Below, one piece after another: positions 1-31,995 of a stretch of 31,995 nucleotides of DNA; within the stretch, counting starts at the first letter, position 1; every line of letters starts with the position of its first letter. The stretch is taken from IMG/VR virus record IMGVR_UViG_3300032282_003797, positions 1-31,995 of that record. The stretch is one strand, 5' to 3'. The notes under the pieces are model-generated. The model worked only from the letters and a program-made list of their open reading frames with translations. It made no database searches and had not been told where the DNA came from. This DNA is from a virus. Position numbers and translations under genes: made by a program.

Positions 1-70
1 CAACAGCCTTAAGAAACGCCGACTTTGCAGTCTTTCCTTCTGACCGGTGATAAAAGAATTCAGCGCCCAT
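1..70 (-). CDS. Partial small phage protein, N-terminus only
   Basis: The first 23 codons of a leftward gene that runs off the left edge. It starts ATG at 70 behind a good ribosome site (AAAGGAGAAAATA) and overlaps the stop of the upstream gene by one base (TAATG). The visible start reads MGAEFFYHRSEGKTAKSAF. From memory, small phage proteins with an EGKTAKEAF-like beginning form a widespread family of unknown function, but too little is present here to assign it firmly. Confidence 0.7.
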   Translation of the reverse strand, partial: MGAEFFYHRSEGKTAKSAFLKAV

Positions 71-168
71 TATTTTCTCCTTTTCAGTTCGTTGATTGTC
101 CCAATAAGATAACCAAGACAAAAAACAAGAATAGTTATTACTAAAAACAAAAACAGTATAAATTCCAT
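70..168 (-). CDS. 32-residue single-span membrane protein
   Basis: A tiny protein consisting of one hydrophobic helix (MEFILFLFLVITILVFCLGY) followed by a short basic tail ending KRRK. The basic end suggests a cytoplasmic C-terminus. I chose the ATG at 168 because AGGA lies upstream and the stop of the preceding gene is at 170; a longer frame upstream has no supporting site and overlaps that gene. It is coupled to the next gene by a TAATG overlap. Function is unknown. Small one-span phage proteins include holin-like, spanin-like and membrane-modulating peptides, and nothing here separates these. Confidence 0.6.
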   Translation of the reverse strand: MEFILFLFLVITILVFCLGYLIGTINELKRRK

Positions 169-169
169 G

Positions 170-403
170 CTAGTCAATCCTATTCTTGAAACACTCTCCT
201 GCTTTTGCTCCATCTGGAGTCTTCTTCCACTCTTCAAGACCTGGAATCTTGCATGAGCACACAAAGCACTCGTTCATTCCAGGCCCCACAAGAAGCCCGT
301 CGAACTCAAAACACCAGTGCCAACCTGAATCAAATTCTTCTTTTGTAAGCTTAGCAAGATCGTCAGGAGCATTCATCAGGAAGTTATACCGTTCACTCTT
401 CAC
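170..403 (-). CDS. Hypothetical protein, 77 aa, Trp/Cys-containing
   Basis: GTG start behind a strong GGAGG (8 nt), overlapping the 3' end of the upstream gene by 11 nt. The centre has GWHWCFEFDGLLVGPGMNE followed by CFVCSC, which looks like a compact fold with possible metal-binding cysteines (C-x2-C-x-C). Aromatic FEWDGLLVGPG-like segments recur in small phage proteins of unknown function as far as I recall. No enzymatic motif is visible. It is part of the leftward string of coupled small genes. Confidence 0.7.
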   Translation of the reverse strand: MKSERYNFLMNAPDDLAKLTKEEFDSGWHWCFEFDGLLVGPGMNECFVCSCKIPGLEEWKKTPDGAKAGECFKNRID

Positions 404-641
404 CTTTTTCCTCCTGCATCCTTACCCATTCACGCTTAACGATGTCTTCACTATTTGAAAGAGACTTGTTTTCTAGAATGAGCGAGCGAATCTTGCTATT
501 TCTTTCTTCCATGTCTTTTTGGTACTTCTCTTCAAGCATGGCGTTGTTGATAACGCTTTCACCAAGCAGCTTTTGAGCCGTTGATAGAGCGTTGTATACT
601 TGAATCAATTCTGCCCGTAAGTCAAGTGTTTCATCTTGCAT
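393..641 (-). CDS. Coiled-coil small protein, 82 aa
   Basis: A highly charged, helix-rich protein. Residues about 10-60 show a heptad-like pattern (LRAELIQVYNAL, MLEEKYQKDMEERNSKIRSL) and no proline or glycine breaks, so a coiled coil or helical hairpin is likely. ATG at 641 follows the stop of the upstream gene by one base, so translation is probably coupled. Three further small coiled-coil proteins occur in this arm (1935-2135, 2322-2570, and part of 9384-9773). Function is unknown; possible roles include oligomeric inhibitors or adaptors. Confidence 0.75.
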   Translation of the reverse strand: MQDETLDLRAELIQVYNALSTAQKLLGESVINNAMLEEKYQKDMEERNSKIRSLILENKSLSNSEDIVKREWVRMQEEKGEE

Positions 642-642
642 T

Positions 643-1062
643 TTAAATACTCTCCGCGTGAAGTTCGATCATATCAGCAATCTCGTTGAACGAAACGCGT
701 AAAGAGTCGTTTATGTCAGAAAGAGTTTGCGGAGTTTGTGGCTCATTGACAGGAATAATTGGATTGTAACTGCCCATTCCTGCCCAATTAACAACTGCAT
801 AAGGCAAATACTCAGAAGCGCCAGCATAAGGAGCTTCGCACTCTTGCCCCATGATTGAATCTGGCATCATTTGGCTGAACTGTGCTGTCGTGATCAAATC
901 AGACTGTTGCCCTTCCTGCGTTCTTGCGTAAATCTCGCACAGAACACCCAAGCAGCAATACTCAACAATTCCAAGTTTGTATTTGCGAAGGTTATACTTC
1001 CCCTGCTTGTACTTTCCGCTGCGAAGAGCATCAGTCCACATCTTTGCGATTTCAGGCTTCAT
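643..1062 (-). CDS. Conserved phage protein with WTDALRSGKYKQG motif
   Basis: 139 residues. The N-terminal WTDALRSGKYKQGKYNLR, then CCLGVLCEIY, then LPYAVVNWAGM and the C-terminal SFNEIADMIELH match, from memory, a widespread family of phage and bacterial proteins of unknown function (pattern W-ALRSG-Y-QG...CCLGVLC...LP..V..WAG...SF..IA..IE). The family is recognised by pattern only and has no established biochemistry that I know. The start at 1062 has AGGAG 8 nt upstream and overlaps the preceding gene by 11 nt. Confidence 0.8.
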   Translation of the reverse strand: MKPEIAKMWTDALRSGKYKQGKYNLRKYKLGIVEYCCLGVLCEIYARTQEGQQSDLITTAQFSQMMPDSIMGQECEAPYAGASEYLPYAVVNWAGMGSYNPIIPVNEPQTPQTLSDINDSLRVSFNEIADMIELHAESI

Positions 1063-1477
1063 TTTTATCTCCTGGATGCATTGCGTTCATGATTACTTCA
1101 ACACACTTCTTGATTTGTCCAATGTCCTGAAAAGTTAAAGGAATTGTAACAGATATGACTGGATTTCCTGGATACTGATGTCCCTTGAACTCATATGAGA
1201 ACATCTCGACTGTTGGACTATCACAACACGGATTCCAAGACAGCGTTACATTAGGCATATCCTTTGCCCAGTATACGAATGAAATGTTCCAAATCACATG
1301 TCTTTTCGTTGGATTATTTCCAGTATAGCTGTAAAAATCCTGAGCATTTATTGAGTAACGCCATCCGTTCGGAATTAGACTGGCTACAGCTTTTCTTGCC
1401 CTGCGCTTCGCTGATTCAAACCTAGACTTTGTAAAAGTGTTCCATTCGTACACATACTCGTATGTTTCCCAAGACAT
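1052..1477 (-). CDS. Hypothetical protein, 141 aa
   Basis: A tyrosine- and tryptophan-rich protein with a basic N-terminal helix (SRFESAKRRARKAVASL) followed by alternating polar and hydrophobic segments that suggest beta strands (RHVIWNISFVYWAKDMPNVTLSW), and a C-terminal helix (IGQIKKCVEVIMNAM). ATG at 1477 has GGAGGG upstream within the end of the preceding gene. No family was recognised and no catalytic motif or membrane segment is visible. Confidence 0.75.
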   Translation of the reverse strand: MSWETYEYVYEWNTFTKSRFESAKRRARKAVASLIPNGWRYSINAQDFYSYTGNNPTKRHVIWNISFVYWAKDMPNVTLSWNPCCDSPTVEMFSYEFKGHQYPGNPVISVTIPLTFQDIGQIKKCVEVIMNAMHPGDKNEA

Positions 1478-1696
1478 TTATCCCTCCATGTCGATGATAC
1501 CAAGCTCCTGCAGTTTCTGAATGTTCACAGGGATGTTCTTGATGCTGTATTCGTAGTTCCTTTGTGGATCAGCCATGTCATCGCCATCAGCGCACATATT
1601 GATCATACGCACGGCGGCATCCCTAGTAACATGAACGCTAACAACATCCCCGCCAGTTCGGCCAGAGTGAGACTTGACAACTCCGTAGAAAAACAT
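1478..1696 (-). CDS. Hypothetical protein, 72 aa
   Basis: A small acidic protein starting MFFYGVVKSHSGRTGGDVVSVHVTRDAAVRM and ending in an acidic tail. The GRTGGDVVSVHVT segment looks like two short beta strands. It starts at 1696 by a one-base TAATG overlap with the gene upstream and is followed directly by the gene starting at 1477. It belongs to the coupled cluster 70-3001. No family recognised. Confidence 0.72.
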   Translation of the reverse strand: MFFYGVVKSHSGRTGGDVVSVHVTRDAAVRMINMCADGDDMADPQRNYEYSIKNIPVNIQKLQELGIIDMEG

Positions 1697-1920
1697 TATT
1701 CCTCCTTGAGATTAGAGTTCGGGCCTTCGTATGGAACGATCAGGTAGTAGCCGTTATCAATCTTATTTTGAACTTCAAAGACCTCTGGAACATCCTGAAA
1801 TGCACAGTCACACTCAAGAGGCTCCATATGTCCAGGTCCGTGCCGCTCATAGAAAACTCCTGAGCCGTGGCACAATTTACAGTCGTTGCGAGCCATTAGC
1901 ACGACAGGTTTATCGCTCAT
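1696..1920 (-). CDS. Small zinc-ribbon-like protein, 74 aa
   Basis: The N-terminal half contains C-x2-C-x-G-x-G (CKLCHGSG) and, about 20 residues later, C-x-C (ECDC), a likely four-cysteine zinc site resembling half of a DnaJ-type CxxCxGxG module. The C-terminal half (FEVQNKIDNGYYLIVPYEG) is strand-like. Zinc ribbons of this kind usually stabilise small nucleic-acid- or protein-binding domains. The start at 1920 is an ATG with only a weak upstream site (GAGG). The role is not known. Confidence 0.75.
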   Translation of the reverse strand: MSDKPVVLMARNDCKLCHGSGVFYERHGPGHMEPLECDCAFQDVPEVFEVQNKIDNGYYLIVPYEGPNSNLKEE

Positions 1921-1934
1921 CGGTATTCCTCGCC

Positions 1935-2135
1935 TTAGGGCCTATCAGTTCCAAGATCGCCTGGAAGCACTCCGTCGTACTTGTCGAAGTACGGATTTTC
2001 GTCCATTTCAAGCTCCTTAATTTTAGCGCGGAGTTCGAAAATCACTTGTCCACACCTCTCAAGCTCCTCCTCTCTTGACTTCAGAGCCTTGCTAAGAATT
2101 TCAGCCTGGGTTCGGAAGATTTGTTCGTCAGTCAT
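1935..2135 (-). CDS. Coiled-coil small protein, 66 aa
   Basis: Residues about 5-45 are strongly helical and charged with heptad spacing (ILSKALKSREEELERC...IFELRAKIKELE), followed by a short proline/glycine-rich acidic tail. The ATG at 2135 overlaps the stop of the preceding gene by 8 nt (ATGACTGA), so it is probably read by re-initiation. No family recognised. Confidence 0.72.
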   Translation of the reverse strand: MTDEQIFRTQAEILSKALKSREEELERCGQVIFELRAKIKELEMDENPYFDKYDGVLPGDLGTDRP

Positions 2136-2304
2136 TTTTGGTTCTCCAAACTAGGTTGCTCAAATTTCGGTGTCTTTCAGACGCTCTGTGAAGCCTATCA
2201 GCTGCAATCTTCATTAGTTCTTGAAGTTCTTCGCTCTCAATGGTTTCGGCAGCTTCTTTCAGCAATCCGGCGATTTCGTTGTCTCCGATGTCATTCCACT
2301 TCAC
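2128..2304 (-). CDS. Helical small protein, 58 aa (GTG start)
   Basis: An ordinary gene below usual length cutoffs. GTG at 2304 sits 7 nt after AAAGGAG. The protein begins VKWNDIGDNEIAGLLKEAAE and continues as one or two amphipathic helices (ESEELQELMKIAADRLHRA), ending in a basic tail. It closes with an 8-nt overlap on the next gene. The frame is open across the whole space between its neighbours, which supports it as real. No family recognised. Confidence 0.68.
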   Translation of the reverse strand: MKWNDIGDNEIAGLLKEAAETIESEELQELMKIAADRLHRASERHRNLSNLVWRTKND

Positions 2305-2321
2305 TTTTACTCCTTTCAGTA

Positions 2322-2570
2322 TTAACTCATTTCCCTTGCGAAAAATTCAACAAAACGCTGATACCTGGCGTCTCTCTTCTCCATGATAGCCAAGTCTTTT
2401 TGGGCGGCCTGAAGATCTTCCTTGGTCTTTTGGTACATTTCATTCAGGACTGAGTATTGGCTCTCAAGCCTAAGAACAGTTCTCCTAAGAGTCATCATCT
2501 CTCCAGCTACATCTGGAAGACCAAGTATCTCAAGACGCTCGGTAAGCTCTGGATCTTTCTGTTGCTTCAT
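2322..2570 (-). CDS. Coiled-coil protein, 82 aa
   Basis: Almost entirely predicted helix: EMMTLRRTVLRLESQYSVL followed by NEMYQKTKEDLQAAQKDLA, typical of a long coiled coil. I place the start at ATG 2570 rather than the in-frame TTG two codons earlier, because ATG forms the classic ATGA overlap with the upstream stop and has AGGAG at a suitable distance. Function is unknown. Confidence 0.75.
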   Translation of the reverse strand: MKQQKDPELTERLEILGLPDVAGEMMTLRRTVLRLESQYSVLNEMYQKTKEDLQAAQKDLAIMEKRDARYQRFVEFFAREMS

Positions 2571-3001
2571 GACCAAATCTCCTGTTCTGCGGGAATACCG
2601 CGCTTTTGTGGATTGAACCTATAGAGCGCGTCTATGCGCTCCATGTAGAAAAAGATGCTGCGCTGGAATCGCGGACTAGTCAGGCGCATGAAGCTCTTTA
2701 CGATTGCTTCGTAGATATGCTTAGGAACACCCGCTTCATCCGTCAAAATCTTGAACAAACACTCCTCTAATTCAGACTGTCTAAGCACGACATTCGGCTC
2801 CTCTGAGATATCCCAAAGGTACATCTGCCCCTGGACTTCTGCGGCTGGTTCGGCAGACACGCCAACATCGGCACTGTCTGCCTTTGTCTTGATTGGTTTT
2901 TCCATCTTAATGGAGATTTTAGGCTTTTTGCGGTCTTGTTTTGGAATTGGCTGTGCAACATCACCACTAACAACCAAGTCCGTGTCGTCTTTAGCGTCCA
3001 T
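2567..3001 (-). CDS. Hypothetical protein, 144 aa, disordered N-terminus
   Basis: The first ~65 residues are low-complexity, lysine/proline/alanine-rich (KQDRKKPKISIKMEKPIKTK) and likely disordered. The C-terminal half is folded and helical (LRQSELEECLFKILTDEAG, KHIYEAIVKSFMRL, SIFFYMERIDALYRF). ATG at 3001 with GAGGT upstream is preferred over an earlier in-frame start that would read through the unusual upstream element. It is the first gene of the 70-3001 cluster after that element. No family recognised. Confidence 0.72.
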   Translation of the reverse strand: MDAKDDTDLVVSGDVAQPIPKQDRKKPKISIKMEKPIKTKADSADVGVSAEPAAEVQGQMYLWDISEEPNVVLRQSELEECLFKILTDEAGVPKHIYEAIVKSFMRLTSPRFQRSIFFYMERIDALYRFNPQKRGIPAEQEIWS

Positions 3002-3286
3002 ACATAGAAACCTCGTTTTTACGCTGAAAATGCGGTTAGACACAGCAAAATCAGCCCGTAAAACGCCGCAACCCCCCTCTCCCACCTACCCACCCTAAAC
3101 CACATACCAATAAGATATATAGTAAGAGTAATAGGGAGAGAGAGGAGGGTGCGGGTTTTGGGGATGCGCATAGCCGAAAAATCCTCACAAAAACCGCCTA
3201 CGGAAACTTTTGGTTTTACTTGGTACTGCATGGTAACAACCCTCTGTTATGCCATAGGGGCAATGGAGATTCTTGGCTATATGTGG
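3002..3286 (-). promoter_or_regulatory. Intergenic control element with pyrimidine/purine-skewed arms
   Basis: No convincing gene lies here. A run rich in C and T (3070-3100) and a run rich in G and A (3132-3165) form imperfect inverted arms around an AT-rich core (near AATAAGATATATAGTAAG at 3109). Two minus-strand frames read through it (one ends at 3019, the other joins the gene at 3001); their translations contain LIGMWFRVG and VLRADFAVSNRIF. From memory, such phrases occur in spurious translations upstream of small regulatory genes in proteobacterial satellite elements, which would mean a conserved DNA or RNA element rather than a protein. A promoter, origin or antisense RNA are all possible. 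Confidence 0.4.
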
Positions 3287-3568
3287 TTACGGTTCGTTGT
3301 CAAGTTCTTTCGTATTGTCACCCCTATCTGGATGATTCAGGCAAGCATTGGGGGTATCCACATTATCCCAATTCTTGTCTGCACGATAGAAACCCGTGAA
3401 GGAAGCAATCGCCTCTGGCCCGAACCGCTCCACTAGAAGCTTATCTAGATCCTTGCTGAAGTTGACGAGACTCTTGTGGTGTTCATCGTCCTCACGGGCA
3501 GGCATCCACAGCCTCACCATCTGTACATTGTGAGTCCAGTCCGAATGTGGAGTTTGCGAGTCAGCCAT
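3287..3568 (-). CDS. Hypothetical protein, 93 aa
   Basis: A charged protein with several histidines and tryptophans (HSDWTHNVQMVRLWMPARED) and a helical middle (FSKDLDKLLVERFGPEAIASF). The C-terminus is acidic and asparagine-rich. It starts at ATG 3568 inside an 8-nt overlap with the gene upstream (ATGGCTGA). It is the last gene before the intergenic element at 3002-3286. No family recognised. Confidence 0.72.
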   Translation of the reverse strand: MADSQTPHSDWTHNVQMVRLWMPAREDDEHHKSLVNFSKDLDKLLVERFGPEAIASFTGFYRADKNWDNVDTPNACLNHPDRGDNTKELDNEP

Positions 3569-3740
3569 TGTTGAATTCCTTTGCTAGCAGCCAAACTGCC
3601 GTGATCTTGTAACCGGGTTCGTACCTAAGCGCCATTTCGAGGTTGAATTGCTTTACTGCTTCCTGCCAGCTACCAGCGGAAAGCGTGTTTGTCAAGATTG
3701 AATCTCCCTGCTCGTAGGAGATCATGTATATGCGTGTCAT
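3561..3740 (-). CDS. Small protein, 59 aa
   Basis: Begins MTRIYMISYEQGDSIL and shows a strand-helix-strand pattern (IYMISYEQ; SWQEAVKQFNLEMALRY; YKITAVWLLA), a plausible small alpha/beta fold. It overlaps the upstream stop by ATGA and ends in the 8-nt overlap with the next gene, with GAAAGGG upstream, so it sits perfectly in the coupled chain. No family recognised. Confidence 0.7.
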   Translation of the reverse strand: MTRIYMISYEQGDSILTNTLSAGSWQEAVKQFNLEMALRYEPGYKITAVWLLAKEFNNG

Positions 3741-3949
3741 CGCGCCCTTTCATTGATTCTAATAGCTCGGCGAAGATTTTCTTTGTTACGAGGATCTACA
3801 GCCACAAATTCTCCGCCTGTCTTGTGACCGAAGTCCATGAAGCCCACAACTTTCTCCACGGATGAGCACTTCACACACTCATCAGTGTTTGGAAGAATTT
3901 CCAGTCTAGAAACTGGAATAGGTTGATTGCAGTGTTTGCAGGTTTTCAT
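3737..3949 (-). CDS. DksA/TraR-type C4 zinc finger protein, 70 aa
   Basis: Residues 3-28 read CKHCNQPIPVSRLEILPNTD then ECVKC. This matches the DksA/TraR zinc finger (C-x2-C-x-x-I-P-x-x-R-L...P...C-x2-C). In that family the finger supports insertion of a coiled coil into the RNA polymerase secondary channel. Here the finger is at the N-terminus and no long coiled coil precedes it, so a direct DksA-like role is doubtful and it may be a minimal derivative or adaptor. The C-terminal 40 residues are basic (RNKENLRRAIRINERAR). ATG at 3949 directly follows the stop of the upstream gene. Confidence 0.8.
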   Translation of the reverse strand: MKTCKHCNQPIPVSRLEILPNTDECVKCSSVEKVVGFMDFGHKTGGEFVAVDPRNKENLRRAIRINERAR

Positions 3950-4297
3950 CTACCACCATCCCACCACGATTCCGTTGTTGTCAGCCACCGCCTTGAACCA
4001 CAAAGTCAAAGCCTTAACTTCATCTGAATTTAATCCGTGACTGAAAGTAATGTACCCATTCGGCTTAGCGAGCTGCTCTGCCATCTGCTTGACAATCTCG
4101 TTTGAAATCTCCTCCTGATAGAGAGAGACTCCCGTCACAGCATTGATGTAGCCGGCATACACCTTCCCTCGGAACGAAGAAGATCCTCCGTTTCCAGAGA
4201 ACATGCCTCCGCACAACACCTGCGGAATATGCCCAAACAGTTCATCATTCATTGGCTTCTTGGTGATAGCGTCGTACGCGTAAGTGTCCAAACCCAT
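3950..4297 (-). CDS. Conserved phage protein (MGLDTYA...FRGKVY...GWW family)
   Basis: 115 residues starting MGLDTYAYDAITKKP, with a central FRGKVYAGYINAVTGVSLYQ and ending LWFKAVADNNGIVVGWW. From memory this arrangement recurs in many phage and some bacterial genomes as an uncharacterised family; its function is unknown to me. The centre is glycine- and serine-rich (GGMFSGNGGSSSF). The ATG at 4297 has AAGGAGTTAGTA upstream. Confidence 0.8.
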   Translation of the reverse strand: MGLDTYAYDAITKKPMNDELFGHIPQVLCGGMFSGNGGSSSFRGKVYAGYINAVTGVSLYQEEISNEIVKQMAEQLAKPNGYITFSHGLNSDEVKALTLWFKAVADNNGIVVGWW

Positions 4298-4328
4298 TAC
4301 TAACTCCTTAGAAAGAGGTGAAAGAATC

Positions 4329-4347
4329 GGGGCGGTCGCATCGCCCC
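4329..4347 (-). promoter_or_regulatory. Intercistronic stem-loop, GTCGCAT-loop family (copy 1)
   Basis: GGGGCG / CGCCCC 6-bp stem with a 7-base loop GTCGCAT on the plus strand (ATGCGAC in the minus-strand transcript), placed between the stop at 4358 and the start at 4297. There is no U-tract, so it is not a standard intrinsic terminator. The same loop occurs at 4640-4658 and, on a different stem, at 6560-6578. Confidence 0.7.
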
Positions 4348-4357
4348 CTGTGATGTG

Positions 4358-4600
4358 TTACTTGGAGATTTCCCAGTAGAAATGCACGCCGAAAGCGGCA
4401 CCAACCTTCTGGATTCGGAACCTGGTTAAATCATCCCCCTGCGAGCGCATCTGATCAGTTGTAGCAAACACGCGCGCCCACTCCAGAACCTCGTCCTCGC
4501 TAGGAGCCTGTACGGAAAAGATCTTGCTGAATAGATCAGCATTAGCAGTGAGAGGCTTCTTCATCCAACGGTCTGGATGGCTCAAAATAATTACTGACAT
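4358..4600 (-). CDS. Hypothetical protein, 80 aa
   Basis: Starts MSVIILSHPDRWMKKPL at ATG 4600 with AAAGGAG 6 nt upstream. A frame extending to 4660 is open but would run through the stem-loop at 4640-4658, so it is rejected. The middle is an acidic amphipathic helix (SEDEVLEWARVFATTDQM), and the C-terminus strand-like (GAAFGVHFYWEISK). It is flanked on both sides by near-identical stem-loops, so it looks like a self-contained one-gene cassette. Confidence 0.75.
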   Translation of the reverse strand: MSVIILSHPDRWMKKPLTANADLFSKIFSVQAPSEDEVLEWARVFATTDQMRSQGDDLTRFRIQKVGAAFGVHFYWEISK

Positions 4601-4639
4601 GATTACTCCTTTGCTAGATTTGCGAGTAGAGAGAAAACA

Positions 4640-4658
4640 GGGGCGGTCGCATCGCCCC
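4640..4658 (-). promoter_or_regulatory. Intercistronic stem-loop, GTCGCAT-loop family (copy 2)
   Basis: The stem and loop are identical to 4329-4347 (GGGGCG, loop GTCGCAT, CGCCCC) and lie between the stop at 4682 and the start at 4600. A second inverted repeat (CTAGTT / AACTAG, 4661-4678) stands just upstream of it. No U-run follows. Confidence 0.7.
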
Positions 4659-4681
4659 ATCTAGTTGTAGCTAACTAGTGA

Positions 4682-5110
4682 TTAGCTGATGCGGCCCGAC
4701 TTCTTCAGGGCAGCGGTGTTGCGCTCGATGGCGCCCTTCTTGCTGCCTGGCGCGAAGACTTCGGCCACTGCATCGTCGCGGTGGATTCCACCCTCTCCAG
4801 TGGTTCCACGGGGAACAGTACGGAGCGCGTTTGCACGCTCCTCAATGCGGTCGAGTCCCGCGAGAACCGAGGCCTTTGCCGCCTCGACCATCGCGTGGAG
4901 CTGCTCCTTCGTCATGCCACCGTTGAGAAGAGCCTCGCCGAGCTTCTTGTTCAGGTCAGTCACAGCCTTGCTCGCAGCCGAGCGATCCTCGCGGTGACCC
5001 ATCACGGTGTCGGTGATGGCCTGAGCCTGCTTCTTGGAGGCGTTGCCGTTGTTGGCGGCGACGGTGTTGACGGTGGTGGTCTCGACGGCGTTGTTGATGG
5101 TGTTGGACAT
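4682..5110 (-). CDS. Alanine-rich helical protein, paralog of 8420-8860
   Basis: 142 residues. The N-terminus is low-complexity (Asn, Thr, Val), then QAQAITDTVMGHRED begins a long helical region (LNKKLGEALLNGGMTKEQLH). The C-terminal block RGTTGEGGIHRDDAVAEVF followed by AIERNTAALKKSGRI is shared almost word for word with the protein at 8420-8860, so the two are clear paralogs about 3.5 kb apart. Part of the block may also be present in 15546-15992. ATG at 5110 with AGGA upstream. No known domain; the conserved C-terminal block suggests a binding surface or processing signal. Confidence 0.78.
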   Translation of the reverse strand: MSNTINNAVETTTVNTVAANNGNASKKQAQAITDTVMGHREDRSAASKAVTDLNKKLGEALLNGGMTKEQLHAMVEAAKASVLAGLDRIEERANALRTVPRGTTGEGGIHRDDAVAEVFAPGSKKGAIERNTAALKKSGRIS

Positions 5111-5202
5111 TGTGATAATTCCTGTTCTGACATTTGCGAGAAAACTGACACGATTACTCTTATTGGGTTGTCTATCTTCTGTGCTGTTCTGAATGTGCGG
5201 AC

Positions 5203-5493
5203 TTATGAGGTCACCTTGAAGGTAACCCCGTTTATTGTGACTTCCTGAATCGTCTCCGCGTTGATCATGCGGTAACCATTGTTCTGCATGTCAAACACGG
5301 TGATCAGACCCTTGCTTTCTGGATCGAACTTGAGTTCGCCTCCAGTAAGCCCCTTGATTACGCGGCCACGGCAGTTCATGACACGGAACTCGCCAGTAGT
5401 GCGCTTGAAGAATCGGACGGTGAAGATCTTGCCTGAGCCTTTGGCGGCATGGATCTTATCTACAGCTTCTGATCGTGTGATGGTATCACTCAC
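5203..5493 (-). CDS. Conserved phage beta-rich protein, MNCRG motif
   Basis: 96 residues, GTG start at 5493 with AAGGAG upstream and an 8-nt overlap (GTGAGTGA) with the preceding stop. The pattern FTVRFFKRTTGEFRVMNCRG, then VIKGLTGG, then LITVFDMQNNGYRMINAETI resembles a common small phage family (from memory: TV.FIKKDG..R.MNCR...K...G......VYD....YR.I). The spacing of short strands suggests an SH3-like barrel. The molecular role is unknown. Confidence 0.75.
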   Translation of the reverse strand: MSDTITRSEAVDKIHAAKGSGKIFTVRFFKRTTGEFRVMNCRGRVIKGLTGGELKFDPESKGLITVFDMQNNGYRMINAETIQEVTINGVTFKVTS

Positions 5494-5740
5494 CGTTGAT
5501 CTCCTTAAGAATTGCTTCTGCGACTTCCTCAACAGGAGCCAGGTCGTCATTCACGAGTTCTTCTGGCATGAAGAGCTTTCCCTTCCACGGAGACCCTTCG
5601 GCAAGACGCTCGCGAACTGTCCCAATCATCAGAATGATCATCCTGATGTGGATGGCCTGCTGGAAATTACCAGCACGCTCGTACTTGCTGATTGCCCAGA
5701 TGCACGCGTCCAGGGTCTTGATGTCTTCTAGATTACTCAA
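5486..5740 (-). CDS. Helical protein, 84 aa (TTG start)
   Basis: A likely TTG start at 5740 lies in an 8-nt overlap (TTGAGTAA) with the upstream stop, with AAAGGA upstream. Residues 5-45 are helical (LDACIWAISKYERAG, QQAIHIRMIILMIGTVRERL), and the tail is acidic (EEVAEAILKEINGE). The pattern recalls TPR-like or helical-bundle proteins but no repeat can be defined. No family recognised. Confidence 0.7.
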   Translation of the reverse strand: MSNLEDIKTLDACIWAISKYERAGNFQQAIHIRMIILMIGTVRERLAEGSPWKGKLFMPEELVNDDLAPVEEVAEAILKEINGE

Positions 5741-6137
5741 AGCGGTTTCCTTTCATAACAATCCAGTCTCGGGACTTGACGATACGCTCGTCAGCCATTG
5801 ACTGCGGGGTGAACGGACTAGATGGGCATCCGTGACGTGTCACGTAGCCATGGATCACGATCTCCATCCACATGTCTTTCGGCATGCGGACGCAGGATCG
5901 CTTGAACAACCACTGCAGCTCGCGGTAGCGGTCGTATGCCACATCCCACGAGGAGTAGTTAGTAGGGTCATGAGTCAGCTGCTCAAGCAGCCGCTCGGCG
6001 GAGCCGAAATCCTTGACAGAGCGCTTCGATGGCACTGTGCCTGATAGCTGGCTGCACAACACGCCAACGGATTCCCCGGGGAAACGATCCACGGGCCGCC
6101 TAGAATAAGTCAGGACCATGACTCTGAAGAACTGCAT
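5733..6137 (-). CDS. Hypothetical protein, 134 aa
   Basis: Starts MQFFRVMVLTYSRRPVDRF at ATG 6137 behind AGGAGACAAATC. A longer frame to 6242 is open but antisense-like and overlaps the upstream gene, so it is rejected. The middle is a helical segment with tyrosines and tryptophans (YSSWDVAYDRYRELQWLF) and a cysteine pair separated by about 30 residues. No recognised domain. Confidence 0.72.
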   Translation of the reverse strand: MQFFRVMVLTYSRRPVDRFPGESVGVLCSQLSGTVPSKRSVKDFGSAERLLEQLTHDPTNYSSWDVAYDRYRELQWLFKRSCVRMPKDMWMEIVIHGYVTRHGCPSSPFTPQSMADERIVKSRDWIVMKGNRFE

Positions 6138-6148
6138 GATTTGTCTCC

Positions 6149-6493
6149 TTACTTCGTTTGTGCGAGCTTGAGAATCTCTGCCAACCTGACGCTGATGGTT
6201 TCCTTCGCGGTCAAAGCCGCCTGCTCTTCGGTGGTCATCCAATCATCGGTATCACCGCGATACTCGATCTTGAATGCACACTCCATGCGATTCCCAGACT
6301 GCTCGGGATCATTGGTGATGCAGTTCAGCCACTCATCCAAAGCGGCGTGAAAGAACTCACGCGTCTTCGGATCCACGCCGACTTCCTTCTTCATTTCGAA
6401 GAAGATCCTGTCTCCAATGGGAACAGGCGCAGGATATCCCTGCACCATCCCAGTGAAGAAACTCGTGTACAACAACATGAACTCGTCACTCAT
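6149..6493 (-). CDS. Hypothetical protein, 114 aa
   Basis: Acidic, helix-rich: MSDEFMLLYTSFFTGMVQGY, then REFFHAALDEWLNCITNDPE, and a C-terminal helix (EEQAALTAKETISVRLAEIL). A strand-like piece (RMECAFKIEYRGDTDDWM) lies between. The start at 6493 has AAGGAG upstream, following a leader that contains the decamer repeat and stem-loop (6525-6578). No family recognised. Confidence 0.74.
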   Translation of the reverse strand: MSDEFMLLYTSFFTGMVQGYPAPVPIGDRIFFEMKKEVGVDPKTREFFHAALDEWLNCITNDPEQSGNRMECAFKIEYRGDTDDWMTTEEQAALTAKETISVRLAEILKLAQTK

Positions 6494-6524
6494 AACACTC
6501 TCCTTACGATGAAAGCCGCGGCAT

Positions 6525-6534
6525 TGCGGACTTT
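6525..6534 (-). repeat. Recurrent decamer TGCGGACTTT
   Basis: An exact copy of the intercistronic decamer; on the minus strand AAAGTCCGCA. In this copy AAAG-T-CCGC can pair with the GCGGCTTT that follows (one bulged T). See 8405-8414 for the family. Confidence 0.6.
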
Positions 6535-6559
6535 GGAGGCTAACGGCCTACCTAGACCT

Positions 6560-6578
6560 CCCCCGGTCGCATCGGGGG
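6560..6578 (-). promoter_or_regulatory. Intercistronic stem-loop, GTCGCAT-loop family (copy 3, inverted stem)
   Basis: CCCCCG / CGGGGG 6-bp stem around the loop GTCGCAT. The loop is the same as in the copies at 4329 and 4640, but five of the six stem pairs are swapped (C-G for G-C) with pairing kept. This is the type of covariation expected of a selected RNA hairpin. It lies downstream of the stop at 6595. Confidence 0.72.
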
Positions 6579-6594
6579 ATTTGAGGATGGTCGT

Positions 6595-7119
6595 TTAGAA
6601 GTGAATGTGCTCGCGGAGATTGTTTACTGATGCTTCATCAACGCGATGAAGCGGAGGACAATCCCTATCGTTGATGATGCTTTCCAGCACCATCACGAGG
6701 CGCTTCCTTGCCGACTCCAAATCAGCTAGATTTTCCCTAGAGTCAGACAAAGAGTCATGGATGTTCTGCATCCAAACCAGGACCATCATGTCCTTGCGCT
6801 GAACGCCAGTAGCCGCCAAGACCTTGTCCATCAGCTTCCGAGCAGCGAAAATACCGCGCTCTTTCTGATGGATCATCGCGATGCTGACACCGGCATTCCA
6901 GAATGTCTGGAATGGAAGACCGATCACACGCTCGCTCATGTCGATGGCATCAACCCCATCATCGCTCAGAAGGCATCCAACAGCACACCTTCCAACCTCG
7001 ACTCCATAAACATCGCGCATCTTGTACTCACACGAGCCTCCGCGGCTCATGCCCGGAAGCCCTCCGTTGTTGTAGAACTCGTGAACACGCTTGACGATAC
7101 TCATTGCTTCCTGATTCAT
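6595..7119 (-). CDS. Conserved phage protein with GRCAVGCLL motif, 174 aa
   Basis: Residues about 18-55 (GGLPGMSRGGSCEYK ... VGRCAVGCLLSDDG) match, from memory, a common phage pattern (GG-C-YR...G.KCAVGCLIPD) of unknown function. The rest is helical with a long C-terminal helix (ENLADLESARKRLVMVLESI). ATG 7119 with AAAGGA is used; an internal ATG five codons later (AGGA upstream) is an alternative. The first 92 nt overlap the preceding gene in another frame. Confidence 0.75.
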   Translation of the reverse strand: MNQEAMSIVKRVHEFYNNGGLPGMSRGGSCEYKMRDVYGVEVGRCAVGCLLSDDGVDAIDMSERVIGLPFQTFWNAGVSIAMIHQKERGIFAARKLMDKVLAATGVQRKDMMVLVWMQNIHDSLSDSRENLADLESARKRLVMVLESIINDRDCPPLHRVDEASVNNLREHIHF

Positions 7120-7258
7120 CTGAAATCCTTTCTACAAGGAAAGTGAGAGAGTTAATCACATCAGCCACCATGGCTGTGTGCCTATTGATATTCCCCGCCG
7201 AGATGTGCTGATAGAACAGATGAGCCAACTGCTCACTCTTCTGTTTGAGCGGATTCAT
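7028..7258 (-). CDS. Small helical protein, 76 aa, long 3' overlap
   Basis: Starts MNPLKQKSEQLAHLFYQHI at ATG 7258, overlapping the upstream stop by ATGA, with no strong site of its own, so it is probably coupled. Helical to residue ~50 (TAMVADVINSLTFLVERI), then a basic serine/arginine-rich tail that runs 92 nt into the next gene in a different frame. The unusual overlap may mean that only the first ~46 residues are the ancestral gene. Confidence 0.6.
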   Translation of the reverse strand: MNPLKQKSEQLAHLFYQHISAGNINRHTAMVADVINSLTFLVERISDESGSNEYRQACSRVLQQRRASGHEPRRLV

Positions 7259-7476
7259 GCCTCGAACCCAGGAGTGCGGTCGTACTGACGCCAGATCACC
7301 TTGTCTGGATCTAGCACAGAACTGACCTCTTCCAGCTTCTTGAAGTACAGCTTGGCTCTTTGCCAAACTTCTCCGCAGTCCGTGTACTCGTATGACCAGT
7401 CTGCCCAAGACAGATGGTGCTTGTACTCTTCCATGGTCCAGTCCTTTGCTGGCTTGTTCATCATCCTGTCTAGCAT
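7255..7476 (-). CDS. Hypothetical protein, 73 aa
   Basis: Tryptophan- and tyrosine-rich helical protein: PAKDWTMEEYKHHLSWADWSY followed by CGEVWQRAKLYFKKLEEVSS. ATG at 7476 sits 6 nt after AAAGGA in a TAATG overlap with the preceding gene. No family recognised. Its position in a run of coupled genes (7028-7709) points to shared expression. Confidence 0.72.
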   Translation of the reverse strand: MLDRMMNKPAKDWTMEEYKHHLSWADWSYEYTDCGEVWQRAKLYFKKLEEVSSVLDPDKVIWRQYDRTPGFEA

Positions 7477-7709
7477 TACGATTCCTTTCTGTTGCGCATC
7501 TCAATGATGCTGATGACACGGGCTACCTTGAGTCGTCCAGAGGTTGCCACCTTGGACACATCCCTATTGAATTTCTCTGCCCACTTCTCGCACTCATCCC
7601 GAGTCCTTCCGGGAAAGATGTGCGAGGGTCCGTTACCCGGATTAGTGATCTCAACGACCCAATCCGGGGAGAATGATCTAACAACTCGATCAGAATTAGC
7701 ACGAACCAT
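7476..7709 (-). CDS. Small protein, 77 aa, related to 7755-7934
   Basis: The core DWVVEITNPGNGP, a T..ECEKWAEKFNRD helix, then LKVARVISI is mirrored in the neighbouring protein at 7755-7934 (CWIVQIDRPG ... MQMWCDEFN ... EVARVIHRS). This suggests a tandem duplication of a strand-helix-strand fold. Start at ATG 7709 with AGGAA upstream. The function is unknown; the VARVI strand and preceding polar loop are the best-conserved parts. Confidence 0.72.
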   Translation of the reverse strand: MVRANSDRVVRSFSPDWVVEITNPGNGPSHIFPGRTRDECEKWAEKFNRDVSKVATSGRLKVARVISIIEMRNRKES

Positions 7710-7724
7710 TGGTTCTTCCTAACC

Positions 7725-7756
7725 GTGGCTTAGCCACAAATAGAGCCTTTCGGCTC
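7725..7756 (-). promoter_or_regulatory. Double hairpin after a stop codon
   Basis: GAGCC-GAAA-GGCTC on the minus strand (7743-7756) starts inside the stop codon of 7755-7934, and is followed by GTGGC-TAA-GCCAC (7725-7737). Only a short TATTTG follows the first hairpin, so a weak terminator or a transcript-processing structure is possible. The GAAA loop appears in many hairpins of this arm. Confidence 0.55.
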
Positions 7757-7934
7757 AGTTATCCTGACACTCTTTCTTCTCGGACCGGTGGATCACACGA
7801 GCCACCTCAGGTCCCCCGCCATTGAACTCGTCACACCACATCTGCATGTCGATCTTGGTGGTTGCGGGCTTGATGAAACGAGGCCCGAACTCGCATCCGG
7901 GCCTGTCGATTTGAACGATCCAACAATCTTCCAT
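7755..7934 (-). CDS. Small protein, 59 aa, related to 7476-7709
   Basis: Starts MEDCWIVQIDRPGCEFG at ATG 7934 with TTGGAG upstream; a longer frame to 8147 is rejected because it overlaps the preceding gene. It shares the W-V-I-PG...W--EFN...VARVI layout with 7476-7709. Ends KKECQDN. Three cysteines; no metal motif. Confidence 0.68.
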   Translation of the reverse strand: MEDCWIVQIDRPGCEFGPRFIKPATTKIDMQMWCDEFNGGGPEVARVIHRSEKKECQDN

Positions 7935-7947
7935 GGTTGTACTCCAA

Positions 7948-8340
7948 TCAGACTCGCTCGCCCTTACTTCTCTTGTAGGCGTACTCAGCCGGAAGTGGGG
8001 CTTTGGATGTGTCAATGAGCCAGTTCTCTGCAAGAAGGCTCGTGAACTTGTGAAATTCGCTATCTCCGTGAACCGCACAGATGACCGAAATCCACTCGAC
8101 AATCGCTGACTGATCACGCTCCCACTCTGCCCTGCTCTTCCAGGCATGATCCGTGATTTCTCTTGTCAGTCTGCCGCAGAGGAAGTACCTTGAACTCATC
8201 CTGTCGATGATGTACTTCTGAGTCTTGAGAACCTGCATGATCTGCCATGACGCAGAGTCCTTTGGGTTCGTCCAGCCTTCAACCTTGACAGCCATTTCAA
8301 GATAACTGATGGCGTCCGATGACGTTTCAATCTTCGGCAC
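7948..8340 (-). CDS. Helical protein, 130 aa (GTG start)
   Basis: GTG start at 8340 with AGGAG upstream. A mostly helical protein with evenly spaced tryptophans (YLEMAVKVEGWTNPKDSASW, then ITDHAWKSRAEWERD, then FHKFTSLLAENWLID) and a basic C-terminus. The layout suggests a small helical bundle. Its leader contains a very stable GC hairpin (8365-8389) and the decamer repeat. No family recognised. Confidence 0.72.
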   Translation of the reverse strand: MPKIETSSDAISYLEMAVKVEGWTNPKDSASWQIMQVLKTQKYIIDRMSSRYFLCGRLTREITDHAWKSRAEWERDQSAIVEWISVICAVHGDSEFHKFTSLLAENWLIDTSKAPLPAEYAYKRSKGERV

Positions 8341-8364
8341 TTGAGTACTCCTATGTTAAAGCCA

Positions 8365-8389
8365 GTGGGGGGAGAACGTCTCCCCCCAC
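8365..8389 (-). promoter_or_regulatory. Perfect 11-bp GC-rich hairpin
   Basis: GTGGGGGGAGA, a 3-base spacer, then TCTCCCCCCAC, between the stop at 8420 and the GTG at 8340. No U-run follows on either strand, so termination would need another factor. An alternative is an RNase barrier that sets different mRNA levels on its two sides. Confidence 0.65.
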
Positions 8390-8404
8390 CAGCCTTAGTT
8401 GCGA

Positions 8405-8414
8405 TGCGGACTTT
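8405..8414 (-). repeat. Recurrent intercistronic decamer TGCGGACTTT
   Basis: Exact copies on the plus strand at 6525, 8405, 12890, 14429 and 14837, one inside a gene at 14034, and one-mismatch copies at 5196, 10444 and 11514. On the minus strand it reads AAAGTCCGCA. Several lie within about 15 nt of a stop codon of the leftward series (5196, 8405, 10444, 11514, 12890), but not all. No -10 box follows at a fixed distance, so an ordinary sigma70 promoter is unlikely. The role is unknown; processing, anti-termination or loop pairing are candidates. Confidence 0.6.
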
Positions 8415-8419
8415 GAATG

Positions 8420-8860
8420 TCAGGCGATCTTGCCTGATGCACGCAGAGCGCGAGTGTTGCGCTCGATGGCAGCCGACTTCTTGTCGGTGGTGAACACCTC
8501 AACCACCACGTCGTCGCGGTTGATGCCTCCAGGGCCAGTCGTGCCGCGACAGATCTTCGCCAGCTCCAGGGCGCGCTGGAGCTGCGCCTCGATGACCTCT
8601 GCCGCCGCCTTCTTGGCGCGGTCAGCAGCCGCCTTCAGACGAGCGGCGTCGTTGTCGTCCATCAGGACGCCAGCGCAGTCGGCAGCGAAGGTCGTCATGA
8701 CCTTGCTAGGCTGCGACTTTCCCTTCCGGAACCCCATGGCGATGTCCGTGAGAGCAGCAGCCTGCTGCTTCGTCGCGTTCTTCGGCTTGGATGCCGCCTG
8801 GGTGGCGCCCAGGTTGACGGAGGCGGTGGTGGTATCGACGGTCACGTTGTTGTTGCTCAT
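8420..8860 (-). CDS. Alanine-rich helical protein, paralog of 4682-5110
   Basis: 146 residues with the same plan as 4682-5110: a low-complexity MSNNN... start, an Ala/Lys-rich helical centre (AARLKAAADRAKKAAAEVIE) and the conserved C-terminal block (CRGTTGPGGINRDDVVVEVF, AIERNTRALRASGKI). It is GC-rich while its paralog is closer to the local average, so the copies have drifted with their surroundings. ATG 8860 with AAGGAGTTGCC, a leader ending shared with the gene at 10459-10803. Function unknown. Confidence 0.78.
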   Translation of the reverse strand: MSNNNVTVDTTTASVNLGATQAASKPKNATKQQAAALTDIAMGFRKGKSQPSKVMTTFAADCAGVLMDDNDAARLKAAADRAKKAAAEVIEAQLQRALELAKICRGTTGPGGINRDDVVVEVFTTDKKSAAIERNTRALRASGKIA

Positions 8861-8871
8861 GGCAACTCCTT

Positions 8872-8898
8872 CCGAGGGTTTCTCGGATTTGGAACCCT
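8872..8898 (-). promoter_or_regulatory. Mutually exclusive hairpins next to a ribosome site
   Basis: In the minus-strand leader AGGGTT (8898-8893) can pair with AACCCT (8880-8875), while CCGAG (8886-8882) can pair with CTCGG (8876-8872). The 5' arms and 3' arms interleave and share two bases, so the two helices compete or form a short pseudoknot. AAGGAG for the gene starting at 8860 follows at once. Translational control is inferred. Confidence 0.5.
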
Positions 8899-8951
8899 AT
8901 CAACAGATAACCCGCCCATCGAAATTGTGGGCAGCCGGCTCCTGTTGCATT

Positions 8952-8983
8952 GGGAATAGAAACGCCGCCCTTTCGGGCGGCGT
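8952..8983 (-). terminator. Intrinsic terminator, minus strand
   Basis: Minus-strand ACGCCGCCC, loop GAAA, GGGCGGCGT (8962-8983) followed by TTCTATT. A 9-bp stem with a GNRA loop directly after the stop of the gene at 8989; the U-tract is short, so efficiency may be partial. Confidence 0.7.
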
Positions 8984-8988
8984 CTCCT

Positions 8989-9387
8989 TTAGTCTTCAAG
9001 GACGGACGGTAGCTTCTTATTGATCTTCTCTGTCATGTTGGCGCACGCCTTCACGATCAGGATGAGATCCTCCCGATCGACATGCCCAATCACTTGGTCG
9101 AAGTGCTGCGGCTCCAAGAAGCCAGGGATGCAGAGCGGGGTGTCGTTCTCATCCCACGCCATGACCTCGCACGAAGTGAGGCCTTGATCGCAGTAGTTCT
9201 GACCACCCCATTGGATGCTCAGAGTAACATCATTCTTGAACATTACATGGACGCCCTTGACGCGGAGCTTCATTCTCCAATCAAACTTATCGACATCGCC
9301 ACGACAAGGCTTGAACTTCTTGACCTGGACGCCAGCAAGGTTGAGAACCCGCTGGATCTGATTGAGACTGAACCACTTCTTCTTCAC
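8989..9387 (-). CDS. Hypothetical protein, 132 aa (GTG start)
   Basis: GTG at 9387 in a GTGA overlap, with GGAGGTGAC just upstream. N-terminal basic helix (LNQIQRVLNLAGVQVKKF), then strand-rich (MKLRVKGVHVMFKNDVTLSI), a cysteine pair (YCDQGLTSC), and a C-terminal helix (EDLILIVKACANMTEKI). It could be a small alpha/beta protein; no family recognised. It ends just before the terminator at 8952-8983. Confidence 0.74.
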   Translation of the reverse strand: MKKKWFSLNQIQRVLNLAGVQVKKFKPCRGDVDKFDWRMKLRVKGVHVMFKNDVTLSIQWGGQNYCDQGLTSCEVMAWDENDTPLCIPGFLEPQHFDQVIGHVDREDLILIVKACANMTEKINKKLPSVLED

Positions 9388-9773
9388 TTGGTCACCTCCT
9401 TGAGATGCTCGTCCATCGCCTCAGCCATGGATGCGCAGCACTCGCTGATTGCTCGTTCCGTGTGAACTTCCATCCAACGATGGCGCAGATGGCGAACCGC
9501 CCCTGCGATCAGTGACAGCTCAAGGAACATCTCGTAGTCAGTCTCCTTGAACTTATCCCCGCAGGCGTCGATACGCTCGACGATCCGTCCGATCCGCTCC
9601 TTCTTGAGAGCGTCCTCGGCCGCAGCGAGAGCAGCACGCTGCTTCTCCCACTCGTCGCGCATGGCCCAGACAAGCTCGAAAGCCTGCTTGCGCCACTTGT
9701 CATCCTCTCCGCCCTCGATGCGATTGATGCACATGTTCAACGCACCGAACCCTGCCTCGATCATGCGACTCAT
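9384..9773 (-). CDS. Helical coiled-coil protein, 129 aa
   Basis: Long helices dominate: FELVWAMRDEWEKQRAALAA continuing through AEDALKKERIGRIVERI, then DYEMFLELSLIAGAVRHLRH and a C-terminal SMAEAMDEHLKEVTK. The start at 9773 overlaps the upstream stop by ATGA and has an excellent site (GGAGGTGATC). No family recognised. Confidence 0.75.
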   Translation of the reverse strand: MSRMIEAGFGALNMCINRIEGGEDDKWRKQAFELVWAMRDEWEKQRAALAAAEDALKKERIGRIVERIDACGDKFKETDYEMFLELSLIAGAVRHLRHRWMEVHTERAISECCASMAEAMDEHLKEVTK

Positions 9774-9934
9774 CGGATCACCTCCTTGAATCCGCGAGGA
9801 AGCGGCGGGTACGCGCAGCAGATCTGCACGTCATATCCACCCCACGCGATCGCCTCGCTCTTGACCTTCTCGAACTCGCCCTCGAACACGCGGTACTCTC
9901 CGCTGTTGAGGTTCTGACACAGAACGATGTGCAT
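9770..9934 (-). CDS. Small protein, 54 aa
   Basis: Starts MHIVLCQNLNSGEYRVFEG at ATG 9934 with AAGGAG upstream; an ATG six codons earlier has no site. The strand pattern (HIVLCQN, GEYRVFEGEF, YDVQICCAY) with one helix (EKVKSEAIAWG) suggests a compact alpha/beta fold. Ends GFKEVIR. No family recognised. Confidence 0.7.
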   Translation of the reverse strand: MHIVLCQNLNSGEYRVFEGEFEKVKSEAIAWGGYDVQICCAYPPLPRGFKEVIR

Positions 9935-9969
9935 GACGCACTCCTTCGCCACTTAGTGGCATGGAAACA

Positions 9970-10000
9970 GGGGCGGGCCGCCAACGCGACGACCCGCCCC
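9970..10000 (-). promoter_or_regulatory. Intercistronic stem-loop, CAACGCGA-loop family (copy 1)
   Basis: An outer 8-bp stem GGGGCGGG / CCCGCCCC encloses CCGCCAACGCGACGA. The loop core CAACGCGA recurs at 10411-10440 and 11477-11505 with changed flanking pairs. There is no U-tract. It lies between the stop at 10007 and the start at 9934; a small GCCAC-TAA-GTGGC hairpin follows before the ribosome site. Confidence 0.68.
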
Positions 10001-10006
10001 ACTCGA

Positions 10007-10255
10007 TCAGTTCATCGGCTTGGTGCTCCAGAACACGAACGACGTGATCTGGATGTCGGTGACCCCAACAGGAACGCCGTTGATGTTGCGGTCCCCATCG
10101 TGCTGAACCGCCATCACCGCGCCCTCGCGCACGAACTCCTCGTCGTGGGACATGGCCCAAAACGTGACCTGGAAGGCTCCGTCTCCAGAGACCTGCTTGG
10201 ACTCTCCATCTTGCCCGAGCCAGTGACAGTATCCGGTTGCCATGAACTGTTTCAC
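10007..10255 (-). CDS. Hypothetical protein, 82 aa (GTG start)
   Basis: GTG start at 10255 in a GTGA overlap with the small membrane gene upstream; GGGGGTGATC precedes it. Strand-rich: GYCHWLGQDGESKQV, AFQVTFWAMSHDEE, GAVMAVQHDGDRN and TDIQITSFVFW, which suggests a beta sandwich or barrel. No family recognised. Confidence 0.72.
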   Translation of the reverse strand: MKQFMATGYCHWLGQDGESKQVSGDGAFQVTFWAMSHDEEFVREGAVMAVQHDGDRNINGVPVGVTDIQITSFVFWSTKPMN

Positions 10256-10380
10256 TTGATCACCCCCTTCTTCTTGGCGCTGCGGATGGTCTCCTCGCCC
10301 ACAATCATGGGCATGAAGACCGTGAGAGAGAGCGAGATCAAGACGATGACGCTCACAATCAAACCAATCACATCAGACAT
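10252..10380 (-). CDS. 42-residue single-span membrane protein
   Basis: MSDVIGLIVSVIVLISLSLT continues to VFMPMIVG as one membrane helix, followed by a basic cytoplasmic tail (RSAKKKGVIK). ATG 10380 with AAGGAGTCAGT upstream. Its orientation would be N-out, C-in by the positive-inside rule. Phage holins, antiholins and membrane toxins can look like this, and a lysozyme lies 1.4 kb upstream in the same direction, but no assignment is possible. Confidence 0.68.
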   Translation of the reverse strand: MSDVIGLIVSVIVLISLSLTVFMPMIVGEETIRSAKKKGVIK

Positions 10381-10410
10381 ACTGACTCCTTCTGCGCATA
10401 GCGCGATGAT

Positions 10411-10440
10411 GGGCGGATCGTCAACGCGACGACCCGCCCC
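10411..10440 (-). promoter_or_regulatory. Intercistronic stem-loop, CAACGCGA-loop family (copy 2)
   Basis: GGGCGG / CCGCCC outer stem, one mismatch, then TCGTC / GACGA inner stem closing an AACGC loop. The most regular member of the family. Located downstream of the stop at 10459, next to a one-mismatch copy of the decamer (10444-10453). Confidence 0.7.
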
Positions 10441-10458
10441 GTGTGTGGACTTTGCGGT

Positions 10459-10803
10459 TCAGCAGTTCTCCAGGGCCTCGTCCATGGCCTTGCGGCCCTC
10501 TTCGTTGATCGCCACCGAGATGACGATCAGCGTGCCATCTTCCCCCTCCTCGCCGAGCGAGGGCCACAGATCGAAATCCGCGTGCTCATCGCTCGGCTGC
10601 TTGCCGTCCTGGCACTTGAGACCCGAGATCGTCATGGTCACGAGATCCTCGCCCATCGCCCAAAGGCGACGGGTGACGTCTCCGCGATCCGTGCTCTGCG
10701 GGCGGTACATCATCGGCGTGTGGTACACCATCTTGTGGACCCCTCCTTCCTCGGTCGTGAGGCGGTGCGAGAGGGTCTTCATGTCCGCGATGGTTGCCTT
10801 CAT
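10459..10803 (-). CDS. Hypothetical protein, 114 aa, behind a pseudoknot
   Basis: Starts MKATIADMKTLSHRLTTEEG at ATG 10803; AGGAGTTGCCAAC precedes it. The middle has VHKMVYHTPMMYRP and RLWAMGEDLVTMTISGL, and the C-terminal part is acidic (SLGEEGEDGTLIVISVAINE). No domain recognised. Its leader forms a well-defined H-type pseudoknot (10817-10858) ending at the ribosome site, so its translation is probably regulated. Confidence 0.74.
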   Translation of the reverse strand: MKATIADMKTLSHRLTTEEGGVHKMVYHTPMMYRPQSTDRGDVTRRLWAMGEDLVTMTISGLKCQDGKQPSDEHADFDLWPSLGEEGEDGTLIVISVAINEEGRKAMDEALENC

Positions 10804-10816
10804 GTTGGCAACTCCT

Positions 10817-10858
10817 ACCGATAGTGCGAAACTAGCCTGTTATCGGTGTGCAGGCTAG
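10817..10858 (-). promoter_or_regulatory. H-type RNA pseudoknot abutting the ribosome binding site
   Basis: Minus-strand transcript: stem 1 CUAGCCUG (10858-10851) with CAGGCUAG (10839-10832), 8 perfect pairs. The 11-base loop contains ACCGAUA (10847-10841), which pairs with UAUCGGU (10823-10817), 7 perfect pairs. Loops are 3, 1 and 8 nt, workable for an H-type fold. AGGAG starts on the next base (10816). This resembles the layout of translational pseudoknot riboswitches such as preQ1 or SAM-II, but the sequence matches neither as far as I can tell. Confidence 0.72.
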
Positions 10859-10868
10859 GGTTTGGAAG

Positions 10869-10898
10869 CGCTGCGCAGCCGTTTCCGGCTGCACAGCG
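10869..10898 (-). promoter_or_regulatory. 13-bp hairpin with GAAA loop
   Basis: CGCTGTGCAGCCG, loop GAAA, CGGCTGCGCAGCG in the minus-strand transcript; one G-U pair there would be a C-A mismatch on the plus strand, which marks the minus strand as the RNA. It follows the stop at 10906 and precedes the pseudoknot. There is no U-tract. Confidence 0.68.
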
Positions 10899-10905
10899 GT
10901 AGTGG

Positions 10906-11448
10906 TTAGAACACATCCCTCTCAAGGTCGAGCCTGACCTTCTCAGCGTGAGCGTCTGACGGGTCGGGCAACATGTTGCCCCACAGACACTCCACTGGGA
11001 TCACCCAGCCACGCCAACGGCACTCGTAGCCGTAGCAGTAGTCCACAAGCTCAACCTTCTGCTGGTAGTCCCACAGCCGAGCCGTGTAGGCGTTACTGAA
11101 GGTGGACTTACCGATCAGCATCGGTCGCCACTCATCAGGCGCAAACGTGTGATACCACACCTCCGTGTTCCAGTACTGCTGCCCCGTGATGCGGAACATC
11201 GGATACAGCATCCGACAGACCACGAAGAAGCCACGAATCCTGCCGCGCGGCTTCCACTGCTCCCACACGAACCGGGCGCTCTCCACTTCGTAGGCCCTGC
11301 GAACCATGCGCAGGAACATCCGAAGCCTGCCCCCCTCGTAGATCGTGGGCAGCCACAAGAGGGAGTCCTCCACGATCAACCACCCCAACACGACGGCACA
11401 GAACCCACTCACGAAAGCGATCAGGAACCAGAAGATCATCCAAGTCAT
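10906..11448 (-). CDS. Membrane-anchored hypothetical protein, 180 aa
   Basis: MTWMIFWFLIAFVSGFCAVV continues to LGWLIV as a clear N-terminal membrane helix. The remaining ~150 residues are rich in Trp, Tyr and Arg (FVWEQWKPRGRIRGFFVVCR, YCYGYECRWRGWVIPVECLW). ATG 11448 with GAAGGG upstream is preferred over a frame extending through the leader hairpins. It is the longest gene in this stretch and directly follows the lysozyme region in reading direction. A lysis or envelope role is possible but unproven. Confidence 0.72.
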   Translation of the reverse strand: MTWMIFWFLIAFVSGFCAVVLGWLIVEDSLLWLPTIYEGGRLRMFLRMVRRAYEVESARFVWEQWKPRGRIRGFFVVCRMLYPMFRITGQQYWNTEVWYHTFAPDEWRPMLIGKSTFSNAYTARLWDYQQKVELVDYCYGYECRWRGWVIPVECLWGNMLPDPSDAHAEKVRLDLERDVF

Positions 11449-11452
11449 TTTT

Positions 11453-11508
11453 GCCCTTCTTTCTAGAAAGCACAAAGGGCGAGCCGCCAACGCGATGGCC
11501 CGCCCCTT
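11453..11508 (-). promoter_or_regulatory. Stem-loop (CAACGCGA family, copy 3) competing with an SD-sequestering stem
   Basis: GCCCTT of the transcript (11480-11475) can pair backward into the CAACGCGA hairpin (to 11501-11508), or forward with AAGGGC (11458-11453), which is the ribosome site of the gene at 11448. The forward helix encloses a small CTTT/AAAG hairpin. The two pairings exclude each other, a layout expected of an RNA switch. Confidence 0.55.
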
Positions 11509-11528
11509 ATGGTTGCGGAGTTTGTCTG

Positions 11529-11777
11529 TCAGAGAACGCGGAACGTCGGAACGAACCGCATGGGGTCATCCGCCTTGAGTCCGTCGTTCCACTTGGCCTC
11601 GCAGACCCACATGAAATCCCACCTCTTCCTGAGGTTCTTCAGCCTGTCCTTGCGCTCCTTCCCCCTGCCGAGCGGTGGGAGGTGGTTGCCCTGGATGCCG
11701 CACGTCATGCTCTCGTTGCACGCAACGAGAACCCGCCAACCGTCGATGCGGTTGGCGATCTTGAATTCGCCGGTCAC
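11529..11777 (-). CDS. Basic hypothetical protein, 82 aa (GTG start)
   Basis: GTG 11777 in a GTGA overlap with the lysozyme gene, with GAGG upstream. Lysine/arginine-rich centre (PPLGRGKERKDRLKNLRKRW) and two cysteines. Cotranslated with the lysozyme, so a role in lysis or nucleic-acid binding could be considered; neither is supported by a motif. Confidence 0.7.
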   Translation of the reverse strand: MTGEFKIANRIDGWRVLVACNESMTCGIQGNHLPPLGRGKERKDRLKNLRKRWDFMWVCEAKWNDGLKADDPMRFVPTFRVL

Positions 11778-12208
11778 TTGCGCCTCACTTTCTGCGGCTT
11801 CTTGCCGCCGTTTTCCATGATCTCTTTGACCGATCGCCAGTATGGCAGAGTCGAGTCCTTCATGTCACCCTTGGGTCCGCCGTTGTGCCTACGAGCAAAC
11901 TGCTCGTCGGTCTTTGCCTTGTGCTTCTTCATGTACGCCTTGAACACGCGGATGCTGACCTCGCGGTCATAGCAGTCCTCGTGCTTCAGGTCTCGCAGGC
12001 TCGGGTCAGCCTCCTGCGCATCCTTGAAGTAGCCCGGCCTGATTTGAAGGCAGCCGACCGCGTTTTCCTTCTTGTTGAACGCCTTGTCGTTGCCACCCGA
12101 TTCCTGCTGGATCAGGCTCTTGATAAGCAGATCACTCTGCCCATGAGCCTGTGCGCCGCAGAGCAGCGCAATGATGATGATGAGCACCCTTTCGATCCTA
12201 CCGAACAT
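11774..12208 (-). CDS. Secreted lysozyme-like (SLT/transglycosylase) protein
   Basis: Residues 1-25 form a signal peptide or signal anchor (basic RIER, hydrophobic VLIIIIALLCG, AQAHG before the likely cleavage). Residues 28-60 (LLIKSLIQQESGGNDKAF, AVGCLQIRPGYF) match the SLT lysozyme fold, with Glu36 of QQESGG as probable catalytic acid, and RRHNGGPKG near 106-114 as the usual later motif. It should cleave peptidoglycan glycan strands in the periplasm after Sec export, as an endolysin does; virion entry is less likely given the signal. ATG 12208 with AAAGGAG, which can be masked by a hairpin (12215-12228). Confidence 0.85.
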   Translation of the reverse strand: MFGRIERVLIIIIALLCGAQAHGQSDLLIKSLIQQESGGNDKAFNKKENAVGCLQIRPGYFKDAQEADPSLRDLKHEDCYDREVSIRVFKAYMKKHKAKTDEQFARRHNGGPKGDMKDSTLPYWRSVKEIMENGGKKPQKVRRK

Positions 12209-12214
12209 CTGTCG

Positions 12215-12247
12215 CTCCTTTCTAGGAGTTCTCGTGAACTGCACGAG
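12215..12247 (-). promoter_or_regulatory. SD-sequestering hairpin before the lysozyme gene
   Basis: CTCCT-AGAA-AGGAG in the transcript (12228-12215) pairs the whole ribosome site. Just upstream CTCGTG / CACGAG (12247-12231) forms a second hairpin. T4 lysozyme gene e is known to have its site masked in early transcripts, a useful parallel; the regulation here is inferred. Confidence 0.65.
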
Positions 12248-12271
12248 TCAGTGCGTCTCGGAATGAGACAA

Positions 12272-12303
12272 ACCCGCCACAACCAATCAAGGTTGGAGCG
12301 GGT
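12272..12303 (-). terminator. Possible terminator hairpin after 12330-12860
   Basis: Outer ACCCGC / GCGGGT with inner CAACC / GGTTG and a short loop; followed on the minus strand by TTGTCTC. The U-tract is weak, so it may be a partial terminator or a transcript-stabilising stem. Confidence 0.5.
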
Positions 12304-12329
12304 GAGGAGTTTGCCGATGAACCCGAGCG

Positions 12330-12860
12330 TTAGCTCAGATCCATGAGCCAGTTGATCGTGACGATGAAAGCATCGCCAACAATCTTGCCCGACACCTGAC
12401 GGCGGTCGATGTAGTTCTTCCGCCAATCGGTGATCGTTGCTGACCACGCAGCATCAATCAACTCGGCAGAAGTCGTCATCGCCGCAGGAACGGCGATGGT
12501 GATCTCGGTGTCCTCGAACGACCTGCCCGAGTAGTCCTGCCAGGACCGCTCTGAGATGCGCACCCATGCCGTGCAGCTGCGTCCATCGGCAAGCCGCACC
12601 ATCTCGTGATCCCTCTTCATACTGAGAAGGAGCAGCCCGTCACGAACAGGGGGCAGATCGGGACCACTCACAGGCTCCCAATTCTCCTTTCCTCCACTCT
12701 CCACCGACTGAACCTCAGTCCAGTCAGCATCTCCCTGCCACACATCGCGAGCTTCCTGCTCGCTGCTCGCCCACACTGGGGACGTGAACGGCCCCTCTCT
12801 AGTCTCTCCGACTAGAGTGATGTGCGAGACATTGAACAACTTTCGGTTCTTCCACTGCAT
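12330..12860 (-). CDS. Hypothetical protein, 176 aa
   Basis: Starts MQWKNRKLFNVSHITLVGET at ATG 12860 with AAAGAGGAAAG upstream. The first 60 residues look strand-rich, with a helix SSEQEARDVWQGDADW; the second half has RISERSWQDYSGRSFEDTE and a C-terminal IVGDAFIVTINWLMDLS. A longer overlapping frame is an antisense-type artefact of high GC. No family recognised. Confidence 0.74.
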   Translation of the reverse strand: MQWKNRKLFNVSHITLVGETREGPFTSPVWASSEQEARDVWQGDADWTEVQSVESGGKENWEPVSGPDLPPVRDGLLLLSMKRDHEMVRLADGRSCTAWVRISERSWQDYSGRSFEDTEITIAVPAAMTTSAELIDAAWSATITDWRKNYIDRRQVSGKIVGDAFIVTINWLMDLS

Positions 12861-12889
12861 CTTTCCTCTTTCTGCGGGCTGTGCCCGCC

Positions 12890-12899
12890 TGCGGACTTT
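12890..12899 (-). repeat. Recurrent decamer TGCGGACTTT
   Basis: An exact copy that begins within the stop codon context of 12898-13446 (TAAAGTCCGCA in the minus strand) and is followed by the hairpin GCGGGC-ACA-GCCCGC before the ribosome site of the next gene. Confidence 0.6.
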
Positions 12900-13446
12900 A
12901 GCGGACGGCGTTGCCGAGCCGTGCCGCCATCTCTTCGAATGCCTGCTGCAGAGAGATCTGCAGCAGGGCTGCGATGCGCCTACCTTCCTCGGTAGCCTCG
13001 CGCTGAGCCTCTGCGGCAGACGACCGCAGGGCGTTGTTGAATTGCTTGGCAAGCAGCGCGCGCTGCTCGGCTGCCTCGCGCTTGGCTGCAGCCGCAACCT
13101 TGGCGGCCTTGCCGGGGCGGAGGTCGGCAGGCTTGGCGAGCTTGTTAGCCTCAACCACTGCCCGCCACCCCTTGGGTCGGCGTGTGCCGACCATCTCAAT
13201 TCCCTGCTCGGGCTGAGTCACACGGTGACCCAGGCCGATGATCCGCCGCTCAAGCCCCACGGCGGGGATGCGGTTGCCGCCCACGCGGTCCCGCTCGAAT
13301 CCGTAGCGCTTGCTACGGACTCCTTGCCCATACGCTGACTGCCTGATCGTACCCACGGGATGCCGCGGGAAAGACAGGCCGCCACTGTGGTTATTGGTAA
13401 CCACATACCCCTGGCCACGAGCCAGGATGTTAGGATAAGCCACCAT
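12898..13446 (-). CDS. Hypothetical protein, 182 aa, basic N-half and helical C-half
   Basis: The first ~110 residues are rich in Gly, Arg and aromatic residues (YPNILARGQGYVVTNNHSGG, RRIIGLGHRVTQPEQG). The last ~80 form an alanine-rich helix (AAKVAAAAKREAAEQRALLA, REATEEGRRIAALLQI). ATG 13446 overlaps the stop of the Csx16-like gene by one base (TGATG) with GGAGG inside that gene, so the two are probably co-translated. This coupling makes it worth testing as an accessory of the Csx16-like protein. No family recognised. Confidence 0.74.
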   Translation of the reverse strand: MVAYPNILARGQGYVVTNNHSGGLSFPRHPVGTIRQSAYGQGVRSKRYGFERDRVGGNRIPAVGLERRIIGLGHRVTQPEQGIEMVGTRRPKGWRAVVEANKLAKPADLRPGKAAKVAAAAKREAAEQRALLAKQFNNALRSSAAEAQREATEEGRRIAALLQISLQQAFEEMAARLGNAVR

Positions 13447-13736
13447 CAATCCTCCTTCTTCACGGTGTACCACACGACACCGTTCGAGAACTGCACCACT
13501 TCTGCGAGCGTCAACTCGCAGCCCCGCTTCTCGGCGGGGATCTTCATGTCTGCGCATCCGACGCGGACACACAAAGCGGCAAGGTTCATCGGCAGGTTGC
13601 CGATGACGATCTTGCCCTTCACGTCACTCGCGGTGACGTGTTCCAACACCAGACCCTCGAAGCCGAGGCTACGAAGGTAGGCCACCTGACCAGGGTGGCG
13701 GGAGACGATGATGGTCTCAGGAACGGGGCAGAACAT
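13446..13736 (-). CDS. Csx16-family protein, candidate viral ring nuclease / type III anti-CRISPR
   Basis: 96 residues. IIVSRHPGQVAYLRSLG (9-25), EHVTASDV, then IVIGNLPMNLAALCVRVGCA (43-62) and PAEKRGCELTLAEV (67-80) follow the Csx16 (VVA1548 family) layout: VSRHPGA..WL...G, H....D..G D.VIG.LP.NLAA..C.RGA, P...RG.EL. Csx16 genes are found in type III CRISPR loci and Csx16 is reported as a ring nuclease that breaks cyclic oligoadenylate. No cas gene is nearby, so a counter-defence role is inferred. The start at 13736 (TTGGAG upstream) puts the motif at the N-terminus as in the family. A pseudoknot (13749-13797) ends at its ribosome site. Confidence 0.8.
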   Translation of the reverse strand: MFCPVPETIIVSRHPGQVAYLRSLGFEGLVLEHVTASDVKGKIVIGNLPMNLAALCVRVGCADMKIPAEKRGCELTLAEVVQFSNGVVWYTVKKED

Positions 13737-13748
13737 CGCATACTCCAA

Positions 13749-13797
13749 GCAGGGATTCTTTGAGTGATGTGACTTGCTCACCCTGCGTAAGCAAGTC
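13749..13797 (-). promoter_or_regulatory. H-type RNA pseudoknot before the Csx16-like gene
   Basis: Minus-strand transcript: stem 1 GACUUGCU (13797-13790) with AGCAAGUC (13778-13771), 8 perfect pairs. The 11-base loop holds GCAGGG (13786-13781), which pairs with CCCUGC (13754-13749). UUGGAG, the ribosome site for ATG 13736, starts on the next base. Same architecture as 10817-10858 (8-bp stem 1, 11-base loop, stem 2 touching the SD) but different sequence; the crossing loop is 16 nt. Confidence 0.7.
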
Positions 13798-13844
13798 ATC
13801 TGATAAGGAAAGCGGACTATACCCGTCAAGGCATAGCCCGCTGA

Positions 13845-14183
13845 TCAGTCGTCATAGCCGTAGGTGTAAACCTCCGGCACATGGAGGGCCTTCTGCTCCT
13901 CCATGCTCATGGAGGCCCATATGGCGTTGCCACGGGCCACCGTCTCATCAATCTCGGCTGAGAGCGCCGCACAACGCGCCTCCAGCGCATTGCTTTCCTC
14001 CAGTAGACGGAGGACCTTCGCCGCAGCCTTCGCTGCGGACTTTCCACCCGCCGCAGCCTTGGCTGCAGCGTCTCCTTCCGCAGCCTTGAGGCTGCTGCGG
14101 AGGTGGCCTAGCGCAGCCACCTCCACGACCTGCAGCGCTTGAAGAGCGCTGAGGTGTCCTCTCACTTCTCCGATGGAGTTCAT
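13845..14183 (-). CDS. Alanine-rich helical protein, 112 aa
   Basis: Helical throughout: RGHLSALQALQVVEVAALGH, then AAAKAAAGGKSAAKAAAKVL and ALEARCAALSAEIDETVARG. The C-terminus has SMEEQKALHVPEVYTYGYDD. ATG 14183 in an ATGA overlap with AAGGAG upstream. The DNA for the KAAAGGKSAAKAAAK part includes an internal copy of the decamer (14034-14043). No family recognised; it may bind DNA through its basic helix. Confidence 0.74.
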   Translation of the reverse strand: MNSIGEVRGHLSALQALQVVEVAALGHLRSSLKAAEGDAAAKAAAGGKSAAKAAAKVLRLLEESNALEARCAALSAEIDETVARGNAIWASMSMEEQKALHVPEVYTYGYDD

Positions 14184-14413
14184 GCGAACTCCTTCTCGAA
14201 GCGGCTAACCAGCTCGCCCACCTGGGCAGCGGTCAGCTCCGCCTGGCGATAACCGTCGAGGTTATCCTCCCCATCCTCCGTTGTGATATACCCGTAGGTA
14301 CACCACATCTCACCCGTGCCGCACATTGCGTGCAGCTCGGCGAACGTGCCGTTGGCGCACGTCGCGGTAACCTTGAGAGACTTACCGTTCCACTTCTTAG
14401 CAAACTCGGTCAT
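14180..14413 (-). CDS. Hypothetical protein, 77 aa
   Basis: Starts MTEFAKKWNGKSLKVTATCA at ATG 14413; a longer frame enters the structured RNA region and is rejected. A beta-rich first half with two cysteines (CANGTFAELHAMCGTGEMWC) and an acidic helical end (ELTAAQVGELVSRFEKEF). It is the first gene after the 1.1-kb RNA region in reading direction; AAAGG lies 12 nt before the start, rather far. Confidence 0.72.
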   Translation of the reverse strand: MTEFAKKWNGKSLKVTATCANGTFAELHAMCGTGEMWCTYGYITTEDGEDNLDGYRQAELTAAQVGELVSRFEKEFA

Positions 14414-14428
14414 TTGAACCAGCCTTTC

Positions 14429-14438
14429 TGCGGACTTT
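14429..14438 (-). repeat. Recurrent decamer TGCGGACTTT
   Basis: An exact copy at the 3' end of the structured region. Here it forms half of the hairpin GCGGAC-GCAAA-GTCCGC. A further exact copy at 14837-14846 forms GCGGGC-GAAA-GTCCGC, so in the structured region the decamer is the 3' side of a hairpin. Confidence 0.6.
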
Positions 14439-15545
14439 GCGTCCGCTGTTGAATGTGAAAGCCTCCGCACAACCTTTCGGCTGGGCAGAGTCGTGTAGAT
14501 CGTCTGAACTCGGATACCCTTCCGTAAAGGGCTGCGACAGCTCGACCTGACATGGAAACCCTCGCGCAACCTTTCGGCTGCGAGAGGGGGAAAGCGCGGA
14601 TGGCGGATTTCTCCGCCACCCGCGGGATGTGCTGTATCGGGCACTGCCCGGCGCTTGGCTTGCGCACGTCCGTCCGAGAATCGTCCGACTTACCCCACTC
14701 GTGACGGCGTATATTCAGTGCGGGTCTCTTATCCAGCCGGTTGCGCGGTCGCATTGCGCATCGGTTTAGGTTCAGACTTGTAGTGTTCGGAATAGGCATT
14801 GCCGCCGTCAACGCATCACGTACGCAACCCCAGCCCTGCGGACTTTCGCCCGCACGCTAGGGTACGCTTGTGTCACGCTGATACGTGCGCCACATCCTTT
14901 CTCGCCAGGCGTCGCATATGCATGTCGTTACCGTACGGCGTAGTTCCGTACGGTCAAGACACCTGGCTACCGCAGACTCTATTGGCCCATCTCTGATGGC
15001 TACTAACCACCGACCGATTCGATATCTGCGCTACTTGGGCGTCGCTATACCCCAGGCCACACCCCCCTGTCATGCGCACTTTCGTGCGCACCGTAAGGGT
15101 AGCATCCTAGGAGCGGTTCCAACTCGCACCTATCTAGTTTGCACTATGCGGTTGGTTTGCCCAACCGGTGCCCCTGACAAGTCGCTCGCACTAGCGCGAG
15201 GCTTGGACGCAGCATCATCACACGATGCGCATCCTACGGGTACTGACCACTCCCATTAGCGTTTCCGACTCGCGTCGGCGGGTGTTCGATGCGCGGTTAG
15301 CGCACACGCAGTCTTCCGTAGCAGGTTCCGCAGTTACTCCCGTGCGCTTCTCGCGCTCACGGTTCCCTAGCCGACGCCGCTCATTCGCTAGTGTCCTGTG
15401 CGGGGGTGCCGGTCTTTCACGGCGTCCGCACACAACATCTAGACCGAACTGGTCTCTCGACTAAACTGCGCTATGTCTCACCTCACGGGGAGGGGAACCC
15501 CTCCCCCCCCGTAGGGGGGGAGGGTATCCGCGCACCGTGCTGCGA
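14431..15545 (-). ncRNA. Candidate giant structured RNA, about 1.1 kb, unknown family
   Basis: There is no credible gene on either strand (no ribosome site, no coherent protein), yet hairpins are packed throughout. Minus-strand examples: TGCGCAC-GAAA-GTGCGCA (15073-15090), GGCGGA-GAAA-TCCGCC with an outer CGCGG/CCGCG (14597-14622), CCGAC-GCGA-GTCGG (15265-15278), a 12-pair GAAA hairpin (14559-14588) and a related one near 14459-14488 sharing AGCCGAAAGGTTG, ACCGTACGG / CCGTACGGT (14930-14954), and CGGTTGG-GCAAA-CCAACCG (15149-15167). GNRA loops and G-U pairs appear only when read leftward. GOLLD and ROOL are known giant phage RNAs; I see no specific match. Confidence 0.6.
15487..15524 (-). promoter_or_regulatory. 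Three-arm GC-rich switch-like element
   Basis: GGGGAGGGG (15487-15495), CCCCTCCCC continuing in C (15498-15510) and GGGGGGGAGGG (15514-15524). The middle arm can pair perfectly with either neighbour but not both. It lies just after the stop at 15546 and begins the structured region. Attenuation or processing is possible; there is no U-tract. The plus-strand homopolymer runs could also hide a read-count error. Confidence 0.55.
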
Positions 15546-15992
15546 TCACCACCCGAGTCGGGCGGAGATTGATGCCTGCCCCTCGGCTCCGAAGAGCCGA
15601 GCGACGATGCTCTCACCAGTGACCCCGCGGACATCGCCGTCCGCAGCGGGGCGCAGCGCGTCGCCCATGGGCAACCCGCCAGCGATGGTCGCCGAAGCCT
15701 GCGCCCAAGCGCAAGCCTCTCCGAGCACGAGGGACTGCGCAGCGACCGCAGCAGCAGCCTGCGGCGTCGCTTTGCGTGCCAAGTCGCCGAGCAACTTCTG
15801 CAGGCGGTCAGCCGCCTGCTTCGGCGTCCGACCAGCGGCGCGGCGAGCCTTGCCGTCAGTCTCGAGATCCCTGAAGAACTTCGTCGGAGCCTTGCGAGCG
15901 GCTTCGACGGACCACTTGGCGTGCTGCGCCGCGGACACAGCAGAGACGAGCGACACGGACACGGACGGAACGGTGGTGGCGGGAGCGGACAT
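15546..15992 (-). CDS. Alanine-rich helical protein, 148 aa
   Basis: Starts MSAPATTVPSVSVSLVSAVS at ATG 15992 with GGAGG upstream. A basic helix follows (EAARKAPTKFFRDLETDGKA, RTPKQAADRLQKLLGDLARK) and a C-terminal VRGVTGESIVARLFGAEG. This last block vaguely resembles RGTTGEGGI..DDAVAEVF of the paralogs at 4682-5110 and 8420-8860, so it may be a distant third member. It is the first leftward gene after the terminator at 16164. Confidence 0.72.
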   Translation of the reverse strand: MSAPATTVPSVSVSLVSAVSAAQHAKWSVEAARKAPTKFFRDLETDGKARRAAGRTPKQAADRLQKLLGDLARKATPQAAAAVAAQSLVLGEACAWAQASATIAGGLPMGDALRPAADGDVRGVTGESIVARLFGAEGQASISARLGW

Positions 15993-16163
15993 GGTACGAA
16001 ACCTCCAAGCAGGCGAGAGTCCGTCCGACCCGCGCGGCACTCGCCGCGCGTCAGGTCGTTGGGGTTGTCTGCCTTACATCCCTAAGGGTTGCTCATCGGC
16101 CGGCGCGGGGGGGCTTCACCCACTTTCACACCCCGAAACCAACTATAAGTACTTTCTTTACAT
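15993..16163 (-). promoter_or_regulatory. Leader of the leftward unit, with 8-bp hairpin
   Basis: Between the terminator at 16164 and the gene starting at 15992. It holds CGCGCGGC-ACTC-GCCGCGCG (16031-16050) and CCTTA/TAAGG. The leftward promoter of the whole arm should be here or read through from 16584, but I cannot point to clear -35 and -10 boxes. Confidence 0.4.
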
Positions 16164-16188
16164 AAAAACGCCCCGCAAAAACGGGGCG
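16164..16188 (-). terminator. Intrinsic terminator, minus strand
   Basis: Minus-strand CGCCCCG, loop TTTTTG, CGGGGCG (16188-16169) followed by TTTTTATG. A standard rho-independent terminator downstream of the HNH gene at 16222, separating it from the leftward GC-rich arm. Confidence 0.85.
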
Positions 16189-16221
16189 CCCCCTCAATCT
16201 TAAATAAGCACTTTCTCTCTA

Positions 16222-16584
16222 CTAGCCTTTTATCCTAGTCTTGAAGACACGATTCTTGTTCTGTTCGGAAGCTGTGGCATACCTTAAGTTCTCTATGCTA
16301 TTATCATTCCTGACTCTATTTATATGATCCACGGTCATGGCCTCAGGGCACGGGCCAATGAAGGCTTCCGCCACTAGTCTATGCACAAATTTTTTCTGCA
16401 TTCGGCCTTTCAGCGCAAGTACAACGAAACAATAGCCGTCAGCATCTCTGTGTTCCTTGACAACACCACCAGGCTTGAGGTAATATCGTCCACGATTGAA
16501 AACCATACGGCTCTTTTGCCTAACAAGACCCGTACTGCTGATTTCATATGATGGATTTGATGGTAGCTCACGCCAAAGGCTCAT
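16222..16584 (-). CDS. NUMOD4/HNH homing endonuclease
   Basis: 120 residues from ATG 16584. WRELPSNPSYEISSTGLVRQ at the start is a NUMOD4 DNA-binding motif; DADGYCFVVLALKGRMQKKF and HRLVAEAFIG lead to the HNH_3-type core VDHINRVRNDNSIENLRYAT with the metal-binding His87. Such enzymes nick or cut DNA and spread with their own gene. It stands alone between a terminator and a divergent control region, exactly where base composition and gene direction change, as expected for a mobile insertion. A clear ribosome site is missing; an upstream in-frame ATG is less likely because it would overlap the divergent gene. Confidence 0.9.
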   Translation of the reverse strand: MSLWRELPSNPSYEISSTGLVRQKSRMVFNRGRYYLKPGGVVKEHRDADGYCFVVLALKGRMQKKFVHRLVAEAFIGPCPEAMTVDHINRVRNDNSIENLRYATASEQNKNRVFKTRIKG

Positions 16585-16619
16585 CAATAATAGATACACA
16601 CAGTGTATATACCTTTGGT
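16585..16619. promoter_or_regulatory. Divergent control region with inverted repeat
   Basis: ATACAC-ACA-GTGTAT (16594-16608) is a perfect 6-bp dyad between divergent starts at 16584 and 16620. It includes GTGTATA (16603-16609), an element that recurs before other right-arm genes. It could be an operator or paired phage promoters. Confidence 0.5.
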
Positions 16620-17336
16620 ATGAATAGAAGAATTCTAGATAAATTGATTGCAGCAATGGAAATACAACAAGGCGCTCCTGAAATAAATGATGGGGTAAAA
16701 CCTGAGCCTACTAGGCCAGAAGTTGAGACTGGATGCATGCCGTTTAGATTGGCTTTTCCTAAATTATATCCATGGGTGCATCCACCGACTGAAAAATGCA
16801 ATGAGCGCCTTTTGATTGAACCAATGGCGCATTGGCCTTGCGTTTGCTTGAAAGGAGACATTCCATTCCCAACGATAGAGCCAGACCGCTGGGTGTATAA
16901 AATCTCCTGTGTTGGAGTGCCATGGAACGATATTCTTACCAATGAATTAGCGGTCAAATCAAAAGATAAGATATGTAAGTATGTAAAACTTATGGTAAGA
17001 AGCGGATGCCTTATTCCAAACCCAAAAAGAGAACAATGGGCGCCTTTGCGAATTGTAGGAAATGATTGGGCAAACCCTACGGTAGCAGCACAAAACGGAG
17101 ATGAATGGTATCTATTGAGAGTGCTATTTGATACCCAATTTGGCGACAACCCGTGCACGGTATGCTTGCAAAATATGATGGCTATCTTATACGGCATTTT
17201 AAGACAAATGGCAGATGCATCAGGGGTAGATAGGGCTGGGGTTGATGCGCAAATAGGCGTTTTTATGAGAGCTTTGTGGCTTCATATGGCAGAATGCTTG
17301 GAAGAAGCGGTGCAAGACGGTGGCGCTATAGCATAA
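16620..17336 (+). CDS. Leader-bearing protein, 238 aa, paralog of 17882-18538
   Basis: ATG 16620 gives MNRRILDKLIAAMEIQQG, whose ILDKL core matches the leader shared by the following genes. The body starts GCMPFRLAFPKLYPWV and has HWPCVCLKGDI, RWVYKISCVGVPW, a CTVCLQNMMAILYGILRQ helix and a C-terminal VFMRALWLHMAECLEEAVQD. The order GC-x-AFP, W, ILxN, C-x-x-NM..L..IL and final amphipathic helix is paralleled in 17882-18538. No known domain. No strong ribosome site; the GTGTATA element is only 17 nt upstream of the start. Confidence 0.78.
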   Translation: MNRRILDKLIAAMEIQQGAPEINDGVKPEPTRPEVETGCMPFRLAFPKLYPWVHPPTEKCNERLLIEPMAHWPCVCLKGDIPFPTIEPDRWVYKISCVGVPWNDILTNELAVKSKDKICKYVKLMVRSGCLIPNPKREQWAPLRIVGNDWANPTVAAQNGDEWYLLRVLFDTQFGDNPCTVCLQNMMAILYGILRQMADASGVDRAGVDAQIGVFMRALWLHMAECLEEAVQDGGAIA

Positions 17337-17357
17337 TCTAGTGTATAGGAGTATATT

Positions 17358-17885
17358 ATGAGAATAGATATAAAAGGGGTTTTAAACGGACTCGGTTCAG
17401 CTAAGGCTGCCGTTGATGACATGATGACGCAGCAAGCTCCGCTAGATAATACGGTAGAGGCTCCAGTCGATCCTGCCGTAGATGACGGTACGGACACAGC
17501 GGCCCCAGAAGGCGGCATGGCGACCGGAGGAGCTTTCATAACCGGGCTTTTAGAAGCCAATGTCAAGCTCAGAATGCTCCATTGGAACACTACTTCCTTT
17601 TCAGCGCATACCGCACTTGGCAAGGCGTACGAGGGGCTTAACGAGCAGATTGACGAATTCATCGAAACCTATATAGGAGCCAGAGGTCGAGATCTTCTCA
17701 TGACCGTTTCAAGCCTGGCGGTATCAGCTGAGGAAGAGCCAAGCGCTGTGCTAGACTCACTAGAAGGACTTCTTAGAAATGACATTCAGGCCGATCTAGG
17801 AGAGAGTGAAACCGCCCTGCTTAACATGCGAGACGAGATGCTTGGGCTTGTTCAGCATACTAAATACCTATTGACCCTCCAATGA
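17358..17885 (+). CDS. DUF5856/Dps-like helical protein with leader
   Basis: 175 residues, ATG 17358 with TAGGAG upstream. After MRIDIKGVLNGLGSA (leader type) and an acidic proline-rich linker (to ~60), LLEANVKLRMLHWNTTSFSA followed by HTALGKAYEGLNEQIDEF matches the ferritin-like DUF5856 family seen in phages (HW, SxSxH, ALG.AYE.L...ID.F.E), similar in layout to Dps. Conserved His/Glu residues suggest a metal site, unproven. It is co-translated with the next gene (ATGA). A mini-ferritin with a sorting leader could be packaged or ejected. Confidence 0.78.
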   Translation: MRIDIKGVLNGLGSAKAAVDDMMTQQAPLDNTVEAPVDPAVDDGTDTAAPEGGMATGGAFITGLLEANVKLRMLHWNTTSFSAHTALGKAYEGLNEQIDEFIETYIGARGRDLLMTVSSLAVSAEEEPSAVLDSLEGLLRNDIQADLGESETALLNMRDEMLGLVQHTKYLLTLQ

Positions 17886-18538
17886 AGTCAAGACATGAAG
17901 GGTTAATTGGAAAACTATCTGCGGCGTTGTCGATAGACACGTTGGATACTGTGCTTCCACACGAGGAGATGCAGGGCTGCATTGATCTGAAAGAGGCTTT
18001 TCCAAGTTCTGATCCATGCTCTTGGATGATGTTTGGCAACATGGGAGCCTGGCCAAAGGTTGCCGTTGACCAAAATGGCAAGATAGTGAAGATATGCGAT
18101 AGGCTGGGAGGATCGCGATGGGCCATAGAGGGGCCTGTATACAAGCAAATACTTGACAATCTCTGCAAGATGATAAGAAAGGCCGTTTACAACGGCACAT
18201 TGCAAATAGATCCGGCATTCAACGAGGTCATAGGTAATCACATAAAGCAGAACTTTGACTGGAGCGTACCGGCGTTAGGGCCATATACGGATGATGGCTA
18301 TGTGTTTAGTCAGATATTTCCTAGATTCCAGGAAGAGTGGGAAAACAACTCCTTTAATTGCTTTCAAGAGGCTATGGGCAATCTGAAGGAGATACTTTAC
18401 AAGTTTTGGAATTCTAAGATTGTGGTTGAGCAAGGAAGCATTTTGAGCAAAGATGGATGGATCAGATTTGCAAAGGAATTTGTCAGAACGCTCGTTGATT
18501 GTGTCATAGATATAATAAGAGAGGGTATTCCAGCATGA
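17882..18538 (+). CDS. Leader-bearing protein, 218 aa, paralog of 16620-17336
   Basis: Starts MKSRHEGLIGKLSAALSI at ATG 17882 (ATGA overlap). GLIGKL fits the shared leader. The body has GCIDLKEAFPSSDPC, GNMGAWPKVAVDQNGKIVKI, the helix YKQILDNLCKMIRKAVYNG, CFQEAMGNLKEILYKFW and a final FAKEFVRTLVDCVIDIIREG. Its motif order follows 16620-17336. No recognised fold; the lack of a Sec signal and the leader suggest a cytoplasmic or virion destination. Confidence 0.76.
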   Translation: MKSRHEGLIGKLSAALSIDTLDTVLPHEEMQGCIDLKEAFPSSDPCSWMMFGNMGAWPKVAVDQNGKIVKICDRLGGSRWAIEGPVYKQILDNLCKMIRKAVYNGTLQIDPAFNEVIGNHIKQNFDWSVPALGPYTDDGYVFSQIFPRFQEEWENNSFNCFQEAMGNLKEILYKFWNSKIVVEQGSILSKDGWIRFAKEFVRTLVDCVIDIIREGIPA

Positions 18539-19260
18539 AACGATTAAGCGCAATACTTAACAAGTTGTCAATAGCAGCAGTAGATGTGATCAATCAGGAT
18601 ATTCCTGAGCCAAGACCAGGGCAATTAACCGGATGTTCAGGAGAGCCTATTGGTGCGAATTGGCCCTTCTTAAGCAAGAAGGGTCCAGGCATGCCGGAAA
18701 CCTACACAAAGTGCGAAATAATCAGGGATTACTACGCGAAGTTAAAGCAACATCTTGACGCGTGCAGACTTGATTGCTTGAGATCGAATACTGGCGGATT
18801 TGATGACTCTGGATTTACCGCGTGCTTGAAGAGAAAATACGATGCATATATAGGCGGTTCGTCTCAGGGGGCCGAGATCTACAATGTTCCAGCCATCACT
18901 CCTGAGCAGCAAGTTTCTCCAAACAGCAACATACCGTCATCAACAGTCAACCAACAGTTGGTTAAAGACTGCGCAAAGGCAAAAGTAAGGTGTCAGTGCG
19001 AATTCTTAAGAAGAAAATACGAATACGCTCTGAATTCAGCAAGAGAGGCAGAGCTATTCATAAATGGATGCTCTCCTGAATACCACAAGCCTGACGCTAG
19101 TAAGACGCAAGACCCATCGCTTCATGAGCAATTTAGAAGAAGATGCTTCCCTGTGCGCAATTTATTTCCAGTTGAAAACAAGTGCGCCGGCACCATAGAG
19201 AATCCGACATATGGCACATACTGCATGTTTGTATGCAATCACTGCGGGGTAACAGGATGA
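18535..19260 (+). CDS. Cysteine-rich protein with leader, 241 aa (paralog 1)
   Basis: MKRLSAILNKLSIAAVDV is a clear leader copy. 14 cysteines follow, at 34, 60, 77, 81, 97, 146, 153, 155, 179, 204, 217, 230, 234 and 237. Ten of them match the spacing of the next gene (17, 4; 7, 2, 24; 13; 4, 3). Helices carry the C-x3-C and C-x6-C-x-C groups (HLDACRLDCLRS; DCAKAKVRCQCEFLRRK). There is no Sec signal, so disulfides would form only outside the cell or in an oxidising capsid environment; metal binding by the terminal C-x3-C-x2-C is another option. ATG overlaps the upstream stop. Confidence 0.8.
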   Translation: MKRLSAILNKLSIAAVDVINQDIPEPRPGQLTGCSGEPIGANWPFLSKKGPGMPETYTKCEIIRDYYAKLKQHLDACRLDCLRSNTGGFDDSGFTACLKRKYDAYIGGSSQGAEIYNVPAITPEQQVSPNSNIPSSTVNQQLVKDCAKAKVRCQCEFLRRKYEYALNSAREAELFINGCSPEYHKPDASKTQDPSLHEQFRRRCFPVRNLFPVENKCAGTIENPTYGTYCMFVCNHCGVTG

Positions 19261-20231
19261 ATAATTTAAATCGATTACTAGAAAAGCTTTCTTCCGGCAT
19301 TTTAAATAAACCAGCGACGGCAAATGCACCTCCAGAGAGTTTCGCTTGCTGTTGTAAGCTTCGTGCTTCAGGATCATCGGAACCGGCTTCTTGTAGAACT
19401 GTCATTCTTAATTCAGCAGGAGAAACTACACATGGCCCGCCGTGCGGATGGTATGAACGGCTTGACGGTTCGTATCAGCAAGACCCGCTTATAACTTGCG
19501 TAATGAAACCTGGGAATTGCCTAAATGATCCATGCGATGTTCCTTCAGATGCGCCAACAAAGCCCGTTCAAACGACCCCAACAACTCCATCTTCACGTCC
19601 TCCGTCATCTACTTCTCCACCTCCAACGCATAGGCCAGAGTTTACAACATGCCCAGACGAGCGAGCTGAAAATTGGCCACCAAGGGTTACTGAAATCGGC
19701 GATAATGCCGCTAAGCAATGCGCAAAGATAAAAGTACATTTCGCGCAGCTAGCCAAGCACATAATGGAATGTGCTAAAAAATGTGGATCTGATAACGGAT
19801 TGAATTACGATTGGGATACATGTTTGAGAAATAAATGGAACGATTGGCTGACGCGACAACCAATTACATCTGTGCCAATCGAAGACACTGGAAATGCTAT
19901 TGCCGCGGTTCCTTTTGAGATGGGGCCGGTTGATGATCCATCGTTTCCAATTAGACCGGGTCTTTCTGAAACAGAACTTAAAAACTGCAAGATGCGAAGG
20001 AATACATGCGCTTGTGCAGTTAAGAAAAAGAAGCTCGAACATCTACTTAAACTGGCAGAGCTTGCTGAAAACTATTATTGGATGTGTCCTCCTTACAATA
20101 AGGATGACGCAAAGACTAAATTCAAAAACGCTTGCGATGCTCTAAAATTAGAGAAGCCAGCTTCAGATAAGTGCGCACCAAATGCTGATTACGGTGATAA
20201 TTGCAAGAGATATTGCAAAAAATGTGTGTGA
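19257..20231 (+). CDS. Cysteine-rich protein with leader, 324 aa (paralog 2)
   Basis: MNNLNRLLEKLSSGILNK is the leader. An extra N-terminal part (CCC at 31-33 and six more Cys to 93) is joined by a Pro/Thr/Ser-rich linker (about 98-128) to a C-terminal half homologous to the preceding protein: Cys 155, 172, 176, 189, 244, 251, 253, 277, 293, 306, 316, 320, 323. 22 cysteines in total. Motifs QCAKIKVHFAQLAKHIMEC and NCKMRRNTCACAVKKKKLE mirror the paralog. The linker looks like a flexible spacer between two cysteine domains. ATGA overlap with the upstream gene. Confidence 0.8.
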   Translation: MNNLNRLLEKLSSGILNKPATANAPPESFACCCKLRASGSSEPASCRTVILNSAGETTHGPPCGWYERLDGSYQQDPLITCVMKPGNCLNDPCDVPSDAPTKPVQTTPTTPSSRPPSSTSPPPTHRPEFTTCPDERAENWPPRVTEIGDNAAKQCAKIKVHFAQLAKHIMECAKKCGSDNGLNYDWDTCLRNKWNDWLTRQPITSVPIEDTGNAIAAVPFEMGPVDDPSFPIRPGLSETELKNCKMRRNTCACAVKKKKLEHLLKLAELAENYYWMCPPYNKDDAKTKFKNACDALKLEKPASDKCAPNADYGDNCKRYCKKCV

Positions 20232-20234
20232 CCT

Positions 20235-20996
20235 ATGAAAAATCTAACAAAAATATTAGCTAATTTAAAGAAGTCGTTTGGTTTTGAGCCATTTATTGAT
20301 GATCAAGTAGTGGCTCCTGAGCAGCCTCCTGCTGCTGAAAATCCAGAGATTGCACCAACCACGGACCAAATCGAAGTACCATGGTCGCTAGATCAAAATA
20401 CAGCTGCAGTTGCGTGTGGATTTACAGAATTTGATATAATCAAAGCCACGCTATGCGGCGAAGCTGGCAGATGCGGAATAGCTGGAATGATGCGAGTATG
20501 GCAAGTGATTTTGAATCGAGCTGTAAAAATAGATGCAGGAGCTGGAATTGTCAAAATAAGAGCTAGAGGCGTAGTTAAGACAGACAGCGACTATGTAGGA
20601 GTTGTAATAAAACCATACGCGTTTAGCTGCTGGAACAAAGACCATCCATGCCATGCAGGAGACGCTTTCGTAAATTGCACAGAATTTAAGAAAAGAATGG
20701 ATTGTCTATTAAGCAGATGCGGAGAAACGGTATCTCCAGGAATGCTAACCTCTACACCTGGCGCTTTAGAGCAGTTAGGTTTCACTCCAACCGAAGCTAC
20801 CCAGGTTTCTCATTATATGACACTTGGTGCTTTGGCGAATTGGCCATATGTATGTCAGGAATTAAAAGATGCGGTAGCAAAGGCGTCTGGCGGGAAAAAG
20901 TCTTGGACTGGTTGTGTAACAGTTGAATGCAAAGGAAAAACCCACAAAGCCTGCAGCGATGGATGCCACGTATTTATAAGCAACGTTCAATTATAA
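20235..20996 (+). CDS. SleB-type (Hydrolase_2) cell wall hydrolase with leader
   Basis: Leader MKNLTKILANLKKSFGFE, then a Pro/Ala linker, then the hydrolase: IIKATLCGEAGRCGIAGMMR with catalytic Glu76, VWQVILNRAV, VIKPYAFSCWN (near 125-134) and SHYMTLGALANWP with CHVFIS at the end. This follows the SleB/CwlJ family (GEARGE, VA.VILNR, FSCW, HYH, HVFY), which cleaves peptidoglycan glycan strands. Unlike most members it has ten or more cysteines, as in its neighbours. No Sec signal is seen, so delivery with the virion is plausible and distinct from the exported lysozyme at 11774. Confidence 0.85.
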   Translation: MKNLTKILANLKKSFGFEPFIDDQVVAPEQPPAAENPEIAPTTDQIEVPWSLDQNTAAVACGFTEFDIIKATLCGEAGRCGIAGMMRVWQVILNRAVKIDAGAGIVKIRARGVVKTDSDYVGVVIKPYAFSCWNKDHPCHAGDAFVNCTEFKKRMDCLLSRCGETVSPGMLTSTPGALEQLGFTPTEATQVSHYMTLGALANWPYVCQELKDAVAKASGGKKSWTGCVTVECKGKTHKACSDGCHVFISNVQL

Positions 20997-21092
20997 TGCC
21001 AAAGTTTACAAACATCTTGCAAAAATTAAAAGCACCGCATATGTAGCGATGCCTGTTTCGTATTTATAAGCGGTGTAGATGTAAACGGTTAA
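20996..21092 (+). pseudogene. Remnant of a duplicated leader/hydrolase gene
   Basis: Starts with an intact ribosome-coupled leader (MPKFTNILQKLKAPHM then stop) in a TAATG overlap. Immediately after, in another frame, SDACFVFISGVDVNG and a stop mirror the end of the hydrolase gene (SDGCHVFISNVQL). The whole centre is missing and the histidine of HVF has changed to Phe. This is best explained as an internally deleted tandem copy; a functional 16-residue peptide cannot be excluded. Confidence 0.7.
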
Positions 21093-21691
21093 ATACTAGG
21101 CACGGATATAATTGAAGTATTACGCCCCATACGGTCACCTGTATGGGGTTCTTTTTGCGTAATTAGTAATACAGGCGCATTTCCAGCTGTCTCAAGACTG
21201 TAGTATGTAGTATTAACATTGGATTCTTCGGTCCATATCAAAAACTGTTGAGTATAGATTTTGGCTATACTATATACGTATAAAATAGTTCTAGTGCAAT
21301 CAATTTTGACTCTCGATCCAACAGAGTGAGTCAAGGCAGGGCTTGTGCTAATTGAATCATCTGACGAAATATCTCCGCCTGGAGTAGTCCAAGGCGTAAC
21401 GCTTGCATAATTATTCCAGGTAACAAATCTATAATCCAACGAACCAGACAGCAGCGCGGTTTTAATAGAATAATTGGTATTCGATCCGCTAAGAGTCTTT
21501 GGGTTAATAGAGATACTAGCCGAGATTATTGTATCAGGATCTATCGTAGATGGAAGTACGAATTGAGTGACAATTTTATTTGTAGTGGAGATTGTCGAAA
21601 GAGACAAATCGCTTGTTCTATAGCTTACAGTTGGGTTAGCTGATGATATATACGTGTCAGCAGAGTTTGATACAGAACTTTCAATTATCAA
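21089..21691 (-). CDS. DNRLRE-domain (CBM96-like) adhesin-type protein
   Basis: 200 residues, TTG start at 21691 in a TTGA overlap. SVSNSADTYISSANPTVSYR, then IVTQFVLPS, ISASISINPKTLSGSN and YRFVTWNNYASVTPW match the DNRLRE pattern (D.YI....P..NY...L.V..... ....F.L.. I....I..A.L.I... .W.....TWNN.P), a beta-sandwich found in carbohydrate-binding surface proteins. It reads against the flanking genes and has its own HTH partner. A receptor-binding or decoration role is likely. Its 3' end contains the terminator of the rightward cassette (21125-21156). Confidence 0.78.
   Translation of the reverse strand: MIIESSVSNSADTYISSANPTVSYRTSDLSLSTISTTNKIVTQFVLPSTIDPDTIISASISINPKTLSGSNTNYSIKTALLSGSLDYRFVTWNNYASVTPWTTPGGDISSDDSISTSPALTHSVGSRVKIDCTRTILYVYSIAKIYTQQFLIWTEESNVNTTYYSLETAGNAPVLLITQKEPHTGDRMGRNTSIISVPSI
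21125..21156 (+). terminator. Intrinsic terminator, plus strand, inside the convergent gene
   Basis: CCCCATAC, loop GGTCACCT, GTATGGGG (21125-21148) followed by TTCTTTTT. A classical terminator for the rightward leader cassette, embedded in the coding sequence of the leftward gene at 21089. Confidence 0.85.
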
Positions 21692-21885
21692 AGCTGAACC
21701 TGCCCTCTAAGCTCAACACGACCTCTTCCAGACAGCTTTACAAGACCAAGCCGTCTGCGCATTTCTCTTACTGACTTAAGGCTTTTCTTAAGATGAGAGG
21801 CTATGTCAACATCTTTCATTGTTGAGGCATTTGTAGTTAAAAAGTGCTTTTCAATCTCAGACCACCGTTTTTTTGAGGTATTCAT
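21688..21885 (-). CDS. Small helix-turn-helix protein, 65 aa
   Basis: KKRWSEIEKHFLTTNASTMK, then DVDIASHLKKSLKSVREMRR, is a tri-helical DNA-binding domain like a Myb/SANT or homeodomain-like HTH (WSEIE, DIASHL, VREMRRRLGL); the C-terminus is basic. ATG 21885 with GGAG upstream. Cotranscribed with the adhesin-type gene, it may control it or the divergent sigma-like gene at 21929. Confidence 0.8.
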   Translation of the reverse strand: MNTSKKRWSEIEKHFLTTNASTMKDVDIASHLKKSLKSVREMRRRLGLVKLSGRGRVELRGQVQL

Positions 21886-21903
21886 GGGTTAACTCCGCAA
21901 AAA

Positions 21904-21923
21904 TATACACGATACACTATAAT
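21904..21923. promoter_or_regulatory. Divergent promoter region with ATACAC repeats
   Basis: TATACAC and GATACAC stand in tandem (21904-21917), giving GTGTATC then GTGTATA on the minus strand upstream of ATG 21885. On the plus strand TATAAT (21918-21923) lies 6 nt before the GTG at 21929. Two opposing promoters are likely; no -35 box is evident, which would suit a phage sigma-like factor. Confidence 0.5.
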
Positions 21924-21928
21924 CTATT

Positions 21929-22516
21929 GTGGCAAAAAGTCTAGATCCTATTAAATCTTTCCTAAAGAAGATTAATAAAAAAGAAAAAGAAAAATTATCA
22001 TACGATGATGTTGTAAATGTCATTGAGATGATAGCAAAGATGCACAGGGGTAAAAAATTTGGATTTATGACCGAAGAGGATATAGAATCTCAGGTAAGAC
22101 TTATTTGCATACAACAACTTAAATTTTTCGATCCAAAAAAAGAAGCAGATGTAACGCACAACAAGTCGCTGGAAAGATGGCTTAATAAGATTGTTAAAAA
22201 TAGATTAAAGAATTTTTATAGAGATCATTGCCTTTCTGTTAATGAAAAGCATTCATCTGCAAGACAAAGCCTAAGTAGATCTGCATGCTCTCCAGACGAG
22301 CAAAATCACTTAATAAATCAAAATTCAATTCAAAAATCGAATATACAAGATGAGCTTGAGCATGCCGAACTTCAGGAGTTCATAGAAGCGCGACTAGACG
22401 AGTCTCACATGGAAATTTATACAGCTTGCTTAAACGATGAAGCTGTAACACCTTACTATAAGAACAAGCTTATGGCTAAGATAGAAGAGATATTAAAGGA
22501 GTGGAATAGTGAATAA
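21929..22516 (+). CDS. Sigma-70 region 2-like transcription factor
   Basis: 195 residues. DIESQVRLICIQQLKFFDPK then SLERWLNKIVKNRLKNFYRD (about 50-105) follow sigma region 2 (helices binding the polymerase clamp and -10 DNA: L..YDP..G....WL...V.NRL.NF.RD). The C-terminal half has charged helices (ELQEFIEARLDESHMEIYTA) but no clear region 4, as in T4 gp55-type late factors. GTG start at 21929 with no SD and a stop three codons upstream in frame, so possibly a leaderless mRNA. 8-nt overlap with the next gene. It may drive late genes from GTGTATA elements (inference). Confidence 0.7.
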   Translation: MAKSLDPIKSFLKKINKKEKEKLSYDDVVNVIEMIAKMHRGKKFGFMTEEDIESQVRLICIQQLKFFDPKKEADVTHNKSLERWLNKIVKNRLKNFYRDHCLSVNEKHSSARQSLSRSACSPDEQNHLINQNSIQKSNIQDELEHAELQEFIEARLDESHMEIYTACLNDEAVTPYYKNKLMAKIEEILKEWNSE

Positions 22517-23336
22517 AAAACTGTCATCCATAGATATCCAGTTCATAAAGGAAAATCTAGACAAGCTATCACTTGCTGAAATAGCTAGAAGACTAGAGTG
22601 CTCCCCAAAGACAATAGAAAGATACAAGAAGAAACTTTCAGCTCCAGACGCCGTGATAGAAGGCGGGAAGGTTGAGTATCAAACCGAGAAGGATCTGAAT
22701 TTCTGGGCAAATGACTTAATGAATTCAGCACGAGGACGCAGAATAAAGGGAATACTCACAAAGGAAGAATGGGAGTCTTTTTGCGAAGACTGGGCTGGAT
22801 ATCATATTCAACTCGATGATTTAAATCACACAGAAGAAAATAATATAGAGCAGATTATAATGCTTAAATTAAGAATAGATAAAAATCAATCCGACTATTC
22901 TAAATCTGTAAGACTGCGTGATGATTTAATGAAAGAAAGCGGCATAAGGGATCTCAAAGATCTAGATCTTACAGATCCTAAGCAGGCTGGTATTTATGAA
23001 AAAGTTTTTGCTGCAGGTCTAAGATTGACAGATCTAAATAAGGAATATAAAGAGCTTTTAGAGAAGAGCACGAAAATAAGTGAAAGCTTGAATATAACAA
23101 GAAAGCAAAGAGAAGAAAAGGGTAAAATAGGAGCTGACACATTCTTTGCGTTATGTAAAAAATTCGATTCAAAGAAGACTAGAAATCAAGAAGGAAGAAT
23201 GGCTGATTTGATGAGAATATCCATGACAACAAAGAAAACAGAACTTAGAAACGGCATAGAGTTTATGGATGGAGAAATATCTCCGCAGCTACTAGACGCG
23301 GAAACATTACGATTAATGGATAAAACAAATGAATAA
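22509..23336 (+). CDS. HTH protein, putative terminase small subunit
   Basis: 275 residues, GTG at 22509 with AAGGAG. LSLAEIARRLECSPKTIERYKKKL (given as two parts, ~19-42) is a typical HTH of small terminases. The centre is a long charged helical region (IEQIIMLKLRIDKNQSDYSK; LNKEYKELLEKSTKISESL) suitable for ring assembly. Position two genes before the nucleases and large terminase supports the role. It would recognise phage DNA for packaging. An alternative is a transcription regulator. It overlaps the next gene by 8 nt. Confidence 0.6.
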   Translation: MNKKLSSIDIQFIKENLDKLSLAEIARRLECSPKTIERYKKKLSAPDAVIEGGKVEYQTEKDLNFWANDLMNSARGRRIKGILTKEEWESFCEDWAGYHIQLDDLNHTEENNIEQIIMLKLRIDKNQSDYSKSVRLRDDLMKESGIRDLKDLDLTDPKQAGIYEKVFAAGLRLTDLNKEYKELLEKSTKISESLNITRKQREEKGKIGADTFFALCKKFDSKKTRNQEGRMADLMRISMTTKKTELRNGIEFMDGEISPQLLDAETLRLMDKTNE

Positions 23337-24309
23337 AACAGCAATAATTACAGGGACTCACGGTCAAGACGGTTCATATCTAGCAGAATATCTGCTCGGC
23401 ATAGGATATAAAGTATATGGCGTTTCAAGAAGAACTTCTTCTAGAACAAATGAGTTTTTACAAAACGCTAGCACTAATCAAAACTTTACGCTTGTAAATC
23501 TAGACATAACAGACCCCTCTGGAATTACCGATATAGTATCAGAGATAAAGCCAACAGAGTATTATAATCTAGCAGCTATGTCACATGTTGGACAGAGCTT
23601 TAAAGAGCCAATTAGCACGCTTAAGACAGACGGAGAAGCTGTTACAATAGCTCTAGAAGCTATAATGAAGTACAGTCCAAATACAAGATTTTATCAAGCG
23701 TCGACTTCTGAGTTATTTGGAAATTCCGCAGGACCACAGAGCGAAACAACAATATTTGCTCCGAGAAGCCCATATGCCGCTGCAAAATTATATGCCCATA
23801 AGATGGTCGGCCTCTACAGAGAGGCATATGGTCTTCATGCTTCATGTGGTATTCTATTCAATCATGAAAGCCCAAGAAGAGGCCTGGACTTTGTTACGCG
23901 CAAGATAACAAGAGGTGTGGCTAACTTCATGCTTACAGGAGAAAAATTTACCATTGGAAATCTTGACGCTCAAAGAGACTGGGGTCATGCTAAAGAATAC
24001 GTTCAGGTAATGCATAAAATGCTACAGCAAGATGCTCCTGATGATTTTGTAATAGGCACAGGTCATACGGCATCTATTAAAGATGCAATTGATTATGTTT
24101 GTCAACTGGCTAATTTAAAGGAAATTCCATATATTCAAGATCCAAAACTAATTAGACCTGCAGAAGTTAATAGATTAATAGCTGATCCAACAAAGGCTTA
24201 CAATAAGCTTGGGTGGAGAGCAAAGATAACATGGAAGGATTTATTAGCCGAAATGCTAGACAGCGATATAGCCGCGCTAGGCGGAAATAGTGTATTAAAT
24301 ATGTTGTGA
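23329..24309 (+). CDS. gmd: GDP-mannose 4,6-dehydratase
   Basis: Complete short-chain dehydrogenase, 326 aa. GTHGQDGSYLAEYLL (9-23) binds NADP; ASTSELFG, PYAAAKLYAH (catalytic Tyr and Lys), FNHESPRRG and RDWGHAKEYV are diagnostic of Gmd. It converts GDP-mannose to GDP-4-keto-6-deoxymannose in the cytoplasm, the precursor of GDP-fucose, rhamnose or perosamine-type sugars. No partner reductase is in the window, so the product may enter a host pathway that alters the surface glycan, or modify phage glycans. It sits in the packaging block, overlapping its neighbours by 8 and 4 nt. Confidence 0.95.
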   Translation: MNKTAIITGTHGQDGSYLAEYLLGIGYKVYGVSRRTSSRTNEFLQNASTNQNFTLVNLDITDPSGITDIVSEIKPTEYYNLAAMSHVGQSFKEPISTLKTDGEAVTIALEAIMKYSPNTRFYQASTSELFGNSAGPQSETTIFAPRSPYAAAKLYAHKMVGLYREAYGLHASCGILFNHESPRRGLDFVTRKITRGVANFMLTGEKFTIGNLDAQRDWGHAKEYVQVMHKMLQQDAPDDFVIGTGHTASIKDAIDYVCQLANLKEIPYIQDPKLIRPAEVNRLIADPTKAYNKLGWRAKITWKDLLAEMLDSDIAALGGNSVLNML

Positions 24310-24689
24310 AGCCTAAAAGATATAGAAATCCTAGGGATTATGAGGCATATAGGGAATTTCGTCGCACTGTTTTAAAAAGAGATAGTTATAAATGCCAATA
24401 TCCAGGATGTGAAATAAGGCATCAGCTAGAGGTGCATCACATAAAAAAATATGCGGATCATCATAGGCTGAGAACTGAAATTTTTAACGGTATTACACTT
24501 TGTAAAAAACATCATTGTGCAATAACAGGCAAAGAAGAGCAGTACGAGTCTGTTTTCTATAGAACTGTTATTGCAAATGCAAATGAGCCAGAATGGGAGA
24601 AAAAGGATGCCCCGAAGAGGATATGCAGACGCAAGAAAACAGGCGCAAAAAACTTTAAAAGAAACAATATACGCAAACGTAATCGTTGA
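24306..24689 (+). CDS. HNH endonuclease
   Basis: 127 residues, GTG start in a GTGA overlap. FRRTVLKRDSYKCQYPGCE, then LEVHHIKKYADH and FNGITLCKKHHCAITGKE form a classical HNH domain with a structural zinc site (C-x4-C ... C-x2-H) and the catalytic HH. A basic tail follows. HNH proteins next to terminases often assist packaging or cos cleavage in other phages; a free-standing homing enzyme is the alternative. Its last 83 nt overlap the following nuclease gene in another frame. Confidence 0.9.
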   Translation: MKPKRYRNPRDYEAYREFRRTVLKRDSYKCQYPGCEIRHQLEVHHIKKYADHHRLRTEIFNGITLCKKHHCAITGKEEQYESVFYRTVIANANEPEWEKKDAPKRICRRKKTGAKNFKRNNIRKRNR

Positions 24690-25161
24690 TACTAGAGAGA
24701 AGAAGCCGTGGGATTTTTCTGATGGACTTCCGTCAGGATTCCATGTTAAAGAAATAAAGAATATAGCACTTCCTTGCGGAGACTATTCACTTGAAGGATT
24801 TGAAGATAAGTCAGGAATAATAATAGAAAGAAAAAATAGCATAGAGGAAGTCATAGGAAATTTTGGAAAACACTGGGATAGGTTTAAAAATGAACTAGAT
24901 AAACTAGCAGAGTATAAAAGATCCTATATAATAGTCGAAGATGATCTTAGAGATTCCTTTGCTAGATACGCCGTAAGGAATCCGACAAAAGGAAAGTATT
25001 TTATACTATCTCCTGATTTTATAATGAAGCGCGTTTGTGAAATAGACCACAAATGGAACATTAAAACTCTATTTTTATCTAATAAATACTTTGCAAAAAA
25101 ATACATGTGTAACATGTTCAAACAATTGATTGAAGAAAAAAATGAAACCAAATTGGACTGA
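24607..25161 (+). CDS. ERCC4-type (XPF/Mus81 fold) nuclease
   Basis: 184 residues from ATG 24607 (GGGAGAAAAAGG upstream). VIVDTREKKPWDF (near 26-38), LPCGDYSLEG, IIIERKNSIEEVIGNF and RFKNELDKLAEYKRSYIIVED are the ERCC4 nuclease motifs (D-R-E, GDY, ERK), the core that cuts branched or flapped DNA. The usual Asp after ERK is Glu here. There is no C-terminal HhH pair, so it is a minimal enzyme. In this position it could resolve junctions before packaging or act in recombination. Confidence 0.88.
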   Translation: MPRRGYADARKQAQKTLKETIYANVIVDTREKKPWDFSDGLPSGFHVKEIKNIALPCGDYSLEGFEDKSGIIIERKNSIEEVIGNFGKHWDRFKNELDKLAEYKRSYIIVEDDLRDSFARYAVRNPTKGKYFILSPDFIMKRVCEIDHKWNIKTLFLSNKYFAKKYMCNMFKQLIEEKNETKLD

Positions 25162-25333
25162 AGACCACATAAATGAGTATCTCAATTACGCCTATCTTGA
25201 GATAGGCGATACTTTTAATACAAATACGCAAAATCCATTTGAGGCAGATTTATCTAAAGATGGCGTTGCAGAAGATCTAGTTAAAGTTTTTAAAAACATA
25301 GACTATATGCCATTCACAGTTAAAACGCTTTAA
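25142..25333 (+). CDS. 63-aa frame in phase with the large terminase
   Basis: MKPNWTEDHINEYLNYAYLE ... EDLVKVFKNIDYMPFTVKTL, then TAA, one codon, and the ATG of the terminase in the same frame. There is no good ribosome site before either start. The final part has the look of a terminase N-terminus leading into FPYQ. So this is either a separate small protein, or the first segment of TerL cut off by a stop (read-through, mutation or assembly error). The start could also be a TTG at 25130. Confidence 0.6.
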   Translation: MKPNWTEDHINEYLNYAYLEIGDTFNTNTQNPFEADLSKDGVAEDLVKVFKNIDYMPFTVKTL

Positions 25334-25336
25334 AAC

Positions 25337-27163
25337 ATGAACATGTTTCCATACCAGATGGCTATACTTAATACTCTATGGACAAAAAGATTGCCAATGC
25401 TTATAGCGACACGCGGAGGTTCTAAGACAACTATGCTTGGATGCTACGCTATAACAAAAGCGCTTTTAGACCAAGGCAGCAAAATAGTGATTGCAGGCGC
25501 TGGTTTGAGACAGTCTGGTTTAGTATTTGAGTCAATGGAGAATATTTGGAAAAGTGCACCTATTCTACAAGATATATGTGGGGCAAATAATGGACCTAGA
25601 AGAGGCGTTTTAGGATTCCATTGGGATATAGGAGACAGTAAAATAATGGGAATTCCCATAGGAACGGGAGAGAAAATCAGAGGTTTAAGAGCAAACACGA
25701 TTATCGTTGACGAGTTTGGTTCTGTAAATCCAGATATTTTTGAAACTGTTATCCGAGGATTTGCGTCTGTTCAAAGCAATAACACGTTTGAAAAAGTAAA
25801 ACAACAATACCAAATAGATGCTCTTAAAGCTATAGGAATGAACAATGATAGCATAGAAGAACTCCTAGGAGAAACAAAAAGCGAGGGCAACCAAATAATC
25901 CTAGCTGGAACTGCAACATACCAGTTCAACCACTTCTTCAAATACTACCAAGACTACTGCAATTTAATATATGAACAGTATAGAAATGGAACTGCTAGCT
26001 TGTCTGAGTATGCCGTTATAAGACTTCCATGGGATCACTTACCTAATGGATTAATGGATAAGACCATACTAGAACAAGGCAAGGCGACAATGGATGGCGC
26101 GATATTTAAAATGGAATATGGCTGTGTATTCGCGAAAGATTCTGACGGCTTTTATCCAGCTTCAGCAATACATAAGGCTACATGCCCAATCAAAACTGCA
26201 AATGGAGAACTTAAGTTTTATGCTGAAGAATACGGAGAAAAAAATTGTAGATATGTAATGGGCGTAGATCCAGCGTCTGAAAGAGATAATTTCGCAATAT
26301 CGATCATAAAAATAACAGATGAGTATAGAGGTTTAGTTTTTTGTTGGAGTACCAATAGAAAGAGATTTGAGTCACAAAAGAAAAAACGACCACATCTATT
26401 CACTGGAATAGACGACTACAACACATTTATAATAAGAAAGATACATGAAATATGCGCTAGATTCAATGTATCTAGAATACATCTAGATTCAGGCGGAGGC
26501 GGACGATCTGTAGTTGAAGGATTAAAAGATCCATCAAAAATAAAGGAAAGTGAATACTGTATTTTTGACATGAATGATGATGAGGTTTCTGATAGAAAGG
26601 GCGCTCACATTATAAATGTTATAGAGTTCTCATCAAGAGAATGGTATGAAGCTGCTCATTTTAATTTGTTAAAAGACATAACAACAATGGCGCAGATCTT
26701 TCCAGCCTATGATGCGATCGGGGTTGAACAGGCTAGAATGTCGGCAGCGGAAGATGAATTAGATGATATGTCCTTAGAAAATATACAATACGAAATAGAA
26801 GAATGTAAATACCAAACAACATTGATACAGGAACAGACAACAGCCAAGGGAAATAAAACTTGGGATCTTCCAAAAATAAAAGGCGTTGTAACAGAAGGAA
26901 TTAAAACAAGACTCAGAAAAGATCACTTTACAAGCTTGCTTCTAGCAAATGATGCAGCAAGATCGCTTCTTAATACAGTAGAAACTCCACAAAGACATAC
27001 GTTTGGAGGATACTCATCAAAAGAGGCTTTGGCAAATAAAACTGGATCTTCTCAAATGTATCAAGGTAAAGGTCTTAAAAAAATGAAAAATGCCCAAAAT
27101 ATAAATAATAGAGGCAATTTTGTACGAAGAACAGAAGGGCCTGGCGGATCAATAGCGTATTGA
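25337..27163 (+). CDS. terL: Terminase large subunit
   Basis: 608 residues. FPYQ (4-7) as adenine motif, Walker A ATRGGSKT (24-31), Walker B IIVDEFG with Asp125/Glu126, coupling motif AGTATYQF (~190-197); nuclease domain VMGVDPASERDNFAI (Asp311) and IHLDSGGGG (Asp384), then EFSSREWYEAAHF. It is the ATP-driven motor that pumps DNA through the portal and cuts the concatemer. It begins unusually close to the adenine motif, and the missing N-terminal part is likely the in-frame segment at 25142-25333. No SD before ATG 25337. Confidence 0.93.
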   Translation: MNMFPYQMAILNTLWTKRLPMLIATRGGSKTTMLGCYAITKALLDQGSKIVIAGAGLRQSGLVFESMENIWKSAPILQDICGANNGPRRGVLGFHWDIGDSKIMGIPIGTGEKIRGLRANTIIVDEFGSVNPDIFETVIRGFASVQSNNTFEKVKQQYQIDALKAIGMNNDSIEELLGETKSEGNQIILAGTATYQFNHFFKYYQDYCNLIYEQYRNGTASLSEYAVIRLPWDHLPNGLMDKTILEQGKATMDGAIFKMEYGCVFAKDSDGFYPASAIHKATCPIKTANGELKFYAEEYGEKNCRYVMGVDPASERDNFAISIIKITDEYRGLVFCWSTNRKRFESQKKKRPHLFTGIDDYNTFIIRKIHEICARFNVSRIHLDSGGGGRSVVEGLKDPSKIKESEYCIFDMNDDEVSDRKGAHIINVIEFSSREWYEAAHFNLLKDITTMAQIFPAYDAIGVEQARMSAAEDELDDMSLENIQYEIEECKYQTTLIQEQTTAKGNKTWDLPKIKGVVTEGIKTRLRKDHFTSLLLANDAARSLLNTVETPQRHTFGGYSSKEALANKTGSSQMYQGKGLKKMKNAQNINNRGNFVRRTEGPGGSIAY

Positions 27164-27200
27164 CATTTGTGTATTTCAATTGAATTGCAATCGGATTAAC

Positions 27201-29177
27201 ATGGAAGACAACAAAAAATTTTATACTTCAACAAATAAAGCCAAAAAAGAAGGTCTAGATGACCACAACAAGGCCATGGCTGATTTAAGTCCTGACAAAA
27301 TGGCCTTTGGAGGATTTTATTCTAACGTTGAAGACGGTATTTCTGTACGACCACCATTTAACAGAAAAACATGGGAAAGATTTAGGCCAAACGAAAGAAT
27401 ACCAACTAAAGACTCTGAGGTAATGACAGCCTGCAGAGAGGCTTACGAAAGCGTAGGGCTTATCAGATCTGTTGTGGATTTGATGACAGAAATAGCGGTG
27501 GAAGGTCTAGAAATAGTTAGTGATAATGAAGGTGTTGATAATTTTTTCAAACAATGGTCTTTAAAGGTTAATCTAAAAGAAAGAGCCGAAAGATTTGCAA
27601 ACTACTTTGTCGTGGAAGGCAACGTTGTGGTTGGCAGAAGATTTGAAAGTATTGATGTTCCTACAGTAAGAAGGATGCGTAGAGATTCAGTTAATGCAGC
27701 CAAGCGATCACAAATACCTTTAGATTATGTACTTTACGATCCGCAAACAATACAGTTGATCGGTGGTGAGGCCGCTATTTTCTCTGGTACAAAGAGATGG
27801 GCCATAAAGCTAACATCTAGTCACATATCTCAGTTTAAAAATCTAGCTAAAAATAGTGGTGAGTCAGTTTTGAATGATCTAGCCCCCGAAGTTAAAAAGG
27901 CTATTTTAGGATCAAAGTCTGGCGTAGATCTAGTCATCCCGCTAGATGAAGATTCCGTTTACGTAGCGCACTACAAGAAGAAAGATAGCGCTGTATGGGC
28001 AAAGAGCTTTATATACAGCATACTGCACGACGTTATTTATAACGAGAAGCTAAGATTAGCAAAGATAAGCGCTCTAGATAGTTGGTATAACTCAGTGCGA
28101 CTTTGGAGACTAGGAGATCACAAGGAAGAGATTCTTCCAGACATAGGATCAATAGTAAGACTATCAAATGTGCTAGAAAATCATAGCGGAGGTACGCTTG
28201 ATATAATTTGGGACTCGATGTTGCAGTATGACCAATATTTTCCACCAATCGAAAAACTAGAAAACTTCACAGAGAACTACGAATCAATGTTGCTAGGGCT
28301 TGGGGTTCACAAAAGTCTGATTGGAGGAACCTCTGGTTCTAGTGGATCTAATGAAGCGTTCATGGGATTAAGAAATCTAATGAAGAGAATAGACTCAATA
28401 AGAAGAGCTATTACAGATTGGGTTCAGTCTGAGATCAATATAATAACTGAAGAATTGGGATTTAATAATAAACCAAAGATTAAATTCAGCGTAGACAACC
28501 TATTTGATCAACCAAGTTATTTTAAGCTTTTAACTGAACTAAACGATAGAAACGTCATTTCAAATCAAACAATAGTTGAGAAGATTGGTGAAATGTGGGA
28601 TATAGAGAAATCAAGAGTGGCCAAAGAAGAGACGGAAAGAAAAGAAGGCTCTGTATCAACAAAATACAGCCCGTTCATACAAACAGAAATACCAGAAAAG
28701 AACCATAAAAAGGCAAAAGAACTGTTTAAGCTGAAGCAAGAAAGCGGAATTGGAATAACTTCAAATACAGAAAAACCACCTCTTCCAAATGGCAGACCAG
28801 ATGGAGCTAAAGATACGGTTAAAAGAAAAGTTTCAAAAAGGATAAGAGCGAAAGATCTAGCAGCGGCTGAAGAATTTCAAACCTCTGTAGACGATGTGTT
28901 AGACTTGCACTTCCTTAAAAAATTCAATGTATCTAATAAGAGGCAAATGACAGCTAAACAAAAGCTTGAGCTAGAAGCGGCCAAAGACAAAGTATTCTCA
29001 AGTTATATTGGCAAGAGCATTTCAGAAAAAGAAATACTAGAAATAGGTTTGTCAAATATTCCAAGCGAAAGATTCAATACGGCAGTAAAAGCCGAATTAA
29101 GCGATTTTGAAAATCCAACGACATCAAACATTAGAATGGTTAAAAACAGCATATTATCACAATGGAAAGATCAATGA
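27201..29177 (+). CDS. Portal protein
   Basis: 658 residues from ATG 27201. The segment EVMTACREAYESVGLIRSVV followed by DLMTEIAVEGLEIVS is the typical portal start of the clip/wing region; RAERFANYFVVEGNVVVGRR and DYVLYDPQTIQLIGG follow, then stem-like helices and NFTENYESMLLGLGVHKSLI with a Gly/Ser loop (GGTSGSSGSNEAFMGLRNLM). The C-terminal third is Lys/Glu-rich and extended. It forms the dodecameric channel at the capsid vertex and docks the terminase. Position directly after terL supports it. The ribosome site is weak; GTGTATT lies at 27169. Confidence 0.85.
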   Translation: MEDNKKFYTSTNKAKKEGLDDHNKAMADLSPDKMAFGGFYSNVEDGISVRPPFNRKTWERFRPNERIPTKDSEVMTACREAYESVGLIRSVVDLMTEIAVEGLEIVSDNEGVDNFFKQWSLKVNLKERAERFANYFVVEGNVVVGRRFESIDVPTVRRMRRDSVNAAKRSQIPLDYVLYDPQTIQLIGGEAAIFSGTKRWAIKLTSSHISQFKNLAKNSGESVLNDLAPEVKKAILGSKSGVDLVIPLDEDSVYVAHYKKKDSAVWAKSFIYSILHDVIYNEKLRLAKISALDSWYNSVRLWRLGDHKEEILPDIGSIVRLSNVLENHSGGTLDIIWDSMLQYDQYFPPIEKLENFTENYESMLLGLGVHKSLIGGTSGSSGSNEAFMGLRNLMKRIDSIRRAITDWVQSEINIITEELGFNNKPKIKFSVDNLFDQPSYFKLLTELNDRNVISNQTIVEKIGEMWDIEKSRVAKEETERKEGSVSTKYSPFIQTEIPEKNHKKAKELFKLKQESGIGITSNTEKPPLPNGRPDGAKDTVKRKVSKRIRAKDLAAAEEFQTSVDDVLDLHFLKKFNVSNKRQMTAKQKLELEAAKDKVFSSYIGKSISEKEILEIGLSNIPSERFNTAVKAELSDFENPTTSNIRMVKNSILSQWKDQ

Positions 29178-30499
29178 AAAACACTATAAAATACCTACTA
29201 TCTCTGTTACTAGCAGTGACAACTCAAGTTAATGCACAAACACCACCGACAAAAGTAGTTCAGGCAGACGGAACAATTCAGCTAGTTCCAGTCCCTCCGG
29301 CAACTGTATATACGCCATATTTTATTGATCCTTCAATGACTTATCGTATTCTTTTGGATTCCAACTGGTCTAATAAGGATTGGAATGGAACCGCAAAGAA
29401 CGGATTGACTGCAAAGAAGGGTGATATCGTAGAAGTTCGTATTCTTGCAATGCCAATTTCCAAGACAAAGGTTGTTGATGGCAAGACAGTATATCTTTGG
29501 AGTATTTTCCGCAGTGGTGATTTCGTCATTAATTGGGATGCAAGCAAGTTCGAATTGTTAGCTCCAGCCATTGGCGGTTTTGGTTATGACACGACTGTAA
29601 TGGATGCCGCAAAGTCTGGCGTAGTTTCTCCTGAGAAATCTGGCGGAGTAAACGAAACCGCGCTTCCACAAGACGGAACTATGTTATTCCATGCCGAGGC
29701 GCTTACTACTCCAGAAAATAGAGTTCCTGCTCTAAAACCGCTATATTACCAGTGGAACTTCGATGGATATATGTGGCAAAATTCATATAGACTCATGGGA
29801 ACTCTTCGCTTTAAAGTAAAGGGAGACTTCTATTATCCAACGAGCCAAAGCACGGATATCAAGATTCTTCCAGCTCTTACTGTCAATGGAGTAGAGACAA
29901 AGACACGTATTGACGGCAGTCCTGTGATTGGAACAAATATTCTTAGCGAAACACGTAATGCAGTAAATGCTATTCAATTTGGCGCTTCAAGCGAATATAA
30001 GGTTTCTCACGTACTTTCAGCTCCTACAACCAAGTTCAAAGCTGGTGATACAGTTCCTGTAAAGATTCTTGTAAAGAATGAAACTCTGCCACAAAGAATT
30101 TCTAGCGTATGCACTCTATTCGCTTGGGATAACACCAAGCTTGAATTCATGGGTGTAGATAAGACAGGAGCAAGACCTTCTATGGAAAATTCAATTTATT
30201 GGGTTGGTGCTGGTAGAATAAACGAGTCTACTATTCCAAAGGATGGAAATGCCGCACACAATTGGCTAGCCTTATTGGGAGATAAGACATACATCGACAA
30301 GGAAACTCTAATTGCTACTCTGAACTTCAAGGTTATTGTAGATTTCAATACAACCAATATAGTGCTTTTGCAGAAAAACGATCCATCACTAATTGGTATA
30401 CAGACTCTAGATGACTGCGGCATCCTTGGAAGCGATGCCGCTGGCTCTTTTGTGACAGGATCTGTAGTTAACACAACAATATATGGATCAACGCAGTGA
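29174..30499 (+). CDS. Exported cohesin-like protein, 441 aa
   Basis: ATGA overlap with the portal. MKNTIKYLLSLLLAVTTQVNA is a Sec signal peptide (cleavage after VNA). Two repeats look like cohesin/carbohydrate-binding sandwiches: KKGDIVEVRILAMPISKTKV...FVINWDASKFELL and FKAGDTVPVKILVKN...TLFAWDNTKLEFMGV. About half of its arginines use CGT/CGC, while neighbours use nearly only AGA, which suggests high expression or recent gain. A secreted protein inside a head operon is odd; it might be displayed on the host or be a decoration protein whose signal-like helix is removed otherwise. Confidence 0.75.
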   Translation: MKNTIKYLLSLLLAVTTQVNAQTPPTKVVQADGTIQLVPVPPATVYTPYFIDPSMTYRILLDSNWSNKDWNGTAKNGLTAKKGDIVEVRILAMPISKTKVVDGKTVYLWSIFRSGDFVINWDASKFELLAPAIGGFGYDTTVMDAAKSGVVSPEKSGGVNETALPQDGTMLFHAEALTTPENRVPALKPLYYQWNFDGYMWQNSYRLMGTLRFKVKGDFYYPTSQSTDIKILPALTVNGVETKTRIDGSPVIGTNILSETRNAVNAIQFGASSEYKVSHVLSAPTTKFKAGDTVPVKILVKNETLPQRISSVCTLFAWDNTKLEFMGVDKTGARPSMENSIYWVGAGRINESTIPKDGNAAHNWLALLGDKTYIDKETLIATLNFKVIVDFNTTNIVLLQKNDPSLIGIQTLDDCGILGSDAAGSFVTGSVVNTTIYGSTQ

Positions 30500-30502
30500 T
30501 CA

Positions 30503-30533
30503 AGGATTTTATCAATAAATCCTATCGTGTATA
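30503..30533 (+). promoter_or_regulatory. Inverted repeat and GTGTATA element before the protease gene
   Basis: AGGATTT / AAATCCT (30503-30523, 7-base loop) without U-run, then GTGTATAAT (30527-30535), then AAAGGTG and the ATG at 30549. A weak terminator plus a phage promoter is the likely reading. Confidence 0.5.
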
Positions 30534-30548
30534 ATTTAAAGGTGATAC

Positions 30549-31995
30549 ATGAAAATATTTCAATCAGAAGAAAAAATAAAGGCCTTATTAGTAGTTAACA
30601 AGGCTACTTGTGATGTAGATTATTTGGTAAAGGATAGCGCTGACACTAAGCAGTTGACAAAAGCCTGCATTGGAAATGCATGCGCGTTTGCCGCCATGAA
30701 TGGAAAAGAAATTAATATGACAGATGATGTAATGCCAATATCATCCATTCTTGTCACAGATATTTGGAATGCTAATGGAGATGTTTTCACTGCAGAAGAG
30801 ATTGTTAGAGCCGAACAAACTCCTCAGTTCAAACCAATTAATTGGATGCATAGAGGGTCAGAGGATAGTGATAACGAAAATATTGGAGTTATGGTCAATG
30901 CAACTCTAATTAATGGTGAATTGCCATCAATAGATTTTATGACCGATGACATTAAAGAAAAATACGCAAAAGCAAATACAAATACTCTTTCTGGAAATGT
31001 TCATATTAAACAAGACGGTCTAATTTGGTCTCAATATTTTCCAACATACGCATCAAAGATAAAATCTGGTATAGAAAAAGAAAATCTTTATGTGTCAATG
31101 GAATGTTTCTTTGAAGACTTTGGATATTGCCTTAGAAAAGATGAAGATGATAATAATCCAATTTTCATCGATAGAACCGAGGCTACATCTCATATGTCAG
31201 AAGATCTGCGTCAATATGGCGGAAGAGGGATCACAAAATACAAAGGTGAAAAATACCAAATAGGTAGATGGCTAAAAAATATAATATTCTCTGGCCAGGG
31301 TATAGTTATTGAACCTGCTAATAAAAGAAAAGGAAAGATATTAAGCGTGATAATAAAAAATACAGCCAAAGCTGACATAGACCCAAATTTTGATCCAAAT
31401 TCGACTAATCCTCCAACTGCACCTGTTCAAGAACCAGGCGCTATACTAAATCCAAACGAAATAACACAGCCAGACGCTAGCCAGCTAGCACAGAACTACA
31501 AACCAGCTACATACGAGGCTCCAGCTGATGGACTTTTATTCTATAGCTCAAAAGAAGCAGAAAAGGTAGCTGAGATAGAATTAGGATGCACTGGGTATCA
31601 CCTATATCAGGCTGACAGGCATGGCGACAACCCTCTGCTCTATGCTAGACTGCAAGGAGATCCAACCGATCTAGAAGACCAAATGAAGGTCGCACAATAT
31701 AGACCTTGCTCAGACGAACAAGAGCTTAGATTCGTTTTAGAAGACATGGCAAAGAAGGGGTTTCAGCTAAGAAGAGCTGGAAGATTGTTAGATCAACAAA
31801 ATACTTCTGTTCAGCCAAGCGCTCCAGGAGGCGGTGGAAATGTTAAAACTGGCACCCCCATAACAGCTCCAACATCTAATGTTACCAATCAATCTGGACA
31901 GACGACTCCTCCATCGGGAGGAAACAATCAATCGACCAATACATCAAAGGCCAAAACAAATCTAAATTTAAAAAATGTTGATCAAAAAGTGTATG
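30549..31995 (+). CDS. Putative prohead protease with C-terminal extension (partial)
   Basis: 482 codons visible, cut by the right edge; ATG 30549 with AAAGGTG. ILVTDIWNANGDVF (67-80), INWMHRG with His101, NIGVMVN, and YVSMECFFEDFGYC with Ser183 fit the phage prohead protease/scaffold type (NxNGDxF..., NWMHR, VSMEC as possible His and Ser of the catalytic site). It would cleave scaffold and targeted internal proteins during capsid maturation. The region after ~300 is an unusual extension: Pro/Gln linker, a domain with GCTGYHLYQADRHGDN and AKKGFQLRRAGRLL, then a Gly/Thr/Asn-rich tail. It could also cleave the leaders of the 16.6-21.1 kb proteins. Confidence 0.7.
   Translation, partial: MKIFQSEEKIKALLVVNKATCDVDYLVKDSADTKQLTKACIGNACAFAAMNGKEINMTDDVMPISSILVTDIWNANGDVFTAEEIVRAEQTPQFKPINWMHRGSEDSDNENIGVMVNATLINGELPSIDFMTDDIKEKYAKANTNTLSGNVHIKQDGLIWSQYFPTYASKIKSGIEKENLYVSMECFFEDFGYCLRKDEDDNNPIFIDRTEATSHMSEDLRQYGGRGITKYKGEKYQIGRWLKNIIFSGQGIVIEPANKRKGKILSVIIKNTAKADIDPNFDPNSTNPPTAPVQEPGAILNPNEITQPDASQLAQNYKPATYEAPADGLLFYSSKEAEKVAEIELGCTGYHLYQADRHGDNPLLYARLQGDPTDLEDQMKVAQYRPCSDEQELRFVLEDMAKKGFQLRRAGRLLDQQNTSVQPSAPGGGGNVKTGTPITAPTSNVTNQSGQTTPPSGGNNQSTNTSKAKTNLNLKNVDQKVY

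Follow-up and report, generated by a model that had tools for sequence, protein, structure and literature searches.

Ring nucleases encoded by viruses show that viruses can shut down signal-based immunity, and the locus described here raises the question of whether a small gene, csx16, gives a tailed virus such a means against type III CRISPR. We analysed a window of 31,995 nucleotides, corresponding to the virus record IMGVR_UViG_3300032282_003797 of IMG/VR. Phage-encoded Csx16 is not new as such, two phage genomes having been published in 2025 (PMC12409355). The points added here are a branch of the family found in viruses and plasmids, the lack of Cas10 and RAMP matches in every carrier record examined, and a pair of sister viruses of which one has the gene and the other does not.

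A divergent member of the Csx16 family

csx16 lies on the minus strand, with its ATG at 13736 and its TGA ending at 13446 (Table 1); the original prediction had placed the gene correctly and omitted the strand. The product, of 96 aa, begins MFCPVPETIIVSRHPG and carries VSRHPG, VIGNLPMNLAA and RGCELT in the order of the family, as had been claimed. The assignment to Csx16 was confirmed by profile searches: the protein matches Pfam PF09652 (Cas_VVA1548, Csx16) over residues 10-92 (5e-15, 55.9 bits for a gathering score of 25), that is, over the whole domain and above the curated cut-off, and it also matches the PADLOC Csx16 profile (3.7e-14). With the NCBIfam model TIGR02620, a CRISPR-associated equivalog, it scores 23.6 bits, under the cut-off of 46.35, which places it by sequence as a divergent member of the wider Csx16 family, outside the NCBI core group. 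A search of PHROGs gave no family for this protein, and in a single-sequence viral scan no close relative came up.

Table 1. Coordinates of csx16, its neighbourhood and the terminase in the window.
Feature	Position	Strand	Remarks
182-aa gene	12898..13446	-	Conserved viral gene, no assigned function; start overlaps csx16 stop (TGATG)
Variable slot	13324..14417	-	About 1.1 kb without DNA match in the sister, which has about 376 bp
csx16	13446..13736	-	96 aa, cA4 ring-nuclease family PF09652; Pfam match, kept residues, AlphaFold2 pLDDT 93.6
Terminator-like hairpin	13811..13842	-	Stem of 14 pairs, separating csx16 from the 112-aa ORF
112-aa alanine-rich ORF	13845..14183	-	Upstream of csx16; no sister match, no family found
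Leader AACAGCGGACGCAAAGTCCGCAGAAAGGC	14422..14450	-	28/29 bases identical in the sister; upstream edge of the slot
Terminase large subunit	25337..27163	+	PHROG 38 and 9; 94% identical in the sister

Predicted fold and conserved residues

We modelled the window protein with AlphaFold2, using 52 window and locus sequences (mean pLDDT 93.6). The model is Rossmann-like, with five strands alternating with helices, and the order of its strands is identical to that modelled for a chromosomal control, the Csx16 of Thiocapsa (pLDDT 97.3). This CARF-like, five-stranded alternating fold is found in the AlphaFold2 models, while matches in the PDB are weak: a Foldseek search of the PDB with the window model gave nothing significant, and neither did a fold search across viral protein models. 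With VIA-align, the second row was the ring nuclease Sis0455 with its substrate (Z 4.1, 3.2 Å, 88 residues) and the third was AcrIII-1 (6scf; Z 4.0, 3.0 Å, 72 residues, a weak score), with the CARF proteins Cad1 and Cam1 just below, all of them tied with unrelated Rossmann proteins that score equally. For the chromosomal control, serine resolvases came top and Sis0455, Cam1 and Csm6 lower. The VIA-align rows agree with the AcrIII-1 homologue found by DALI with a published Csx16 model (PMC12409355), and we take this agreement between models as supportive only. Nevertheless, the published hit and the third row of our comparison, weak as its score is, make it doubtful that Csx16 has a different fold from AcrIII-1, as had initially been stated.

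When the window protein was aligned with 27 viral and 80 chromosomal Csx16 proteins (about 107 relatives), R13, H14, G46, L48, P49, L52 and R71 proved invariant and H33 nearly so (104/107). The window protein keeps all of these residues, in two smaller alignments as well, and with them the motifs RHxG, H, GxLPxxLA and RGxEL. Position 42 separates the two groups: D42 was present in 80/80 chromosomal proteins from the genome scan, and together with Y59 in 12/12 proteins sampled from Pseudomonadota genomes, whereas it was absent from every viral Csx16 protein and from the four CRISPR-free plasmid proteins aligned (4/4). Where chromosomal Csx16 has D42 and Y59, the window protein has K42 and V59. 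Judging from the lack of these residues and from the overall divergence, the activity or specificity of the window protein could differ.

A viral and plasmid branch of Csx16

In a tree of 70 proteins, a single branch (support 100/98.6) splits 40 chromosomal-type from 30 viral/plasmid-type sequences, and an earlier tree, with 113 rows, looked much the same. The window protein falls on the viral/plasmid side, on a long branch (2.61). The tree disfavours a recent capture of csx16 from a host CRISPR locus, but forcing the window protein onto the chromosomal side is only marginally disfavoured (p-AU 0.058).

A profile scan of viral contigs recovered 29 further Csx16 loci, among which three pairs are near-copies, and the aligned viral proteins all match PF09652 (27/27, window included). 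Cas10 palm and RAMP profiles gave no match in the window record, in agreement with the claim that it holds no further type III cas gene, nor in any of the 32 viral/plasmid Csx16 records (0/32; records may be fragments). Terminase_6N was matched in 13 of 29 records tested. The only isolated viruses found with Csx16 were the Methanobacterium viruses Drs3 and PhiF3. The neighbours of viral csx16 vary, among them helicases, dUTPase, RecT, lysis genes and pentapeptide repeats, and include no consistent partner, so that an association with other anti-defence genes was discarded.

The picture on chromosomes was drawn from 398 Pseudomonadota genomes by Pfam search, a sample independent of the genome-contig scan and meant to offset the bias of that scan, whose patterns favour the NLA motif. 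Csx16 scored above the cut-off in 12/398 genomes; 9 of these 12 had a strong Cas10 match (80 bits or more), in 6/12 on the same contig and within 12 kb. A Cas10 match of at least 80 bits was also present in 14/20 other Csx16-bearing genomes. Being linked in the genome to a type III CRISPR locus, as window csx16 is not (no Cas10 or RAMP match in its record), is customary in the chromosomal branch and does not enter into how Csx16 is defined by sequence. A separate observation concerns plasmid pMESIL02 of Allomeiothermus silvanus (L005:992-1774), where a 261-aa protein with two tandem Csx16-like domains adjoins a conjugation gene.

The contig and its sister virus

IMG/VR has this record among its virus contigs, and because it carries a terminase large subunit it belongs to a tailed virus. 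A sister contig, IMGVR_UViG_3300033571_028777, is collinear with window positions 6104-28354 (22 kb) and also has a relative of the left arm. GC content, 42% at the left end, climbs until it reaches 65% at 15-16 kb, drops abruptly to 46% and is about 36% from 21 kb, with GC3 of about 0.70-0.80 in left-arm genes versus 0.28 in the terminase. The jump at 16 kb had raised the suspicion of a chimeric contig, which was rejected: the sister is collinear across the jump and shows the same one, so that the boundary near 16000 genuinely belongs to this group of viruses.

Several other features of the contig deserve mention. Beside the packaging genes, a 445-aa ORF (29162-30499) has a Cohesin domain match (PF00963, 9.8e-06, barely above the cut-off), which is unusual for a phage. 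A GDP-mannose 4,6-dehydratase-like gene (23329-24309; PF16363, 5e-105), 88% identical in the sister, separates a putative terminase-small-subunit-like ORF from the large subunit. Two tandem cysteine-rich proteins (18499-20231) are apparently related, the window and sister copies cross-matching at 23-26% identity. Two paralogous minus-strand proteins (4682-5110 and 8420-8860) have RGTTGxGGIxRDDxVxEVF in common, and a family search with the first gave nothing informative. The left arm also holds three copies, 90% identical, of a GC-rich 30-base repeat (9971-10000, 10411-10440 and 11477-11506). Searches of the window for Rfam families and tRNAs returned none.

csx16 occupies a swappable accessory slot

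The slot that holds csx16 is one of the breaks in DNA similarity between the window and its sister, the break running from 13323 to 14418. In the window it contains csx16 and the 112-aa ORF. In the sister, where the PF09652 profile has no match, the space between the leader and the homologue of the 182-aa gene is taken by a different, 84-aa ORF. A comparison of this ORF with the 77-aa ORF downstream of the window leader gave no significant match. Since the sister lacks csx16 and has another ORF in its place, csx16 is an accessory gene in a swappable slot.

The original prediction had csx16 co-translated with the 182-aa protein. The overlap is real: at the junction (...AAGGAGGATTGATG...) the TGA of csx16 and the ATG of the 182-aa gene share one base, and a Shine-Dalgarno sequence lies inside the 3′ end of csx16. 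A functional partnership, on the other hand, is not marked. The sister homologue of the 182-aa protein (78% identical) is coupled to another upstream ORF, the last gene of the slot overlapping its start (GTGA), again with a Shine-Dalgarno sequence just upstream. Because both viruses show such an overlap between the final gene of the slot and the 182-aa gene, the coupling goes with the slot and not with csx16, which weakens the 182-aa protein as a specific partner of Csx16.

The 112-aa ORF was considered as a regulator and dropped, having no family match and no relatives among viral contigs. Support for the hairpin is weak, as two terminator-like sites were found for 1.4 expected by chance. A search for a sigma-70 promoter near csx16 found none.

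Proposed function

A Csx16 protein has been shown to degrade cyclic tetra-adenylate (cA4) and not cA6 (PMC12409355, 2025). Because a Csx16 degrades cA4 and viruses encode ring nucleases, the likeliest function of window csx16 is the removal of cA4 made by a host type III system. We give a probability of roughly 0.7 to this reading, in which csx16 is an accessory gene of a tailed virus and encodes a ring nuclease of the Csx16 family that is small, CARF-like and probably a dimer. The host type III complex would detect viral RNA and make cA4; viral Csx16, presumably as a dimer, would bind this cA4 and cleave it, leaving linear products; and effectors activated by cA4 (Csx1/Csm6, Can and others) would stay off or be switched off. 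The initial proposal that viral Csx16 acts on type III CRISPR is partly supported: its family, its viral location, the absence of cas genes and the accessory pattern all speak for it, while cleavage of cA4 by the window protein is expected by analogy with the characterised chromosomal homologue and would presumably produce an anti-CRISPR effect in the host. The gene is encoded by a virus and outside CRISPR loci, as AcrIII genes are, the terminase, the collinear sister and the lack of type III cas genes all pointing in this direction.

Other activities can be envisaged for the protein. Viral Csx16 could be a sponge that binds cyclic oligoadenylate without cutting it. Certain Csx15 proteins, which share a superfamily with Csx16, are reported to be non-enzymatic binders (PMC13148439), and the viral branch does differ from the chromosomal enzymes at fixed positions. 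However, the window protein retains the R, H and R that are invariant and most likely to take part in binding or catalysis, and we regard a sponge as improbable. The separation of the viral/plasmid branch from the CRISPR-linked one, its differences at D42 and Y59, and the lack of type III cas genes in viral carriers would also suit a protein aimed at another host signal, a cyclic nucleotide from CBASS or a related system, instead of type III cA4. Yet the Csx16 that was tested is specific for cA4 (PMC12409355) and the conserved core is identical, leaving little room for this explanation. The protein might, instead, help the type III system of the host by limiting cA4 toxicity, in lysogeny or against rival viruses; a damping role has been proposed for chromosomal Csx16 (PMC12409355) and a swappable slot is also compatible with a gene that benefits the host. 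This we hold to be very unlikely, for the viral branch is not composed of recent copies of host genes and a shallow look at the partial genome showed no sign of lysogeny. Finally, a resemblance to ankyrin repeats or to some generic Rossmann protein, rather than to Csx16, has a negligible chance of being the right explanation: designed ankyrin proteins were retrieved in a profile search of solved structures, through a few residues around 'PLHLAA', but these spurious matches span only about 20-55 profile positions versus residues 10-92 for Csx16, and ankyrin identity is contradicted by both the PF09652 match and the alternating five-stranded model.

Removal of type III cA4 by viral Csx16 stays our preferred reading. 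There is also a broader proposal, for which we see the odds as even. Csx16 would have a separate viral/plasmid branch, recurrent in uncultivated tailed viruses and not made of recent thefts from host CRISPR loci, and would constitute a further family of type III anti-CRISPRs, whose altered residues may change kinetics or signal specificity and which is gained and lost at one fixed accessory position. The approximately 30 viral Csx16 contigs, none matching Cas10 or RAMP profiles and nearly all on their own branch, are candidates for the established plasmid-challenge assay, and the sister pair with and without csx16 offers a natural comparison.

Comparison with known systems

The window protein shares with the Csx16 of type III CRISPR loci a whole-length profile match, the invariant residues and the strand order of the AlphaFold2 models. 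It differs in that its gene is viral and has no type III cas genes around it, in lying across the 100/98.6 branch, in scoring below the TIGR02620 cut-off, and in lacking all four residues that typify chromosomal Csx16 (D42, Y59, F10 and A21). Closer in setting are Drs3 and PhiF3, which also encode a Csx16 annotated Cas_VVA1548 and probably account for the two phage genomes of PMC12409355, the only reported phage cases. Both infect archaea; the Csx16 of Drs3 shares 36% identity with the window protein across 77% of its length.

AcrIII-1, a viral homologue of Crn2, embodies the same strategy of a virus-encoded ring nuclease, with a structural likeness that is weak, and belongs to another sequence family: searches of Pfam, NCBIfam and PADLOC gave only Csx16-type matches for the window protein, with none to the sequence of solved AcrIII-1. 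Its role in vivo was challenged and then defended by the original authors, as cited in PMC12751052. AcrIII-2, a viral SAVED domain, and Crn4b of phages and plasmids, which has the separate Crn4 fold, are not sequence homologues of window Csx16, but they are likewise viral or plasmid ring nucleases acting on cA4 (PMC12751052, PMC12830947).
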